A stretch of DNA of 64,000 nt from Coriobacteriia bacterium (GCA_030537355.1 JAUNNF010000002.1:1-64000); one strand, 5' to 3'. Numbered from the stretch's first letter, positions 1 to 64,000 are shown. Translations and numbers: made by a program. Notes: generated by a model from the letters alone, not told the origin.

Positions 1-3000
1 GAGTATCAGTATATGCAATAGGATTTTTGCATTCTGCATCATAATAAAAAGCATCACCATATTTTATATAAATTTCACCAGTACCGCCCTCTCCCGGATC
101 GTCGTTTAATGTAAGCTTAAATACTTTAGCTTCCCATTTTGCATAAAGAACTGTATCTGTGTCAAATTCTGATGGGCTAATTCCTTCAATTAATTTTCCA
201 TTAGAAGCAAGAATTTGTTTTTTGTAATCATCTCCCTCTTTGGTAAAGTAACCTAAAAATTCATAACCAGCCTTTTTAGGTAGAGTTATACCATCAAATG
301 GAGTAGAGCATTCAATATTATGGAAAAATCCTACTGTTCTTTTTTCATAAAAGGCTAGTTGTCCTGGATCTTCTGCTCCATCACTATTAAGCTCTAGTGT
401 ATATATGCCATTTTGCCAAGATGCATCAAGTGTCATATCACTAGTAAAATCATAAAGCGTAAACCCATAACCTAGTGTACCTTTTTCTGTTATAACCTGA
501 AATCCTTGCTCACCTTGAGTGTAATACCCGCAAAATTTATAACCTGGATTGGTAGGAATTTTTAGAGTATCAGTATATGCAATAGGATTTTTGCATTCTG
601 CATCATAATAAAAAGCATCGCCATATTTTATATAAATTTCACCAGAACCGCCTGTTCCGGGACTGTCATTTAATGTGAGCTTAAACACTTTAGGCTCCCA
701 TTTTGCATAAAGTGTTGTATTCGATTTAAAATAGTTTGGTGCTATTCCTGTAACAAATTTTCCATCCGGTCCTATTATTTGCTCAACAAAACCAGTTTCG
801 TCTTTAGTGTAATAACCATCAAAATTATATTCAGATTTTTCTGGAATTTCTATTGTTTCTAATTTTTCAACACAATATCTAGTAGCATAGAACCCTGTGT
901 CATATTTTTGATAAAATTTCTCGGTACCTTCATGACCTTCATCTGCATCTTGATTATCAAGTGTTATTTCATAAATATTTGGTGTCCATTTTGTATATAC
1001 TATTCCATCTGCGCTAAACGTATCAAAATAATTATAAATTCTACCTTCTTCATCTGTAAATGGTCTATCAAGGTTTTCTGAGTCTTTATAAAAATATCCA
1101 TCAAACCTATAATTATCCTTAGACAATTTTGTTAATTTATCTTTTTTCTGTGTACACGCTAAATCTGTAAAAAAGCCTACATCATATTTTTCGTAAAATG
1201 TTTCCATTTTAGACGTTCCGTCATATGAATTAATTTCATAGATATTTGGTTCCCATATTGCTTTAATTTCAAAGGTTTGATCTGGACCAGCATTATAATA
1301 TATTCTATAATTAAAATCATAATCTAGGTCTTGTACCGTACCATCGTTCCAATATATTTTCCATCCTAAGAAAGAATAACCTTTTCTTTCAGCGCTATGT
1401 TTTTCTAAGCGTTCTCCAGCATTTATTGAATAAGTTTTATTGTAGAGTTCAACACTATAGGTATCTATCTGTGAAACTGCCTCAAAACAATCTTCCCAAT
1501 GTTTAGCTAATTCTTTTCCAAAGCTTTTTTCTGCAAATGACTTGATATCAACATTGCTATCATGATAAACTCTGTTATCTCGAATATTACTATGACAAGA
1601 GGAATTGTTTGCATATATATAATCGCCCTTATAATCATCCCCACTCTTGTTTGTTTTATCAAATACACATTGCTTAACAGAAGAATCCGTTCCGTACGAT
1701 CCGATATATATTGCACCTCCATCTTCATCACTAGTATTGTTTTTGAAATAACAATTTGTTACTTTATTTGAGGAAGCACGTAACATTAAAGCTCCACCTT
1801 CGTCGTTTTCGGCGCGATTATTAATAAAATCTATATGATCTATTGATGTATTATTTCCTTCATCACCATTTACAGAGGTGTATATTGCTCCGCCATAATC
1901 TTCAGCTACACAATTTATAATACAACTACCATTCGTTAATTGTCCATTTTTTGAAAGACCTAATTGTTTTTGAAAATCATCATTAAAATTTCCTTTTATA
2001 GTAGCATAATTACTATCAATTTCAATTCCTCCACCCTTAACAGCCCTACAACCATCTATTGTTGTATTAATTAATGAAAACTCAGTATAATCCTTGAAAG
2101 TATAAATTGCACCTCCTAAACTGTCACATTTACATGTATCAAAAATACAATCATCAAAACAGAAACTATCATATTTCGTTTCTGAAGAAATAGCTCCTCC
2201 ATTATCCAAGCAAGAACAATTGCTAAATAATGTATGAGTAAACTTGTAGTTTGAGTGACTACTAGAAGCGCCATCTGAGCCATCAGTAGCTATTGCTCCT
2301 CCACTATCATCAGCATTACAATTCATAAAAGAACATTTATCAAAATTCATTAATTCATGATTGCTTTTAATGTAAATAGCACCACCGTCTGTGCTTGTAG
2401 TTTTGCATTTACTAAAAAAACAATTTGTAAAATTTATAGATGCGTCTGCAGAAGGTTGTCTATTAATATAAAAGCTTCCGCCTGTTTTAGCATATCCTGT
2501 AAAATAACAATTAGTAAAATCTGACGATTTCTCGTTATTGTTTTCAAAATAAACATGACCTCCATCACTAGGAAAATCATCTTCGTTTGAAGGTTTTGTA
2601 AAATTAACATATGATGCATGTATTGAAGCAGGTGAGCCACTAACTTTTATGGTTGAGTTCTGATTAGACTCCTGTATGTAGCCATAATTAGCTTCGTCTA
2701 CTCCATTTAAATATAGTGTTCCTTCAACATTAATTAACTGAAACGAATCATCATCATTTTGAGAATACAACGTATGTGTTCCTAAATCAACTGTAAGTTT
2801 TTTACCAACAGGAACATTTATTGTTTGATCTTTATACATAATATTTAAATTGTCATAAAGTTCAATACGAAGAGATGGTTCATTTATCCAATAAATATCC
2901 ATAGCATATTTTACATCGTAACTGTTTTGAAAATCGTAATACTCCCCCCTATCAGTTATAATTCTGCCAATTATTTTATTTTTTGCTTTTTCGTCTTTTT

Positions 3001-3232
3001 TCTTATCATTTTGAGCATCTGTCGCTTTAAAGGCTTTACCATCCTCAGTTTGTTGTTTTTTGTCCTCTATAACTTCCTTCTTCGTCTTAGAATCTTCAAT
3101 TTCAGTAGTATTTTGATTTTCATTGTTTATAACATCTGTTGCATTAGAAACGCCAACAAATAGAAAAGCCATAACCAAAGCAAAAACAAGTAATATTATT
3201 GCCAAATATTTTTTATTTTTTGTGTTATCCAT
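1..3232 (-). CDS. Giant surface protein with beta-helix and InlB-type repeats (3' end outside window)
   Basis: The reading frame runs from an ATG at 3232 off the left edge, about 1077 codons, and I saw no stop at the places I translated. It starts with a short basic segment and a hydrophobic signal peptide nearly identical to that of the next gene. An Asp/Lys/Glu-rich stretch follows, then a region of about 350 residues with repeated GGAI/GGG and N-C-x-F patterns typical of polymorphic-membrane-protein-like beta-helices. Last come InlB B-type (Flg_new/Listeria-Bacteroides) repeats of the form Y-E-K-Y-G-x-G-F-Y plus A-K-W. The likely role is adhesion or interaction at the cell surface. The C-terminal anchor lies outside the window. 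It is a tandem paralogue of the gene at 3288-9218, 55 bp away. Confidence 0.82.
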   Translation of the reverse strand, partial: MDNTKNKKYLAIILLVFALVMAFLFVGVSNATDVINNENQNTTEIEDSKTKKEVIEDKKQQTEDGKAFKATDAQNDKKKDEKAKNKIIGRIITDRGEYYDFQNSYDVKYAMDIYWINEPSLRIELYDNLNIMYKDQTINVPVGKKLTVDLGTHTLYSQNDDDSFQLINVEGTLYLNGVDEANYGYIQESNQNSTIKVSGSPASIHASYVNFTKPSNEDDFPSDGGHVYFENNNEKSSDFTNCYFTGYAKTGGSFYINRQPSADASINFTNCFFSKCKTTSTDGGAIYIKSNHELMNFDKCSFMNCNADDSGGAIATDGSDGASSSHSNYKFTHTLFSNCSCLDNGGAISSETKYDSFCFDDCIFDTCKCDSLGGAIYTFKDYTEFSLINTTIDGCRAVKGGGIEIDSNYATIKGNFNDDFQKQLGLSKNGQLTNGSCIINCVAEDYGGAIYTSVNGDEGNNTSIDHIDFINNRAENDEGGALMLRASSNKVTNCYFKNNTSDEDGGAIYIGSYGTDSSVKQCVFDKTNKSGDDYKGDYIYANNSSCHSNIRDNRVYHDSNVDIKSFAEKSFGKELAKHWEDCFEAVSQIDTYSVELYNKTYSINAGERLEKHSAERKGYSFLGWKIYWNDGTVQDLDYDFNYRIYYNAGPDQTFEIKAIWEPNIYEINSYDGTSKMETFYEKYDVGFFTDLACTQKKDKLTKLSKDNYRFDGYFYKDSENLDRPFTDEEGRIYNYFDTFSADGIVYTKWTPNIYEITLDNQDADEGHEGTEKFYQKYDTGFYATRYCVEKLETIEIPEKSEYNFDGYYTKDETGFVEQIIGPDGKFVTGIAPNYFKSNTTLYAKWEPKVFKLTLNDSPGTGGSGEIYIKYGDAFYYDAECKNPIAYTDTLKIPTNPGYKFCGYYTQGEQGFQVITEKGTLGYGFTLYDFTSDMTLDASWQNGIYTLELNSDGAEDPGQLAFYEKRTVGFFHNIECSTPFDGITLPKKAGYEFLGYFTKEGDDYKKQILASNGKLIEGISPSEFDTDTVLYAKWEAKVFKLTLNDDPGEGGTGEIYIKYGDAFYYDAECKNPIAYTDT

Positions 3233-3287
3233 ACACAAACCACCAATCTTTTTTTTGTTTATTATACCAAAAAAGTGAATTATATAG

Positions 3288-6200
3288 TTATTTTCGATGT
3301 TTTAGAAGATATCTTCCAGACAAAGCCAAAACACCAACTGATAAAATTATTATACAAATAATTATTCCTAACAAATCAAAACCACCGTTTGGAGCATCGT
3401 TTTGCGAATTATCATTAGCTAAATTAGTTGATGAATTATCATTATTATCTGAATTGTCATTATTAGCATTGTTGTCATTATTGCCATTATTTATATAATT
3501 ATTAGTATCATTGTTTCCTCCATGAGACGGATCATCATGTGGATCAACATCAGGACTAGTTATTTGCTTAAAATAAACATTAATTTCGACATCTCCAGCT
3601 GGCATTATAAATGAATAGTTTTTGTCAATTTGTAAGTCTTTAGGTGATATTGTTTCAATTTTATCGAGCTGATTATTGCTTTCAGGAATAATGGTTAAAG
3701 TAATTTTATCTCCCATAACGGCGCTATCTTTATCAACAAAAGTCTTACCTTGTCCTAAAGAATTTACTTTAATATTGTAATAATGAAGTTTCCATTTTGC
3801 ATAAAGCATTGTATCCGAGTCAAATTCTGTAGAACTAATTTCTTCCGCTAATGTTCCATCAGAATTAAGTATTTGCTTATCAAAATCATCCCCTTCTTTT
3901 GTAAAATAACCTTCAAAATCATATCCGGTTTTTTTAGGAAGCGTAATGTGGTCAAATTGTGTAGTACATTCAATATTATGGAAAAAACCTACTGTTCTTT
4001 TTTCATAAAAAGCTAATTGTCCTTGATAATCTGCTCCATTACTATTAAGTTCGAGAGTATATACACCTTCTTGCCAAAATGCCTTAAGAGTTATATCTTC
4101 AGTACATGTATAATAAGATAAACCATAGTTAAGTGTGCCTTTTTCGTTAATAATTTGAGCAGTAAGTTCTCCCTCTTCAACAGTATAATATCCACAAAAT
4201 TTATAACCTGGATTAGTAGGAATATTTAGTGCGTCTGTGTCTTTAATAGGGTTATTGCATTCCGCATCATAATAAAAGCCTATTCCATATTTTTCATAGA
4301 ATTGTTTACTACCACCCTCTCCCGGAGAATCATCTAAAGTGATTTTAAAAACTTTAGGTGTCCATTTTGCAACAAGAGTTGTATGAGAAGTGAAATATTT
4401 AGCATCAATTCCACTGACAAGTTTTCCATCGGTTCCTACAATAAGTTTATTGTTTGTATTAAAATAACCTTCAAACTCATAACCCGTTTTTACAGGAAGA
4501 TTAATTTTTTCAAAAAGGGTAGTACACTCAATATTATGGAAAAATCCAATGTCATATTTCTCGTAAAATACAGAAGTTCCTTGATGAGTTGGATCTGCAC
4601 CTTGATTGTCAAGAGTTATTTTGTAAACATGTTCCCATGAAGCTTTAAGTACAGTATCTTCTGTAAAATAAGTGTATGGAATACCTGAATTTAATTCACC
4701 TTCTTCATTTACGATTTGAGCATTACCATCACTTGTGTAATATCCACAAAAATCATATCCCTCACGAGTTGGAATTTTTAAAGGATTTATTATTTCATCT
4801 TCGCATTTTTCATCAGAATAAAAACCATCTTCAAATTTTTCATAGAATTGTTCACTACCACCCTCTCCCGGAGAATCATCTAAAGTAATTTTAAAAACTT
4901 TAGGTGTCCATTTTGCAACAAGAGTTGTATGAGAAGTGAAATATTTAGCATCAATTCCAATGACAAGTTTTCCATCAGCGCCTATTATAAGTTTATCTTC
5001 AGAGTCCTTATTTTCAAAATAACCTTTAAATTCATAACCTGTTTTTACAGGTAGCACAATCTTATCAAATTTAGTTGTACATTCAATATTATGAAAAAAT
5101 CCAATGTCATATTTCTCATATAACACAGAAGAACCTTGATGATCTTGGTCTGCACCTTTATTATCTAAGGTAATTTTGTATACATGTTCCCATGAAGCTT
5201 TAAGCTCAGTATCCTCAGTAAAATAAGTATAAGGTATACCCTTATTTAGATAACCTTCTTCATCAATAATTTGCGTGTTACCATCACTTGTATAATATCC
5301 ACAAAAATCATAACCTTCGCGAGTTGGAAGATTTAATGGATCGACTATTGCATGTTCACATTTTTCATCAGAATAAAAACCATCTTCAAATTTTTCATAG
5401 AATTGTCCACTACCGCCCTCTCCAGGATCATCATCTAATGTAATTTTAAATACTTTAACTGTCCATTTTGCAACAAGAGTTGTATGAGAAGTGAAATATT
5501 TAGCATCAATTCCACTGACAAGTTTTCCATCGGTTCCTATTATAAGTTTATCTTCTGAACCTTTATTTTCAAAATAACCTTCAAAATCATAACCCGTTTT
5601 TACAGGTAGCACAATCTTGTCAAATTTAGTTGTACATTCAATATTATGAAAAAATCCGAGATCATATTTCTCATAAAACACAGGAGTTCCTTGATGACTT
5701 GGATCTGCACCTTGATTATCTAAAGTAATTTTATAAACATGTTCCCATGAAGCTTTAAGTACAGTATCTTCTGTAAAATATGTGTATGGAATACCTGAAT
5801 TTAATTCACCTTCTTCATTTACGATTTGAGCATTACCATCACTTGTGTAATATCCACAAAAATCATATCCCTCACGAGTTGGAATTTTTAAAGGATTTAT
5901 TATTTCATCTTCGCATTTTTCATCAGAATAAAAACCATCTTCAAATTTTTCATAGAATTGTTCACTACCACCCTCTCCCGGAGAATCATCTAAAGTAATT
6001 TTAAAAACTTTAGGTGTCCATTTTGCAACAAGAGTTGTATGAGAAGTGAAATATTTAGCATCAATTCCACTGACAAGTTTTCCATCGGTTCCTATTATAA
6101 GTTTATCTTCTGAACCTTTATTTTCAAAATAACCTTCAAAATCATAACCCGTTTTTACAGGTAGCACAATCTTGTCAAATTTAGTTGTACATTCTTCATC

Positions 6201-9200
6201 TTGAAAAAATCCTACATCATATTTTTCATAAAACAATTCAGTCCCAGGATCATCAGCCTTTTGATTGTCGAGCGTTATCGTATACACATCGGTCCATTTT
6301 GCTTTTAGCACAGTATCGCTTGTAAAGTAAGTTTCTGAAATTTGATCAGTTTTATTACCTTCTTCGTCAATAAGCTTTGTATTATTAGAATAATAACCAC
6401 AAAAATCAAAACCACTACGTGTTGGAATAGTTATCGGAAAGCTTAATTTATCATGACATTCTGAATCACTATAAAATCCTTCGTTGTATTTTTCGTAAAA
6501 AGAATCAATACCACCTTCGCCTGAATCTTTGTTTAGGCTAATCGTATAAATCTTTGGCTCCCATTTGGCAAGTATCAAAGTATGTGAAGTAAACTTTAAA
6601 GCATTAACTTGAATTTCGCCTTTTTCATCAATTATTTGGTCAACTAATACCTTTCCATCACTAGTATAATATCCTTTAAAATCATAACCTTCTCTAACTG
6701 GAATATCGACTTTTTCAATCCTGGTAGAAGGAGAACATTTTTGCTCTGAATAAAATCCATCACCATATTTTTCATAAATATAGTTATAAGACTTAGCACC
6801 TGTATTGTCTAATGTAATTTCATAAACCTTTGGTTCCCATTTTGCAAGTATCTTAGTACCATCAGAAGTAAATTTTGAAGCATGAGCTTTAATTACTCCT
6901 TTTTCATCAATTATCTGGTCGACTAATACCTTACCATCACTAGTATAATATCCTTTAAAATCATAATTTTCTCTCTCTGGAATATTAACTTTATCAATCT
7001 TGGCAGAATCTGGACAAGTTTGATCTGAATAAAATCCGTCACCATATTTTTCATAAATTTGACCACTACCGCCTGACCCAGAAGCATCATCTAATGTTAT
7101 TTTATAGACATTAGGAATCCACTTTGGATAAAGTTCTGCTTTGTCAAGAAATACAGTAGCATCCACATTAAAAGATCCGTCCTGATTAATAATTTGCTTG
7201 TCAAATTGACCATCTTTTTTTATTGTGTAATAACCATCAAAAGTATAATTATCTTTTGTAGGAGGCGGAATTTTGTCTACTTCACTTTCACCTGCTCGAT
7301 CCCAATAAAAACCTTTTTCATATATTTCATAAATTCGGTGAATAAGTATGTCGTCTCTATGAATTATTATCTCATATGTATTTGCACTGAATAATGGTAT
7401 TACATAATAGGGTGTAAATGTTCTGTAAAGTTTATTAAATACTACATTTGTAGGAACATCGGGAGAATTCCATTCACGTTGTTCCCAATATTGAAATTCA
7501 TATCCTGTTTTTTGTGGTGGAACTAGATATTTTTCATCCACGTAATCACCGGGATTAACTTTTATAGTATCGTATTCTGAAGTAGCATTTCCTATGCGGA
7601 CATCATATTTAGGCCAAACTATAAGAAAATCAAAATGTCCTTTTAGCTCATCTTCTGTTTGTGGAATTTTATTGTTAAACATTCCTGGATCTGGCCCAGG
7701 TTGAGTAGTATATACGCGGTTATCCTTAATTGTTTGAAAAGTATCAGAATCGTCAATATAAACCTCATTAGCTTTATTATCCTCGTCTTCTAATCCACAA
7801 GTATTATTATAAAATAAGCAATATTCTATGATGCTCTCATCTCCATACGTGCCAACATAAATAGCTCCACCTGTTCCAGATTTTAAAGCTTTATTCCCTT
7901 GAAAAAGACAATTTGTTACTTTATTTTTACTTCCTCTTAAACATAAAGCACCACCATTACCATCTGTTGTATGATTATTCTTAAAATCAACATGATCTAT
8001 GGTAATATAGTTACCGCAACCAGATGCACTAGAAGTATAAATAGCTCCACCGTAGTAATCTCCATCTTCTGTATAACAATCTTCAAATAAAGAACTATTT
8101 GTAAATTGTCCATTCTCAATTTTTCCAATATATGTAGGATCAAAATCTCCTTTAATGCTTGAATTGCTTCCGTCAAATGCAAAAGCACCACCATGATCGT
8201 TCGCATGACATTTAGAAAAAACTGTATTTTTTAAAGTATAAATTTGATTATCTTTCCAGCTTGCAATAGCACCGCCTTCTCCATCGCTGGAGCAACTTAA
8301 AAATTTACAATTATCCAAATTAAAAGAAACCTTTTCACCCTTGTTTTTAATTGCGCCACCATCTCCATCAGATTTTTTAGCACAGCTATTTCTAAAGGTA
8401 CAGTTTTCTAATGTGAATAATTGGCCAGCCTCATTACTTTTATTAATATAAATATTGCCGCCTTGGCCTGCAGTTCCTCCAGTGAACTGGCAGTTTTTAA
8501 AGCTGGAATTTTTAGTAACTTTTTCAAAATAGAAATGTCCTCCTTCTGACGGATATTCGCCTTCTATACATGGGCCTCCAAAATCAATATTTGAAACGTT
8601 CACTAATCCTGACTCTTCAATATTAATTGTTGATTCATCGCTTGATTCTCGAATTAATCCGTGATTATTTTCGTCTGTACCATATATATTTAATGTTCCT
8701 TTGTTGTTAATTAGCTGTTTCGAATCACCATCATCTTCAGAATATAACGTGTGTGTCCCTAAATATATATTAAGTAATTTACCCTGATTAACCTCAATAG
8801 TATTGTTAGACAAATTACAGTCTTTATAGAAAGTAACATTAAGAAATGACCAACCTTCCCAAGCAGTTTTTATATCACTAACTAAATCAGGACCTGAATA
8901 AAATTTAATTCCAAATTGTCCTTCATACGAAATCTCTCCCATTGCTTCTTCATTGTTATGTGAGGTTTTGCTGTTATCTTTATTTTCTTTAGCTTTATTG
9001 TTAGTGTCTATAGCTTTAGAATCTTCGATATCAACAGTCTGTTGTTGCTCATCTTTTTTAACATCTTGCGCCTTAGAATCTTCAATATCAGCAGTATTTT
9101 GATTTTCTTCATTGATAACATCTGATGCATTAGAAACGCCAACAAATAGAAAAGCCATAACCAAAGCAAAAACAAGTAATATTATTGCCAAATATTTTTT

Positions 9201-9218
9201 GTTATTTGTATTATCCAT
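3288..9218 (-). CDS. Giant surface protein, beta-helix stalk plus about 14 InlB-type repeats
   Basis: This is a 1976-residue protein. Residues about 8-31 form a signal peptide, followed by a charged linker with three EDSKA repeats. Residues about 110-500 hold a Pmp-like beta-helix with GGAI/GGAF and F-x-N/C motifs. Residues about 560-1830 hold roughly 14 InlB B/Flg_new repeats, each with Y-K-I-T-L-D, F-Y-E-K-Y, G-Y-D-F-x-G-Y and A-K-W motifs. An Asn/Asp-rich spacer, one hydrophobic segment and a basic tail end the protein. Unlike the other surface proteins here it has no TGD motif before the last hydrophobic segment. The repeat DNA is nearly identical between units, so copy number may vary. 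An adhesin or stalk role is an inference from the architecture. Confidence 0.9.
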   Translation of the reverse strand: MDNTNNKKYLAIILLVFALVMAFLFVGVSNASDVINEENQNTADIEDSKAQDVKKDEQQQTVDIEDSKAIDTNNKAKENKDNSKTSHNNEEAMGEISYEGQFGIKFYSGPDLVSDIKTAWEGWSFLNVTFYKDCNLSNNTIEVNQGKLLNIYLGTHTLYSEDDGDSKQLINNKGTLNIYGTDENNHGLIRESSDESTINIEESGLVNVSNIDFGGPCIEGEYPSEGGHFYFEKVTKNSSFKNCQFTGGTAGQGGNIYINKSNEAGQLFTLENCTFRNSCAKKSDGDGGAIKNKGEKVSFNLDNCKFLSCSSDGEGGAIASWKDNQIYTLKNTVFSKCHANDHGGAFAFDGSNSSIKGDFDPTYIGKIENGQFTNSSLFEDCYTEDGDYYGGAIYTSSASGCGNYITIDHVDFKNNHTTDGNGGALCLRGSKNKVTNCLFQGNKALKSGTGGAIYVGTYGDESIIEYCLFYNNTCGLEDEDNKANEVYIDDSDTFQTIKDNRVYTTQPGPDPGMFNNKIPQTEDELKGHFDFLIVWPKYDVRIGNATSEYDTIKVNPGDYVDEKYLVPPQKTGYEFQYWEQREWNSPDVPTNVVFNKLYRTFTPYYVIPLFSANTYEIIIHRDDILIHRIYEIYEKGFYWDRAGESEVDKIPPPTKDNYTFDGYYTIKKDGQFDKQIINQDGSFNVDATVFLDKAELYPKWIPNVYKITLDDASGSGGSGQIYEKYGDGFYSDQTCPDSAKIDKVNIPERENYDFKGYYTSDGKVLVDQIIDEKGVIKAHASKFTSDGTKILAKWEPKVYEITLDNTGAKSYNYIYEKYGDGFYSEQKCSPSTRIEKVDIPVREGYDFKGYYTSDGKVLVDQIIDEKGEIQVNALKFTSHTLILAKWEPKIYTISLNKDSGEGGIDSFYEKYNEGFYSDSECHDKLSFPITIPTRSGFDFCGYYSNNTKLIDEEGNKTDQISETYFTSDTVLKAKWTDVYTITLDNQKADDPGTELFYEKYDVGFFQDEECTTKFDKIVLPVKTGYDFEGYFENKGSEDKLIIGTDGKLVSGIDAKYFTSHTTLVAKWTPKVFKITLDDSPGEGGSEQFYEKFEDGFYSDEKCEDEIINPLKIPTREGYDFCGYYTSDGNAQIVNEEGELNSGIPYTYFTEDTVLKASWEHVYKITLDNQGADPSHQGTPVFYEKYDLGFFHNIECTTKFDKIVLPVKTGYDFEGYFENKGSEDKLIIGTDGKLVSGIDAKYFTSHTTLVAKWTVKVFKITLDDDPGEGGSGQFYEKFEDGFYSDEKCEHAIVDPLNLPTREGYDFCGYYTSDGNTQIIDEEGYLNKGIPYTYFTEDTELKASWEHVYKITLDNKGADQDHQGSSVLYEKYDIGFFHNIECTTKFDKIVLPVKTGYEFKGYFENKDSEDKLIIGADGKLVIGIDAKYFTSHTTLVAKWTPKVFKITLDDSPGEGGSEQFYEKFEDGFYSDEKCEDEIINPLKIPTREGYDFCGYYTSDGNAQIVNEEGELNSGIPYTYFTEDTVLKASWEHVYKITLDNQGADPTHQGTSVFYEKYDIGFFHNIECTTLFEKINLPVKTGYEFEGYFNTNNKLIVGTDGKLVSGIDAKYFTSHTTLVAKWTPKVFKITLDDSPGEGGSKQFYEKYGIGFYYDAECNNPIKDTDALNIPTNPGYKFCGYYTVEEGELTAQIINEKGTLNYGLSYYTCTEDITLKAFWQEGVYTLELNSNGADYQGQLAFYEKRTVGFFHNIECTTQFDHITLPKKTGYDFEGYFTKEGDDFDKQILNSDGTLAEEISSTEFDSDTMLYAKWKLHYYNIKVNSLGQGKTFVDKDSAVMGDKITLTIIPESNNQLDKIETISPKDLQIDKNYSFIMPAGDVEINVYFKQITSPDVDPHDDPSHGGNNDTNNYINNGNNDNNANNDNSDNNDNSSTNLANDNSQNDAPNGGFDLLGIIICIIILSVGVLALSGRYLLKHRK
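4345..6200 (-). repeat. Intragenic near-identical tandem units of about 550 bp
   Basis: Equivalent points of the repeat lie at 4351, 4897, 5452 and 6007, so the unit is 546-555 bp (about 185 residues, two InlB-type repeats each). The stretch 4681-4959 is identical by eye to 5791-6069, an offset of 1110 bp. Such long perfect direct repeats allow unit gain or loss by recombination, and they can also be collapsed or mis-ordered in an assembly. Confidence 0.9.
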
Positions 9219-9280
9219 ATTAAAACCGCCATTCCTTCCAAGTAATTATTATATCATAAATATAGTCAAGAGCACAAACC

Positions 9281-11089
9281 TTATAATTGATGGGCTTTCT
9301 TGCGCTCAGTAGCGCTTAATAATTTTTTGCGCATGCGAATATGTTTTGGTGTCACTTCAACTAGTTCAGTATCATCAATATACTCAAGAGCATCTTCCAA
9401 AGTATATTTAACAGGAGGAGTAAGCTGAATTGCCTTGTCAGAGCCGCTTGCACGTTGATTGCCAAGATTCTTAGTTTTGGCAACATTCACAACAATGTCA
9501 TTCTCTTTAGCAGACTCGCCTACAATCATACCTTCATAGCATTCATCTCCTGGCCCAACAAAAAGTCTACCTCTCTCTTGCAGTGTGTCAAGTGCATAAG
9601 CAACAGCTGCATCAGTACTCATAGAAACTAAAACACCATTTTTCCTGGTGACAAAGTCAAAATTTACAGGACCATATTCAGAAAAATGATGGAAAAGTGT
9701 TGCCTCGCCATGTGTCGCATTTAATAATTTAGTATTCAAACCAAGAGTTCCGCGAGTAGGAATTCTAAACACTAAGTGTGTAGAATCACCTTTTGTGGTC
9801 ATCTCGGTCATTTCGCCACCACAATTACCAAAAACCTCAATAACTTTGCCACTATAATCTTGGATTACGTCCACAACAGCTTCTTCAATTGGCTCCATGC
9901 CATCATGAGTAAGTACACGAGGTCTACCCACCTGAAACTCATAACCCTCACGTCTCAGGGTTTCCATCAAAACACTTAAATGCAAAATACCACGGCCAGC
10001 AACTTCAATTCCATCATCAAGTTCTGTGATATTCATGCTGATGTTTGCTTCTTTTTCACGAAGAAGGCGTTCTCGAAGTTGTCTGCCACCAACAATTTCA
10101 CCATCCCGACCAACAAGTGGACTAGTACTAGCAGCAAAAACAACACTCATCGTTGGCTCTTCTACTTCAATTGGTTTGAATGTTTGAGCAGCTATTTGTG
10201 CACCGCTTTCAACATCTCCCATTACACAATCGCCAATGTCTGCATCATCAACACCAACAATAGCTATTATGTCACCTGCATCAACTGATGTAACTTCTGT
10301 TTTATCAAGATTATCAAACACAAAAAGTTGTTTAATTGTTGTTTCATAATTTTTGCCAGCATCATTGACTACAAGAACTTTGTCGTTTTTATGGAATGTT
10401 CCTGAAGTTAACCTACCAACTCCAATACGTCCAACAAAACTCGAGTGGTCCACTGTAGATATTTGCATGGCGCTGCAACCTACATCTTGCAATTCTGGTC
10501 CAGGTACTTCGTCCAATATCATATCAAGTAGCGGATAAACATCATTATTTGTATCACTTAAATCGCGCCTTGCATACCCTAAGCTTGCACTCGCATAAAC
10601 AACAGGAAAATCAAGTTGTTCATCTGAGGCTTCTAGCTCACACATTAAATCGAATACTTCATCAACAACCGCATCTGGGCGTGCACCATCTCTATCAATT
10701 TTGTTAACAACAAGGATAATTTTCATATTTTGTGCAAGAGCATGTTTAAGTACAAAACGAGTTTGTGGCATTGGCCCCTCAAACGCATCAACAATAAGAA
10801 GAGCTGCATCAGCCATATTTAACACACGCTCAACCTCACCACCAAAATCAGCGTGGCCTGGAGTATCAATAATATTAATTTTTATACCTTTATAGTTTAC
10901 TGCAACATTTTTTGAAAGAATAGTAATGCCGCGTTCGCGTTCTTGATCATTACTGTCAAGCACACGCTCATCAACCTGTTGATTTTGCCTGAATACATTA
11001 GTCGCCTGAAGCAAACAATCTACAAGGGTAGTTTTTCCATGATCAACATGGGCAATTATTGCAACATTTCTTATATCAGATCTTCGCAT
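9281..11089 (-). CDS. typA: GTP-binding protein TypA/BipA
   Basis: This is a 602-residue translational GTPase of the EF-G/LepA superfamily that associates with ribosomes under stress and in ribosome assembly. The G domain is complete: P-loop AHVDHGKT at residues 13-20, the switch-I RERGIT motif, DTPGH at 75-79 and NKID at 129-132. Length and the basic C-terminal end match the family. The ATG at 11089 follows the stop codon of the upstream phosphatase gene with no spacing (TAA-ATG), so the two are very likely translationally coupled. That pairing with a partner-switching module is unusual and is discussed as a finding. Confidence 0.97.
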   Translation of the reverse strand: MRRSDIRNVAIIAHVDHGKTTLVDCLLQATNVFRQNQQVDERVLDSNDQERERGITILSKNVAVNYKGIKINIIDTPGHADFGGEVERVLNMADAALLIVDAFEGPMPQTRFVLKHALAQNMKIILVVNKIDRDGARPDAVVDEVFDLMCELEASDEQLDFPVVYASASLGYARRDLSDTNNDVYPLLDMILDEVPGPELQDVGCSAMQISTVDHSSFVGRIGVGRLTSGTFHKNDKVLVVNDAGKNYETTIKQLFVFDNLDKTEVTSVDAGDIIAIVGVDDADIGDCVMGDVESGAQIAAQTFKPIEVEEPTMSVVFAASTSPLVGRDGEIVGGRQLRERLLREKEANISMNITELDDGIEVAGRGILHLSVLMETLRREGYEFQVGRPRVLTHDGMEPIEEAVVDVIQDYSGKVIEVFGNCGGEMTEMTTKGDSTHLVFRIPTRGTLGLNTKLLNATHGEATLFHHFSEYGPVNFDFVTRKNGVLVSMSTDAAVAYALDTLQERGRLFVGPGDECYEGMIVGESAKENDIVVNVAKTKNLGNQRASGSDKAIQLTPPVKYTLEDALEYIDDTELVEVTPKHIRMRKKLLSATERKKAHQL

Positions 11090-13603
11090 TTAATTAATTT
11101 TTTTCTTAATCGTCAAAATATTATGCTTATCTTTATATTCGTAATTTACTTCGTCCATCATTTTACGAACCATAAAAATACCCAAACCGCCAATATCACA
11201 TTCCTCAGCACTTAGTGTTGTGTCAGGTTCTTCAATATCAAGTGGATTAAATTTTTTGGCTTCATCTATAAATGTAATTACGATTCTATTAAGCTCATCA
11301 ACTTTAATTTCAATTTCAACATCTTTAGTTTCATCATCATAACCATGTTTAACAATATTACTGAATATCTCATCAATTGCCACGTTGATATTTTCAATTG
11401 TCTCAAAATTGCAATTATAATCTTTCAAGTAATCATCAACAAAATTTGTTATCTCTGTTAAAGATTTTGTCTTGGCTTTTACTTCAATTTTCATATGTTT
11501 ATTTTTGCTCTTTTCACCTTTATATATAAGAGCCAATGTTGTCATATCATCAAATTGTTCAGCACCATCAACAAATTCTTCGACATTAGATATTAAATGT
11601 TCGCTAATTTCTTTTAAGTCGTTTCCTTTAAATCCACTTAGGCATCTAATAAGCCTTTTTTCTCCATACAACTCTTTCTCGTTATTGTTTGCCTCGGTAA
11701 TTCCATCTGTATACAACAATAATTTCTCTCCAGGATGCAATTGCATTTCCATATTTCTATATTTAGTATTTTCCATACCGCCCAACACAAGTGAAATAGG
11801 ACCTGTAACAAAATCTAGATTACCATCCACGTCAATCTTAAAAGGTAGGTTATGTCCAGCGTTAGAAACTTGTACTTTCCCGGTATCTGTATCTAATATA
11901 CCAAGCCATGCTGTAACAAACATTCCTGCTTCATTGTGTTCATATAAATAATTATTAACAGCATGTAGAATCTTTGCTGAGTCTCTAAATTTATCAGCAA
12001 AAATCCTAAAAGCCATTTTTGATCTCATCATAAACATTGCTGCAGGAATACCTTTACCTGATACATCAGCAATAAGGAAAGCTAACTTATTGTGTCGAAC
12101 AAAGTAATAATCATAAAAATCACCACCAACATCCTTTGCTGATTTATAAGTTGCGTATAAGTCAAACTCATTTCTGTCAGGAAAAGCTGGAAAAACATTT
12201 GGAAGTGCAGATAATTGAATTTGTTGAGCTAGCTCAAATTCCTCGTTATATCTATTTGCTTCTAGTTTAATATACTCTTTTAATGTATCAACTGTAGAGT
12301 TAATACTGTTAGACAGCATGCTAAATTCTTCAAATTTATAAACGTTAACTTTTTCATCCAAATCACCTGCAGTAATTTTTTCTAAAGACTTATTTATGTA
12401 ATACAGATTATTTCCAACAAGTCTTTTAAGTAAAACAAATACGCAAATCAACAAACAACCAAAAATAGTAATCTGTGTAAAGGCTAAAATCATCGTTGAA
12501 AAATATGAAATAAACATCTCATTCTTAACTAGCCTATACTGTACAATTTTAAAATCACCTTTAACGGTATACATAACCATCATATCTACACCATTAACGT
12601 TACATTCAATCAATTTGTTAGGCTCATTATTCTCAACTATACCTGGCATATCTGAATATTCAATATCTTTCGTAAGTATCCTATTATTACTTTTCGAATC
12701 TATTAACATAATTGAATATTCACCCTCATCTGACCAATAATATGAAACTTTCTGGGCAGCTTCAGAAAAATTAACATGTTCCCTTAAACTTTCTTCGTCA
12801 ACCATATTAACAAATATTTCTAGATCTCTTTGCGATTCATATTCTGTACTTTTACGAGTAACGCTATCTAATAAGACTGAAGTTGAAATCAAAGTTAGCG
12901 CAAAAGCAACAATAATAATGAACAATAACCAAAACTGAAAAGAGTAAAACAAGTCTTTAGAAAAAATCAAATCTTTATCTACAACTAGTTTTTTAATAGA
13001 TAGACCTTTGTACTTGGCATCCAGTATTGCAGTAAGAAATATTGAAAAAATAACTGCTAATGAGTTAGAAATAAGTAACAAACCAAAACATCTAATCATT
13101 ATAACAGTGGCTTGTTCAATATCTTCTATATGTGTTAGAGGCACCAATGACATATGAAGTACTTCGATAAGTAAGATAATAATCAAACCATGAATAACCA
13201 TAGGACGATGTTTTCTAAAAATGGTAACCTTAACCAGGCCAGCTAAAACACCTGCAAATAATGTGGCTATCGAACATGCTACTTGGGTATAAACTCCAAC
13301 TCCAAAAATAGGCGCAGCAACAAAAAACCTATCAACAGCACCAATAATACCAGCCAACACACCAGCCCATGGGCCAAAAATAAGTCCTGCAGTAACAGGA
13401 GCAGCATCTCTTGCATTAATTGCAGCACCTGCTATATCAAAACTACCTAGTTCAGTTGCAAAAACAGCACTTAAACCAAAACATATACCAACTATTGTTT
13501 GTTTAATTGCAGGATGTAGTTTTCCGAACTTAGTTCGATTTTCAAAATAAAACAATACAACTGCTAGAGCAATTGTAATTAAAGATGCAAATACTAACGG
13601 CAT
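11090..13603 (-). CDS. Membrane SpoIIE-type phosphatase fused to a C-terminal RsbW-like kinase domain
   Basis: This 837-residue protein has about six N-terminal membrane segments with a LytS-like GLIFGPWAGVLAGI stretch. A membrane-flanked extracytoplasmic region follows at about 240-380 and then a HAMP-like linker. The PP2C/SpoIIE phosphatase domain at about 460-690 contains DVGGDFYDY, ADVSGKG and the late D-D-M-T-T motif. The C-terminal 130 residues form a HATPase domain with an N-box (DEIFSNIVKHG) and a G-box (GGLGIFMVRK), as in RsbW/SpoIIAB anti-sigma kinases. It probably senses a signal and both phosphorylates and dephosphorylates a STAS antagonist, here the product of the adjoining gene at 13604. 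The start ATG abuts the TAA of that gene. Confidence 0.9.
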   Translation of the reverse strand: MPLVFASLITIALAVVLFYFENRTKFGKLHPAIKQTIVGICFGLSAVFATELGSFDIAGAAINARDAAPVTAGLIFGPWAGVLAGIIGAVDRFFVAAPIFGVGVYTQVACSIATLFAGVLAGLVKVTIFRKHRPMVIHGLIIILLIEVLHMSLVPLTHIEDIEQATVIMIRCFGLLLISNSLAVIFSIFLTAILDAKYKGLSIKKLVVDKDLIFSKDLFYSFQFWLLFIIIVAFALTLISTSVLLDSVTRKSTEYESQRDLEIFVNMVDEESLREHVNFSEAAQKVSYYWSDEGEYSIMLIDSKSNNRILTKDIEYSDMPGIVENNEPNKLIECNVNGVDMMVMYTVKGDFKIVQYRLVKNEMFISYFSTMILAFTQITIFGCLLICVFVLLKRLVGNNLYYINKSLEKITAGDLDEKVNVYKFEEFSMLSNSINSTVDTLKEYIKLEANRYNEEFELAQQIQLSALPNVFPAFPDRNEFDLYATYKSAKDVGGDFYDYYFVRHNKLAFLIADVSGKGIPAAMFMMRSKMAFRIFADKFRDSAKILHAVNNYLYEHNEAGMFVTAWLGILDTDTGKVQVSNAGHNLPFKIDVDGNLDFVTGPISLVLGGMENTKYRNMEMQLHPGEKLLLYTDGITEANNNEKELYGEKRLIRCLSGFKGNDLKEISEHLISNVEEFVDGAEQFDDMTTLALIYKGEKSKNKHMKIEVKAKTKSLTEITNFVDDYLKDYNCNFETIENINVAIDEIFSNIVKHGYDDETKDVEIEIKVDELNRIVITFIDEAKKFNPLDIEEPDTTLSAEECDIGGLGIFMVRKMMDEVNYEYKDKHNILTIKKKIN

Positions 13604-13903
13604 TTATTTAATTGTTAAGATATCCTTGAAGCCTGTCATTTCAAAAACTTCCATGACAAACTCATTAACATTATGAATTTCAAAAACACCATCAGATGCA
13701 TTCATTTTCTTTTGAAGCAATAACAATAAACGAAGACCTGCTGATGAAATATATTCAAGATTTGTAAAATCTAAAACTAGGTTTTTAACGCTCTCTAACT
13801 CGCCTAAGATTCCTTCTTCTAATTGTGGAGCTGTTGTTGTATCAACACGTCCTACAACTTCGACACTAAGTTTTTCTCCGTCTTTATTAAATTTATATTC
13901 CAT
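13604..13903 (-). CDS. STAS-domain anti-sigma factor antagonist (RsbV/SpoIIAA-like)
   Basis: This 99-residue single STAS domain has the signature D-F-T-N-L-E-Y-I-S-S-A-G, with Ser53/Ser54 at the usual phosphorylation site. In known partner-switching systems the unphosphorylated form binds the anti-sigma kinase and frees the sigma factor. It is the first gene of a three-gene run (STAS, phosphatase/kinase, typA) with zero-length junctions. A good ribosome binding site (AGAAAGG) precedes the ATG, and a TATAAT lies just upstream at 13933-13938. No sigma factor gene is visible in the window. Confidence 0.93.
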   Translation of the reverse strand: MEYKFNKDGEKLSVEVVGRVDTTTAPQLEEGILGELESVKNLVLDFTNLEYISSAGLRLLLLLQKKMNASDGVFEIHNVNEFVMEVFEMTGFKDILTIK

Positions 13904-13932
13904 CTTAAACGCCTTTCTCTTGTATGATGAGG

Positions 13933-13938
13933 ATTATA
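13933..13938 (-). promoter_or_regulatory. Candidate -10 element for the STAS-phosphatase-typA operon
   Basis: A perfect TATAAT on the minus strand lies in the 50 bp between dnaB and the STAS gene, about 30 bp from its ATG. No convincing -35 hexamer is seen at the usual distance. Confidence 0.5.
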
Positions 13939-13953
13939 ACACAAAAAATAATC

Positions 13954-15351
13954 TTATTCTGACGAAAAACCTCCACCTAATCTATTTTCGTCATAATGAT
14001 CAAAAAACTTTGTATAGTCTGCATCAAAACGTAGTTTAATTTGTCGAGTAGGTCCATTTCTGTGTTTTGCAACATCAACAACAGCAGTTCCCCATTCTGG
14101 CCTTGATTCATCTTCTGCTTCTTCTTTATTCATGCTTCTATCAATAAACATAACGATATCAGCATCTTGCTCAATAGAACCTGATTCACGCAAATCAGAT
14201 AATTGAGGTTTACCTTTTTTACCACGTGCTCCTCGCATTTCAACCTGACGAGAAAGCTGCGACAAAGCAACAATTGGAATATTCATTTCTTTTGCAAGAA
14301 TCTTTAGTCCTCGAGAAATTTCCGCAACCTCAACAGCACGATTACCATCCCGTCTTGAAACAGGAGGCTGCATTAATTGCAAATAATCTACAATAATCAT
14401 TCCGTTTTTTACGTCTCTTAATTCTCTTCTTGCCTTTGCACGCAAATCAAAAATCGACAATCCTGGAGTATCATCAACAAACAAATTCAAATTGCTAAGA
14501 CTTGCAGATGCTTGAACAATCTTATTCCATTCTGTACCTGCAATTTTACCTGAACGAACCTTTGACAAATTCAACTGTGCTTCTGTACATAAAATACGTT
14601 GTATAAGCTGATTGGAGCCCATCTCTAAAGACATAAAAGCTACAGTAGTATCTTGTTTTGCAGCATTAACTGCCATGTTTAGAGCAAATGACGTTTTACC
14701 GACACCAGGACGAGCAGCAAGGATAATTAAATCTCCACCTCGAAGTCCATTGAACAACTCGTCGATATCTCTAAAACCAGTAGGGACACCAGCCATTTGA
14801 CCTTTTTTTGAAGCCAACTCTTGAAGCTCTTCAAAACTGGCTGTCAAAAGTTTATCAACTTTTGTAAAATCTGAAGATAAACGCTTTTCTGTAACATTAA
14901 ACAATGTTTGTTCGGCCTCGCCAATTACCTCACTTAAATCATCTGGAGCATCGTAAGCCAGTGCTTGAATTTTTGTAGACGCATAAACAAGATCACGAAG
15001 AACTGAAGTCCGTTTTACAATACTTGCATGTGTACGCCAATTGGTTAACGCAAGCTCATTTGAGGCTAAATCCAAAAGATAGCCTTTGCCTCCAATGGCT
15101 TCTAACTGACCTTTACCATTAATGTTTTCCATCAGTGAGAGTTGATCAACAGGAATATGACGTTGATAAAGGTCCAAAATGCCAGCATAAATAATTTGAT
15201 GAGCTGGCCTGTAAAAATTCTCAGGGGTAAGCATTGGAGCAATTTCTTCTACAGCTACCTCGTTTAACATACAAGCAGCAAGCACAGATTGCTCAGCTTC
15301 TATGTTTTGAGGAAGCATACGTCCTTCATTGTTTTGTTGATCGCCGTCCAT
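13954..15351 (-). CDS. dnaB: Replicative DNA helicase DnaB
   Basis: This 465-residue hexameric fork helicase unwinds DNA with ATP and binds primase through its N-terminal domain (about 15-115). The RecA-like C-terminal domain has Walker A ARPGVGKT at 213-220, Walker B MIIVDYLQLM and the LSQLSRQVE/LRESGSIEQDAD motifs. Length is normal and no intein is present. It follows rplI in the conserved rpsF-ssb-rpsR-rplI-dnaB order but has its own promoter and an upstream terminator. DnaA-box-like sites lie just upstream. Confidence 0.98.
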   Translation of the reverse strand: MDGDQQNNEGRMLPQNIEAEQSVLAACMLNEVAVEEIAPMLTPENFYRPAHQIIYAGILDLYQRHIPVDQLSLMENINGKGQLEAIGGKGYLLDLASNELALTNWRTHASIVKRTSVLRDLVYASTKIQALAYDAPDDLSEVIGEAEQTLFNVTEKRLSSDFTKVDKLLTASFEELQELASKKGQMAGVPTGFRDIDELFNGLRGGDLIILAARPGVGKTSFALNMAVNAAKQDTTVAFMSLEMGSNQLIQRILCTEAQLNLSKVRSGKIAGTEWNKIVQASASLSNLNLFVDDTPGLSIFDLRAKARRELRDVKNGMIIVDYLQLMQPPVSRRDGNRAVEVAEISRGLKILAKEMNIPIVALSQLSRQVEMRGARGKKGKPQLSDLRESGSIEQDADIVMFIDRSMNKEEAEDESRPEWGTAVVDVAKHRNGPTRQIKLRFDADYTKFFDHYDENRLGGGFSSE

Positions 15352-15361
15352 AATGTATGCT

Positions 15362-15389
15362 ATCTTATCACTATAAAAGTGCTTGTCAA
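15362..15389 (-). promoter_or_regulatory. dnaB promoter
   Basis: On the minus strand a perfect TTGACA (15384-15389) is separated by 16 bp from TAAGAT (15362-15367), ending 10 bp before the dnaB ATG. The leader must be very short. Confidence 0.75.
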
Positions 15390-15409
15390 GCCTTATTTTT
15401 GATTAATTT

Positions 15410-15479
15410 TTATCCACAAGTTATGAACATTTTTTTGCTATTTTTATCAGCAAAAATATTAGTTTTCCACATTTCCACA
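15410..15479. promoter_or_regulatory. Cluster of three DnaA-box-like sites
   Basis: A perfect consensus box TTATCCACA is at 15410-15418. Two near matches, TTTTCCACA (15463-15471) and ATTTCCACA (15471-15479), lie in the same orientation, separated by a very AT-rich stretch. They sit directly upstream of the dnaB promoter. They may allow DnaA control of dnaB or mark a secondary DnaA-binding locus. Confidence 0.55.
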
Positions 15480-15485
15480 AAATAA

Positions 15486-15513
15486 AAAAGGCACCCGTTT
15501 GAGTGCCTTTTCT
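15486..15513 (-). terminator. Rho-independent terminator of the rpsF-ssb-rpsR-rplI operon
   Basis: On the minus strand the stem AAAAGGCAC/GTGCCTTTT with an 8-nt loop is followed by a T-rich run, 26 bp after the rplI stop codon. Confidence 0.9.
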
Positions 15514-15539
15514 TTGTTAAATATGATTATTGTACGTGT

Positions 15540-16040
15540 TTATTTTTTCCTATTGTCTTTCTTATTCTTTAGTTCTTCTAAGAATTTCTCTGGATCTTCA
15601 CTACCAACAATAATTTTTAAGCCAGCTTTGATGTCTCTGTAAATTACAACTTCAGCATCATGCACACCAACAGTTTTAATTGCTTTACGCAAATCAATTC
15701 TGCGTTTATCAACCTCAACATCAGCCTCACGTTTAATACCATCAGCAATCATTTGTGTTGTAACAGCACCAAACAATTGTCCTTCTTCACCAATTTGAAC
15801 ATCAACTTTAAATTTTAAGCCGTCAATCTTCTCTTTAAGTTCATTAGCTTCAGCAATTCTAACTTCTTCACGCTTTGCAATGTTAGCTTTACGTTGCTCC
15901 AACTGTCGAAGATTTCCTTTTGTAGCTTTTACAGCAGAACCATTCCTAAATAAGAAATTGTTTGCAAAACCATCTTTTACATCAATAACATCACCTTCGC
16001 CGCCACGGCCTTTGACTTCTTTTAATAATATAACTTTCAT
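15540..16040 (-). CDS. rplI: 50S ribosomal protein L9
   Basis: L9 is a 23S rRNA-binding protein at the base of the L1 stalk. The 166-residue sequence begins with the family signature (KVILLKEVKGRGGEGDV), followed by G-F-A-N-N-F-L, the long charged connecting helix, and a C-terminal domain with the V-G-V-H-D-A-E-V-x-I motif. About 15 extra Lys/Glu/Asn-rich residues follow the usual end. AGGAGG lies 7 bp before the ATG. It is the last gene of the rpsF operon, 10 bp after rpsR. Confidence 0.97.
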   Translation of the reverse strand: MKVILLKEVKGRGGEGDVIDVKDGFANNFLFRNGSAVKATKGNLRQLEQRKANIAKREEVRIAEANELKEKIDGLKFKVDVQIGEEGQLFGAVTTQMIADGIKREADVEVDKRRIDLRKAIKTVGVHDAEVVIYRDIKAGLKIIVGSEDPEKFLEELKNKKDNRKK

Positions 16041-16050
16041 CTTATACCTC

Positions 16051-16314
16051 CTAATGACGACGTCTGTCTCCGCGTTTGCTTACAACATTTACTGCATAAG
16101 GCAAAAGTGCCATAGTTCTTGCACGCTTAACAGCATTTGCGATATCACGTTGATGTTGTGCACAAATTCCAGTCACACGACGAGGTTTAATTTTGCCTCT
16201 ATCTGTAACATATTTGCGAAGAAGCTTTGTATCTTTATAATCAATATATTTAACATTTTCTTTACAAAAAGGGCATGCTTTTTGTACTGGTTGCTTCTCA
16301 AATTTTTTCATCAT
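16051..16314 (-). CDS. rpsR: 30S ribosomal protein S18
   Basis: This 87-residue protein binds S6 on the 30S platform. It has the typical Cys-containing N-terminus ([15 protein letters not shown]), the D-x-x-L-L-R-K-Y-V-T core and the R-R-V-T-G-I-C motif with a basic tail. The CPFC pair plus the later C-A-Q-H place it in the zinc-binding (C+) type of S18. A strong GGAGG precedes two consecutive ATG codons. The second ATG may be the main start. Confidence 0.97.
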
Positions 16315-16320
16315 TCCTCC

Positions 16321-16749
16321 TTAAAATGGAATATCTTGTCCATAAGCTTGAGATTCCTCAAAATTTTGAGTTGTTGGTTCAGCTTCCGAAGCCTGTTCAA
16401 CTTGAGGTTGAGGAGCAGCATTTCTTGCTTGCATAAAATCAATGCTGTCAACAATAATCTCTACCTTACTTCTTTTTTGTCCATCTTTTTCCCATTGGCT
16501 CCATCTTAATTTTCCATCAATGGCAACCTTCATACCTTTGTTTAAAATTTTTGCGAGACCATCTGCACGAGCCCCAAACAAAGTGCAGTCTAAAAAGTTA
16601 GGATAATCTTCCCATTCACCTGATTGACTGTTTTTTCTTCTATCATTTACTGCAATACCAAATGTCAAAACTGACATACCACCTGTTGTTTGTCTTAGTT
16701 CTGGGTCGCGAGTTAAATTCCCGCTGATCATTACTCTATTAATGCTCAT
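16321..16749 (-). CDS. ssb: Single-stranded DNA-binding protein
   Basis: This 142-residue protein has one OB fold (about 1-105, starting INRVMISGNLTRDPE), a Gln/Pro/Ala-rich linker and the conserved tip DIPF that docks replication and repair partners. It lies between rpsF and rpsR as in most bacteria, with AAGGAGG before the ATG. A separate SSB paralogue elsewhere cannot be excluded, but position marks this as the replicative one. Confidence 0.97.
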   Translation of the reverse strand: MSINRVMISGNLTRDPELRQTTGGMSVLTFGIAVNDRRKNSQSGEWEDYPNFLDCTLFGARADGLAKILNKGMKVAIDGKLRWSQWEKDGQKRSKVEIIVDSIDFMQARNAAPQPQVEQASEAEPTTQNFEESQAYGQDIPF

Positions 16750-16759
16750 TTTTCCTCCT

Positions 16760-17053
16760 TTAGTCTCTATCTTTGCGAGCTACAATCATGTGTCTTTGTA
16801 CCTCAACAGTAAGGCGTAAAACACGGTTAAGCTCAGCAATTCCTGCTGGATCACAATGGAAATCAATCAAAGTGTAATCTCCATCATTTGCACCATCAAT
16901 TTCATAGGCTAAATTCATTTTCCCAAGATCCTCGACATTATCAATTTTACCTTTGATTTCTTTTAGTGTGGATTCGATTCTGTCATATGCAAGCTTTTTT
17001 GGCTTGTCATCTGCACTTGGTGCAACAAAATATAAGAGTTCATATGCCTTCAT
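16760..17053 (-). CDS. rpsF: 30S ribosomal protein S6
   Basis: This 97-residue protein begins KAYELLYFVAPSAD and has the typical L-G-K-M-N-L-A-Y-E-I and Y-T-L-I-D-F-H segments. S6 pairs with S18, which is encoded two genes downstream in the same operon. A strong GAGGAGGTG site lies 6 bp before the ATG. The 5' leader contains hairpins and is a plausible target for S6:S18 feedback. Confidence 0.97.
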   Translation of the reverse strand: MKAYELLYFVAPSADDKPKKLAYDRIESTLKEIKGKIDNVEDLGKMNLAYEIDGANDGDYTLIDFHCDPAGIAELNRVLRLTVEVQRHMIVARKDRD

Positions 17054-17067
17054 CTTTTCACCTCCTC

Positions 17068-17121
17068 TGGTCTAATGGCTTCGGGATTTTCAATAGGCTA
17101 TCTACCCGAAGCAGGATAGCC
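17068..17121 (-). promoter_or_regulatory. rpsF leader hairpins, possible S6:S18 autoregulatory element
   Basis: On the minus strand GGCTATC/GATAGCC (17115-17121 with 17096-17102) encloses CTTCGGG, which can instead pair with CCCGAAG nearer the start codon. Two competing hairpins between promoter and rpsF fit an r-protein leader. The S6:S18 motif is known upstream of rpsF in many bacteria, but I cannot confirm its conserved core here. Confidence 0.4.
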
Positions 17122-17126
17122 ACGCT

Positions 17127-17155
17127 ATAATAACAAAAACAAAGCTGCATTTCAA
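17127..17155 (-). promoter_or_regulatory. rpsF operon promoter
   Basis: On the minus strand TTGAAA (17150-17155) is followed after exactly 17 bp by TATTAT (17127-17132), about 75 bp from the rpsF start. Confidence 0.75.
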
Positions 17156-17159
17156 GTAA

Positions 17160-17279
17160 AATTTCATTTTTGTTATCAATCCCCGCTAACTGGGAGAAGC
17201 AACTAAAAGGCCAGCTAGCAACTCAAACTTAGGCAGGAAGCTAAGCTCAATTATTATACTAAATTAAAAAGTGTTACAA
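17160..17279 (-). ncRNA. Unassigned structured transcript or long leader upstream of rpsF
   Basis: A second promoter-like pair, TTGTAA (17274-17279) and TATAAT (17253-17258) with 15 bp between them, faces rpsF. Downstream are CTTAG-8-CTAAG and a 9-bp stem GCTAGCTGG/CCAGTTAGC with one G-U pair, closed by a 17-nt loop. No T-run follows the second stem, so it is not a simple terminator. It may be a small RNA or an extended 5' leader. I do not recognise the family. Confidence 0.35.
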
Positions 17280-17323
17280 AACTATACATACGAATGATGA
17301 TTTTTATCTCACGAAAATTGAAA

Positions 17324-17398
17324 TGGTGGTCGATGCAGGATTCGAACCTGCGACCTTGTGCTTGTAAGGCACCTGCGCTCCCGCTGCGCCAATCGACC
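17324..17398 (-). tRNA. tRNA-Val(TAC)
   Basis: The minus strand folds as a cloverleaf with acceptor GGTCGAT/ATCGACC, anticodon loop CTTACAA (TAC), T-arm GGTTCGAATCC and an encoded CCA end. Confidence 0.97.
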
Positions 17399-17449
17399 AC
17401 ATGGTGAGTTAGTATTTTAATAGAAATTTTGAGATTTTACTCGACAATT

Positions 17450-18538
17450 TTATTTTTTTAAAGCTTTAATAAAAGTTTTGATATCTCTTGATTTGAAAAA
17501 CTTTTTATACAACAATACCCAATATATTGGCAAAAATATAGAATATTTTGGATATTTTTGACCTCGATCTTTAAGACTTGTTTTGCTAGGGAAAAAATAA
17601 GAAAAGAACAATCTAGGACTTTTACCATATTTTTTAAATTTATTTTGTACATAATTTTCAGTAGTCCCATATACGCCAGCACCAACCATGTTTCTTATCT
17701 CTTCAATATCTAGATCACCAAGTTCTAACATTTCACTATCAAACAATTTATAACTTAATTCTCTACCTCTCAACTCAAAATCAGCAATATTAAGCTTATC
17801 AGCAACTTTACTAACATAATTTATATCAAGATTTGGTTTATGTTTTAAATATATATAAATATCAATTAAGAACTTAAAACCAGAACCAGTAACTTCAGTA
17901 TGCTTATAGCGATGACACACAACACTCAAGTAAAAATCTTCATCATTAAATTTTCTACAATAAGAATTGTTATTTTTAACTAATCTATTATCAAGGTCAC
18001 TGAAATAATTAAAAAATTCAAGATAAGGATTTTTGTTAAACAATCTTTTATGAAATTCAAAATTAAAAACAGGCTTTTTTGTGTACATATTATGTAGTTC
18101 ACCAGTTTCAACATCATAACCATTATTGTCCATGTACTTATTTAATAAATTCTCATAATTGGTGTCAAATAATATGTCATTATCTCCCATCTCTCTAAGG
18201 CCGTATTCAGGGTACAATTCTTTGATAACAAGACCTTTTAGTGGGCAATACCAAATTTTATTATCGTTTAAAAATTCGTAAATTTTCTTTCGCTCCGCTT
18301 CAAACATCATCTCTCTTTTTATACTTTTGACAAAATCTGTTTCCCAATATTGATTTTTAAAGCCGTCACTTTTTTTAAGTGCATAATAAACAATATTTGA
18401 TACATTTTGCTTTTTAGAATTCATAAAAAGTTGTTTCAGATTTACATTGTCAATTCTTTTTTTGTCAGGAGTTTTGTTATTAAGACCACAATATAAAAAA
18501 TATATTAAATCAGCAATATCTTTTTCAATACTAGGCAT
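17450..18538 (-). CDS. Nucleotidyltransferase-family protein of a RiPP-like operon
   Basis: This 362-residue protein matches the NTP_transf_5 type of uncharacterised nucleotidyltransferases. It has the KGLVIKELYP segment at 101-110 and the acidic pair in MGDNDILFD (Asp119, Asp121) expected for metal binding. Such proteins occur in paeninodin-type lasso-peptide clusters together with HprK-like kinases and PqqD-like proteins, where their role is not settled. It is the last gene of a five-gene operon and its start overlaps the ABC transporter gene by 8 bp. tRNA-Val follows 50 bp downstream. Modification of a peptide or carrier is an inference only. Confidence 0.8.
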   Translation of the reverse strand: MPSIEKDIADLIYFLYCGLNNKTPDKKRIDNVNLKQLFMNSKKQNVSNIVYYALKKSDGFKNQYWETDFVKSIKREMMFEAERKKIYEFLNDNKIWYCPLKGLVIKELYPEYGLREMGDNDILFDTNYENLLNKYMDNNGYDVETGELHNMYTKKPVFNFEFHKRLFNKNPYLEFFNYFSDLDNRLVKNNNSYCRKFNDEDFYLSVVCHRYKHTEVTGSGFKFLIDIYIYLKHKPNLDINYVSKVADKLNIADFELRGRELSYKLFDSEMLELGDLDIEEIRNMVGAGVYGTTENYVQNKFKKYGKSPRLFFSYFFPSKTSLKDRGQKYPKYSIFLPIYWVLLYKKFFKSRDIKTFIKALKK

Positions 18539-20135
18539 TTATTTTAAATTCCTTATCACAAATTTTGCGAGCAGCTTCCCTGTGGGTCACAATAACAACT
18601 GTTCGGTCAGTCATGCTTTTAAGATTTTTCAAAAGCTTACTTTCTGTAGACGAATCAAGTGCACTTGTACATTCGTCCAATAAAAGAACAGGATTATTTG
18701 TAGCTATAGCTCTTGCAATTGCAAGACGCTGTAACTGCCCTTCTGAAAGTCCAGAACCAGCTTCTCCAAGTTCTCTATCAAGGTTATCTACAAAATTTTC
18801 AGCACAAGCTATTTTTAGCGCTCCCCATATTTCCTCATCAGATTTATTTTGTCCAAAAGAAACAGCATCACGTATAGAACCGCTCATCATAAAATTTCCT
18901 TGAGGCACATAAGCAAATAAATTTCTATATGCTGGAGTAATTACTTGATTATCAACTAAACATTTACCAGATTGAGGTTGATATATTGCCATTAGTAATT
19001 TAAGCATTGTACTTTTACCTATACCCGATTCACCTATAAACGCGATGCAATCACCTTTATTTATTTCTAAATTAACGTCTTTTAATACTGGCAACTTGTC
19101 ATAAGCAAAATCAACGTGTGAAAACTTTAATGTATTAAAGCCTGGATTATTAATTGGCTCTACAGAATCATTAGAAAAATCTTCAACATCCATTAATCTC
19201 TCAGCACTTGCAAGCATTGCATAATACTGTGGGACATAAGCACTAATATTTGAAAAAGGCAGTTGTATTTGATTAACAAGCTGTATTACTGCAACAAACG
19301 TTCCATACGTCAAAACATCAGTTAAAATTCCATAACCACAATAAATGGCACTTATTACATATGCTCCTGTAAAAACAACAGTAATACCTACGTTTGCGGT
19401 ATTTGAAAATGCTAAGCGTTTTAATCTTGCCTGCTTATGTTCATGCATTCTTTTCTTTGCTCCAACAATAGATTCTTTCTCGCGAACAAAAGCTTTAACA
19501 ATTAACAAATTCGACAATCGTTCTGACAAAAACACACGTAAGCGACCATCAGTTTCCTGAATTTTTTTATGCAAAGTTTTAAGTTTTTTTCTAAACAAAT
19601 AAGTAATTATAAGTATAAGCAAACCAAACGGCACAAGCACAAAAACAAACTCTGGTACCAGCAACAACATCAAAATAATTGCCGCAATAAGCTTTACAAC
19701 TAAACCTGTAACTTGAGGTAATATTGTTGTCATCCCATTTGCAACAATAACGCAATCGTTGGTCAATCTATTTAACCACTCGCCAGAGTGAGTAGATGTT
19801 ACTGATGCATAATCTTTGTGTAAAATATTTGTAAAAACACGTGTTTTAAAATTGTTTTCAAAAGTTGCAGCTGTATATTCATCAATAAAACGCAACAGTG
19901 CACTAACACAAATATTCAAAACCATTAGGCATACTAAAAATATTGCATTACTCCAAAATCCGTTCCAATCATGTGCAACTGCGGTATCAACTAGTCCTCT
20001 AAATAGCCAAGCATAAAGGACTCCTGTAATACCAATTAAACTCTGCAAAACAATCAAGAAAACAATATTAATTTTTGTTTTACCAGAAATTTGCCAAATC
20101 CATTTTATCGTTTTATTTTTTCTTTTAGTTTCCAT
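18531..20135 (-). CDS. ABC exporter (fused membrane and ATPase domains) of a RiPP-like operon
   Basis: This 534-residue half transporter has six membrane helices in about 20-300 and a C-terminal ATPase. Walker A GESGIGKST is at about 365-373, the signature is LSEGQLQRLAIARA, Walker B is LLLDECTSALD and the H-loop is VTHR. There is no N-terminal C39 peptidase domain, so any leader cleavage must be done by another protein, possibly the S26-type peptidase encoded just upstream. The gene overlaps the upstream peptidase gene by 31 bp. The family and context suggest peptide or small-molecule export. Confidence 0.88.
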   Translation of the reverse strand: METKRKNKTIKWIWQISGKTKINIVFLIVLQSLIGITGVLYAWLFRGLVDTAVAHDWNGFWSNAIFLVCLMVLNICVSALLRFIDEYTAATFENNFKTRVFTNILHKDYASVTSTHSGEWLNRLTNDCVIVANGMTTILPQVTGLVVKLIAAIILMLLLVPEFVFVLVPFGLLILIITYLFRKKLKTLHKKIQETDGRLRVFLSERLSNLLIVKAFVREKESIVGAKKRMHEHKQARLKRLAFSNTANVGITVVFTGAYVISAIYCGYGILTDVLTYGTFVAVIQLVNQIQLPFSNISAYVPQYYAMLASAERLMDVEDFSNDSVEPINNPGFNTLKFSHVDFAYDKLPVLKDVNLEINKGDCIAFIGESGIGKSTMLKLLMAIYQPQSGKCLVDNQVITPAYRNLFAYVPQGNFMMSGSIRDAVSFGQNKSDEEIWGALKIACAENFVDNLDRELGEAGSGLSEGQLQRLAIARAIATNNPVLLLDECTSALDSSTESKLLKNLKSMTDRTVVIVTHREAARKICDKEFKINA

Positions 20136-20539
20136 TTAATCTTTCTTGCTGCTAATAAAAAATATCTTAAAATAAATATTTTACATATAAGATTTAAATA
20201 AATTTTGTATTTTTTTGAATTAATCGGAATTTGTTTACCGTCTCGTACAATTTCTTTTAAAACGCCAATGATTTGACTTTCTGCTACATTATGTTCAACT
20301 GATATACAATTATCACCAGCTATTGTATATGTTTTGTTACCAACTTCAATGATTCTATGCAAAACATATTTATCGTCTCTTTTAAACAAAACAATATCGT
20401 ATTTTTTACATGGAAATTTAGGCTTTTTAATTACGAGCAAATCCCTGTATTGTCTTATCAAGGGATACATAGATATACCAACATTGTTATAAACTAAGTG
20501 TCCATGCTCGTTTATTTCATGTTCAAATGTACTTTTCAC
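20105..20539 (-). CDS. S24/S26-family peptidase (signal-peptidase-like)
   Basis: This 144-residue protein has the signal peptidase I-type motif GISMYP with candidate nucleophile Ser23, then KYDIVLFKRDDKYVLHRI and an AGDN motif at 74-77. The residue at the usual general-base position is His61 (L-H-R-I), as in the SipW/SEC11 branch, rather than Lys. A basic hydrophobic stretch at the C-terminus (about 105-130) could sit in the membrane. Its ATGA overlap with the PqqD gene shows translational coupling. It may trim a leader peptide in this operon, which has no other protease. Confidence 0.78.
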   Translation of the reverse strand: MKSTFEHEINEHGHLVYNNVGISMYPLIRQYRDLLVIKKPKFPCKKYDIVLFKRDDKYVLHRIIEVGNKTYTIAGDNCISVEHNVAESQIIGVLKEIVRDGKQIPINSKKYKIYLNLICKIFILRYFLLAARKIKWKLKEKIKR

Positions 20540-20793
20540 TCAAGAGCACCTATTGAATTTAACTGATCGATAACTCCTTCAACGTCACGTTTAATTACAT
20601 CTTTAGGAGCATCAAAAGTATTATACATAGCATCTACAATCTCATTAATATCAGTCTCTTTAGATAAACAATCAACAACAAAAGCAGCTGTTTGATTATT
20701 TCTTACAATACCTGAGAAATCCTTGTTTTCCACATCTACCAGAACTTGCTCTCCGTCAACTATATGTGTAAGAAAATTTGATTTTAGCTTCAT
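20536..20793 (-). CDS. PqqD-like peptide-chaperone protein
   Basis: This 85-residue protein has the PqqD-type pattern: an N-terminal basic beta strand, D-F-S-G-I-V-R-N-N-Q-T-A-A-F-V-V-D-C-L and a helical C-terminus with I-D-Q-L-x-x-I-G-A-L-E. PqqD-like domains (RiPP recognition elements) bind the leader of a ribosomal peptide and present it to modifying enzymes. It overlaps both neighbours by 4 bp (ATGA). No radical SAM enzyme, lasso cyclase or precursor peptide is visible nearby, so the substrate is unknown. Confidence 0.82.
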   Translation of the reverse strand: MKLKSNFLTHIVDGEQVLVDVENKDFSGIVRNNQTAAFVVDCLSKETDINEIVDAMYNTFDAPKDVIKRDVEGVIDQLNSIGALE

Positions 20794-21485
20794 TGCGACA
20801 TCCTTTCAAATGCAATTTTTGCAGCTTCTATATCTGGTCTGCATTCAAGATTATATAATTTAACAGAGCGAAGCATTTTGTCAGCCAAATTTAGGGTCTG
20901 AATAACTTTGTCAGCTGATTCTGGTTTATATATTTGTTTTAATATTGGTGTAAAATCATCAAGTTCTGTAATTTTATTTTCATCAGCTTGATTTATCATA
21001 CAAATAGCTTTTAATGGTGCACAAATATTATTTGAACGATGGTGTTTTCCGTCCCAAGGTGTGCCATATACATAAGCCAAACCATCATCAGATATTTTAA
21101 TAAGCGGCTTATCGTCATTGATCATACGAGCTCGAGATTCTAAATTTTTACACCATAAAGCTGCGTGTGTACTTTTACCAACACCGCTAATTCCCGCAAA
21201 CAAATAAGCAACATCGTCAACAGCAATTGCCGAACCGTGAAACAAAAAAGTATCGTAATCAAGCATTTTAGTTGCAATCTTTCTATAAATAGCGAGAGTT
21301 TCTAAATAATCATCGCTATAACTTGCATCTTGTTCTGCGTCAATGTCTTCTTGAATAATATTTACTTTAAAATCAGGATTTTCATCAGTCAAATAATCCT
21401 TACACATATCTTGAGTTAAGGAATGTAAGCAACTAACTTGAATATTTTTTTCTGCTAACTGTATTTTAAATTCAACTTTGTCCAT
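20790..21485 (-). CDS. HprK-like serine kinase of a RiPP-like operon
   Basis: This 231-residue protein has Walker A GISGVGKS at 98-105, preceded by LFHGSAIAVDD, and an N-D-D-K-P segment at 123-127, as in HPr kinase/phosphorylase-like proteins. Members of this branch in paeninodin-type lasso clusters phosphorylate the C-terminal serine of the precursor. It is the first gene of the operon. The next gene starts within its stop codon. Its own upstream region is short and shared with the oppositely oriented rnpB. Automatic annotation may call it a PEP carboxykinase-like protein because of the shared P-loop fold. Confidence 0.82.
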   Translation of the reverse strand: MDKVEFKIQLAEKNIQVSCLHSLTQDMCKDYLTDENPDFKVNIIQEDIDAEQDASYSDDYLETLAIYRKIATKMLDYDTFLFHGSAIAVDDVAYLFAGISGVGKSTHAALWCKNLESRARMINDDKPLIKISDDGLAYVYGTPWDGKHHRSNNICAPLKAICMINQADENKITELDDFTPILKQIYKPESADKVIQTLNLADKMLRSVKLYNLECRPDIEAAKIAFERMSQ

Positions 21486-21569
21486 TGGTTATATTATAGT
21501 ATATTCTGAAAGCCCTAATCAACTAATCCTACATTATCAAATTTTAGTTAAAAATCTTAATTTAAGCGT

Positions 21570-21575
21570 TATAAT
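21570..21575 (+). promoter_or_regulatory. rnpB -10 element
   Basis: A perfect TATAAT precedes the RNA by about 13 bp. The -35 region (GTTAAA at 21547-21552, 17 bp upstream) is weak. Confidence 0.6.
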
Positions 21576-21587
21576 ACACGCACCTTG

Positions 21588-21945
21588 AAAAGAGTGGGCT
21601 ATGGGAATCGCGTCATTAACGACGAGGAAAGTCCGGGCTCCAAAGGGCAGGATGCCAGCTAACGGCTGGGCGGGGCAACCCGACGGATAGTGCCGCAGAA
21701 AGGGAAACTCTCACTGACGCGCTTGCGCGTTAAGAGAAAAGCTGAAAAGGTGCGGTAAGAGCGCACCAGCATCTTGGAAACAAGATGGCTTGGTAAACCC
21801 CATCCGGAGCAAACGCAAATAGGGATGCAATGATGTGTGCCCGCATCGCATTCGGGTTGCGCGCTTGAGGTAAGCAGCGATGCTTATCCTAGATAAATGA
21901 TTCTCACAAGACAGAACCCGGCTTATAGGCCCGCTCTTGAATTTT
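21588..21945 (+). ncRNA. rnpB: RNase P RNA, type A
   Basis: The ends pair as helix P1 (AAGAGTGGGC at 21590-21599 with GCCCGCTCTT at 21929-21938). The universal core is present: GAGGAAAGTCCGGGCTCC near the 5' end, GGTGCGGTAAGAGCGCACC in the middle and ACAGAACCCGGCTTATAGG near the 3' end. The overall plan is the ancestral type A, not the Bacillus type B. The RNA is the catalytic part of the enzyme that matures tRNA 5' ends. Confidence 0.96.
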
Positions 21946-21952
21946 CTAACCT

Positions 21953-22672
21953 TTAAACAATCCAAGTTGCAGTTGTTGTATTACCTAAATTTGCAGAGTA
22001 TAGTACTTTTATAACATTACCTTTAAAATAAAGTGAACCTGTTACTGAACCACCAGGAATTAACTTTCCGGACTGGAGATTATCTGCATTTGAATTCATA
22101 GAACCATTTGAATAAATCGTTTGACTAGTTTGAGCACCGTTTGGATCTTCAGCTTTCCAATCGTAAGAATTATAAGAAATTTCCTTATCGCCATTATTGA
22201 TGTATTTCATAGTAACTTTTGTACAGGCATTACCATCATAATTTGTAAGTCCGCCTTCTACACTTACTACTGTAAGTTCTAACTTATTTTCAAGCGTGAT
22301 TGTTTCACCTACCTTAACTTCATTAGCTTGTGTGCTTGTTTGTGAATTATTAGATGTAGCTTGTGGCCCATTAGCTGCCTTGTTGATTGCCTGCCCATAT
22401 AAATTCTGAGTTGCTAAAACAATAATAATCGCAAGTACGTTAATTATAAGAGCAATTATTGCAAGCACCTTAGGTCTTTTCTTGCCTTTGAAAACACCTA
22501 CTGCTCCAATAATTCCAAATATAATCCCTAATGCAGCAAAGAAAAAACTAACATTATTAACAATTGGAATAAATGAAGTAATTAAAGCTACACCACCAAT
22601 AATAATTGATGTTACTGCCATTTTTGATACTGGTCTTTCTGTTTCTTGATTTTTGTTTAATTCGTCAGCCAT
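21953..22672 (-). CDS. DUF4190/DUF4352-type membrane protein
   Basis: The ATG at 22672 is preferred because AAAGGA lies 7 bp upstream, while an ATG nine codons earlier has no such site. The product is about 239 residues: a charged N-terminus, two closely spaced hydrophobic hairpins (about 20-90, DUF4190-like) and a Ser/Thr/Asn/Gln-rich linker. An extracytoplasmic beta-sandwich of the DUF4352 type (VKVGETITLENKLELTVVSV onward) ends the protein. Function is unknown. Such proteins are common in Actinomycetota. Its 3' end converges on rnpB. Confidence 0.8.
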   Translation of the reverse strand: MADELNKNQETERPVSKMAVTSIIIGGVALITSFIPIVNNVSFFFAALGIIFGIIGAVGVFKGKKRPKVLAIIALIINVLAIIIVLATQNLYGQAINKAANGPQATSNNSQTSTQANEVKVGETITLENKLELTVVSVEGGLTNYDGNACTKVTMKYINNGDKEISYNSYDWKAEDPNGAQTSQTIYSNGSMNSNADNLQSGKLIPGGSVTGSLYFKGNVIKVLYSANLGNTTTATWIV

Positions 22673-22805
22673 AGACAATCCTTTCTCTCTAAAAATCATT
22701 TAACTGCTTTTTTAATTTATTTATAAATTTAATAAAATGCTACAAAAACGAATAAGAAAATTCATTAGCTGACAGCTAAATATTACAATAAAATTAAAAA
22801 TCATG

Positions 22806-22826
22806 ACAAAAGGGGGCAGCCCCTAA
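22806..22826 (-). terminator. Terminator overlapping the kinase stop codon
   Basis: On the minus strand TAGGGGCTGCCCCCTTTT forms a compact GGGG/CCCC stem followed by T residues. It starts inside the TAG stop of the kinase gene. The TAGGGGC start is shared with the dispersed repeat at 24235 and 58011, so this may be a shortened member. Confidence 0.6.
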
Positions 22827-23791
22827 ATTATTGAGGCAATCATCCCAAGAATCAATACAGTAAATACACAAATTAATATTAGAAAAAGAACCTGTTTCCA
22901 ATTTAATTTCGGTAACCATTTTGGTTTATACAATAAAATGTAATACATTGGCAAATACATAAATCCGATTGTCATTATCCCAAACAATATCCTTGCGGCT
23001 ATACTGCTACAATTATCTAAAACATTTAATGTTGAAATTGTCGAGACAATCATAAACAATAAAAGAAATGTTAAAACAATATCCCAAACAAAACCTAAAG
23101 TCTTAATAGTTGAATTAGGATTTTTACCTCTTATAAAAGAGCTTTTCAATTCGTCAACACTCTTATATCTATCCGATGGATCAAAACTAGTGGCTTTGGA
23201 TACGATATCATCGTAATCACTACTTAAATATTCAAGTAACTTGCCAAGCGAATAAATGTCGCTCTTTACATCTGTTTGTGCAAAACCAAATTGTTCAGGA
23301 GGCGCAAAACCAATAGTCCCAAAATGTTGAGTATCACTATCCTGAGCTTCTTCATATTCTCTTGCAATTCCAAAGTCAATTAATTTTGCAGTTCCGTCTT
23401 CTGAAACAATAATATTTGCTGGTTTTATATCTCTGTGTATAATTGGCGAATCAAATTGTGTGTGCAGATAGTTCACCGCATCACAAATTTGTGCAAAATA
23501 TTTAATGTCATCATTTGACAAAATTCTGCCATTAATGAATTCTTCAAACACAACATTATCTTTGCAATAATAAATTTTTGGAATATTAGGATGTTTCGCT
23601 TCACATAATTTTTTATAAATCTTACCCAAATTGACATTTTTAGAAAATGTTTTTTTAACAAAAGGGCCTTTACGACTACCGTCTTCTAAACTCAAATAGA
23701 CCTTTTCCGTTTTTTCGTAAGGTTTATTACCAAGCACCTCGTCAACAATTACATGTGAATTTTTAAAATCTAGATTGCCCATGTTTTGCAT
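22823..23791 (-). CDS. Membrane Ser/Thr protein kinase without sensor domain
   Basis: This is a eukaryotic-like kinase of up to 322 residues. It has the catalytic loop HRDIKPANII (119-128), DFG at 139-141, the activation-segment GTIGFAPPEQ and a VAIK-like lysine in FVKKTF. The glycine-rich loop is weak. Two or three membrane helices fill about 235-322, with no PASTA or other extracellular domain. Starts at 23791 (ATG) and 23782 (ATG) are both possible, neither with a ribosome binding site. The TATTAT at 23793-23798 would favour the shorter one on a nearly leaderless mRNA. It diverges from the regulator at 23805, a likely functional partner. Confidence 0.88.
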   Translation of the reverse strand: MQNMGNLDFKNSHVIVDEVLGNKPYEKTEKVYLSLEDGSRKGPFVKKTFSKNVNLGKIYKKLCEAKHPNIPKIYYCKDNVVFEEFINGRILSNDDIKYFAQICDAVNYLHTQFDSPIIHRDIKPANIIVSEDGTAKLIDFGIAREYEEAQDSDTQHFGTIGFAPPEQFGFAQTDVKSDIYSLGKLLEYLSSDYDDIVSKATSFDPSDRYKSVDELKSSFIRGKNPNSTIKTLGFVWDIVLTFLLLFMIVSTISTLNVLDNCSSIAARILFGIMTIGFMYLPMYYILLYKPKWLPKLNWKQVLFLILICVFTVLILGMIASII

Positions 23792-23798
23792 TATAATA
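23792..23798. promoter_or_regulatory. Bidirectional overlapping -10 elements, kinase/regulator pair
   Basis: TATAATA reads as TATAAT on the plus strand (23792-23797) and TATTAT on the minus strand (23793-23798). Each is only 4-11 bp from the start codon it would serve, so both transcripts would have almost no 5' leader. No clear -35 is seen on either side. Confidence 0.5.
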
Positions 23799-23804
23799 GT
23801 TTAT

Positions 23805-24230
23805 ATGAGCAACAAGAAAGAAATATTAACAGAAGAACTTTTAGAAGAATTACTTTCAAAACCCAAAATTGATTGTTTTGCAGATAATGAAATCTTACAT
23901 CATATGTCTCTAAACGAATATTTAAACACGCTTCTTAAAGAAAAATCCTTAGAGAAAAAAGATGTAATACATAATACAAACTTGAACGAAACTCATGCTT
24001 ATCAAATTTTTTCTGGAGACCGAAATGCTTCTCGCGATAAAATCTTACAAATTGCTTTTGCTATGAAACTAAGCCTTAAAGAATGCAACAGGCTCCTACA
24101 TTGTGCTGGAGTAAGCTCGCTTTATTGCAAAAACAGGCGAGATGCCATTATTATTTATTGTTTGGATTCTGGCCGTTCGGTTGACGATACTAATGACGAG
24201 CTTTACAGGTTTGACGAAGACACTCTATAA
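23805..24230 (+). CDS. XRE-like helix-turn-helix protein paired with the kinase
   Basis: The ATG at 23805 (MSNKKEIL) is preferred over an upstream in-frame start because TATAAT ends 7 bp before it and no ribosome binding site exists, as expected for a leaderless mRNA. The 141-residue product has an acidic N-terminus and a central helix-turn-helix (about 45-100, with N-E-T-H-A-Y-Q-I-F-S-G-D-R-N-A-S-R-D-K and an L-x-L-K-E-C-N-R-L-L segment). It ends in a conserved-looking tail, NDELYRFDEDTL. Proteins of this type often sit beside Ser/Thr kinases, so it may be a substrate or regulator. No DNA target is known. Confidence 0.78.
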   Translation: MSNKKEILTEELLEELLSKPKIDCFADNEILHHMSLNEYLNTLLKEKSLEKKDVIHNTNLNETHAYQIFSGDRNASRDKILQIAFAMKLSLKECNRLLHCAGVSSLYCKNRRDAIIIYCLDSGRSVDDTNDELYRFDEDTL

Positions 24231-24234
24231 GCAA

Positions 24235-24279
24235 GGTTGTCCCTTTAGTGCCGTTTGGCTCCAATAACCACGCCCCTAA
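24235..24279 (+). repeat. Dispersed hairpin repeat, copy A
   Basis: This 45-bp element contains GTGCCGTTTGGCTCCAATAA and CGCCCCTAA. It lies between two convergent genes and overlaps the stop codon of the phosphatase gene at 24276. It can fold through GGAGCC/GGCAC. Copies B (58011-58055) and C (33133-33178) share the order and most bases. It may serve as a transcription end point. Confidence 0.7.
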
Positions 24280-25745
24280 CCAACAACCATGTTTAACATA
24301 GTAATATCGTCAAATTGTTCAGCTCCACGAATAAACTTATGAATGTCATCAAAAACCTCGTGTAACTGATCTTCTACAGGATGACTACAAACCTCTTCTA
24401 CAATTTTCATTAAGCGTTCCTCACCATATAATTCGTTATCTGGATCTGTTGCTTCAGTTAATCCATCTGTATACAAGAACAGCTCATCGCCAGGTTTTAA
24501 AAACATCTCGTGCTGTTTGTAAGGGAGACTATCGTATCCAGCCAAAACTAATCCTGACAGTTCTTCAACAAATTTTCCTTTTTCTCCTTTTTTAACCAAA
24601 ATCGGAGGATTATGACCAGCATTTACATATGTCATTTTGCCTGTTGAAATTTCATATACACATACCCAAGCTGTAACAAACAACGCCGCTTCATTGTTCT
24701 CGCACAACTGATTATTAACATTCTCAATTGCCTTTTCAGGAGTAATACCTGGTGTTGAAATTTCATTTTTAATCAAAATTTTTGCAATAGTCATAAACAA
24801 TGCTGCACCTACGCCTTTACCAGAAACATCAGCTATAACTAATGCTATATGGTCATCATCAATTTGGAAATAATCATAAAAATCCCCGCCAACTTCTTTA
24901 GCAGGAGTATAAGTTGCAAAAAGTTTTAAATTCTTATGTTCTGGAAATGCAGGAAAAATGCAGGGTAACATACTATTTTGAATTTCTGTAGCAACATTTA
25001 ATTCTCCTTCAATACGAGTATGTTTTTTTGCACTCTCATATTGTAAATCAAGCATTTGTCTACCGCGTTTTGCAATAGAAGCACAAAAAATCGCAATTAA
25101 AGAAAAAATTATGATGCGAGGTAAAAGCTCATTAATAATCATGCTTTTGAGATATGGAGCTACATCAACTCCCCCTCGAACTAAAGGTTCTACTGCTGCG
25201 CGAAGAGAATCTGTTATAAACAAGGTTGTGTCAGGCAACAACTTATCACACATATTTAAATTAACTATACCAAAATAAACGCATCCAATTGCAGCAGCAA
25301 TATATACAACTGTAGAAATAACGGCCACTAAAGAAGTATATTTTTGATCATAATATCGCACACTCAAAACAACAGGAATTACCATAGTCAAATAAGCATT
25401 GTGACCAATAATCGTTAACAAAGAACCAGTAATAACAACCAAATCAATACATAATACATATTTAAAATATGGTGCATCGCCATGTCTATATCTAATTAAA
25501 AGTTCGATAGGAGTAGAAATTAAAAAAGCAGTCAAAACCACCATCCACATTGAAAATTTATCCGCAGTAAAAATATCAAATTGATTTAATATAGCAATAA
25601 TTAAAATAAAACAACAAATCAACATCATCATTAAACCAACCATTAAATTAGCGGTAATTTCGTTAACTTTAAAAATGTTTCCTTCTTCAACCTTATTAAG
25701 CAAATTTTTTTGTATAGCATTTGTAAATTGTTTTAATGTTAGCAT
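24276..25745 (-). CDS. Membrane SpoIIE/RsbU-type phosphatase
   Basis: This 489-residue protein has about six membrane helices in residues 25-230 and a C-terminal PP2C/SpoIIE domain (about 250-489). The domain shows EVGGDFYDYF, ADVSGKGVG, YVNAGHNPP, FLYTDGLTEA and QFDDITMLN, so the metal ligands are present. It resembles the phosphatase part of the protein at 11090 but has no kinase domain. It may dephosphorylate the same STAS protein in response to another signal. It is last in the run map - 25757 gene - phosphatase. Confidence 0.88.
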   Translation of the reverse strand: MLTLKQFTNAIQKNLLNKVEEGNIFKVNEITANLMVGLMMMLICCFILIIAILNQFDIFTADKFSMWMVVLTAFLISTPIELLIRYRHGDAPYFKYVLCIDLVVITGSLLTIIGHNAYLTMVIPVVLSVRYYDQKYTSLVAVISTVVYIAAAIGCVYFGIVNLNMCDKLLPDTTLFITDSLRAAVEPLVRGGVDVAPYLKSMIINELLPRIIIFSLIAIFCASIAKRGRQMLDLQYESAKKHTRIEGELNVATEIQNSMLPCIFPAFPEHKNLKLFATYTPAKEVGGDFYDYFQIDDDHIALVIADVSGKGVGAALFMTIAKILIKNEISTPGITPEKAIENVNNQLCENNEAALFVTAWVCVYEISTGKMTYVNAGHNPPILVKKGEKGKFVEELSGLVLAGYDSLPYKQHEMFLKPGDELFLYTDGLTEATDPDNELYGEERLMKIVEEVCSHPVEDQLHEVFDDIHKFIRGAEQFDDITMLNMVVG

Positions 25746-25756
25746 GGCATCTCCCG

Positions 25757-26281
25757 CTATTTAATTAAAGCCTTTAATGCTTTTTTTAATTCCTTATTAT
25801 CAATTTTGTCAATTTTCAAATTAATAGAATCGATTTCTTCTTGAGTTAAAGTATGTTGTTTGTCATTTTTGATTTGTAAAAACTCATATTGAGTCTCTAG
25901 GCTTTTTTTCATTTGCGCGACGTCTTCTTTATAAGGAAACTGTCTTCTCATACCAAGTTTTGATGCAAGCAATTCAAACTTATCAATAATTTCACCGTGT
26001 TCACCTAACCACATCTTTATAAATTCCTGCTTACTATCAAGATCAGCATGTACCATACTGTCACAAGTATAAATAATAATTTTCTTTTTATCATTTTCAT
26101 TCATGATGTAAACAGCATTTGTTTTTTCAAGTACCAAAAACGCACTATCGCCATAAACATGTTTAATAGCTTCTTTATACAAATTTTGTACCTGAGCGGC
26201 ACGATAAGCCTTTTTTGCAACTTCGTCTGAAGAGCCAATTTCATTAAAATAGTTTGTTATTTCATTCTTTAACTTATTCAT
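25757..26281 (-). CDS. DciA-like (DUF721-type) small protein, tentative
   Basis: This 174-residue protein contains a pattern like DUF721/DciA: Y-K-E-A-I-K-H-V-Y-G at about 36-45, then V-Y-I-M-N, a hydrophobic strand IIIYTCDSMVHADL and Q-E-F-I-K-M-W-L. DciA proteins load replicative helicase in many bacteria, and here dnaB has no DnaC/DnaI partner in view. The C-terminal 60 residues are charged and helical and are not part of that family. It starts within the end of map (8-bp overlap). The assignment is weak and it could be an unrelated cytosolic protein. Confidence 0.5.
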   Translation of the reverse strand: MNKLKNEITNYFNEIGSSDEVAKKAYRAAQVQNLYKEAIKHVYGDSAFLVLEKTNAVYIMNENDKKKIIIYTCDSMVHADLDSKQEFIKMWLGEHGEIIDKFELLASKLGMRRQFPYKEDVAQMKKSLETQYEFLQIKNDKQHTLTQEEIDSINLKIDKIDNKELKKALKALIK

Positions 26282-27023
26282 TAGTCAAAATAATTGGATC
26301 ACCATCACAAATGGCAACAGTTTTCTCAAAATGAGCGGAAGGCAAACCATCGGCCGTAGTAACCAACCAGCCATCATCACCATCAACAATTTTATATGTG
26401 CCCATATTAATCATTGGCTCAATTGCAAAAGTCATACCTTCTTCTAATTTTAGGCCACTATGTGCGCTACCATAATTTGGAACAGCAGGATCCTCATGCA
26501 TCTCATGTCCTATACCATGACCAACATATTCACGAACAACTCCATATCCAGCTTTCTCAGCAATTGTTTGACAGGCATGCCCGATATCACCTAAACGATT
26601 ACCAGCACGTGCTGCGTCAATGGCTGCCCACATACATGATTCTGTAACATCAAGTAAACGTTGCTTTTCCTTTGAAATTTTTCCAACAGGAAAAGTCCAC
26701 GCATTATCGCCAACCCAACCATCTATGATAGCTCCAGTATCGATGCTAATGATATCTCCTTCTTGCAAAATTACATCAGCACTTGGAATTCCATGAACAA
26801 CAGCATCGTTAACGCTTGCACAAATACTACCTGGAAAGCCGCCATATCCTTTAAATGCCGGTATTGCTCCTTCTAGCCTGATAATATTTTCAGCTAGCTG
26901 GTCTAACTCTAAAGTAGAAACTCCAGGAGCGACTCGTGCACCAACCATACGTAAAACTTTAGCAGAAATCCTGCCTGCTTCACGCATTGCGTCAATCTCA
27001 GATTTTGATTTAATCTTAATCAT
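26274..27023 (-). CDS. map: Methionine aminopeptidase, type I
   Basis: This 249-residue enzyme removes the N-terminal Met from new proteins. It has the metal ligands in [19 protein letters not shown] (two Asp), [12 protein letters not shown] (His) and the late FAIEPMIN (Glu), plus the VHGIP substrate His. There is no N-terminal zinc-finger extension. It overlaps both neighbours by 8 bp and sits in an operon after a lactate dehydrogenase gene rather than with secY/infA, its more usual place. Confidence 0.97.
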
Positions 27024-28422
27024 TTACAGGTATAACCTTGTCTGGATTCAATATTAAATTTGGATCAAATGCTCGTTTAATCTCTCGCATAATTCGTACT
27101 TCAGTAGGCGAGATTTTGTCGAGCAAGTACTTGCGTTTGATATAACCAATACCGTGCTCACCAGATGGAAAACCACCCATTTCCCTGGCTTTTCCATAAA
27201 ACATATCGAAAGCTTTAGTCAGTTTATCTTCCCACTCCCCATCATCTTTACCATCTCTACAAACGTAAATATGCAAGTTACCATCGCCTGCATGACCAAA
27301 AGACGGAATCCTAATTCCAACTTTATCTTCAACATCATGAGTGAAATTAATAAATTCTGCGACTCTAGAGCGAGGCACAACAACATCGCACTCATCCATC
27401 AAATCTGTAGAGGCTTTAATTGCTTCTAAAAAAGCACCTCTTGCATTCCATACGTCTTCTTTACGCTCTTCAGTATCTACAATATAAGCATCCAATGCAC
27501 CAAGCTCGATGCACAAATCTGCAATTTTGCTGTATTCCTTTTCAACTTCTGTTTTACTTTGGCCGTCAAACGTCAAAATCAAATACGACTCACTAGAATG
27601 ATCAGGAAACTTTTTACCTAGATATTCTTCAGCATATAAAATACAGTCTTTTTGCATAAACTCAATTGCCGTAATGTTTGCTCCACTTGATACAATAGCA
27701 GGTACAGCTTCAATTCCAGATTCAATAGACTTAAATGGTAAAAGCAAGCTGATACTTATCTCTGGTTTAGGAACAAGCCTTAAAGTTGCCTCGGTAATAA
27801 TTGCGAGAGTTCCTTCAGAACCTATAATTAAATCTTTCAAATCATAACCTGAAGAATTTTTTACAACCTTACCACCAAGATGTAAAATCTCACCATTAGG
27901 CAAAACAACTTCTAGTGCAGATACAAAATCACGAGTGACACCATATTTAACAGCACGCATGCCTCCAGCATTTGTAGAAATATTGCCAGCAATTGTAGCT
28001 GTTTTCTCGCCAGGATCTGGCGGATATAAATAACCATTATCGTCAGCAAACTCTGCAAGCTCCATCAATAACACACCAGGTTGAACTGTAACTGTCAAGT
28101 TTTCTCTATCTAATTCTAATATCTCATTCATTAATGTCATGTCAAGTACAACTCCGCCAAAAACAGGTACAGCCGCACCAACAAGACCAGATCCAGTACC
28201 TCGTGCAACCATTGCAATTTTATTCTCATTACAGTATTTTGCAATCTTTGAAACTTCTTCTGCTGATGTAACTTTAACAACAATATCTGGCATGTGTTCA
28301 ATACCACCAAGCTCATCATGTGAATAATCCTGATTGATATCCTCACCTACAAACATTCTTGTATCTTCAATAAAGCTTGCGAAAAAATCAAAATCATTTT
28401 GATCTAAAATTTTGTAATCCAT
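27016..28422 (-). CDS. lctD: FAD-linked lactate dehydrogenase subunit (LctD/GlcD family)
   Basis: This 468-residue protein of the VAO/GlcD family has the FAD-binding motifs [14 protein letters not shown] and [21 protein letters not shown], plus [14 protein letters not shown]. The C-terminal active-site region is [10 protein letters not shown]. Preceded by etfB and a ferredoxin-type etfA, it matches LctD of the Acetobacterium LctBCD complex, which couples lactate oxidation with NAD to ferredoxin oxidation (electron confurcation). D-lactate or another 2-hydroxyacid is the likely substrate. It starts 8 bp after the etfA stop. A glycolate-type substrate remains possible. Confidence 0.87.
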
Positions 28423-28430
28423 GATTCCAC

Positions 28431-29606
28431 CTAGCCTAACTCTTTCATCATATGCTCTAAAATATCATACATATCAGCAACAATTTTTACATGAGCAACG
28501 TCGAAAATAGGGGCCTTTTCATCTGTATTAACTGCAACAATTCTCTCGCAATTATTCATTCCAGCTGCAAACTGAACAGCGCCTGAAATTCCAAATGTAA
28601 TTAACAGCTTTGGTTTAACAGTTTTTCCTGAAAGACCAATTTGTGCTGTTGCAGGCATCCATCCTGCCTCAACTAAGGCACGAGAGCTAGCGAGTTGTCC
28701 ACCAAGCTTATCAGCCAATGCTTGAAATTTTGCAATATCATCTTGTTTCTTTAAGCCTCGTCCAATAGCAACAAGAATTTCTGCATCAGCAATGTTTGCG
28801 ATTTTCTCTTTACGTTCAACTTTGTTAACTTTTGAACCAAGAGGAAATTTTTTGACATCCATATTAACAATCTCACCTTGAGCCTCATCCGTACGCTCCA
28901 TTGCATTAAAAATTTTCTCACGAACCGTACAAAATTGAGGACGAGTTTTTTGTGTCAAAATTTTGGCCATAATGTTCCCGCCAAAAGCAGGACGAATTTG
29001 AACCAGGTCTGTATTTTCGCGCATTTCTAATCTTGTGCAATCAGCAGTCATTCCTGTACGCAAACGTGCAGCAATACGAGGCCCAAGTGAACGACCTAAA
29101 TTTGTTGCTCCGACTAAACATGAACTAGGTTTAATCTCGTCAATAAACTGTTCAAATATAGCAGTATATGGAATAACTGAAAAATTCTTTAACTCAGGAT
29201 CCAAGTAAGTAAACACCTTATCAGCACCATAATGAAGAAGTTCTTCTGCACCATTTGCTTTATCACCAATCCATAGTGCATAAACAGGATGATTAATAAC
29301 AGCGGCAAGTTCGCGAGCTTTATTCAAAAGCTCAAACACAACTGGATTAATCGCATTACCATCATGTTCAGCAAAAACTGTGATTCCTCGCCATTCTGAT
29401 TTGTCTATAGTTGATTCATCTTCTTCAATAAATTCAACACAACCAACTGGTCCTTTTTTGACACAAATCTTACAGTTTTTACAAGCACTGTTTGGTCCAA
29501 GATTTCCAACCTCATCACGCTCAATGGCATTGAAAGGACAAAGTTCAATTAAAGCTTGTGCTTCCTTATCACCAATTTTATTCTGATTAAACTTCAAATA
29601 TGCCAT
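28431..29606 (-). CDS. lctC: Electron-transfer flavoprotein alpha subunit with N-terminal ferredoxin segment (LctC-like)
   Basis: This 391-residue protein carries an N-terminal ferredoxin-like segment with Cys23, Cys42, Cys45, Cys48 and Cys56 that can hold a [4Fe-4S] cluster. The Etf alpha domain (about 70-390) follows, with the FAD site [15 protein letters not shown]. The added cluster is the mark of the lactate dehydrogenase/Etf complexes of anaerobes (LctC) rather than respiratory Etf. It forms a heterodimer with the EtfB encoded 9 bp upstream and passes electrons to or from the LctD-like subunit. The ATG follows a weak AAGGAG-like site. Confidence 0.88.
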
Positions 29607-29615
29607 TTATGCTCC

Positions 29616-30404
29616 TTATATTAACTTCAAATCTTTCATCTCATTAACGAGCTTAATAGCCATCTCCTCGGGTGTACCTGTAAATGTTTCCTGTTCTGTA
29701 TTCTTGTCAGGCGGGAACACTTTCTCAACACTTGTAGGCGAACCATTCAAACCATAATGCATTTTGTCTTGATCTTTAAAATCTGCAAGACTACTCATGC
29801 TTATTTTTGTTTCATCAAGCTGGCACTTACGTTTATAAGAAGGTAGGCGAGGCGTATTAATGTCTTTCTCAATTGTAAGAACACATGGAAATTTCATATC
29901 CTGGTGGTAGATTACATCACCCAAATTCATCTGCACAGAAACACCTGAATCGCTAACATTATCAATGTTTAATATGTTTGTCGCATGATCAAAATCAAGA
30001 AATTCGGCAATTTCGGCGCCTACTTGTGCTGTATCGCCATCTGTAGTTTGTTTACCACACAAGATTAAATCATAGTTCCCAAGAGACTCAATTCCTTGAG
30101 CGAGAGTATAACTTGTTGCCAAAACATCGGCACCTGCAAAAGCTCGATCACTAAGCAGCGAACCCTTATCAGCACCAATAGCAATTGCCTCTTCCAAAAC
30201 TTCATTAGCCTGAGGTGGACCCATAGACACAACATCAACACATCCACCATATTGCTCTTTTAACTGAAGACCAAGTTCTAAGGCATACAAATCATATGGA
30301 TTCATTTTGGAATCAACGCCATCTCTGATGATGGTTCCTGTTTCCTCGTCAATATTAACATCGCTTGAAGCCGGAACTTGTTTGATGCATACAAGAATGT
30401 TCAT
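29616..30404 (-). CDS. lctB: Electron-transfer flavoprotein beta subunit (LctB-like)
   Basis: The start at 30404 (MNILVCIKQVP) is preferred because GAAAGGA lies 6 bp upstream and the family begins this way. An ATG 11 codons earlier falls in the intergenic region. The product is about 262 residues, with the AMP/FAD-binding segments L-Y-A-L-E-L-G-L-Q-L, A-F-A-G-A-D-V-L-A-T-S and G-K-Q-T-T-D-G-D-T-A-Q-V-G and the Y-K-R-K-C-Q-L loop. In bifurcating Etf this subunit carries the FAD that reacts with NAD. It is the first gene of the lactate operon. Confidence 0.88.
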   Translation of the reverse strand: MNILVCIKQVPASSDVNIDEETGTIIRDGVDSKMNPYDLYALELGLQLKEQYGGCVDVVSMGPPQANEVLEEAIAIGADKGSLLSDRAFAGADVLATSYTLAQGIESLGNYDLILCGKQTTDGDTAQVGAEIAEFLDFDHATNILNIDNVSDSGVSVQMNLGDVIYHQDMKFPCVLTIEKDINTPRLPSYKRKCQLDETKISMSSLADFKDQDKMHYGLNGSPTSVEKVFPPDKNTEQETFTGTPEEMAIKLVNEMKDLKLI

Positions 30405-30433
30405 ATTATTCCTTTCAGTCGAATAATATTTTA

Positions 30434-30460
30434 ACAAAAAACCCGGATAAATCCGGGTTC
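30434..30460 (-). terminator. Terminator after rplA
   Basis: On the minus strand the stem AACCCGGA/TCCGGGTT with a short loop is followed by TTTTTTG, 5 bp past the rplA stop. It separates the ribosomal operon from the lactate operon. Confidence 0.92.
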
Positions 30461-30464
30461 TTAA

Positions 30465-31142
30465 TTAGCATTCAATTGAAATGCTTGGAGTCATGGTCGC
30501 AGAGACATTTATACTCTTTATGTATTTGCCTTTTGCAGAAGCTGGTTTTGCACGAACAATTGTGTCATAAACAGAATTGTAATTTTCAAGTAATTGATCT
30601 GCGCTAAAACTCATTTTGCCAAGAATAACATGACAAATACCAAATTTGTCTGCTCTGTACTCGACCTTTCCACCTTTTAAGTCTTTGATAGCTTGTTCAA
30701 CGTTTGGTGTTACTGTACCAAGTTTTGGGTTAGGCATCAATCCGCGAGGACCTAAAACTTTACCTAAACGGCCAACTTTTGCCATTTGATCAGGTGTTGC
30801 AACAACAGCATCAAAGTCCATTTTGCCAGCTTGAACATCTTTTACAAGATCATCTGAACCAACAATATCTGCACCAGCTGCTTTTGCTTTGTCAGCAGCA
30901 TCGCCTTCTGCAAATACAGCCACTCTTACATCCTTACCAGAACCGGCAGGAAGTGCAACCATTCCTCTGATTTGTTGATCAGACTGACGAGTATCAATGC
31001 CTAATCGAAAATGTACTTCTACTGTTTGATCAAATTTCTTTTCTGGAGCTTTTTTTAAAGCTTCAAATGCGGCCTGTGCGCTAACAGGTTCTTGTGGAAA
31101 TGCCTCAACGGCAGCGCGATAAGCTTTTGATTTTTTACTCAT
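30465..31142 (-). CDS. rplA: 50S ribosomal protein L1
   Basis: This 225-residue protein forms the L1 stalk beside the E site and assists tRNA exit. It has the signature G-R-L-G-K-V-L-G-P-R-G-L-M-P-N-P-K and the following G-T-V-T and K-G-G-K-V-E-Y-R segments. It follows rplK as usual and ends with its own terminator. Confidence 0.97.
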   Translation of the reverse strand: MSKKSKAYRAAVEAFPQEPVSAQAAFEALKKAPEKKFDQTVEVHFRLGIDTRQSDQQIRGMVALPAGSGKDVRVAVFAEGDAADKAKAAGADIVGSDDLVKDVQAGKMDFDAVVATPDQMAKVGRLGKVLGPRGLMPNPKLGTVTPNVEQAIKDLKGGKVEYRADKFGICHVILGKMSFSADQLLENYNSVYDTIVRAKPASAKGKYIKSINVSATMTPSISIEC

Positions 31143-31215
31143 TGTTTTCTCCCTTCGTGGTTAAAGCTTTTATATTTGTAACGAGGAGCATGCGCTCCTC
31201 TCCCACATAAAATTA

Positions 31216-31806
31216 TTATTCTTCTGTTGCTGATTCTTCAGTAGTCTCTGTTGCCTCTTCTTCAGTAGCTTCAGCTGCAGCTTCTTCAGCTTTTTCTGCT
31301 TGTTCGATATCTTCAAGAGATTTACCAGAAAGTAATGCTGCAACACGTTTTGAAGCAACATATTCAGTTTTCATCTCACGGCCTTCAATACGGACACCCA
31401 TACTACGCGCAGTACCTGCAACAATTTCTTTTGCAGCTTCAATATCGTTTGCATTTAAATCTGGCATCTTGATCTCGGCAATCTCAGTAAGTTGTTGATC
31501 TGTTAATGTACCAACAGCTTTAAGGTGAGGAATACCAGAACCTGATTTAAGCTTTAATTTTTCCTTGATTAAAACTGCAGCTGGTGGAGTCTTGCATTTA
31601 AAAGTAAATGACTTGTCCTCATAAACTGTAATCTCAACAGGAATAATTGTGCCAGCTTTATCTTGAGTCTCAGCATTAAATGCCTGACAAAACTGCATAA
31701 TATTAACTTGTTGTGCACCAAGGGCAGGACCTACTGGTGGAGCAGGATTTGCTTGTCCTGCTGGAATTTGTAATTTAATAAAACCTGCTACTTCTTTATC
31801 GGCCAT
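31216..31806 (-). CDS. rplK: 50S ribosomal protein L11 with acidic C-terminal extension
   Basis: L11 binds the GTPase centre of 23S rRNA. The normal protein occupies about residues 1-141 ([21 protein letters not shown] near the N-terminus and G-T-A-R-S-M-G-V near 135). It is followed by about 55 extra residues, the last 35 rich in Glu, Ala and Thr. The extension is encoded without any frame change and the downstream stop is clean. Such a tail is not part of the standard L11 fold and its role is unknown. Confidence 0.96.
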
Positions 31807-31820
31807 CTTAATCTCCTAAC

Positions 31821-32354
31821 CTATATCTTTGCAATCTTGCTAAATGCAAGCTCAACTGGAGTTTCTCGTCCTAAAATAGAAACAAGAACTTTAACCTTAC
31901 CTGCTTCAGCATTAATTTCTGTAATTGTTCCATCAAAATCAGCGAGTGGGCCATTAACAACTTTAACAGTTTGACCAATTTCAAAACTTGTAGCTGTTTT
32001 GCTAACTCCACCTTTAGTGCTGGTTCTATGCATAATTTTATTATACTCATCACGAGTCAATGGTGCAGGTTTACCACCAGAACCTACAAAACTTGTAACT
32101 CCTGGAGTGTTTCTCACTGCAGCCCAACTTCTATCATCTAATTCCATCTGAACTAAAATATAGCCAGGTAGAACCTTTTTGTCTTTTTCAATACGCTCGC
32201 CACCTTCTTTGATCTCGGCAACGCGCTCTGTAGGAATTTTAATTTTAAATACATTATCCTGCAAACCCATAGTTTCAATACGAGCCTCCAAGTTATTCAT
32301 AACTTGTTGTTCATATCCAGAATAAGTATTTAAAACATACCATCTCTTTGCCAT
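31821..32354 (-). CDS. nusG: Transcription termination/antitermination factor NusG
   Basis: NusG binds RNA polymerase and links it to the leading ribosome or to Rho. The 177-residue sequence has the NGN domain (RWYVLNTYSGYEQQV at the N-terminus, the P-G-Y-I-L-V-Q-M core) and a KOW motif (V-V-N-G-P-L-A-D-F-D-G). It lies between secE and rplK with spacings of 3 and 14 bp. Confidence 0.97.
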   Translation of the reverse strand: MAKRWYVLNTYSGYEQQVMNNLEARIETMGLQDNVFKIKIPTERVAEIKEGGERIEKDKKVLPGYILVQMELDDRSWAAVRNTPGVTSFVGSGGKPAPLTRDEYNKIMHRTSTKGGVSKTATSFEIGQTVKVVNGPLADFDGTITEINAEAGKVKVLVSILGRETPVELAFSKIAKI

Positions 32355-32357
32355 AAT

Positions 32358-32798
32358 TTAACCACCTAGTTTCGAAATAAATAATAACAGAGGTGTAACT
32401 ATAAAATTGTCGAGTATAGCAACATACACACCAAAGAAAACTAAAGCGCCAATAACAACACCTGTCCATTGAGCAACATCTTTTTTAGTTGGCCATGTTA
32501 CACGCTTCATCTCAGCTTTTACGTCAATGAAAAACTGAACGATTTTACCGTGTTTTTTAGGAGCTTTATTCTCTTTTTCCGCCATTTTTTTATCACGGCG
32601 TTCTTGTCTTAATTGAGCTGCTGTTTTTTCTGTAGGCTTTTCGTCTTTCTTTTTGTTAAAGACTTTCTTAAAGCCTTTTTTTGGCTCTTCAGCAACTTCA
32701 ACTTTAGGAGATTCCTTTTTCTCCTCTAATTTAGCTTGCTTGCGAGCAGCTCTTGCTGCAGCAGCTTTTGCCTTTTGTGTTTTTGACTTTTTTGCCAT
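32358..32798 (-). CDS. secE: Preprotein translocase subunit SecE
   Basis: The start at 32798 (MAKKSKTQ) is used because AAGGTG lies just upstream and any earlier start would run into tRNA-Trp. The product is about 146 residues: a long Lys/Ala/Glu-rich N-terminal segment (about 1-90), then the conserved V-K-A-E-M-K-R-V-T-W-P-T-K-K-D motif and a single membrane helix. SecE clamps the two halves of SecY. The extended charged N-terminus is typical of Actinomycetota-like SecE. Confidence 0.95.
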   Translation of the reverse strand: MAKKSKTQKAKAAAARAARKQAKLEEKKESPKVEVAEEPKKGFKKVFNKKKDEKPTEKTAAQLRQERRDKKMAEKENKAPKKHGKIVQFFIDVKAEMKRVTWPTKKDVAQWTGVVIGALVFFGVYVAILDNFIVTPLLLFISKLGG

Positions 32799-32822
32799 AC
32801 TTACACCTTCATCTTTACTTAC

Positions 32823-32898
32823 TGGCAGGCCAGGAAGGACTCGAACCCTCAACTTTCGGTTTTGGAGACCGACGCTCTACCAATTGAACTACTGGCCT
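32823..32898 (-). tRNA. tRNA-Trp(CCA)
   Basis: Acceptor AGGCCAG/CTGGCCT, anticodon loop CTCCAAA (CCA), T-arm GGGTTCGAGTCC and an encoded CCA end. It lies between rpmG and secE, a conserved position. Confidence 0.97.
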
Positions 32899-32924
32899 AA
32901 ATTTGCCTAAAATTAGACAAATAA

Positions 32925-33074
32925 TTAACGAGTCTCCTTATGCAAAGTATTGTGTCCACACCACTTGCAAAATTTTTTAAACTCAAGCCTGTCTGGGTGC
33001 TTTTGTTTATTTTTGTTTGTCGTATAATTGCGACGTTTACACTCTGTGCATGCCATTGTTACCAATGTTCGCAT
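32925..33074 (-). CDS. rpmG: 50S ribosomal protein L33
   Basis: This 49-residue protein reads [18 protein letters not shown] at its start and [15 protein letters not shown] at its end. The two C-x-x-C pairs make it the zinc-binding type. AGGAG lies 7 bp before the ATG. It sits in the usual tuf-rpmG-tRNA-Trp-secE order. Confidence 0.95.
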
Positions 33075-33132
33075 AACAACTCCTTTTTAAATTTTTCCTA
33101 TAGCTTGTTTGTTATACACATGAATTTGATTA

Positions 33133-33178
33133 AGGGGCGGGGTTATTGGTGCAATTTGGCACCTTTGAACCCGACCCT
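33133..33178 (-). repeat. Dispersed hairpin repeat, copy C
   Basis: This copy shares GGTGCC-AAATT-GCACCAATAA and CCCCGCCCCT with copies A and B. It can form the perfect inner stem GGTGC/GCACC extended by GGGTCGGGTT/GACC-type pairs. It lies 16 bp after the tuf stop codon, in the opposite orientation relative to the preceding gene compared with A and B. Confidence 0.65.
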
Positions 33179-33193
33179 AAATCTAAACTAAGT

Positions 33194-34396
33194 TTATTTA
33201 ATGATCTTGGTAATTCTACCAGAACCAACTGTGCGGCCACCCTCACGGATAGCAAAACGTAAGCCCTCTTCCATAGCTACTGGGTGAATCAATTCACCTT
33301 TCAAAGTAACATTGTCACCAGGCATTACCATTTCTGTGCCCTCTGGTAAGTGAGCAACACCAGTAATGTCAGTTGTACGGAAATAGAACTGAGGTCTGTA
33401 ACCATCAAAGAAAGGAGTATGACGTCCACCTTCTTCCTTTGTTAAGATGTAAACCTGACCTTCGAACTCACTGTGTGGAGTAACTGTGCCTGGTTTGCAA
33501 AGTACTTGACCTCTAACAATTTCCTCGCGCTTTGTACCACGAAGAAGACAACCAATGTTATCGCCAGCTTGAGCCTCATCAAGAAGCTTACGGAACATCT
33601 CAATACCTGTGCAAACAGTGCTTGGAGTTTCTTTAATACCAACAATGTCAATTGGGTCATTTAAGTGAAGAACACCACGCTCTACACGGCCAGTTGCTAC
33701 TGTACCACGACCAGAAATAGTCATAACATCTTCAACAGCCATTAAGAATGGTTTGTCCTTATCACGTTCAGGAGTTGGAATATACTCATCAATAGCATCC
33801 ATAAGCTCCCAAATTTTAGCTTGTTCATCTGCATCGCCCTCTAGAGCTTTCAAAGCAGAACCTTGGATGATTGGAATATCATCTCCTGGGAACTCATAAG
33901 AGCTCAATAATTCACGAACTTCCATCTCAACAAGCTCAACAAGTTCAGGATCATCAACCATATCGCATTTGTTTAAGAATACGATGATGTAAGGTACACC
34001 TACCTGACGAGCTAAAAGAATGTGCTCACGAGTTTGTGCCATAGGACCATCTGTAGCAGCAATAACAAGAACAGCACCATCCATCTGTGCAGCACCTGTA
34101 ATCATGTTCTTTACATAATCAGCATGACCTGGGCAGTCAACGTGTGCATAGTGACGTTTGTCAGTTTCGTACTCAATGTGAGCAATTGAAATTGTGATTC
34201 CACGTTCACGCTCTTCAGGAGCTTTATCGATGTCCTCAAAAGCTGTGAAATCTGCTGTTGCTGATCCATGAGAACCATCATTGCTTGATAGTGTTTTGGA
34301 AATAGCAGCAGTAAGTGTTGTTTTTCCATGGTCAACGTGACCAATTGTACCAATGTTTACATGTGGCTTGGTACGCTCAAATTTTTCTTTAGACAT
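33194..34396 (-). CDS. tuf: Elongation factor Tu
   Basis: This 400-residue GTPase brings aminoacyl-tRNA to the ribosome. It has [10 protein letters not shown] near residue 19, the ERGITI switch, D-C-P-G-H and N-K-C-D, and the domain 2/3 signatures G-R-V-E-R-G and V-M-P-G-D-N-V. Length is normal. Three tRNA genes (Tyr, Thr, Met) precede it on the same strand behind one promoter, an arrangement known from other bacteria. Confidence 0.98.
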
Positions 34397-34434
34397 AATT
34401 AATCCTCCTTAATAATTTGCCTTAATTTTTATTT

Positions 34435-34511
34435 TGGTAGCGGTGACTGGACTCGAACCAGTGACGCCACGGGTATGAGCCGTGTGCTCTAACCACCTGA
34501 GCTACACCGCC
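34435..34511 (-). tRNA. tRNA-Met(CAT)
   Basis: Acceptor GGCGGTG/CACCGCT, anticodon loop CTCATAC (CAT), T-arm TGGTTCGAGTCC and an encoded CCA. The paired first acceptor position and lack of the initiator GGG/CCC anticodon stem make it an elongator. Confidence 0.95.
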
Positions 34512-34522
34512 ATATAATAATC

Positions 34523-34597
34523 TGGAGCCTGTGACGGGATTTGAACCCGTGACCTCTTCCTTACCAAGGAAGTGCTCTGCCCCTGAGCCACACAGGC
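34523..34597 (-). tRNA. tRNA-Thr(GGT)
   Basis: Acceptor GCCTGTG/CACAGGC, anticodon loop TTGGTAA (GGT), T-arm GGGTTCAAATCCC and an encoded CCA. Confidence 0.97.
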
Positions 34598-34602
34598 AAA
34601 AA

Positions 34603-34687
34603 TGGTGGGCGCGCTAGGATTCGAACCTAGGTAAGCATAGCTAACGGGTTTACAGCCCGTCCCCTTTAACCACTCGGGCACACGCCC
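34603..34687 (-). tRNA. tRNA-Tyr(GTA)
   Basis: Acceptor GGGCGTG/CGCGCCC, anticodon loop CTGTAAA (GTA), a long variable arm as in bacterial tRNA-Tyr, T-arm GGTTCGAATCC and an encoded CCA. Confidence 0.97.
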
Positions 34688-34733
34688 ATTTGTGTGTGCG
34701 CTTAGGGCACTTATTCATGTGTATTGTCAAGCT

Positions 34734-34782
34734 GCACGTCATACCACCTGGTAGACGTACTGTTCACCATGCTACGTGAACA
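34734..34782 (-). promoter_or_regulatory. Two strong hairpins in the leader of the tRNA-tuf operon
   Basis: ACGTC-A-TACCA-CC-TGGTA-GACGT and CTGTTCAC-8-GTGAACAG lie side by side between the promoter and tRNA-Tyr. Neither is followed by a T-run. They may guide processing of the first tRNA or bind a protein. Confidence 0.5.
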
Positions 34783-34792
34783 GCGGATGCCT

Positions 34793-34820
34793 ATAATACT
34801 ACAAAATTCCTGCAAGTCAA
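34793..34820 (-). promoter_or_regulatory. Promoter of the tRNA-Tyr/Thr/Met-tuf operon
   Basis: On the minus strand TTGACT (34815-34820), 16 bp, then TATTAT (34793-34798), about 105 bp before tRNA-Tyr. Confidence 0.75.
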
Positions 34821-34835
34821 TGGAAATTTATAAAA

Positions 34836-34858
34836 TTCACGCCCCCGGGCGTACACAA
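34836..34858 (-). terminator. Candidate terminator after the foldase gene
   Basis: On the minus strand ACGCCC/GGGCGT with a 2-3 nt loop is followed by GAATTTTAT, within 30 bp of the stop codon. The T-run is imperfect. Confidence 0.55.
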
Positions 34859-34863
34859 CCCTA

Positions 34864-36339
34864 CTATTTTGTTGTTGTAACAGGCGAAGTTGATGTTTTT
34901 CCTGTTGAAGAAGGAACATCATATGGCAATCCAGGAGGAATGTGATAAATCACAACATTTATATTGTTTGAAGTTTTATAACTATCTAGATAATTCTTAA
35001 AAGCTTCCTCGTTTTCGGACTTCTTTTTCTTGTCTCTAGCATCATCAACAATTTCTTTAGGAACGCCTGTAAGACTTTCAATTTTATCAGGTGTTGTCCA
35101 TTTATCTGTACATTTGATAATATGATAACCATATTGACTTTTTACAAGTGCACTTACCTTACCAACTTCCAAATCTTTCAATGCATTTGTATATTCAGTA
35201 ACAAAACTATTTAATTTGTCCCAGCCTACATCGCCACCTTTTTCGGCAGATCCCTTATCAGTTGAATATTGTTTTGCAGCGTCTTCAAAACCAATTTTAC
35301 CAGCATTAATATCATCTAACACTTGCTGAGCTTTTTCTTGATCTGATGTAGCAAATAAAATATGCGAAGATCTTTTGGCGTCTTTATATGTAGATTTGTT
35401 TTGTTCTAAGTAAGAAACTACTTCATCATCAGATGGGGTTTTTTCAGGAGAAACCTTGTCTTTAAGTTGCTTTTCAATTTCAGATTGTTTTGCACTTTGC
35501 CAATAAGTTTCTGGAGTCTCGCCTCTTTCTGACAGCGAGTTTTTGTAAGCATCCTCGCTTTTGAATTTACTACGAAGGCTTGCTACGTGCTCGTCTACAG
35601 TCTCGTCAGAAACTTCAATACCTTCAGAATCTGCAGCTCGTCTTACAAGCTCATCATGAACAAATTTATCATTAATTGCTTGCTCTCTAAATTTTTCTGC
35701 ACCACCAAAATACATATTAAGCATCTGGCCCCACTGACTTTTATTTTTTGCGTATTGAGCATAATAAGTGTTGTGCTCAATATAATTTGTTACGTCTTTT
35801 TCCATAATTTTGTAATCATCAACACAAGCTGCAATACCAGCATTAACTGTTGTCATGCCAAACATTGTAAATATTCCAAAGACAATACCGAAGGCAGTTA
35901 AACACATAACCACAATGCCAAAAGAACGTAGCACCATTTTTCTACGCCATTCTTCTACGGCTTTTTTAGCTCTTTCTTCTTTATAGTTTGTTTTCTTCTT
36001 TTTGACTTCAACAAGCTCTGGAGCTTTATCTTTCTTCCTCTTTATGAGATTCTTAAACTTATCTTTTAAATTAAGTTTTGGTGCAGAAGCGTCTTTCTTC
36101 TTTGCTTTTTTCTTACTACCAAACTTAAAATTACTAGTCTTTTTAGCTTTTTTAGCTGTTTCTGCAGCAATCTGTGTTGCGGATTTTTTTTCAGCTGGTT
36201 TTTTTGTTGTTGCTTTTTTAGTTGTAGTCTTTTTAGTAGTGCTAGTTTTTTTAGCTGTACTAGCTTTTTTTGTAGGACTAGCCTTTTTAGTAGCACTAGT
36301 TTTATTTGTTTTAGTTGTTGTCTTTTTTGTCTCACTCAT
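34864..36339 (-). CDS. PrsA/SurA-like membrane-anchored foldase (parvulin domain)
   Basis: This 491-residue protein has a cytoplasmic Lys/Thr/Ala-rich tail of about 130 residues, one membrane helix (about 133-160) and a SurA_N-like helical domain (about 165-310). A parvulin-type peptidyl-prolyl isomerase domain follows (about 318-415, with S-S-H-I-L-F-A and the Y-G-Y-H-I-I-K end). It probably helps exported proteins fold outside the membrane, for example the surface proteins nearby. The membrane helix is used instead of a cleaved lipoprotein signal. The Lys/Thr tail is low in complexity and may bind the inner membrane face or nucleic acid, which is speculation. Confidence 0.88.
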   Translation of the reverse strand: MSETKKTTTKTNKTSATKKASPTKKASTAKKTSTTKKTTTKKATTKKPAEKKSATQIAAETAKKAKKTSNFKFGSKKKAKKKDASAPKLNLKDKFKNLIKRKKDKAPELVEVKKKKTNYKEERAKKAVEEWRRKMVLRSFGIVVMCLTAFGIVFGIFTMFGMTTVNAGIAACVDDYKIMEKDVTNYIEHNTYYAQYAKNKSQWGQMLNMYFGGAEKFREQAINDKFVHDELVRRAADSEGIEVSDETVDEHVASLRSKFKSEDAYKNSLSERGETPETYWQSAKQSEIEKQLKDKVSPEKTPSDDEVVSYLEQNKSTYKDAKRSSHILFATSDQEKAQQVLDDINAGKIGFEDAAKQYSTDKGSAEKGGDVGWDKLNSFVTEYTNALKDLEVGKVSALVKSQYGYHIIKCTDKWTTPDKIESLTGVPKEIVDDARDKKKKSENEEAFKNYLDSYKTSNNINVVIYHIPPGLPYDVPSSTGKTSTSPVTTTK

Positions 36340-36515
36340 CTTAAAACCCCTATTACATTTGTTCAGCTGAGTATTTTACCAAACATTATTTAAATAAAAT
36401 ACAAATTCTCGCTAATTTTCTGATTCTCAAAGGAAAATGTCCCGTCCAATCGCAAGCGAAAATGTCCCAACTAAATTTAAGTAAAGGTATACTCATCTCA
36501 TACGAGGTGAGTCGG

Positions 36516-36848
36516 TTGAGAAAGGTAAATTTAACAATGGATGAAAATGAAAAATATAAAAAAGAAGATAAAGGATGAGCTTCAAATAAAAATTGAGGAA
36601 GTAGAAAATCCTCATCCTAGACGCATACTTATTTGCATGCATCTGTTGCTGATGCAACTGGCATTATTACAGGGGCTTATTTTGATTAATTTGAATAAAA
36701 AAAATTAAATACAAATGATTTAGAAAAAACACGTACCCGAAAAGACGAAACCAAACCAAGAAAAAGATATATACCGCCTATGGAACACCCATGGAAAAGA
36801 TCAAGTTTTATAAGATACAAAAAGCAATTAGAAACAAAAGTGGCATAG
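36516..36848 (+). pseudogene. Transposase remnant with frameshifts and deletions
   Basis: The first piece starts with TTG at 36516 and reads RKVNLTMDENEKYKK before a stop. A second piece near 36590-36690 gives V-E-N-P-H-P-R-R and, in another frame, D-A-T-G-I-I-T-G-A-Y-F-D, typical of the rve/DDE core. The last piece reads KRYIPPMEHPWKRSSF and ends at a TAG at 36846-36848. At about 110 codons it is far shorter than the normal 400 or more, so it cannot be active. Confidence 0.75.
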
Positions 36849-36867
36849 AAAGGAGGAACAAAAACAT

Positions 36868-36906
36868 TAGCGCCAAAACGGTGCTAATGTTTTATACCTT
36901 TTTAGG
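36868..36906. terminator. Bidirectional terminator-like hairpin
   Basis: AACATTAGCGCC-AAAA-CGGTGCTAATGTT forms a long stem with one mismatch, followed by T-rich sequence on the plus strand. It lies past the transposase remnant and also 40 bp beyond the 3' end of the surface gene on the minus strand. Confidence 0.6.
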
Positions 36907-36945
36907 GCAAAATCGCTTACGATTCACAGAACTTTTTAATTGTTT

Positions 36946-38322
36946 CTAATTAAAAAACTTTTTTCGTGCAAAAACATAAATTGTTGCAACAACGATAATC
37001 AATCCAACTAATGCATATTGTGATATATCTCCAGTTTGTGCTGTATCAGAATAATCTGCTGAACTACCTTTTTCTGGATCTGGAGCAGGTTCTGGACTTT
37101 CTGTCACTTTAAAATTTGCTTGATAAGTTGTCGCTTCAGTTACAGAATTATCAACTTCTTCCCAAGAAACAAATTCATAGCCCTCTTCTGGAATAGCTGT
37201 AAACTCATTCTCTCCAATAATAACTTTATTGTTGTCAACAATAAGTTCAGCACCATGATTGACGCTTAACACAAACTGAGCTTGAGATTCAGAACCGTTT
37301 GATACTTTACCCATTTTGCTATCAGCAGACTTCAAAATAACGACATGATTAAAATTAGCAGAAATTTTATCACCCTCATTTATCGTCTTAGTTTCATCAC
37401 CAACAATTTCATTGTTATACAACCATGAATTAAAATCATTTCCTTCTTGTGGATCTGCAATTAAAGTAACTTTAATTGCAGCATTTTCAATATAACTAAA
37501 AGTAGCTTTTTTGTTAGTTTTGTCAAAAGTTACTTGTGAGCCAGCAGGAAAATAAAAGCTATCATTTTTTATAATATCTTGTAAAGATATCAGTTCGCTA
37601 TCTTTTTCAACATTAACATTAAAGTCGGCAAAATTTATTATATCCTTAACATCAACATCTACTTTTAAACCAGTCTTCAAATCAAAATTTTTGCTAATAA
37701 CAGTAGCAGCTTCTATCTCGTCTGAAGTGTAGGTTTGGTATTGCGCAACATAACCTTCAGCAAAACATGAAATTGTTTTAATATATTTATTCTCTATGTC
37801 CTTTTTTGCTACGGCAAACTCAAAAATACCATCTTCACCAGTTTTGCATGCACTAAGTTTATGTCCATCCTCATCAAAGACAATAATATCAGCTTCATAA
37901 ATTGGTTTAACGCTTCCATTAGAACTTACTTCGTGAGCAATACCATGGAAAATTACTGAATCTTCTATTGCGTTTTCAACATTTAATACTAAATTACATG
38001 TTGAATTTGAATCAAATTCTAAATCACCTGAAGCCTCTAATTCTTTACCATTCATCAATCCGTCAGTAATATTAATAGTATCTTTAATTCCATAAAATCC
38101 AACTTCAAAGTCATGAGTTTCTAATTTTGATGTAGTTGGATCTAAAATACATGATGAATATGAAACAGTCAGGTTACCTAAGTCATTATCAGAACTTTTT
38201 ACAAATGTATATTTAGGAACATCTGTAGACCGTTCTAGCGTTTGAATAATTTCATTGTAAGTAGATAAATGAGCATCAGATGAAAAAGCGCCATCAACTA
38301 AAACTTTTACATACAGTGGCAC
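36946..38322 (-). CDS. Surface protein, 3' part of a gene interrupted at a T10 tract
   Basis: This open frame of 458 residues (GTG at 38322) is the downstream half of a gene whose upstream half is at 38445-39515. Translating across 38323-38490 in this frame gives a continuous InlB-type repeat (S-G-K-K-L-L-G-W and L-T-A-V-W), so the GTG is not the true start. It contains carboxypeptidase-regulatory-like and beta-rich repeats and a Glu/Pro spacer. The C-terminal anchor DTAQTGD is followed by a hydrophobic segment and ARKKFFN. The anchor suggests sortase-type or membrane attachment. It is expressed as part of the full protein only if the T tract is 11 (or 8) long. Confidence 0.8.
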   Translation of the reverse strand: MPLYVKVLVDGAFSSDAHLSTYNEIIQTLERSTDVPKYTFVKSSDNDLGNLTVSYSSCILDPTTSKLETHDFEVGFYGIKDTINITDGLMNGKELEASGDLEFDSNSTCNLVLNVENAIEDSVIFHGIAHEVSSNGSVKPIYEADIIVFDEDGHKLSACKTGEDGIFEFAVAKKDIENKYIKTISCFAEGYVAQYQTYTSDEIEAATVISKNFDLKTGLKVDVDVKDIINFADFNVNVEKDSELISLQDIIKNDSFYFPAGSQVTFDKTNKKATFSYIENAAIKVTLIADPQEGNDFNSWLYNNEIVGDETKTINEGDKISANFNHVVILKSADSKMGKVSNGSESQAQFVLSVNHGAELIVDNNKVIIGENEFTAIPEEGYEFVSWEEVDNSVTEATTYQANFKVTESPEPAPDPEKGSSADYSDTAQTGDISQYALVGLIIVVATIYVFARKKFFN

Positions 38323-38444
38323 GCCTGTATTTGTAGAAATACTATAATTATTTTCTGTAGCCCATACAGCTGTTAAACTTATATCTTTATTTAAATTATA
38401 TACAGCAGCTGGTGCATAAAACTTATTATCGTCATCAACCCACC

Positions 38445-39515
38445 CTAATAGTTTCTTGCCAGATTTTGTAACCTGGGTATTATCATAAAAAAAAAATCCT
38501 TTGCATTTTCTAGTTTTTTTACAGAAGTTTCTGCTGGGCCTTCACCACCGTTATAATCATAAGAAACAATATTACACCAACGTGTCTGTGCAGTAATGCC
38601 ATAGTTGACAGGCACTTCTGTATTCTCTAAAATTTTTGAACCTTCGTAATCATAACCATCAAAATGCATATCTTCATTTTTATATGGATCTTTTGAAGGA
38701 AGCTTAAATATATCTCCAGGGGATTGAATTACATCGTATTCAAGAATATCATCCCAGGTACCTCCGTTGCCTTCAAATCTACAAACTAAAGATTTTGTAG
38801 ATTCTTCAGTTTGATAGCAAAATACCTCGCCATCCGTTATGGGTGTAAGCTTAGAGCGACTATTTGAAAAAGGGACCTTTTTGCCTCCTACAGAAAAACA
38901 ATCATAATCTAGAAAACCCTCAGATACAAAGTACCCATCAGCCCCGTATAAGCACCAATTAAAATAACCTGTTATATTTCCATCAGAATCCACAGCACAA
39001 AATATTAAAGTAGGTGATTTTGTTTCCACACCAAAATCGTAATAGAGTGCCTGGCAATATAATTCCTCGTCATCATCTAATCCATATCTAATTTGTCCCC
39101 CTGATTCAAGATAACTGAATTGTTGAGTACTCCGGTTATAAATTAGCATATCGTCACCTAAAAAAGAATCAAAAGTAATAGTCACTTCTTTTTCCTTAAT
39201 TGCAGGATTATTAGAACGATGAATACCTATTTTATTTACCTTATCATTCTTAATAATATGATTGTCATTCTGAATTGATGTTTTCGTATTTGTTGTAACG
39301 TCTATTCCGGTCTTCTTTGCTTGTTGCTCAAAAGAAACTAATGTAGTATCGTTTATTGTTTTATTTGTTCCCTTATCAACATTTTCACTAAAAGCAAATG
39401 CCATTCTTAATCCTGTAGCAATTAACGCAACAGTAATTATTGCAGCAAATATAAATACTAATTTTTTGACGCGTGCATTAACTATATATAATTTTGATAA
39501 ATGACTACCTCTCAT
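38445..39515 (-). CDS. Surface protein, 5' part of a gene interrupted at a T10 tract
   Basis: This 356-residue frame has a good ribosome binding site (AAAGGA, 7 bp before the ATG) and promoter. It carries a signal or anchor helix at about 18-42 and a region with Y-N-R-S-T-Q and W-C-L-Y-G-A-D-G motifs. InlB/Flg_new-like repeats follow from about 250, with G-N-G-G-T-W and Y-D-Y-N-G-G-E-G-P. After Asp-Phe-Phe-Phe it leaves frame, and the last 12 residues are not related to the repeat. One added T restores Y-D-N-T-Q-V-T and joins it to the 36946-38322 frame as a protein of about 856 residues. Confidence 0.82.
   Translation of the reverse strand: MRGSHLSKLYIVNARVKKLVFIFAAIITVALIATGLRMAFAFSENVDKGTNKTINDTTLVSFEQQAKKTGIDVTTNTKTSIQNDNHIIKNDKVNKIGIHRSNNPAIKEKEVTITFDSFLGDDMLIYNRSTQQFSYLESGGQIRYGLDDDEELYCQALYYDFGVETKSPTLIFCAVDSDGNITGYFNWCLYGADGYFVSEGFLDYDCFSVGGKKVPFSNSRSKLTPITDGEVFCYQTEESTKSLVCRFEGNGGTWDDILEYDVIQSPGDIFKLPSKDPYKNEDMHFDGYDYEGSKILENTEVPVNYGITAQTRWCNIVSYDYNGGEGPAETSVKKLENAKDFFFMIIPRLQNLARNY
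38487..38496 (-). repeat. T10 homopolymer inside the surface-protein gene
   Basis: Ten T residues on the coding strand lie exactly where the two halves of the gene change frame. T11 or T8 would restore one open frame. Such tracts are classic sites of slipped-strand phase variation, but they are also classic sites of sequencing error. Confidence 0.85.
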
Positions 39516-39582
39516 TTTTATCCTTTCTTTTAAATTTTTTACTTATTTTCTAAATTAATTATTTTTTACAGCACGTCGAATC

Positions 39583-39610
39583 ATTTTATATTATATTTTT
39601 AGTTTGTCAA
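39583..39610 (-). promoter_or_regulatory. Promoter of the interrupted surface-protein gene
   Basis: On the minus strand TTGACA (39605-39610), 16 bp, then TAAAAT (39583-39588), with a 68-nt leader to the ATG. Confidence 0.75.
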
Positions 39611-39633
39611 CAAAAAAAGTAACATACTTGTAG

Positions 39634-39725
39634 CTTTTTCTGATTCGCACGCGAAAATGTCCCAACTTAATTTAAGTAAAGGCATACTCATCTCTTAGGA
39701 GGTGAGTCAGTTGAGAAAGGTAAAA
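39634..39725 (+). mobile_element. IS left-end fragment, second copy
   Basis: About 80 bp match the left end of the decayed element at 36415 in the same orientation: GCGAAAATGTCCCAACT, AATTTAAGTAAAGG, ATACTCATCTC and GAGGTGAGTC, and then GTTGAGAAAGGTAAA, the transposase start. The similarity ends within the first codons. Together the two fragments bracket the surface gene as direct repeats. Confidence 0.7.
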
Positions 39726-39830
39726 AACCCGTAACGCACTTAACAAGAAACTACGTAACTTGCAAAAACAAGCAAAAACTACAAATTCTCGCAAATTTCT
39801 AAATTATTGCGCTATAATACCACTACTCGT

Positions 39831-39907
39831 CGGGACGTGGCTCAGTTTGGTAGAGCGCCTGGTTTGGGACCAGGATGTCGCAGGTTCGAATCCTGTCGTC
39901 CCGACCA
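39831..39907 (+). tRNA. tRNA-Pro(TGG)
   Basis: Acceptor CGGGACG/CGTCCCG, anticodon loop TTTGGGA (TGG), T-arm AGGTTCGAATCCT and an encoded CCA. It lies between an IS fragment and two surface-protein genes. Confidence 0.97.
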
Positions 39908-39986
39908 TTTTTTTAAACACTAAATTTTTGTTATGTTCTTCATTTTATATGTTAATATGTTTACGCCGTAATTGAAAGGGGTTTTT

Positions 39987-42374
39987 ATGCAAACTAAAAA
40001 ACAATCTAAATTTATTTTTATTAGAAAATCATTAGCATTATTACTAGCACTGTCACTTACAATGTTTATGATTCCAAAAGCACTAGGCAACAATGCTCAA
40101 GAAAATGAGAAAGCCAAAGTTCCAGAAACAGAGAAAGCACAAGACAAAACAACCAATCCAAAGATTTTAGAACCTAAAAAAAATACAGACACACAACAAT
40201 CTACTATAACACCTACTTCTAATATAAAACAATCAACTAGTTTTTCTGAAGATGAAGACCATCTATATTATAAAGTTGAAGAAGTGGGTGGTGAAAAAAC
40301 AGTATATTTATCTCCAACAGAAAAAGCTGGTTATACGCAAGATGACAATGATTTATCTCCTGTATCAGCATTTGTTCCTGTTGAATGGGATTCAGACAAT
40401 GCTGTTACTAACTATATTATAGATAAAGGTGAAAATAATGAAAAAATTAAACCTAAAAATGCTATTAATTGGTTTTATTTTCAGGAAAAGTTAACTTCTA
40501 TTAAAGGACTTGAGAATTTAGACACATCTCAAGTTACTGATATGAGTTGGATTTTTTATAGATGTATAGCCTTAGAATCTTTGGATCTTAGTAGTTTTAA
40601 TACAGAAAACGTTCAGAGTATGCAACAATTATTTAGCTCTTGTGAGTCCTTAGAATCTTTAGATCTTAGTAATTTTAATACTGAAAAAGTTACAGAAATG
40701 AACTTTATGTTTGCTTTCTGTAAAAATTTAAAGTCTTTAAAACTTGAAAATTTGAATACAAAAAATGTTTCTGATATGATGATGATGTTTGATAGCTGTA
40801 AAAACTTAACATCTTTAGATCTTAGTAATTTTAATACAGAGAATGTTCATGATATGGCTTATATGTTTTGTGACTGTCCAAGTTTAACATCTTTAGATCT
40901 TACTAATTTTAAAACTAAAAATGTTAAAAATATGGCAAACATGTTTAATGGCTGCAAAGGGTTAACGTCTTTAGATCTTAATAATTTTAATACTGCAGAA
41001 GTTACTAATATGGCAGAAATGTTCAATGACTGTGAAGGGTTAACGTCTTTAGATCTTGGTAGTTTTAATACTGCTAAAGTTACAGATATGTCAAGCATGT
41101 TTAATGGCTGCAAAGGGTTAACGTCTTTAGATCTTAATAATTTTAATACTGCAGAAGTTACTAATATGGCAGAAATGTTCAATGACTGTGAAGGGTTAAC
41201 GTCTTTAGAGATTAATAATTTTAATACTGAAAAGGTTACTGATATGTCATATTTGTTTTTTGGTTGCAAAGAGTTAACGTCTTTAGAGATTAATAATTTT
41301 AATACTGCGGAAGTTACTAATATGGCTGATATGTTTGCAAAATGTGAAAGCTTAGAATCTTTAGATCTTAGTAATTTTAATACTGAAAAAGTTACAGAAA
41401 TGAACTATATGTTTGCCAACTGTAAAAGATTAGAATCTTTAGATCTTAGTAATTTTAATACTGAAGAAGTTACTGTAATGTCAAGCATGTTTTCTTCCTC
41501 TGAAGCGTTAAAAACTTTAGATCTTGGTAGTTTTAATACTGCTAAAGTTACAGATATGATGTATATGTTTGAAAGCTGCAAAAGCTTAGAATCTTTAAAT
41601 CTTACTAATTTTGTATGCAATAGTTCACTAAAGGTAAATGGCATGTTTAATAGTTGTTCCTCCTTAGAAAAAATTAATACGAAATCCTTTGATATAAGTA
41701 AAGTTAACATAAATAGCAATGTATTTTCAGATTGCAAAAAACTTAAAGGGGGTAATGGTACTGAATATGCGGATGATAAAACCTCAAATGCTTACGGACG
41801 TATAGATGGTGGTCCAGACTCTGATACTCCAGGGTATTTTACAAGCTTACTCCCAGAATCAAAAATCATTGCCAAAAAAGCTATTGATGATGAAGTTGCC
41901 GGTGATACATCTCCAAATGTTTTAAAAGCTGCTGAAGATGCAAAAAAAGCAATTGACGAAGCTGTTAATGAAACTGAAGTAGAAGCAGCTAAACAAGCAG
42001 GTATTACTGCTATAAAAGCCGCAAAAGCCTTAAACAAAGCAAAGGTAGATGCAAAAGCTGAAATAGATACTGCTGTTGATGGAAGTACAAATCCAAACGT
42101 AATTGCTGCAGCGGAAGCTGCTAAAAAAGCAATTGATGCTGCAACAACAATAGAAGAAGTAAATAAAGCAAAAGAAGATGGATTAAAAGCAATTGAAGAG
42201 GCTAAAAAACAAAAACCATCGCCTGAACCTACACCTACTCCTGGAGATGAAGGCAGAAATACAGATAGTACAAGCTCCTCTTCAACAGGCGACAATACAG
42301 CTACAATAATTTTTGCTATATTAATTCTTGGAGGATATGCAACAATTCTTACAAGAAAAAAAATGAATAATTAG
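39987..42374 (+). CDS. BspA-like leucine-rich-repeat surface protein
   Basis: The ATG at 39987 has GAAAGGGG 5 bp upstream. The earlier in-frame TTG overlaps that site. The product is about 795 residues. It has a signal peptide (about 10-32) and a Lys/Thr/Glu linker, then 16 repeats of 26 residues of the BspA/DUF285 type (L-x-S-L-D-L-S-N-F-N-T-x-x-V-T-x-M-x-x-M-F). Two helical repeats with K-K-A-I-D-x-A motifs (FIVAR/GA-like) follow, then a Pro/Thr spacer and an SSSTGD-hydrophobic-RKKMNN tail. BspA-type proteins bind host matrix proteins in oral bacteria, and adhesion is inferred here. Units 7-8 and 9 are duplicated almost exactly in DNA (156-bp offset). Confidence 0.9.
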   Translation: MQTKKQSKFIFIRKSLALLLALSLTMFMIPKALGNNAQENEKAKVPETEKAQDKTTNPKILEPKKNTDTQQSTITPTSNIKQSTSFSEDEDHLYYKVEEVGGEKTVYLSPTEKAGYTQDDNDLSPVSAFVPVEWDSDNAVTNYIIDKGENNEKIKPKNAINWFYFQEKLTSIKGLENLDTSQVTDMSWIFYRCIALESLDLSSFNTENVQSMQQLFSSCESLESLDLSNFNTEKVTEMNFMFAFCKNLKSLKLENLNTKNVSDMMMMFDSCKNLTSLDLSNFNTENVHDMAYMFCDCPSLTSLDLTNFKTKNVKNMANMFNGCKGLTSLDLNNFNTAEVTNMAEMFNDCEGLTSLDLGSFNTAKVTDMSSMFNGCKGLTSLDLNNFNTAEVTNMAEMFNDCEGLTSLEINNFNTEKVTDMSYLFFGCKELTSLEINNFNTAEVTNMADMFAKCESLESLDLSNFNTEKVTEMNYMFANCKRLESLDLSNFNTEEVTVMSSMFSSSEALKTLDLGSFNTAKVTDMMYMFESCKSLESLNLTNFVCNSSLKVNGMFNSCSSLEKINTKSFDISKVNINSNVFSDCKKLKGGNGTEYADDKTSNAYGRIDGGPDSDTPGYFTSLLPESKIIAKKAIDDEVAGDTSPNVLKAAEDAKKAIDEAVNETEVEAAKQAGITAIKAAKALNKAKVDAKAEIDTAVDGSTNPNVIAAAEAAKKAIDAATTIEEVNKAKEDGLKAIEEAKKQKPSPEPTPTPGDEGRNTDSTSSSSTGDNTATIIFAILILGGYATILTRKKMNN

Positions 42375-42394
42375 TTACATACTAAAGATTTATT

Positions 42395-42428
42395 AAAGAG
42401 CAGGTTTATGTACCTGCTCTTTTTTTTT
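42395..42428 (+). terminator. Terminator of the BspA-like gene
   Basis: AAAGAGCAGGT/ACCTGCTCTTT with a 6-nt loop is followed by a run of T residues, 20 bp after the stop codon. Confidence 0.95.
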
Positions 42429-42439
42429 GGAAAATCACA

Positions 42440-42513
42440 TGGAGCGGGCGACGGGAATCGAACCCGCGTCACGAGCTTGGAAGGCTCGGGTTCTACCATT
42501 GAACCACGCCCGC
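42440..42513 (-). tRNA. tRNA-Gly(TCC)
   Basis: Acceptor GCGGGCG/CGCCCGC, anticodon loop CTTCCAA (TCC), T-arm GGGTTCGATTCCC and an encoded CCA. Confidence 0.97.
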
Positions 42514-42546
42514 AGTGTCTGCATATTATAATCCAACAATACTTAA

Positions 42547-43347
42547 TTATTGCGAAGATTTTTTATTCGCATATATCAATATAAAAACACCAGCAATAAA
42601 CAGAGGTATTGTTAACAATTGACCCATAGTTAGCCAATCCCAAGCAAGATAACCTAACTGAGAATCAGGTTGACGAACAAATTCAACAGCAAATCTAAAT
42701 ACGCTATAAAGTATCAAGAATGTTGCAAAATAAGTTCCTGGTTTAAAAGGAGGATTTTTACGAGACATAACAAACAATACAATAAACAATACAAGACCTT
42801 CCAACAATGCCTCGTATAGTTGACTAGGATGACGAGGCATCATACCTGCCGCCCCATGAAAGACAACTCCCCAAGGTAGGTCAGTAGGCGCACCCCAAAG
42901 CTCGCCGTTAATGAAGTTGGCAATGCGTCCAAAAAACAGTCCTACAGGAACGCCAATAAATGCTAAATCACAAAGACGAAGATATGGAATTTTCGTAATT
43001 TTAGCAGCGAATATCCCACCAATAAGGCCTCCTACAAGCCCTCCGTGAAAGCTCATACCGCCCTCGTGGAAAGCGAGAATTTTTTCAGGATGACTAAAAT
43101 AATAACCATCACCATAGAAAAGAACATACCCTAACCTCGCGCCTATAATGATGCCGGTAACGCCACATAAAATTGCAGCTAAAGCTTTATCCTCAGTAAT
43201 TTTAATTTTCCAGCGCTTCGCCGTGAAATAAAAAATAATACCAGCAATAACAAATCCAACGATGTAGGCTATTCCATACCATCGCACCTGAAACGAACCT
43301 ATTGAAAAGGCCACAGGGTTTAAATTTTGATAAATTTCGTTTAACAT
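42547..43347 (-). CDS. lgt: Prolipoprotein diacylglyceryl transferase
   Basis: This 266-residue membrane enzyme with about seven helices transfers diacylglycerol from phosphatidylglycerol to the lipobox cysteine. It has H-E-G-G-M-S-F-H-G-G-L-V-G-G, the signature G-R-I-A-N-F-I-N-G-E-L-W-G and R-H-P-S-Q-L-Y-E. Its start lies 2 bp after a small upstream frame. It shows that the organism makes lipoproteins. Confidence 0.97.
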   Translation of the reverse strand: MLNEIYQNLNPVAFSIGSFQVRWYGIAYIVGFVIAGIIFYFTAKRWKIKITEDKALAAILCGVTGIIIGARLGYVLFYGDGYYFSHPEKILAFHEGGMSFHGGLVGGLIGGIFAAKITKIPYLRLCDLAFIGVPVGLFFGRIANFINGELWGAPTDLPWGVVFHGAAGMMPRHPSQLYEALLEGLVLFIVLFVMSRKNPPFKPGTYFATFLILYSVFRFAVEFVRQPDSQLGYLAWDWLTMGQLLTIPLFIAGVFILIYANKKSSQ

Positions 43348-43349
43348 AA

Positions 43350-43565
43350 TTAATTAGCTTCAAGTAAATAATTTTTTACACCATATATTTTTACATCTTT
43401 ATATACAAAGTCCTCATCGCCTCGATAAATTAATTCTTTTTTGATACTGTCAACATTAAATAATGCATCACTTTTCTTAAGAACTTTTAAAAAGTTATCT
43501 TGGATAGTAAGTCCATTTTTAATTTCAGTAACAACAATATTACTATGATTAGTTTCGTTTATCAT
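43350..43565 (-). CDS. Small protein of 71 residues directly upstream of lgt
   Basis: I do not recognise this protein. It is charged, with I-V-V-T-E-I-K-N-G-L-T-I and Y-K-D-V-K-I-Y-G-V-K-N-Y-L-L-E at the end, reminiscent of the C-terminus of some AAA-type ATPases. It could therefore be the surviving end of a longer decayed gene. It has no strong ribosome binding site. Upstream are three 23-bp tandem repeats. It may be coupled to lgt (2-bp gap). Confidence 0.4.
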   Translation of the reverse strand: MINETNHSNIVVTEIKNGLTIQDNFLKVLKKSDALFNVDSIKKELIYRGDEDFVYKDVKIYGVKNYLLEAN

Positions 43566-43594
43566 ATCAATTTCTTTTTTTATTATATACTAAC

Positions 43595-43663
43595 TTGTCT
43601 AAATGTTGGAGTAGATTTTGTCTATATGTTGGAATAGGGTTTGTCTATATGTTGGGGTAATAA
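43595..43663. repeat. Three tandem 23-bp repeats
   Basis: Units at 43595, 43618 and 43641 each begin TTGTCTA(A/T)ATGTTGG and differ at a few positions. They lie between the divergent 71-residue frame and the phosphoesterase gene. They may be iteron-like protein-binding sites or the repeated terminus of a lost IS21-like element. Confidence 0.75.
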
Positions 43664-43714
43664 GTTCATGAAGTTATTCCATAACTTTGATATAATTTCA
43701 GACGAGGTGATATT

Positions 43715-44866
43715 ATGAATCCGTTAACAGCAATTGCGTCAGGCCCTTATGGAATGCTTATCGCTTTACCGGGTTATTTACTTTTAGCAATCTTTAGTTA
43801 CAAACAAGTCCCACAAAAATGGATGAAAGAAACCGGCGTAAAGGCAGGAATTATTACTTTTCATGTACTCGGAATGGTTTCTTTGGTAAGTCTTACTCTT
43901 TGGTATTGCTATTTTCCTGAGAGCTTATTGAAATGGATTCATTTATTATTCCATACTTTCTATTTTAATTTTATTATATTGTCTTCTGCTCTTTTATTTA
44001 TTCGTTGGATATATAGAAAAATTAGAAGAAAAGGTAAAGACGACGAGGATCATCCAATGAACAAATTATATGTTTGGGGTCTTGTAACACTTTTCATTGG
44101 ACTCTATACTTTCATGGGAGTTTATAATGTTGACACTATTCAACATACAACTTATAAAGTGGAACCAACAAAAGAAGCAGCAAAAAATGTTAATGCAAAA
44201 TTTGTGTACTATGGTGATAGCCATATTGGAGCTGGGGCCAACATTACAGTACTGGGCTCGACTTCTGACATGATAAATATGGTTGATGCAGACGCACTGA
44301 TTTTAGATGGCGATATTGTTGATGGTTCTACATCTCAAGACGAACTCGATTATCTCTCCTCTACGCTTAAAAATATAAAAACTAAGTATGGCGTTTATTT
44401 TGTAACAGGTAATCATGATGACAATTGCTTATTTGACTATAGAAAAAGTTTAATTGATGGTGGTGTTAAGATTATCGATAACGAGGCTGTAAAATTGCCA
44501 AATGGTACTATTTTAGTTGGTCGAGATTACCGCGAATATGCCGAGCCAATTGACATTATGCGTAAGAGTGGACTGACTGAAGCTGACTGGAATAATAACG
44601 AGGTAGTGCTTGCTATGCATCGTCCAGAGTCCTTCAACGAGTTTAAAGACCAGTGTGATGTTATGCTAAATGCTCATACTCATGGATATGCTTATCCTAT
44701 TCTTTTGCCTAACGTAAACACTTGGAACGAAAATAAATACGGTGCAAAGCAATACGATAACATGACTGCAATTACAACTTCTGGTTTGTCTACTTGGGGT
44801 TTCCACACAAAATGGCCATCAATGAGTGAATTTGTTGAAGTAGATATTGCTTCTGACCAAAATTAG
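43715..44866 (+). CDS. Membrane-anchored calcineurin-like metallophosphoesterase
   Basis: This 383-residue protein has four N-terminal membrane helices (about 12-155) and an extracytoplasmic metallophosphoesterase domain. All metal-binding motifs are visible: Y-G-D-S-H, L-D-G-D-I-V-D, T-G-N-H-D-D, the A-M-H-R-P His and A-H-T-H-G. Relatives act on UDP-diacyl sugars, polyprenyl or wall precursors, and the substrate here is unknown. GAGGTG precedes the ATG by 6 bp and TATAAT is at 43691-43696. It stands alone on the plus strand between minus-strand operons. Confidence 0.88.
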   Translation: MNPLTAIASGPYGMLIALPGYLLLAIFSYKQVPQKWMKETGVKAGIITFHVLGMVSLVSLTLWYCYFPESLLKWIHLLFHTFYFNFIILSSALLFIRWIYRKIRRKGKDDEDHPMNKLYVWGLVTLFIGLYTFMGVYNVDTIQHTTYKVEPTKEAAKNVNAKFVYYGDSHIGAGANITVLGSTSDMINMVDADALILDGDIVDGSTSQDELDYLSSTLKNIKTKYGVYFVTGNHDDNCLFDYRKSLIDGGVKIIDNEAVKLPNGTILVGRDYREYAEPIDIMRKSGLTEADWNNNEVVLAMHRPESFNEFKDQCDVMLNAHTHGYAYPILLPNVNTWNENKYGAKQYDNMTAITTSGLSTWGFHTKWPSMSEFVEVDIASDQN

Positions 44867-44896
44867 CTTTTTGGCGAATTTATATCCGAAGCAAAA

Positions 44897-44972
<76 letters not shown>

Positions 44973-44987
44973 GTGGAGCATATAGTA

Positions 44988-45581
44988 TCACAAATCAAGC
45001 AAATCTTTCAATTTTTTTAAAGCAATACCTCTATGTGAAATGGCATTCTTACCTCCTTCTGGAAGCTGCGCCATAGTATATTTATAATCATGAGCTTTAG
45101 GTAAAAAAATTGGGTCATAACCAAAACCATTTTTGCCGCGAGGCTCTGTCGCAATTTTCCCTTCACAAACACCAACTGTATGTAAAGTTTTACCATCTGG
45201 CAAAATCATCACAATGTCAGATTCAAAATAAGCTTTCCTGTTTTTCTCGCCTTTTAAAGCAGCAAGAAGTTTATCGCAATTATCTTTATATGTGGGGTGT
45301 TCTCCGTTAATACCAGCATATCGAGCACTATATAGGCCTGGAGCACCATCTAGTGATTCAACTGAAAGCCCACTATCGTCAGCTAAAACAGCATAACCCT
45401 CAGGGCATAGTACTTTTGCAGCCTCAGCCTTAATCCGTGCATTACCTTCATACGTATTAGCATCTTCAACAGGGTCTGATTTTATACCTAGATCATCCAA
45501 ACTGAAAAATTCAAAGTCGTCTAATACTTCTTTAATTTCTTTAATTTTATCCTGATTGTTTGTGGCTATTAAAACTCGCAT
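44988..45581 (-). CDS. rdgB: RdgB/HAM1 non-canonical purine NTP pyrophosphatase
   Basis: This 197-residue enzyme hydrolyses ITP, dITP and XTP to monophosphates. It has the N-terminal I-A-T-N-N-Q-D-K, the catalytic L-A-D-D-S-G-L and G-A-P-G-L-Y-S-A-R-Y, and the end G-F-G-Y-D-P-I-F and S-H-R-G-I-A-L. Its start overlaps murI by 13 bp, a common pairing of these two genes. Confidence 0.97.
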   Translation of the reverse strand: MRVLIATNNQDKIKEIKEVLDDFEFFSLDDLGIKSDPVEDANTYEGNARIKAEAAKVLCPEGYAVLADDSGLSVESLDGAPGLYSARYAGINGEHPTYKDNCDKLLAALKGEKNRKAYFESDIVMILPDGKTLHTVGVCEGKIATEPRGKNGFGYDPIFLPKAHDYKYTMAQLPEGGKNAISHRGIALKKLKDLLDL

Positions 45582-46435
45582 AATTTATCAACATTGCTTA
45601 AAGGTTCACCAAAAATAAAGGCTCCAAATTCCTTATATTTTTGTACATTGTTACCAGTTGTATAAAATTTGCGTTCGCTTTCTCCGTCTGCCAACAGATC
45701 ATTAAGTTCCAAAATCATCCTGGCATCTTTAACTGTCTCTCTACTTGAAGATACCAACATAACACTTTGTCCAAAAGCAGCATTTAAAATTGGCTTTAGT
45801 AAAGCAAAGTGTGTGCATCCCATAATTACAGTATCTACTTTATGCTCAAGTAAAGGTACACAATATTCTTGAGCTATTGCCATATTTTCATGCGAGAAAA
45901 TTTCAGAAAATTCACTAAGCGATTTTTTTATGTCATAAGACTCGCCCATCTTGTCCATTACATGAGCAATTCCATTTTCGGCCATATCAACTAGTTTTGG
46001 AGCAGCAACTTGATGCACTTTAGCATCTGGATTAAATTTGTGAATAGCTTGTTCATAAGCGCCTGCAGAAACCGTAGCATCAGTTGCAAGAACTCCTATC
46101 CGTTCATTTGCCGTCCGAGACACTGCAGCTCTAGCTCCTGGTTTTACAACACCAATTACAGGTACTGACATTTGATCCTGTGCAACTTTTAGAGTTGCAA
46201 CACTTGATGTGTTACAAGCAATAATTATCATTTTGGCGCCTTGGCTAACAAGCCAATTACAGATTTTCAAACCGTAAGACTTAACTTCTTCCAAAGACTT
46301 TGTGCCATAAGGAAAATGTTGACTATCGCCTACATAAATAAAGCTTTCGTTGGGCATCAATCGAGTCAATTCGACAGCAACTGTCATGCCACCAAAACCA
46401 CTATCAAATATACCAATTGGAGCATTATTTTTCAT
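45569..46435 (-). CDS. murI: Glutamate racemase
   Basis: This 288-residue enzyme makes D-glutamate for peptidoglycan. The two catalytic cysteines are visible in A-C-N-T-S-S (Cys74) and M-G-C-T-H-F, with D-S-G-F-G-G at 11-16. It overlaps the PAP2 gene upstream by 11 bp and rdgB downstream by 13 bp, which places it in a coupled operon with alr. Confidence 0.97.
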   Translation of the reverse strand: MKNNAPIGIFDSGFGGMTVAVELTRLMPNESFIYVGDSQHFPYGTKSLEEVKSYGLKICNWLVSQGAKMIIIACNTSSVATLKVAQDQMSVPVIGVVKPGARAAVSRTANERIGVLATDATVSAGAYEQAIHKFNPDAKVHQVAAPKLVDMAENGIAHVMDKMGESYDIKKSLSEFSEIFSHENMAIAQEYCVPLLEHKVDTVIMGCTHFALLKPILNAAFGQSVMLVSSSRETVKDARMILELNDLLADGESERKFYTTGNNVQKYKEFGAFIFGEPLSNVDKLCEF

Positions 46436-47303
46436 GAAGTTTACACCTGTACTCGTCTGTATCAGTTCCTTCTATATGAACTTTCTTATCTGCTTTATTG
46501 CAACAAATATAATCTCTTCCGTTATATTCGCATTTTTGCTGAGGCATAGAATCCTTGAAAAAACAAATTCCTGTAATAATTAGTGGAATAAAAACACAAA
46601 TTAAAAGTGCTGCTTTTTGAGTGTTAATAGGATGTCCAAATTTTTTCTTGAAGATTATTTCCAGATCCCATTTTTGTTCTTGTTTTAGATTCTTGTTCAC
46701 AAATTTCATTATCAAATTGTAAATACCCAAACTTAAAAATCCAACAAGAATACCAAAAATTGCACCAGCTATCAGGTCAGTTGCATAATGTACCATCAAA
46801 TAATTTCGAGACCATGTTACTAAAATAGCAACTACAAACAACAACCATGCTCGTTTTTTCTTTAGTTCAAACCGAACATATACAAATAAAGCAGTTGCAA
46901 CAGCAAACATTACAGCAGCATGCTTTGATGGGAAAGAATATTCGCTCTCGCCAATGCCTCCTACACTCAAATACCAACTAAAATATTCTGCGTTGCCTTG
47001 TAAAGCATTGTAGGGTCTTAGCCTTCCAAACATTGGATTTAATAAATATGTGGAAACTATAGCAGTAATAACAACTGCACAACCAATTAAAAACCCTGCT
47101 TTACGAGTTCTTTTGAAAAGTATTAAAACTAATGCAAAAACACAGCATATAAACCAGAAAAGCGTATTTCCACATGCCGAGAAAAATTTGGCGATAACTG
47201 TTAAAACATCATTTTGTATTGCAGCATTTGCAGCAAAGCAGGCCATATCAAAATTGCCAAAATACGTTGACATCATTTGTCCAAAAGGCGAGTCAATTCC
47301 CAT
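46425..47303 (-). CDS. PAP2-family membrane phosphatase
   Basis: This 292-residue protein has about six membrane helices and the three-part acid phosphatase signature: R-L-R-P-Y (part of KxxxxxxRP), P-S-K-H-A-A (SGH-type with Lys/His) and R-N-Y-L-M-V-H-Y-A-T-D (RxxxxxHxxxD). It may recycle undecaprenyl diphosphate or act on lipid phosphates. The position among alr and murI supports a wall-lipid role. The hydrophilic C-terminus with five Cys residues is unusual for the family. Confidence 0.87.
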   Translation of the reverse strand: MGIDSPFGQMMSTYFGNFDMACFAANAAIQNDVLTVIAKFFSACGNTLFWFICCVFALVLILFKRTRKAGFLIGCAVVITAIVSTYLLNPMFGRLRPYNALQGNAEYFSWYLSVGGIGESEYSFPSKHAAVMFAVATALFVYVRFELKKKRAWLLFVVAILVTWSRNYLMVHYATDLIAGAIFGILVGFLSLGIYNLIMKFVNKNLKQEQKWDLEIIFKKKFGHPINTQKAALLICVFIPLIITGICFFKDSMPQQKCEYNGRDYICCNKADKKVHIEGTDTDEYRCKLHEK

Positions 47304-47314
47304 AATTCCTCCTT

Positions 47315-47848
47315 TTAAATTAATGTCTTAATTTTAGCAAAATCACTCTCTAGAGCTTCTTTCTTTTTTACATCATACATAGTAGCTGCTGGATGATAAA
47401 CTGGTAAGGCTGTAAACTTTCCCAATTGAACTGGTTGTCCATGGAGCTTTGTAATACCTTGTTCTGTTTTGAGAATAAATTTAGTAGCAAAATTTCCTAA
47501 AGTAACAATAATTTTCGGATTAATTTTTGCAGTCTGCTCGCGAAGATAATTTGAACATTGTTCAATTTCTTCAGCTTTAGGATCTCTATTTGATGGTGGC
47601 CTACATTTAACAACATTTGCAATATAGACATCTTCACGTTTAAGACCTGCGAGTGATAACAATTCATTCAAGTATTGTCCAGCGCGGCCTACAAAAGGCA
47701 GTCCTTGCTCATCCTCATTTTTACCAGGAGCTTCACCAATAATAAGAACATCTGCATTCTCGTTTCCATCACCAAATACAACATTAGTGCGTCCATCTGC
47801 AAGTGGGCAACGGCTACATTTTTCAACTTGTTTTTTGAGTTTATGCAT
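47315..47848 (-). CDS. Uracil-DNA glycosylase, family 4 (Fe-S type)
   Basis: The start at 47848 (MHKLKKQVEKC) is preferred because it aligns with the family and overlaps the alr stop by 8 bp. An earlier in-frame ATG would extend 60 bp into alr. The product of about 177 residues has C-S-R-C-P-L at 11-16 and two later cysteines in C-R-P-P and E-Q-C for a [4Fe-4S] cluster. The active-site motif is G-E-A-P-G-K-N-E-D-E-Q-G-x-P-F-V-G-R-A-G, and the end is V-Y-H-P-A-A. It removes uracil from DNA. Confidence 0.9.
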   Translation of the reverse strand: MHKLKKQVEKCSRCPLADGRTNVVFGDGNENADVLIIGEAPGKNEDEQGLPFVGRAGQYLNELLSLAGLKREDVYIANVVKCRPPSNRDPKAEEIEQCSNYLREQTAKINPKIIVTLGNFATKFILKTEQGITKLHGQPVQLGKFTALPVYHPAATMYDVKKKEALESDFAKIKTLI

Positions 47849-48989
47849 AGACAATTGGCATACGGCGAGAAAATCCACAGGCAATCTCATAAGTATTAGT
47901 ACCTGCAATTGCAGCTAAATCTTCTAAACTTACACATGCCTCACCTTGACTGCCCATAACAATAACTTCCTCGCCAATTTGAGCATCAAGATTTTCTTGA
48001 GCATAAGCACTGTTCATATCTATCTCAAACATGCATTGATCCATACAGATATTTCCAACTTGCGGAAATTTAATACCTTTGTATATGAAGTCAATCTTGC
48101 TACTAAAAGCACGCCTGAGACCATCTGCATAACCCACAGGAATTGTACAAATCTTCACAGCACCACGTGCTCGATAATTCATCTCGTAACTAACACCTTC
48201 ACCCACACCGAGTATACGTTCATCAGTAATTTTAGCTTTAACGCTCATAGCTTGTTTAAGATCAACAAGAGGTTCTACTTCTTTACAAGGATAACATCCA
48301 TATAATGAAATTCCTAATCTGACCATGTCAAAATGCGTTTCTGGATATCTGAACAAAGCAGCCGAATTAGCACAGTGTACAATACCTGGATCAAAATTAG
48401 ATGCACGCATAGCATCAATTGCCTCGCAAAAATTACTATACTGACGTTTAAAGTCCAATGTTTCCTCGCAATCTGCTGTTGCAAAATGCGTAAAAGTTCC
48501 CATACGTTCAAGTGAACGGTGAAAACTTGTTTGTTTTAGAAAGTCAAGAACCTCATTGTAGCGTACTCCAATTCTATTCATTCCAGTATTAATTACCAAA
48601 TGATAAGGCGCCTTTTTTTGTTTTTTGTCAGCATATTCAGCATACTGAATTGCAAACTCTGGAGTATAAATACTAGGCATAATATTAAAATTAACGAGGT
48701 CAGGTATAGCCGTCTCAGGAGGTTGAGAAAGCAACAAAATATTTTGGTCTATACCTGCTTCACGTAACTCTATGCCTTCATTAACAGTTGCAATGCCTAA
48801 ATAAGCTGCACCACATTTAACTGCAGTTTTTGCAACTTCTACAGCTCCGTGACCGTAAGCATTTGCCTTAACCACTGCAAGCAAACGAGTGTTTCTACCA
48901 ATTGCTTGTTTAGCAGCATTTATATTATGGCGAATAGCTGCAAGATCAACTTCGACCCACGACCATCTGTTTTTAGTTTTATCGTTCAT
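47841..48989 (-). CDS. alr: Alanine racemase
   Basis: This 382-residue PLP enzyme makes D-alanine for the wall. The PLP lysine lies in V-V-K-A-N-A-Y-G-H-G-A (Lys41), and the second catalytic tyrosine region is G-V-S-Y-E-M-N. The G-Y-A-D-G and G-N-I-C-M-D-Q motifs are present. Its start overlaps the preceding surface-protein gene by 11 bp, and it is followed without gap by the glycosylase gene. Confidence 0.97.
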   Translation of the reverse strand: MNDKTKNRWSWVEVDLAAIRHNINAAKQAIGRNTRLLAVVKANAYGHGAVEVAKTAVKCGAAYLGIATVNEGIELREAGIDQNILLLSQPPETAIPDLVNFNIMPSIYTPEFAIQYAEYADKKQKKAPYHLVINTGMNRIGVRYNEVLDFLKQTSFHRSLERMGTFTHFATADCEETLDFKRQYSNFCEAIDAMRASNFDPGIVHCANSAALFRYPETHFDMVRLGISLYGCYPCKEVEPLVDLKQAMSVKAKITDERILGVGEGVSYEMNYRARGAVKICTIPVGYADGLRRAFSSKIDFIYKGIKFPQVGNICMDQCMFEIDMNSAYAQENLDAQIGEEVIVMGSQGEACVSLEDLAAIAGTNTYEIACGFSRRMPIVYA

Positions 48990-51123
48990 TTAATTTTCTT
49001 TTTAGTCCGATAGTTATACTTAAAGATACAACAAGCAATAACAATACAAATAATCCATAGTTTTTATCTCCTGTAGTTGCGCTACTAATAGGATTGTCGC
49101 CTGGTTTTGGCTGAGCTTTTATTGTATTGTTTAGACTACCTAAATTAACTTTATCAAAATTAGCGATCTTTACTGAAGCATCATTATTTGCAGACTCGCC
49201 ATCAGTAACAGAACAAGAATACTTCAGCTCTATAATGGCTTGATCAGGTACATCTTTTAACTCTATAATAAAGCCATCGTTATTGATTACTGGACTAATT
49301 TGTGTTTCTTCATCATTAATAACGCATTTAAATGAATCGTCAATATAGTTTAAACTTGTAGCTTGATCTCCTAAAACAACTGTTGCAGGGTTACCTGTAT
49401 TGGTTGAAGTTGTTAATTTATACTCAACTACTTCATTAACTTTTAAAATATCCTTTTCAGTATGATTGTCCGCATAATCCATTGAAGATATTGCAAATTT
49501 ATCTGGATCGAAATTTATTTTTTTTCCGCCTTGGTTAATAGACGACGTGATTTCGGCAAAATTTGCATCTTTTTCAACTTCACACATGTAGGTTAAACAA
49601 AAATTGCTATTAGGAGGAAGAGACCTAGCTTTTGTTTCAAAATTCTTTTCATCTAAATTTTCAAAATCCTCTTTTGTATAATGATATTTCTCATTAGCAG
49701 TATAATCTAGGTCAAAAGAATCCAAGTCTATTTTAAGTCCTTCAATTCTTATTGCTTTAAAAGCTATATCTACAGCTGAATCTGTTAAGTTAGATCCTGC
49801 AATTTTCATAGGTACTTTAGCCCCAGCTACAAATGTACTACCAGGTTGCACTTCTTCAGATGTTCCTGGTACAGAATTTAATGAACCTCCAATTGTAAAT
49901 TCCTTGCCATTACATACAATACTTGCATGAGACTCAGCAATAAAACTATAAGATACAGGCCTTTCTTTAACTTTACAAGAATACGTTAACACAGCATTTG
50001 TATGATAATAAACTTCAGGGGTAGTATAACTAAAACCATTCTCGCTTATTTTTACATCAGCAGAAACATCTTTATCATTAAACTTGAAACTGTCTGCAAC
50101 AATTTCTAAACCAGATGTATTGATTTGTTTAAACTCTATAGTAGAAGAAGGCTGAATTGCATTTCCTGTTTCGCACTTAAATTCAATTTCGTCTTGAGGT
50201 TGTAATATTTTTTCTGAATTACACGAATATAAAGGCTGCACATTATTGGCACTACCTACAATTGTTGAAACACCATTTATAACAAAAGTTAGACCGTTTT
50301 CAACCAAATAATTTAATACAACAACATCTGTGTTAATAACTTTTGCTGTGTAACTAACTGTATACTTTTTGTTTACGGGCGCGTTCTTAACTGTAACATG
50401 GATAGATCTGTGATTATAACTTGGTGCGTCAATTACTATATCTGCTGTAACAATATTTCCGTCATCGTCAACAACTTTTATAGCGAAACCATCGTAGTCA
50501 ATATCTAAATCAGTTGAAAGATTACTCATAAATTGAATGTCACATGGTGCAGAAGAGTAATTCATGCCTTTAGCAACATAAGAAATTGCTTGTCCTTCAA
50601 AAACAGCATCTCCACTTTTTATAGATGAATCAGCATAACCAAAATTTAAATTGGTTTCTCTGTTATTAAACACAATCTTACTAACCTCAACTCCATTAAG
50701 AGTAATCTTGGAAGTTAGTGACATATCTGAAGCAACTGTAAAAACAGCATTGTATGCAGCTTCTTTAACGATAAACTTACCCTCAATAACAGTCGGTATT
50801 GACTCTAGTACAGTATATGCATAAGTTCCAGCTTCAGTAAACACATATGGATTTTCTGTTTTCCAAGTTGCTTTACCTGTTGCTGAAGCTTTAATATCAA
50901 TTTCCTGTAATTTGAATTCACCTTGGTTTTCTTGAATTCTTACTTTAATAACATCTGAACCAAAAGCCTTCAAGTTGCCATCAATATCACAATAATTAAT
51001 ATCCCCTTGAATGTCAGCACTTACAGAAGGGTTTTCTTTTGCTAATGAAGCCCCTCCTAATATAACAGCAAGGCTTACCAAAAGAAGTAAGCCTGTTGTA
51101 TATAAAAAAGTTTTTTTAACCAT
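48979..51123 (-). CDS. Pilin-like isopeptide-domain surface protein in a ribosomal operon
   Basis: This 714-residue protein has a signal peptide (about 4-28) and then a streptococcal-pilin/FctA-like domain (about 35-160, with F-T-E-A-G-T-Y-A-Y-T-V and F-N-N-R). Several DUF11-like beta domains follow, with Y-x-C-x-V-K/D repeated as T-Y-S-C-K-V, T-Y-M-C-E-V and Y-S-C-S-V. The C-terminal anchor is SATTGDKNYG, a hydrophobic segment and LKRKLNER. It probably forms isopeptide-stabilised surface stalks. The ATG is 2 bp after the rplT stop without a strong ribosome binding site, so expression may depend on coupling to ribosomal protein translation. Confidence 0.88.
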   Translation of the reverse strand: MVKKTFLYTTGLLLLVSLAVILGGASLAKENPSVSADIQGDINYCDIDGNLKAFGSDVIKVRIQENQGEFKLQEIDIKASATGKATWKTENPYVFTEAGTYAYTVLESIPTVIEGKFIVKEAAYNAVFTVASDMSLTSKITLNGVEVSKIVFNNRETNLNFGYADSSIKSGDAVFEGQAISYVAKGMNYSSAPCDIQFMSNLSTDLDIDYDGFAIKVVDDDGNIVTADIVIDAPSYNHRSIHVTVKNAPVNKKYTVSYTAKVINTDVVVLNYLVENGLTFVINGVSTIVGSANNVQPLYSCNSEKILQPQDEIEFKCETGNAIQPSSTIEFKQINTSGLEIVADSFKFNDKDVSADVKISENGFSYTTPEVYYHTNAVLTYSCKVKERPVSYSFIAESHASIVCNGKEFTIGGSLNSVPGTSEEVQPGSTFVAGAKVPMKIAGSNLTDSAVDIAFKAIRIEGLKIDLDSFDLDYTANEKYHYTKEDFENLDEKNFETKARSLPPNSNFCLTYMCEVEKDANFAEITSSINQGGKKINFDPDKFAISSMDYADNHTEKDILKVNEVVEYKLTTSTNTGNPATVVLGDQATSLNYIDDSFKCVINDEETQISPVINNDGFIIELKDVPDQAIIELKYSCSVTDGESANNDASVKIANFDKVNLGSLNNTIKAQPKPGDNPISSATTGDKNYGLFVLLLLVVSLSITIGLKRKLNER

Positions 51124-51125
51124 CT

Positions 51126-51476
51126 TTAAGCTTTCTTAGCAATCTCTACTAAATTAGCAAAAGCACCTTTATCATTAACTGCCATATCGGCGAGAACTTT
51201 TCTGTCTAATTCAATACCAGCCTTTTTCAAACCATGCATAAATGTTGAATAGCTCATACCATTAGCACGAGTTCCAGCATTAATTCTTGTTATCCAAAGC
51301 CTTCTGATAGCACGTTTTTGATTACGTCTATCTCTATACTGATATTGCATAGATTTCATAACTTGCTGTTTAGCATTTTTGTATGAACGGCTCTTTTGTC
51401 CATAATATCCTTTAGCCTCGCCTAAAACTTCACGACGCTTTTTGTTTGCATGTACTGCTCTTTTTACTCTAGCCAT
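51126..51476 (-). CDS. rplT: 50S ribosomal protein L20
   Basis: This 116-residue protein assembles early on 23S rRNA. It begins [13 protein letters not shown] and contains [23 protein letters not shown] precedes the ATG. In the infC-rpmI-rplT operon L20 is the known feedback regulator, and the leader structures upstream of infC fit that. Confidence 0.98.
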
Positions 51477-51487
51477 TTATATCACCT

Positions 51488-51685
51488 CTACCTACGTCCT
51501 AAATTTCTGGCAATTACTTTGTTGTCAGCTTTTGTAACTGCAGTTTCTTTTCTAAAATTACGTTTACGTTTTTGACTTTTCTTTGCGAGGATATGGCTCT
51601 TGTATGCCTTTGCCCTCATAATTTTACCGGATCCAGTCACGCGAAAACGCTTCGCTGTTCCTCTGTGTGTTTTCATTTTTGGCAT
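51488..51685 (-). CDS. rpmI: 50S ribosomal protein L35
   Basis: This 65-residue basic protein starts [20 protein letters not shown], the family signature. It lies between infC and rplT with spacings of 15 and 11 bp. Confidence 0.98.
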
Positions 51686-51700
51686 GGTGTCTCCTTCCGT

Positions 51701-52327
51701 CTATTCTTTTCTTTCAGCCTCTGCAGCACGCTTTGCAGCTTCTCTGTTGCGTCGACTGTTTCTACCTTTAACTTGTTTTTCTGTAATTTCTGCCTGGCAT
51801 TTTTTTACATAGTCTGGAAGCGGAGCAATTGTCATAAACATATTGCGGCCTTCCATCTTTGGGGCAGATTCTACAACAGCTATTTCTGTGAGGTCATCAG
51901 CAAGTCTCTCTAAAATGCTCAAACCTTGTTCTGGATGAGCCATCTCACGACCTCTAAACATAATAGTAATTTTTACTCTATTACCTTGACCTAAGAAACG
52001 AAGCACGTGTTTTTTCTTAGTATCATAATCTCCTGTATCAATCTTAGGTCTAAATTTCATTTCTTTAGTTTCGATTTTTCCAGCTTTTTTGCGGTTTTGC
52101 TTTTCTTTACGGCTACGCTCATACTTATATTTACCGTAGTCCATAATTCTGCAAACACTGGATCCATCTTTAGATGAAGAAACTTCAACAAGGTCTAATC
52201 CTTGTTCTTCGGCAATATCCAATGCATCACGCACAGCATAATTGCCCATTTGTTGTCCATCATAATCAATTAGCACGCATTCACGTGATTTGATGGCCCT
52301 GTTTACTTTTAAATCGTCCGAAGCTAT
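51701..52327 (-). CDS. infC: Translation initiation factor IF-3, probable AUA start codon
   Basis: IF-3 keeps subunits apart and checks the start codon. The conserved N-terminal region (V-N-R-A-I-K-S-R-E, then V-L-I-D-Y-D-G-Q-Q-M-G) lies upstream of the first in-frame ATG at 52276. No ATG, GTG or TTG precedes it in a suitable place. AGGAGG ends 7 bp before an ATA codon at 52327, so that is the best start, giving about 208 residues. An ATT two codons earlier is too close. E. coli infC also uses a rare start (AUU), which IF-3 itself represses. Confidence 0.93.
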   Translation of the reverse strand: MASDDLKVNRAIKSRECVLIDYDGQQMGNYAVRDALDIAEEQGLDLVEVSSSKDGSSVCRIMDYGKYKYERSRKEKQNRKKAGKIETKEMKFRPKIDTGDYDTKKKHVLRFLGQGNRVKITIMFRGREMAHPEQGLSILERLADDLTEIAVVESAPKMEGRNMFMTIAPLPDYVKKCQAEITEKQVKGRNSRRNREAAKRAAEAERKE

Positions 52328-52343
52328 TTTAATCCCTCCTAAT

Positions 52344-52404
52344 AAAAAACCCGCCTATAATGCGGGTAACAATAAATATACTTACTTAAATATTCATGTT
52401 ACCC
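52344..52404 (-). promoter_or_regulatory. infC leader attenuator (L20-type)
   Basis: On the minus strand CCCGC-7-GCGGG followed by TTTTTT (52344-52366) ends just before the infC ribosome binding site. GTTACCC (52364-52370) can instead pair with GGGTAAC at 52398-52404 upstream, which opens the terminator. Two exclusive structures in this place fit transcription attenuation of the infC-rpmI-rplT operon. Confidence 0.75.
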
Positions 52405-52466
52405 ACCAGTATTTTTCAACCGCTATAGGTGGAAGGCTATTGCCTTCACTTGTGTTAGTGCAGAGT

Positions 52467-52494
52467 ATATTAACATTTTATTTAAGATTGTCAA
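52467..52494 (-). promoter_or_regulatory. infC operon promoter
   Basis: On the minus strand a perfect TTGACA (52489-52494), 16 bp, then TAATAT (52467-52472), about 140 bp before the infC start. Confidence 0.8.
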
Positions 52495-52518
52495 GAACTT
52501 TTTAATTTGTGCTAAAAT
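52488..52518 (+). promoter_or_regulatory. pepD promoter, leaderless
   Basis: TAAAAT at 52513-52518 with an upstream TGTG ends 8 bp before the pepD ATG. TTGTCA at 52488-52493 overlaps the -35 of the divergent infC promoter, though the 19-bp spacing is long. Confidence 0.5.
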
Positions 52519-52526
52519 ACCCGCCA

Positions 52527-54092
52527 ATGCAAAAAATTACAGAAATGACATATCCTAATAAAGTTGCAGAAGATGCTAAGCTCGATCCAAGGTATGAACA
52601 AACAGCAAAAGAGCTAGCTTCAGACTTGATAAAAGAATTTCTTGAGCTTTGTAAAATTCCTCATCCCTCAAAACATGTCGATAAAATGCGTAAATATTTA
52701 ATGGAGTGGGGTAATCGCGAGGGTCTTGAGACACATTTGGATCAAAGCGGATGTGTATACATGGATGTGCCCGCAACAGCTGGTTGTGAGAGCATGCCAA
52801 AAGTAATTTTGCAAAGTCATTATGATATGGTTGCTGTGGCTGCATCTACATACAAAGATTTTGAACCAACAAAATCTCCAATTGTTCCGTTTTATGACAA
52901 AGAAAACGATTGTATTCACACAAATTGGAAAACTTCACTGGGTGCTGATAACGGACAAGGAATTGCTACAAGTATGGCTATTTCAAAACTTCACCGCAAT
53001 CCTAATAACAATGTTAAACATGGTCCTCTTCGTCTACTTTTTACTTACGACGAAGAAACCAGCATGCAAGGCGTTAAAAACTTGAGTCCAGAGGTCATCG
53101 ATTCTGATTACCTAATTAACTTGGATTCTATTTATATTGGCGTTGTATTGGCCTCTGCAGCTGGAGCTTTTTATGGAACATTTACAAAAGGCATGCAACG
53201 CATTAATGCTGAGGAAAAAGCATGTATTTTTAAATGGACAATGGGAGGCTTTACAGGCGGTCATTCTGGCGAGGATATTCACAAAGGCAGAGGCAGCACA
53301 ATAATTATGCTCACAAATTTTTTAAATCGCCTCGTTGATGAAAATATCAATTTCAACATCTGCTCAGCTGATGCCGGTACCTTTATGAACGCAATTCCAA
53401 CAAAACTTAAATTAGAAATTATTGTTGGTAGCAGATACGTTAAACGCACTGATGAAATTGCTCATGAAGTGTTTTCTGAAGCTCAAAAAACTTATTCCGA
53501 TGGCTCGCAACTTTGGCATCGGACTGAGAACGATACAGCATACGCAACACCAATGATGAGTATTTCAGATTCACTGAAAATTTTAGATGTACTGAAAAAC
53601 ACACCTAATGGTGTCAGAGAATATTGGCCTGATCAAGTTGATTACGAAGGTCGCCCTAAACCAAAAACTTCATCAAATATAGGTACATTCAAAATTAAAG
53701 ATGGCAACTTTAAAATGAGCTTATTGTACCGATCTTCTGACGCAGCCACACTTGATGATGCGATGATGAGGCTTGACAGATTAGCAAATTATCATAAACT
53801 AGATTTTACTTTAGAAGGCATCTTCCCTGCTTGGCCTAAGCTCAAAGAAAATCCTTTAAACGATTTATTTTTAAAATCTTATCGCGAGGCTTGTGGAATT
53901 GAAGGCGTTTCTGTAGACATTCACTCTGGACTTGAATGTGGTTACTTATCTGAAAAATTCCCAAATTTGATAATGGCGAGTATAGGTTGTGATCTTTGTA
54001 ACGAACATACTGTTAAAGAAACTTTGTTTACAAAATCAATGCCAACTTATTTTGCATCGCTTTTGTATGTGTTAGAGCATATTGGGGGATAG
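52527..54092 (+). CDS. pepD: Aminoacyl-histidine dipeptidase (peptidase D, M20 family)
   Basis: The ATG at 52527 is chosen because the -10 element ends 8 bp before it. A GTG at 52509 would lie upstream of the -10. The product of about 521 residues has the metal-binding motifs Q-S-H-Y-D-M-V, L-G-A-D-N-G-Q-G, Y-D-E-E-T-S-M-Q-G and H-S-G-L-E-C-G. The G-G-H-S-G-E-D-I dimerisation segment and the final His in N-E-H-T are also present. It splits Xaa-His dipeptides in the cytoplasm. Confidence 0.95.
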   Translation: MQKITEMTYPNKVAEDAKLDPRYEQTAKELASDLIKEFLELCKIPHPSKHVDKMRKYLMEWGNREGLETHLDQSGCVYMDVPATAGCESMPKVILQSHYDMVAVAASTYKDFEPTKSPIVPFYDKENDCIHTNWKTSLGADNGQGIATSMAISKLHRNPNNNVKHGPLRLLFTYDEETSMQGVKNLSPEVIDSDYLINLDSIYIGVVLASAAGAFYGTFTKGMQRINAEEKACIFKWTMGGFTGGHSGEDIHKGRGSTIIMLTNFLNRLVDENINFNICSADAGTFMNAIPTKLKLEIIVGSRYVKRTDEIAHEVFSEAQKTYSDGSQLWHRTENDTAYATPMMSISDSLKILDVLKNTPNGVREYWPDQVDYEGRPKPKTSSNIGTFKIKDGNFKMSLLYRSSDAATLDDAMMRLDRLANYHKLDFTLEGIFPAWPKLKENPLNDLFLKSYREACGIEGVSVDIHSGLECGYLSEKFPNLIMASIGCDLCNEHTVKETLFTKSMPTYFASLLYVLEHIGG

Positions 54093-54133
54093 CTGTATTA
54101 TTGGTGTTTTAAATTTTTTAATGTAGTTTGTAA

Positions 54134-54367
54134 TTATTTCATATGACGAACAACATAAACTCCACAACCACAATCAGGGCATTTTGGACCTTTTTCATTT
54201 AATCTTTTGCATGTATCTTCGCAAATTTCTTTTGTTCTGTGCTGATTCGCTACAAAAGGACAGTTGCTACAATAAACACCATAATCCCCAAAAATATCAG
54301 TTTTTAAATTTGCTGTCCCAGTAACCTGATTCAGTTCCTGATTTTGTGTTTTTTCTAACTTTTTCAT
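54134..54367 (-). CDS. Orphan Cys-rich small protein, possible peptide precursor
   Basis: This 77-residue protein is not recognised with certainty. The first 19 residues (M-K-K-L-E-K-T-Q-N-Q-E-L-N-Q-V-T-G-T-A) resemble a double-glycine-type leader (E-L-x-x-V-x-G). The rest holds seven Cys residues in C-S-N-C, C-E-D-T-C and C-P-D-C-G-C. That could be a mature peptide or a small zinc-binding protein. It has its own promoter and a GAAGGGA site. No modification or export gene adjoins it, but the PqqD/ABC operon at 17450-21485 lacks a precursor. Confidence 0.7.
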   Translation of the reverse strand: MKKLEKTQNQELNQVTGTANLKTDIFGDYGVYCSNCPFVANQHRTKEICEDTCKRLNEKGPKCPDCGCGVYVVRHMK

Positions 54368-54395
54368 TTTATTCCCTTCTTATAATGACGGTTTT

Positions 54396-54424
54396 ATTAT
54401 AACATATTATATTTGCTTTTACAA
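54396..54424 (-). promoter_or_regulatory. Promoter of the Cys-rich small protein gene
   Basis: On the minus strand TTGTAA (54419-54424), exactly 17 bp, then a perfect TATAAT (54396-54401), 29 bp before the ATG. Confidence 0.7.
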
Positions 54425-54462
54425 AAAACAAAACCCCACTAGGATTTAGCGGGGTTTTGTAA
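54424..54462 (-). terminator. Terminator of the 54483-55961 surface gene
   Basis: On the minus strand ACAAAACCCC/GGGGTTTTGT with a 13-nt loop is followed by TTTTTTG, 21 bp after the stop codon. Confidence 0.95.
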
Positions 54463-54482
54463 ATTTAATTTTCTAAAATAAT

Positions 54483-55961
54483 CTATTTTCTACGAGCTCT
54501 AACTCTCACAGCAACAACAGCAGAAGTGATACCAACACATACTAGCAATGCAATTGCGATGTATGTAATGTCGCCTGTTTGTGCTGAGCCATTAGCAGAT
54601 TCTTCTTGCTGTGGAGTATCTCCGCCATTACCAATAACAATTGTTTTTGGAGTTCTATTATCTGGACCAGTCCATTCTATTACCTTCATGTCTTCAAACG
54701 GAATAAGATTATTCTCGTTTTTATCATATGAAAAACAATAATTGTACATAGCTGGCTGAAATTGTGCAGTGCCTGATGCTGCTAGTCTTCCAGAGTTTGA
54801 ATCACCAAGTTCTTCTGCACCAATAAAATATCTTGGAGCTAAATATATTCCAAGAATACCATCTTTTACTGGAATAACAACTTTGCTTTCAGCTGAAGAA
54901 GACCATTCAACATCACCTTGTCCGCTATTATCACCATAATAAAATGGTTTATCAGAAATTACTGTTACTTCATTACTTGAATTTTGTTTAAAATAAGCGA
55001 ACAAATTCAAATTGTCTTCAATAGTAATATCATTAGCATAAACAGGTTCACCTGCACTATTTCCCCAAAAATCATGGAGGTAATTTTCTTTAGTACCAAC
55101 GCTTACGTAAATTGTTTCAGAATTATAAGTTAATTGAGCGGAACCAAATTTAGTTTTGTAGGTACATCCTTTTGGTACTAGTAAATGTTGATTTTCTGGG
55201 CCTACACTGCCTTTATCTTCATAACCTTTTGCTACTTCGAAATTTGCTTTTAAAACAGGTTCAGTATTTACATTAACTGTAAATGTTGTTTTGTCGGCTG
55301 ATTGAGTAACCTTATCTCCCGTAAGTTTAAAATCGATATTGTCCTTTAAAACGCATTTTGTATCATCGCCTTCTTTAATGTAAACAACACCTTCACCTAC
55401 GTCAGGAACAATCTTCAAAGCATCTAGATCAGAATATTCAAATTCTATTTCGTGCTTTTCGTCGTATACGCCTCCTTCTGACAGATAACGAAATTTAGCG
55501 CTTTCTCCACCATCTGCTTGAACCTTTGCTTTTGTTACGGCTTTGGGTGTTAATTCAAATGTATGTTGAAAAAGTTCTGTATCGTCGTATACTGAAAGAG
55601 GGTGACTAGCGGATTGATAACCATCGCACGTAATAACAAATTGGTAAGAGGCCAATGTAAAATCACAATTCTCTTTATAGATCTTACCGTTTACGTCTGA
55701 TTGTGGTAAAGTCCCAGTCCATTTTCTGCCCCATGGTTCCTCTGTTACATTACAAGTAGCATTTTTAATTGGGTTTTGACTTATTGCATCTCGAATTGTT
55801 AGGTCAACCACCACAGATTGGTTAGTTGACGCTGTCGCTTCCTCTTCAGCATTAGCATTAGACATAACCATTGAAGAAATTGCAATAGTAAGCATTGCAG
55901 CAATAAAGAAAATTACACCCCCCATAATTAAGCTCGTTTTGTTTAACTTTTGTACTTTCAT
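54483..55961 (-). CDS. Anchored surface protein with an Ig-like N-terminal domain
   Basis: This 492-residue protein has a signal peptide (about 10-38), then a Cna-B/carboxypeptidase-regulatory-like domain (about 45-135, with V-V-D-L-T-I-R-D-A and V-I-T-C-D-G-Y-Q). A beta-rich central region with no family I recognise and a Gln/Glu spacer follow. The C-terminal anchor is NGSAQTGDIT, a hydrophobic segment and VRVRARRK. It sits alone between two terminators or gaps. Wall or membrane attachment is inferred from the tail. Confidence 0.85.
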   Translation of the reverse strand: MKVQKLNKTSLIMGGVIFFIAAMLTIAISSMVMSNANAEEEATASTNQSVVVDLTIRDAISQNPIKNATCNVTEEPWGRKWTGTLPQSDVNGKIYKENCDFTLASYQFVITCDGYQSASHPLSVYDDTELFQHTFELTPKAVTKAKVQADGGESAKFRYLSEGGVYDEKHEIEFEYSDLDALKIVPDVGEGVVYIKEGDDTKCVLKDNIDFKLTGDKVTQSADKTTFTVNVNTEPVLKANFEVAKGYEDKGSVGPENQHLLVPKGCTYKTKFGSAQLTYNSETIYVSVGTKENYLHDFWGNSAGEPVYANDITIEDNLNLFAYFKQNSSNEVTVISDKPFYYGDNSGQGDVEWSSSAESKVVIPVKDGILGIYLAPRYFIGAEELGDSNSGRLAASGTAQFQPAMYNYCFSYDKNENNLIPFEDMKVIEWTGPDNRTPKTIVIGNGGDTPQQEESANGSAQTGDITYIAIALLVCVGITSAVVAVRVRARRK

Positions 55962-56037
55962 CTAAACTCCTTTCATAGTTGTTTAGTAATCAAGTATTTT
56001 ATCACTAATTAAGAAAAATTTCAATTAATTTTATTTC

Positions 56038-57492
56038 TTACGACTGAACAACACGCGACCCATCTGGGGTATCTTCAATTTGAAGATTGAATTTTGATAG
56101 ATCATCACGGATACCATCCGCAATATCCCAGTTTTTGTTTTGGCGAGCTTCTGCACGTGCTTGAAGGATTGCTTCAATTGCTTCTGTTTTATCGTTGCCT
56201 TTGAAGTCAGCGTACTTGGCTGCTAGCTCAATTACCTCGTCAGGATAATTAACTTGTTGCTCAAGTTCAACACCAAATGCATCCATTAACTCTTTAATAA
56301 TGTTAACAGCTGCTTGTTTTGACGCATTGCTTAAATTATCTGTAGAGTTGATTTCAGCAATAAAAGCGAATATTTCACCTAAGGCCTTACTTGTATTAAA
56401 GTCATCGTCCATTGCCTCGATAAATTTGTCTTTGAGATTAATGTCGATATCCTTATCACCGCCAGAAGTATTGTTGATTTCCCAATTAAGAGTGTTAACT
56501 GTGTTTTCAATGCGTTTGAGTGCAGCTTCAGCCTCGTCAATACGTTTTTGTCCGAAGACAAGTGGGCTTCTATAGTGTGTTTGAAGGGAAAGCATGCGAA
56601 GAGTTGCTGGCCGAACTTGTTCCAAAGCCTCGTATAGAAGGACAAAATTGTTGAGAGACTTACTCATCTTCTCGTTATCGCCAGTTTTATCGTTAGTAAT
56701 TTGAAGCATGCCTGTGTGCATCCAATAATTTGCAAAGCCACTGTCATAAGCACAGATGCTTTGGGCGCGTTCGTTCTCATGATGAGGAAAGATGAGGTCA
56801 CTGCCTCCTCCGTGAATATCAAACGGAAGGCCAAGATATTTGTGTGACATGGCTGAACATTCGATATGCCAACCTGGACGACCTTGCCCCCATGGACTGC
56901 CCCATGAAGGCTCACCAGGTTTTGCAGCTTTCCAAAGCGCAAAATCGGCCTCGTCACGTTTTCTGTCTTCAATACCTTCTGTACGAAGATCACGATGTCC
57001 TGACTCGCCCTCGTCAATATCACGACCGCTGAGCGAGCCATACCCATTGTATGAGCGCACGTCAAAGTATACATCTCCATCAACTACATAAGCATTGCCG
57101 TTGTCAACAAGGGCTTTAACGAGCTTGATCATCTCGCCGATTTCTTGAGTCGCTTTTGGACGAACATCAGGGTCAAGCACATTTGCTGCATGCATATCTT
57201 CGATAAAAAGTTGAGTGTATTTTTTTGCAATCTCTTCTGCAGTTGTATTTTCCTCATTGGCTCGAGCAATAATTTTGTCGTCAACATCTGTTACATTTTG
57301 AACAAAAATTACATCATAGCCTCGCCAAATAAGATACCGTCTAATAATGTCAAAACTTATAAATGTGCGAGCATTACCAATATGAATGCGATTGTATACT
57401 GTAGGACCGCAAACGTACATTCCTATCTTGTTATCTTTGACAGGTTTAAACTCTTCTTTTTTGCGATTTTGAGTATTGTAGATTTTTAACAT
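56038..57492 (-). CDS. cysS: Cysteinyl-tRNA synthetase
   Basis: The start at 57492 (MLKIYNTQ) is preferred because GGAGGAAAA directly precedes it and it matches the family. An ATG six codons earlier lies inside that site. The product has about 484 residues, with Zn ligand Cys28 in Y-V-C-G-P, the HIGH variant H-I-G-N at 37-40, [14 protein letters not shown] and K-M-S-K-S. It overlaps ispF by 7 bp, as in many bacteria. Confidence 0.97.
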
Positions 57493-57950
57493 TTTTCCTC
57501 CAGTATACACACTGCTTGTGCTGAAATTGTTTCTCCTCTGCCTTCTGGACCAGTACCTTCTGTTGTTGTAGCTTTAACACCTACTGTTGTGTTTACGATT
57601 TTACTTAAATTTTTTTCCATTTGTTCTCTATAAGCGCTAAGCTTTGGAGCTTGTGCAACAATAACCGAATCAATATCTATAATTTTGTATTTATTATTAA
57701 CAAGACCGACTACATGCTCTAATAGTTTTAATGAATTAGCGTCTTTAAACTGTGGGTCTGTGTCAGGAAAGTGTTTACCAATATCCCCAAGCTTGGCAGC
57801 ACCTAGAATAGCATCGCTTATTGCATGAGTTAAAACGTCAGCGTCTGAATGTCCATCAAGGCCAAGGTCATATGGAATTTTAACTCCACCTAAAATAAGC
57901 TTTCTACCTTGCGTTAGTTTATGTACATCATATCCAATTCCAATTTTCAT
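57486..57950 (-). CDS. ispF: 2-C-methyl-D-erythritol 2,4-cyclodiphosphate synthase
   Basis: This 154-residue trimeric enzyme of the MEP isoprenoid pathway has metal ligands in Y-D-V-H-K-L and the [12 protein letters not shown] signature. The end shows K-A-T-T-T-E-G. It lies between ispD and cysS, but copy B of the dispersed repeat separates it from ispD. Confidence 0.97.
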
Positions 57951-58010
57951 AGTGATGGTATTTTAACATAAATTTTACTTAGCGACATTTAACATCAATA
58001 AAGAAAATAA

Positions 58011-58055
58011 GGGTGTCCTTTTGGTGCCATTTGGCTCCAATAACTCCGCCCCTAG
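58011..58055 (+). repeat. Dispersed hairpin repeat, copy B
   Basis: This 45-bp copy contains GGTGCCATTTGGCTCCAATAA and CCGCCCCTAG (read as GGTGCCATTTGG, CTCCAATAA). It begins immediately after the ispD stop codon, in the same relation to the preceding gene as copy A. Confidence 0.7.
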
Positions 58056-58913
58056 CTAAAGATCAAACTCAGAACCATGTTCCAGTTTCAATGAATGCAA
58101 TACACTAGCTAAAATAAGATAATCTTCAGGCACAGTTAATTTGATGTTGTTGCGCTTACCCTCAACAACTTTAACCGACCCACCAATTCTTTCGACTAAA
58201 GAAGAACCATCAGAGCCAACAAAACCGTCAGCAAGAGCAGCTAAATGGGCTTCGCGATAAACTTTTGTTTTAAAAACCTGCGGAGTCTGGGCCTCCCAAA
58301 ATGCGCTTCTATCTGGGGTGCCAACAATCATTTCATCCTCAACAACCTTGAGTGTGTCAATTGCAGGATGTGCACAAACAGCACCATCACACTCAGGACA
58401 ACCCTTTAATACATTAATAATATGTTTAATGATAGATGGCGGAACAAGAGGTCTTGCACCATCATGAATAAGTACATATTTAAATTGATCTGTTACAAAA
58501 TCCAAACCACTAAAAGCGCTTTCTTGTCTTGATTCACCGGAAGGCGCCATCAAAACAGGTGTTTGAAAAGCAAAAGGATCAACGACCTCATTAATGTATT
58601 GTTCAAAATCTTCCTCAGGGCAAACAACAACTATGCAACCAATCTGTCCTACCGCATCAAAAGAATCCATAGACCAAGTAAGCACAGGCTTGCCAGACAT
58701 TTTAATTAACTGTTTAGGTTTATTTGTATAATCTCTTAAATCTGCGGCAATCCTTGATCCTGTACCACCAGCCAAAACAATTGCGGCAACATCAGCTTTA
58801 TCATCTACAACACCGGGGATCTTTTTCATAGAGAAATTTTCAGGTTGATTCTTCTTTAAACGATCAAATAAGTTAACAGGCGTATCTAAATCCATATCAA
58901 ACGCATCAGCCAT
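58056..58913 (-). CDS. ispD: 2-C-methyl-D-erythritol 4-phosphate cytidylyltransferase with N-terminal extension
   Basis: This 285-residue MEP-pathway enzyme has the CTP-binding signature V-L-A-G-G-T-G-S-R-I at about 48-57, then K-Q-L-I-K, the H-D-G-A-R-P-L-V motif and A-Q-T-P-Q-V-F. About 42 residues precede the catalytic domain and are not part of the usual protein of about 230. The normal A-A-G-x-G-x-R is here A-G-G-T-G-S-R, as in Tarl/IspD relatives, so a ribitol-type cytidylyltransferase is a weaker alternative. The ispF neighbour supports IspD. Confidence 0.9.
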   Translation of the reverse strand: MADAFDMDLDTPVNLFDRLKKNQPENFSMKKIPGVVDDKADVAAIVLAGGTGSRIAADLRDYTNKPKQLIKMSGKPVLTWSMDSFDAVGQIGCIVVVCPEEDFEQYINEVVDPFAFQTPVLMAPSGESRQESAFSGLDFVTDQFKYVLIHDGARPLVPPSIIKHIINVLKGCPECDGAVCAHPAIDTLKVVEDEMIVGTPDRSAFWEAQTPQVFKTKVYREAHLAALADGFVGSDGSSLVERIGGSVKVVEGKRNNIKLTVPEDYLILASVLHSLKLEHGSEFDL

Positions 58914-58922
58914 AGCAAATTC

Positions 58923-61457
58923 CTAACTCACATCTGCAGTATTAGAAAGACCAAAATCCTTTAATACAAGTTCCGTTTCACGTGCAATACTATCTTTTTT
59001 CTTTCTTTCAGGAATTTTTCCAGTTCCAGCGCTGAATATAATTTTATCATCTTTTGCATCAGCAACAATAACAGAACCGTCTCCCCATTTTCCCTCTAAA
59101 ATTTGTTCAGATAATGGGTCTTCAATTAACCTTTGAATTGCTCTGCGCAATGGGCGCGCACCATAAGTAACATTTGTACCTTCTTCGGCAACGAGTTTAC
59201 ATGCTGCTTTTGTTAAGTTAATTGTCATATTATGATCAATCAATCTGTCGCGTAAATCATCAATCATAAGCTTAACAATCTCAGCTATTTGCTCTTTAGA
59301 TAAAGACTTAAATACTATGGTCTCATCAACCCTGTTTAAAAACTCTGGTCTAAATAATTTTTTAAGTTCACTTGTTGCTGCTGTTTTGATTTCTTCGTCA
59401 GATAATCCCTCGCCATCACCACTATCAAAACCAAGTGATTTAGTTTGTGAAATCTGACGAGCTCCAACATTACTTGTCATAATGAGGATTGTGTTTCTAA
59501 AGTCAACGCTTCTGCCTTGTGCATCAGTTAAGCGTCCCTCGTCTAAAATCTGTAGTAATATATTGAAAATATCCGGATGAGCTTTCTCAATCTCATCAAA
59601 CAAAACAACCGAATATGGTTTTTTGCGAACAGCTTTTGTAAGTTGACCACCCTCGTCAAAACCAACATACCCTGGAGGGGAACCAACAAGTTTAGAAACA
59701 GAATGCTGTTCCATATATTCTGACATATCGAAAGAAATCAAAGCGTCCTCGCTATTAAATAAAAATTCAGCGAGTGCTTTTGAAAGTTCAGTTTTACCAA
59801 CGCCAGAAGGACCTAAGAAAATAAATGAACCTGCAGGACGGCGAGGGTCTTTTAAGCCGCTTCGTGACCTTCTTATTGCTTTAGAAAGTGCAGTTACAGC
59901 CTCTTCTTGTCCAACAACTCTCTCGTGTAAAACATCTTCCATGCGAAGAAGCTTCTTTGTTTCAGCTTCTGTCAAATTATGAACAGGAACTCCAGTTATC
60001 ATAGAAACAACATTGGCGATGTCCTCAACCTCAACTTCTTTGATTTCTTTATTTTCGGTTTCGGCAAGTTTTTGCTCTTGCTCTTTACGTTCTGTAACAA
60101 GTTTATCTTCTTCTTCAGCTAATTTTTTAGCTTTGTCAAATTCTTGTTTTTGAGTGCAATGATCTTTTGTAGCACGTACTTTTCTAATTTTTGCATCTAG
60201 GTCTCTAAGCTCTTTTGGAAGCTGCATATTTCGAATACGCATGCGAGCACCAGCTTCATCCAAAATATCAATTGCCTTGTCTGGTAAAAATCTGTCTTGG
60301 ATGTATCTATCAGATAATGTAACTGAAGCTTTCAGGGCCTCGTCACTATATTTGACGTTATGATGACCTTCGTATTTATCTCTAAGACCTGTAACAATTC
60401 TAATAGTTTGTTCTTCTGTAGGCTCTTCAATAGTAACAGTTTGAAACCTTCTTTCAAGAGCTGTGTCTTTCTCGAGATATTTACGATATTCCTCGCTAGT
60501 TGTAGCACCAATTACTTGAATTTCGCCGCGAGACAGAGGAGGCTTCAAAATGCTTGCAGCATCAATTGACCCTTCAGCAGCTCCAGCACCAATAATTGTA
60601 TGCATCTCATCAATAAACAGGATAATGTCTCCTGCTTCCTTGACTTCTTTAATACATTTTTTTAAACGTTCTTCAAACTCGCCGCGGAATTTTGAACCTG
60701 CAACTAGAGCAGAAATATCCAATGTCATAATGCGCATTCCACGTAAAATATCAGGCACACGATTAGCAACAATTAATTCCGCTAAACCCTCAACAACAGC
60801 AGTTTTACCAACACCAGGCTCACCAATTAAAAGTGGATTGTTTTTTTGACGCCTGGATAATATCTGCATAACACGTTCAATTTCAGCAGCTCTACCAATT
60901 ACAGGATCAAGTCTTCCTTCCTTAGCACGTTTATTTAAATCCACTCCATAAGCAGTAAGCATACTGTCTGGCTCGTCTCCACCATAAGGATTTTTACCAG
61001 CATAAACAGTATTGGCGCCACCTATAACATCACCCAATGCTTCGCGAATCTGATCTGGATTAACATTAAGCTTTTTTAAAACTTTGACTGCAGTACACTC
61101 TTCATCTCTTACAATACCTAAGAGAAGGTGCTCAGTTGCAATATAGCTTTGACCTGCTTGCATGGCTTCTCTAAAAGAATTTTCCATAGCTTGTTTGGTA
61201 CGAGGAGTAAAACTTGCATGCTTGCTGGAGTCGAAATTTTTATTTGCAGGCACAAGCTCCTTGATAGCGTCAACGACATCATCATGATGAACATTAAGTT
61301 GTTGAATAGTCTGTGCAGCAAAACCATCCCGTTCATCAATCAAGCCTAATAATACGTGTTCGGTTCCAACATAGTTTTGTTTTAAGGACAAAGCCTCGTC
61401 TCTAGCTAGAGTCAAGGCTTTTTTTGCTTTATCTGTAAATTTTTCGAACGAAGCCAT
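58923..61457 (-). CDS. clpC: ATP-dependent Clp protease ATPase subunit ClpC
   Basis: This 844-residue AAA+ unfoldase feeds ClpP. It has two Clp_N repeats (about 1-145), the first ATPase with G-E-P-G-V-G-K-T, a UVR-like middle segment (about 425-465) and the second ATPase with G-P-S-G-V-G-K-T. A probable ClpP-docking loop is seen around S-L-G-F-D-S. The gene is complete. It is not next to ctsR-mcsAB as in Bacilli but lies between rhaD and ispD with gaps of 3 and 9 bp. Confidence 0.96.
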
Positions 61458-61460
61458 TTA

Positions 61461-62267
61461 TTACAAAAACTCTTTTCTAATTTCTACTCCAAACTCATCT
61501 GCAATCTCTTGTAGATGCTTAGAAGAGATTGTATTTGTAAAGTTTTTACCTCCACAAAGCTGAACTTGTTTTATGTAAATTTCAGCAGCTTTTTCGATTG
61601 TATGCATCTCGCCAAAAGCATCATCTAGAGTATTGCCAGCACAGAAAATTCCATGCTGATACCAAACAACAGATTTAAAATCATGCATAAGTTCACTTGT
61701 AGCAACTGCAATTTCGGAGCCACCTGGCATCATCCATGGAAGTACGCCTACACCCTCTGGAAAGATAACAACACATTCTGTCATCACTTGCCAGAGTGCA
61801 TATGTAAATTCTTTTGCATCACATGGCAAGTAAGCACTGAGCGCAACTACATTACCTGGATGAGCATGATAAATTACACGCGAAAAACCATCTGTTTCTT
61901 CAGCGCGAACACAATGATTTAGATAATGTGATGGGAACTCACTTGTAGGTTTTACTCCATCTTTTAAGCCCCATACAATCCTGTATTTGTCTCCCTCGTT
62001 ATTAATCTCAACAATACCAGCGCTATGCTCGAGATCTGTAACCATATTACGCATATGAGCACCAGAGGCTGTTGTCATAAAATACTCGCCAGCTAAACAA
62101 GTATTTTTTACACCCATTTCAACCCAATCTCTAGGATTAAAAGTTGATTTAACAGAGGCAATATCTGCCTCTGTTAATCTGTAAGTTAAATTACCGCCGT
62201 TTCGTTCATGCCAGTTTTGATCATAACCAGCAAGACAAATTTCTTGAAATTTTTCTATAAATGTCAT
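61461..62267 (-). CDS. rhaD: Rhamnulose-1-phosphate aldolase
   Basis: This 268-residue class II aldolase splits L-rhamnulose 1-phosphate into DHAP and lactaldehyde. It has the N-terminal W-H-E-R-N-G-G-N-L-T-Y-R-L, the Zn ligands in Y-H-A-H-P-G-N, the catalytic Glu near S-E-F-P-S-H and the later His in W-Y-Q-H-G-I. The ATG overlaps the stop of the upstream gene (TAATG). A transporter gene two steps upstream may supply rhamnose, although no rhamnose isomerase or kinase is in view. Confidence 0.93.
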   Translation of the reverse strand: MTFIEKFQEICLAGYDQNWHERNGGNLTYRLTEADIASVKSTFNPRDWVEMGVKNTCLAGEYFMTTASGAHMRNMVTDLEHSAGIVEINNEGDKYRIVWGLKDGVKPTSEFPSHYLNHCVRAEETDGFSRVIYHAHPGNVVALSAYLPCDAKEFTYALWQVMTECVVIFPEGVGVLPWMMPGGSEIAVATSELMHDFKSVVWYQHGIFCAGNTLDDAFGEMHTIEKAAEIYIKQVQLCGGKNFTNTISSKHLQEIADEFGVEIRKEFL

Positions 62268-62947
62268 TAGTTTCCTTTAATCTCCGAAATTTTGTAACCA
62301 CCACTAACTTCATAATATGCATTTTTCAAATTTTCATACATATGCTCTTTTTCTAGTGGAAATGTTATAAAAAATGCTGTTGATTTTTCTTTTAGATCCT
62401 CACGTATATCGGTACGTACAGGTTCATAATTATAATCGCATGAATCAATGGCTTGTTTTAAATCTCTTTCTAAATCTAATCTTCTACCAATATAATCGTT
62501 TCCATCAATAGTAATAGGCTTTCCTTGTGGAGTGTCCCCAATATTAAAAACAAGAGGACAATGGAACACATGATTATCTAAAAATGATTCTGGAGGGAAT
62601 GTAATAGATCCTGTAGAATCAACATTTAATGGTCTGTCGTTAATACCGCTAATGTCAGCAAAATCAATAAAATAACTTTTACCTGGTTTTGGACAAGAAT
62701 ATTTTCCATATACATGAATATCAATATAGTCGTCACCTTGTTCATAATTTACTTGATTATCACTTGCGTTAGGATCTTTTTGTAATTGAATAGTTATACC
62801 CCATTTTGTTATAGTATCCAATTGTTGCTGCATATTATCACAAGCACATTTTGTTGCGAAAAAAGCTAATACTAACAAAGCAATAAATCCTATAACTATT
62901 GCAGCAAACTTTCCTTTATTAATTGGTTTCTTGTTTTGATCAGCCAT
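62267..62947 (-). CDS. Single-span membrane protein of unknown function
   Basis: This 226-residue protein is not recognised. It has a short basic N-terminus, one membrane helix (about 13-34, ending in C-A-C-D) and an extracytoplasmic domain. That domain has Y-G-K-Y-S-C-P-K-P-G-K-S-Y, a Pro/Gly-rich middle and a charged end. It lies between the MFS gene and rhaD with 10-bp and 1-bp junctions, so it is probably co-expressed with them. Confidence 0.75.
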   Translation of the reverse strand: MADQNKKPINKGKFAAIVIGFIALLVLAFFATKCACDNMQQQLDTITKWGITIQLQKDPNASDNQVNYEQGDDYIDIHVYGKYSCPKPGKSYFIDFADISGINDRPLNVDSTGSITFPPESFLDNHVFHCPLVFNIGDTPQGKPITIDGNDYIGRRLDLERDLKQAIDSCDYNYEPVRTDIREDLKEKSTAFFITFPLEKEHMYENLKNAYYEVSGGYKISEIKGN

Positions 62948-62957
62948 GCATTTCTCC

Positions 62958-64000
62958 TTAAACGTCTAATTTTCCATAGCGTTCTTTTGTAATTTCATCT
63001 AATGTTTTACCTTGAGTTTTAGGACATCCAACAACACCTACAACTAAGCTTACAATTAAGATACCGGTCATAATCCAACTTGCTGTGATAAATCCATTTG
63101 GAGTTCCAACACCAAGTCCAGCAACTACAAATAATGACCATAAACCTAATACGCCACGGACCAAGAAAAACATAATTCCTTGAACTCCTCCTCTGTAACG
63201 TGTTGGGAATAATTCTGTTGACCATAATGCATAAAAACATTGTGCTGAGAAACCAGCAGATATGCCCCAAAGACCACTGAATACCCAAAGCAACCAGCCC
63301 CATTGATTAGCATTTCCTGCTTCCATTTGCATACCAAAGAAAATCATAACGCCCCATGCAGCAACAGCCATAGCAGCAGTTACAAAGAATAAAATCCTAT
63401 GAGGAACTCTATCTCCTAGAGCAGCAAAGATAGCAAGAGAACCAATGGCAGTTAAAATCCATGTGACCATATTAAGAAGAGATGTTTGGGTTTCGTTTAA
63501 TCCACCAACTGCTTGATACATATATGGTAGGAATTGTCCTTGAGTACCAGCAACGATATTCCATGTTAAATAAACTGCAACTAAGAAAAGAATTGTTTTT
63601 AAGTTGATAGGATTTTTTAGAGCGTCTAGCATCATTCTTCCAAAACCAACTTTGCTCTTATTTTTCTCAGCTTCTTTTTGTTTTGCAGCCCAATCTTTTG
63701 ATTCTTGAAGTTGACGTTGTAAGTTCCATGCAATTAAGGCAACAATAAACAAAATAGCATAAATAATTCTCATTCCTAATACACCATCAAAAGGTCCATA
63801 TGTTCCTGCAGGGAATAATGCACCATTTGCATTGAAAGCAGGTACAATAAATGAGACAATTAAAGATAATGCAAAGATAATTGCTGGACCACAAGACCAA
63901 GCAAATTGTGAAATACCAATATTGCTTGCACGTTTTGTAGAACTACTCATCTCTGAAATATAACTCCATGAAGCAGGCACGCCAGCTCCTACACTTAAAC
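62958..64000 (-). CDS. MFS sugar-type transporter (5' end outside window)
   Basis: The frame continues without stop to the right edge. The visible 347 codons give eight or nine membrane helices, the sugar-porter-like G-V-P-A-S-W-S-Y-I-S-E segment at the start and a loop with K-R-A-S-N. The C-terminal W-S-T-E-L-F-P-T-R-Y-R-G is a typical MFS sugar porter motif (P-E-S/P-x-x-R/K-G type). A GTG at 63980 is not the true start, since coding sense continues upstream. The adjoining rhaD suggests rhamnose or another deoxy sugar as the substrate. Confidence 0.88.
   Translation of the reverse strand, partial: LSVGAGVPASWSYISEMSSSTKRASNIGISQFAWSCGPAIIFALSLIVSFIVPAFNANGALFPAGTYGPFDGVLGMRIIYAILFIVALIAWNLQRQLQESKDWAAKQKEAEKNKSKVGFGRMMLDALKNPINLKTILFLVAVYLTWNIVAGTQGQFLPYMYQAVGGLNETQTSLLNMVTWILTAIGSLAIFAALGDRVPHRILFFVTAAMAVAAWGVMIFFGMQMEAGNANQWGWLLWVFSGLWGISAGFSAQCFYALWSTELFPTRYRGGVQGIMFFLVRGVLGLWSLFVVAGLGVGTPNGFITASWIMTGILIVSLVVGVVGCPKTQGKTLDEITKERYGKLDV

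Follow-up and report, generated by a model that had tools for sequence, protein, structure and literature searches.

The window analysed here, a stretch of 64,000 nucleotides, carries five co-oriented genes, K, B, S, D and N, between positions 17450 and 21485 of its minus strand (Table 1). ORF calling confirmed the coordinates of the first-pass annotation, and the overlaps along the operon were recomputed as the same 4, 4, 31 and 8 bp. Two large ORFs of the secreted type lie about 8 kb downstream, and neither has a leader peptide of the kind described below in front of it. The GC content of the operon is 30.5%, compared with 34.9% for the window, and K is patchy in the family, being found in three of the 41 nearest genomes with one of the three matches weak. 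The low GC content and the patchy distribution suggest horizontal acquisition. The host is almost surely a member of the Coriobacteriales (Actinomycetota). This placement was made because G389, labelled as belonging to the same order as the genome of the window (G000), and G399, the genome of locus L018 with the title Atopobiaceae, yield the same hits, with coordinates that also agree; the two are almost surely the same genome.

Table 1. Features of the window and of other loci named in the text. Positions refer to the window unless a locus or contig is given.
Feature	Position	Strand	Remarks
K, predicted HprK-like peptide kinase	20790-21485	-	231 aa
B, PqqD-family RRE, putative leader-binding protein	20536-20793	-	85 aa
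S, predicted SipW/archaeal-type S26 leader peptidase	20105-20539	-	144 aa, GTG start
D, MsbA-like ABC exporter	18531-20135	-	534 aa
N, NTP_transf_5 nucleotidyltransferase	17450-18538	-	362 aa
Candidate promoter directly 5' of K	21493-21522	-	TTGATT-18-TATAAT; 10/12 consensus match, which is not evidence of function
RNase P RNA (class A), boundary	21591-21941	+	Divergent from the operon; Rfam RF00010, 292 bits
tRNA gene, boundary	17327-17398	-	Downstream of N; Rfam RF00005
Large secreted-type ORF	3288-9218	-	1976 aa; List_Bact repeats, N-terminal anchor, C-terminal membrane segment
Large secreted-type ORF	2-3238	-	At least 1079 aa; PMP-like repeats
Radical SAM/SPASM enzyme	L001 (G000:C12:96641-99850), 64-1491	-
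Second PqqD protein	L001, 1495-1770	-
K-B (kinase-RRE) fusions	L035, 7995-8993; L057, 7911-8909
K-S (kinase-peptidase) fusion	L080, 1588-2742
Two identical precursors	L095 (G000:C4:64815 and 71432)
C-terminal domain of about 260 aa	L016, L026, L028, L033, L035, L036, L040, L044, L048, L057, L062, L069, L169, L175, L180

The five proteins and their relatives

Profile searches, which had been proposed as a check on the family assignments, upheld two of them and left two below their thresholds. B matches PqqD (PF05402, E 3e-14) and N matches NTP_transf_5 (PF14907, E about 6e-33), whereas K gives sub-threshold matches to HprK profiles (E 0.007) and the match of S to archaeal-type signal peptidase I (E 1e-6) stays under the curated cut-off. 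D combines ABC_membrane and ABC_tran, that is, transmembrane and ATPase domains, and lacks a C39 peptidase domain. The AlphaFold2 model of K (pLDDT 96) has L. casei HprK/P (1kkm, E 9e-7) and PEPCK as its nearest structural matches, and K as modelled has the HprK fold. Its motifs include a Walker A sequence, GISGVGKST, at residue 98, NDDKP at 123, and GTPWDGKHH at 141; an alignment of 47 sequences shows no variation in the Walker A core or in NDDKP. S, which would fill the protease role ascribed to it in the first-pass annotation, has a predicted Ser23/His61/Asp76 triad that is invariant among 38 aligned sequences. A single-sequence phmmer search with B against the PDB gave no match at E up to 1, and an alignment profile (A3) was needed to find the solved RREs TbiB1, TfuB1, PbaB1, and LppB (9x8z, E 1.7e-5). 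The RREs of lasso peptide systems score better than LppB in this comparison.

Relatives of K were sought in one genome per species, and 80 loci with homologues 39-49% identical were returned, mostly from genomes titled Lachnospiraceae, Oscillospiraceae, or other Clostridia, with some from Bacteroidales and Atopobiaceae. Tens of other genomes have genes for B, S, D, and N grouped with K, more than expected by chance. The only widely recurring genes are K, B, S, D, and N themselves, followed by a radical SAM/SPASM enzyme at 11 loci. Natural fusions of K with B and of K with S (Table 1) suggest that the three proteins act together. Two kinds of neighbor were considered and rejected as parts of the module. 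A small conserved gene near some K loci (c7) is not a precursor but GrcA, a glycyl radical cofactor in a pyruvate formate-lyase locus, and the biotin carboxylase and carboxyltransferase genes beside Bacteroidales K loci look like housekeeping genes.

Candidate precursors and their co-occurrence with the kinase

In several relatives, short ORFs beside the module have a common leader, MKxKYExPEMExIxFExEDIITxS, which can be condensed to YxxPxxExIxFxxxDIIxxS. A leader profile (A2) built without sequences from G000 found ten candidate peptides in that genome, among them MIEKKYESPRLEIIDDFQVDIITTSCQGNKCPTHQGCVIGDKPQLNTLDDDLPNQF and MTSKKQYVRPKFEAIEFTVKDIILTSIICRPHCNPNTGCPTEQYLMDDDIIN; E ranges from 4e-6 to 0.25 and is below 0.01 for seven of the ten. 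All ten lie outside the window: four on contig C4, two each on C5 and C10, one on C7 about 110 kb away, and a weak one on C13 (E 0.03). When sequences from the genome itself were added to the profile, nine of the peptides were found at E about 1e-8 or better, a gain that is partly circular. The leader profile detected no precursor in any frame of the window, where the best score, about 3 bits, is at chance level. Many relatives have precursors adjoining the cluster, whereas the operon of G000 has none near it. The first-pass annotation had thus been right that the locus lacks a precursor, its suggestion of a substrate encoded elsewhere or by a very small gene agrees with the ten candidates, and the search that it recommended, for the same gene order with a conserved short gene nearby, showed the module in tens of genomes, with leader ORFs beside it at many loci.

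The distribution of leader and kinase was surveyed in 398 genomes of the class, with K counted at E up to 1e-20 and the leader at E up to 1e-4. K was found in 22 genomes and the leader in seven, all of which belong to the 22; several of the 22 K hits are partial or weak and come without leaders. The hypergeometric probability of this overlap is 6e-10, or 1e-8 without G000, although phylogenetic relatedness makes the former value optimistic. The leaders lie on contigs other than that of K in G000, G341, G345, and G389. Twenty further genomes, from which K loci of other taxa had come, were searched as well. Leaders were present in 14 of them, as many as seven in one genome and spread over as many as six contigs, often not that of K; the profile had no hit in the other six, four of which are titled Bacteroidales. 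The 14 include genomes whose fetched K locus had no leader (L005, L011, L018, L042, L049, L054, and L078). Dispersed precursors are therefore general, with the caveat that many of the genomes are fragmented MAGs. Since no precursor adjoins the operon of G000, the assignment of its substrates rests on co-occurrence and homology.

Large secreted proteins beside the precursors

Immediately downstream of each of the nine strong peptides of G000, at a distance of 2-54 bp or with an overlap, is an ORF of 600-3000 aa; with one exception, these large ORFs as called encode a hydrophobic segment at the N-terminus. The ORF that the weak peptide on C13 precedes has 3101 aa. On contig C4, two precursors of identical sequence are followed by large proteins with identical N-termini; the gene pair seems to be duplicated as one block. 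Among relatives, the large gene mostly lies upstream of the precursor and sometimes overlaps it by a few bases (L022, L025, L055). A gene was counted as paired when an ORF of 600 aa or more on the same strand, with a hydrophobic segment at its N-terminus, lay no more than 100 bp away. This held for 24 of the 63 precursors and for 20 of the 1055 other genes in these loci, the loci not being independent of one another. For more than one third of the precursors, no ORF of the large secreted type lies within 1 kb. The domains of the large proteins are varied and include LRR_5, Big_2, and List_Bact repeats, beta-helix, and subtilase.

In other genomes, many large secreted proteins that lie near K or precursors and otherwise differ from one another have a C-terminal domain of about 260 aa in common (Table 1). 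It yields a confident model (pLDDT 93), with no match in Pfam or NCBIfam and no convincing fold in the PDB. The domain occurs in six genomes of the class, four of which also have K; it is absent from G000 and is thus not a required part of the system. In one Lachnospiraceae genome (G418; L161, L162, L165, and L166), a small lipoprotein-like gene of about 200 aa is found between exoprotein and precursor five times.

Comparison with known systems and interpretation

Linear polyphosphorylated peptides (LPPs) are a RiPP family published in May 2026 (Popov et al., Nat Commun 17:6633; PMC13381572). As the main text of that paper describes it, the locus of Paenibacillus alginolyticus has the order lppA-K-B-S-D-N, LppB binds YxxP leaders (structure 9x8z), and LppK phosphorylates Ser3 of the core, with multiple phosphorylation. 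LppS cleaved the leader in vitro only with LppB, and deletion of lppN had no visible effect. The leader motif is given as YxxPxVLxHQxIxFETxxS. The family is stated to be restricted to Bacillota; the main text is silent on Clostridia, Bacteroidota, and radical SAM enzymes, and the supplement may hold Clostridial members (PMC13381572).

The five enzymes of the window and their order are those of lppKBSDN, so this machinery is already published and cannot be called an undescribed system, as the first-pass annotation had proposed. Its reading of the locus as RiPP-like, with maturation and export of a peptide, is supported. Further likenesses are a discrete RRE, the absence of a cyclase, and a SipW-like leader peptidase with a Ser/His/Asp triad that corresponds to S29/H68/D93 of LppS. 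Asn33 and Asp70 of B are at positions equivalent to N33 and D70, leader-contact residues of LppB. Both leader types have YxxP followed by an invariant Ser 18-19 residues past the Tyr; the spacing is 19 in 50 of 54 peptides and 18 in the LPP motif, which aligns the invariant Ser with the phosphorylated Ser3. The leader of the G000 type keeps the Tyr, the Pro, the hydrophobic pattern, and the Ser, but lacks the HQ and FET elements. Other differences are that the precursors of G000 are about ten dispersed copies outside the operon, paired with giant secreted proteins rather than situated in capsule loci, that the host belongs to Actinomycetota and the relatives mainly to Clostridia, that radical SAM/SPASM enzymes occur in some related loci, and that B does not score best against LppB.

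We consider it highly probable that the operon is an LPP-type RiPP maturation and export operon that acts in trans on about ten dispersed precursors of the same genome. By analogy with the LPP homologue, for which biochemical work exists, B would bind the YxxP leader as an extended strand and present the peptide, K would phosphorylate, perhaps more than once, the invariant Ser where leader and core meet, S would cut near this Ser in dependence on B, and D would export the core. More speculatively, N may extend the phosphate by a nucleotide or a sugar-phosphate group, the radical SAM/SPASM enzyme and second PqqD protein of contig C12 may further modify the same peptides, and the modified peptide may work together with the large exoprotein encoded beside it.

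LPP and paeninodin clusters often reside in capsule loci (PMC13381572), and N and K together could build a phospho-nucleotide or sugar link. The operon might then serve the biogenesis of a polysaccharide or surface polymer, with the short peptides, paired as they are with large surface-type proteins, acting as glycan primers or anchors and not as a released product. This is unlikely, as the window operon contains no glycosyltransferase and, in the loci examined, no family other than K, B, S, D, N, and the radical SAM enzyme is widely recurrent.

The radical SAM/PqqD pair of G000 offers another potential destination for the leader peptides. Its radical SAM enzyme is 34% identical (E 6e-89) to those inside KBS-rSAM-N-D operons and resembles the SPASM-type RiPP maturases of TIGR04463, with matches far under the curated cut-off. 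Enzymes of this group, which have a PqqD partner, are encoded in G000 and inside several related operons; none is encoded in the window operon. It is very improbable that the peptides are substrates of this pair alone while the five-gene operon acts on another target, even though radical SAM homologues and precursors are neighbours at about ten loci and at least two Cys are present in 17 of 54 cores. Precursors stand beside K-module genes with no radical SAM gene in the fetched stretch at many loci (among them L022, L026, L033, L040, L043, and L044), the conserved Ser and the YxxP element are consistent with action by K, B, and S, and the presence of leaders tracks K across the 398 genomes.

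The window operon shares the HprK-like kinase, PqqD/RRE protein, NTP_transf_5 protein, and ABC exporter with paeninodin clusters (PMC13381572), as well as the YxxP/WxxP leader logic, which agrees with the relationship to paeninodin-type lasso loci that had been noted from the outset; the lasso cyclase and the transglutaminase-like B2 protease are missing, as was also noted, and an S26 peptidase is present instead. The idea of a degraded or partial lasso cluster, with cyclase and B2 lost or elsewhere, is disfavoured and scarcely credible despite these shared parts and the lasso RREs as best solved matches of B, given that the 93% complete genome has no hit to Transglut_core3 (PF13471, B2), that its one strong match to Asn_synthase, a protein of 618 aa, is encoded on another contig (C4), that the five genes recur without B2 and C, and with their own peptidase S, in many genomes, and that the precursors are of the YxxP and not the WxxP type.

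Returning to the LPP-type operon acting in trans, we tentatively propose a wider role, which may well prove wrong: one machine would modify dispersed peptides, each dedicated, as ligand, anchor, or subunit, to the giant secreted protein encoded with it, and thus equip surface proteins in gut Actinomycetota and Clostridia by a RiPP-based route instead of forming an antibiotic pathway. That precursors are paired with large secreted proteins resembling adhesins or proteases is a genomic hint of such a role. The published precursor search was confined to 5 kb around clusters (PMC13381572), and cluster-based mining of this kind can therefore miss most precursors. The present results place a RiPP family that was studied in Bacilli in gut Actinomycetota and in many Clostridia as well. 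With one operon and about ten scattered substrates in a genome of 1.5 Mb, the purpose of these phosphorylated peptides becomes directly testable.
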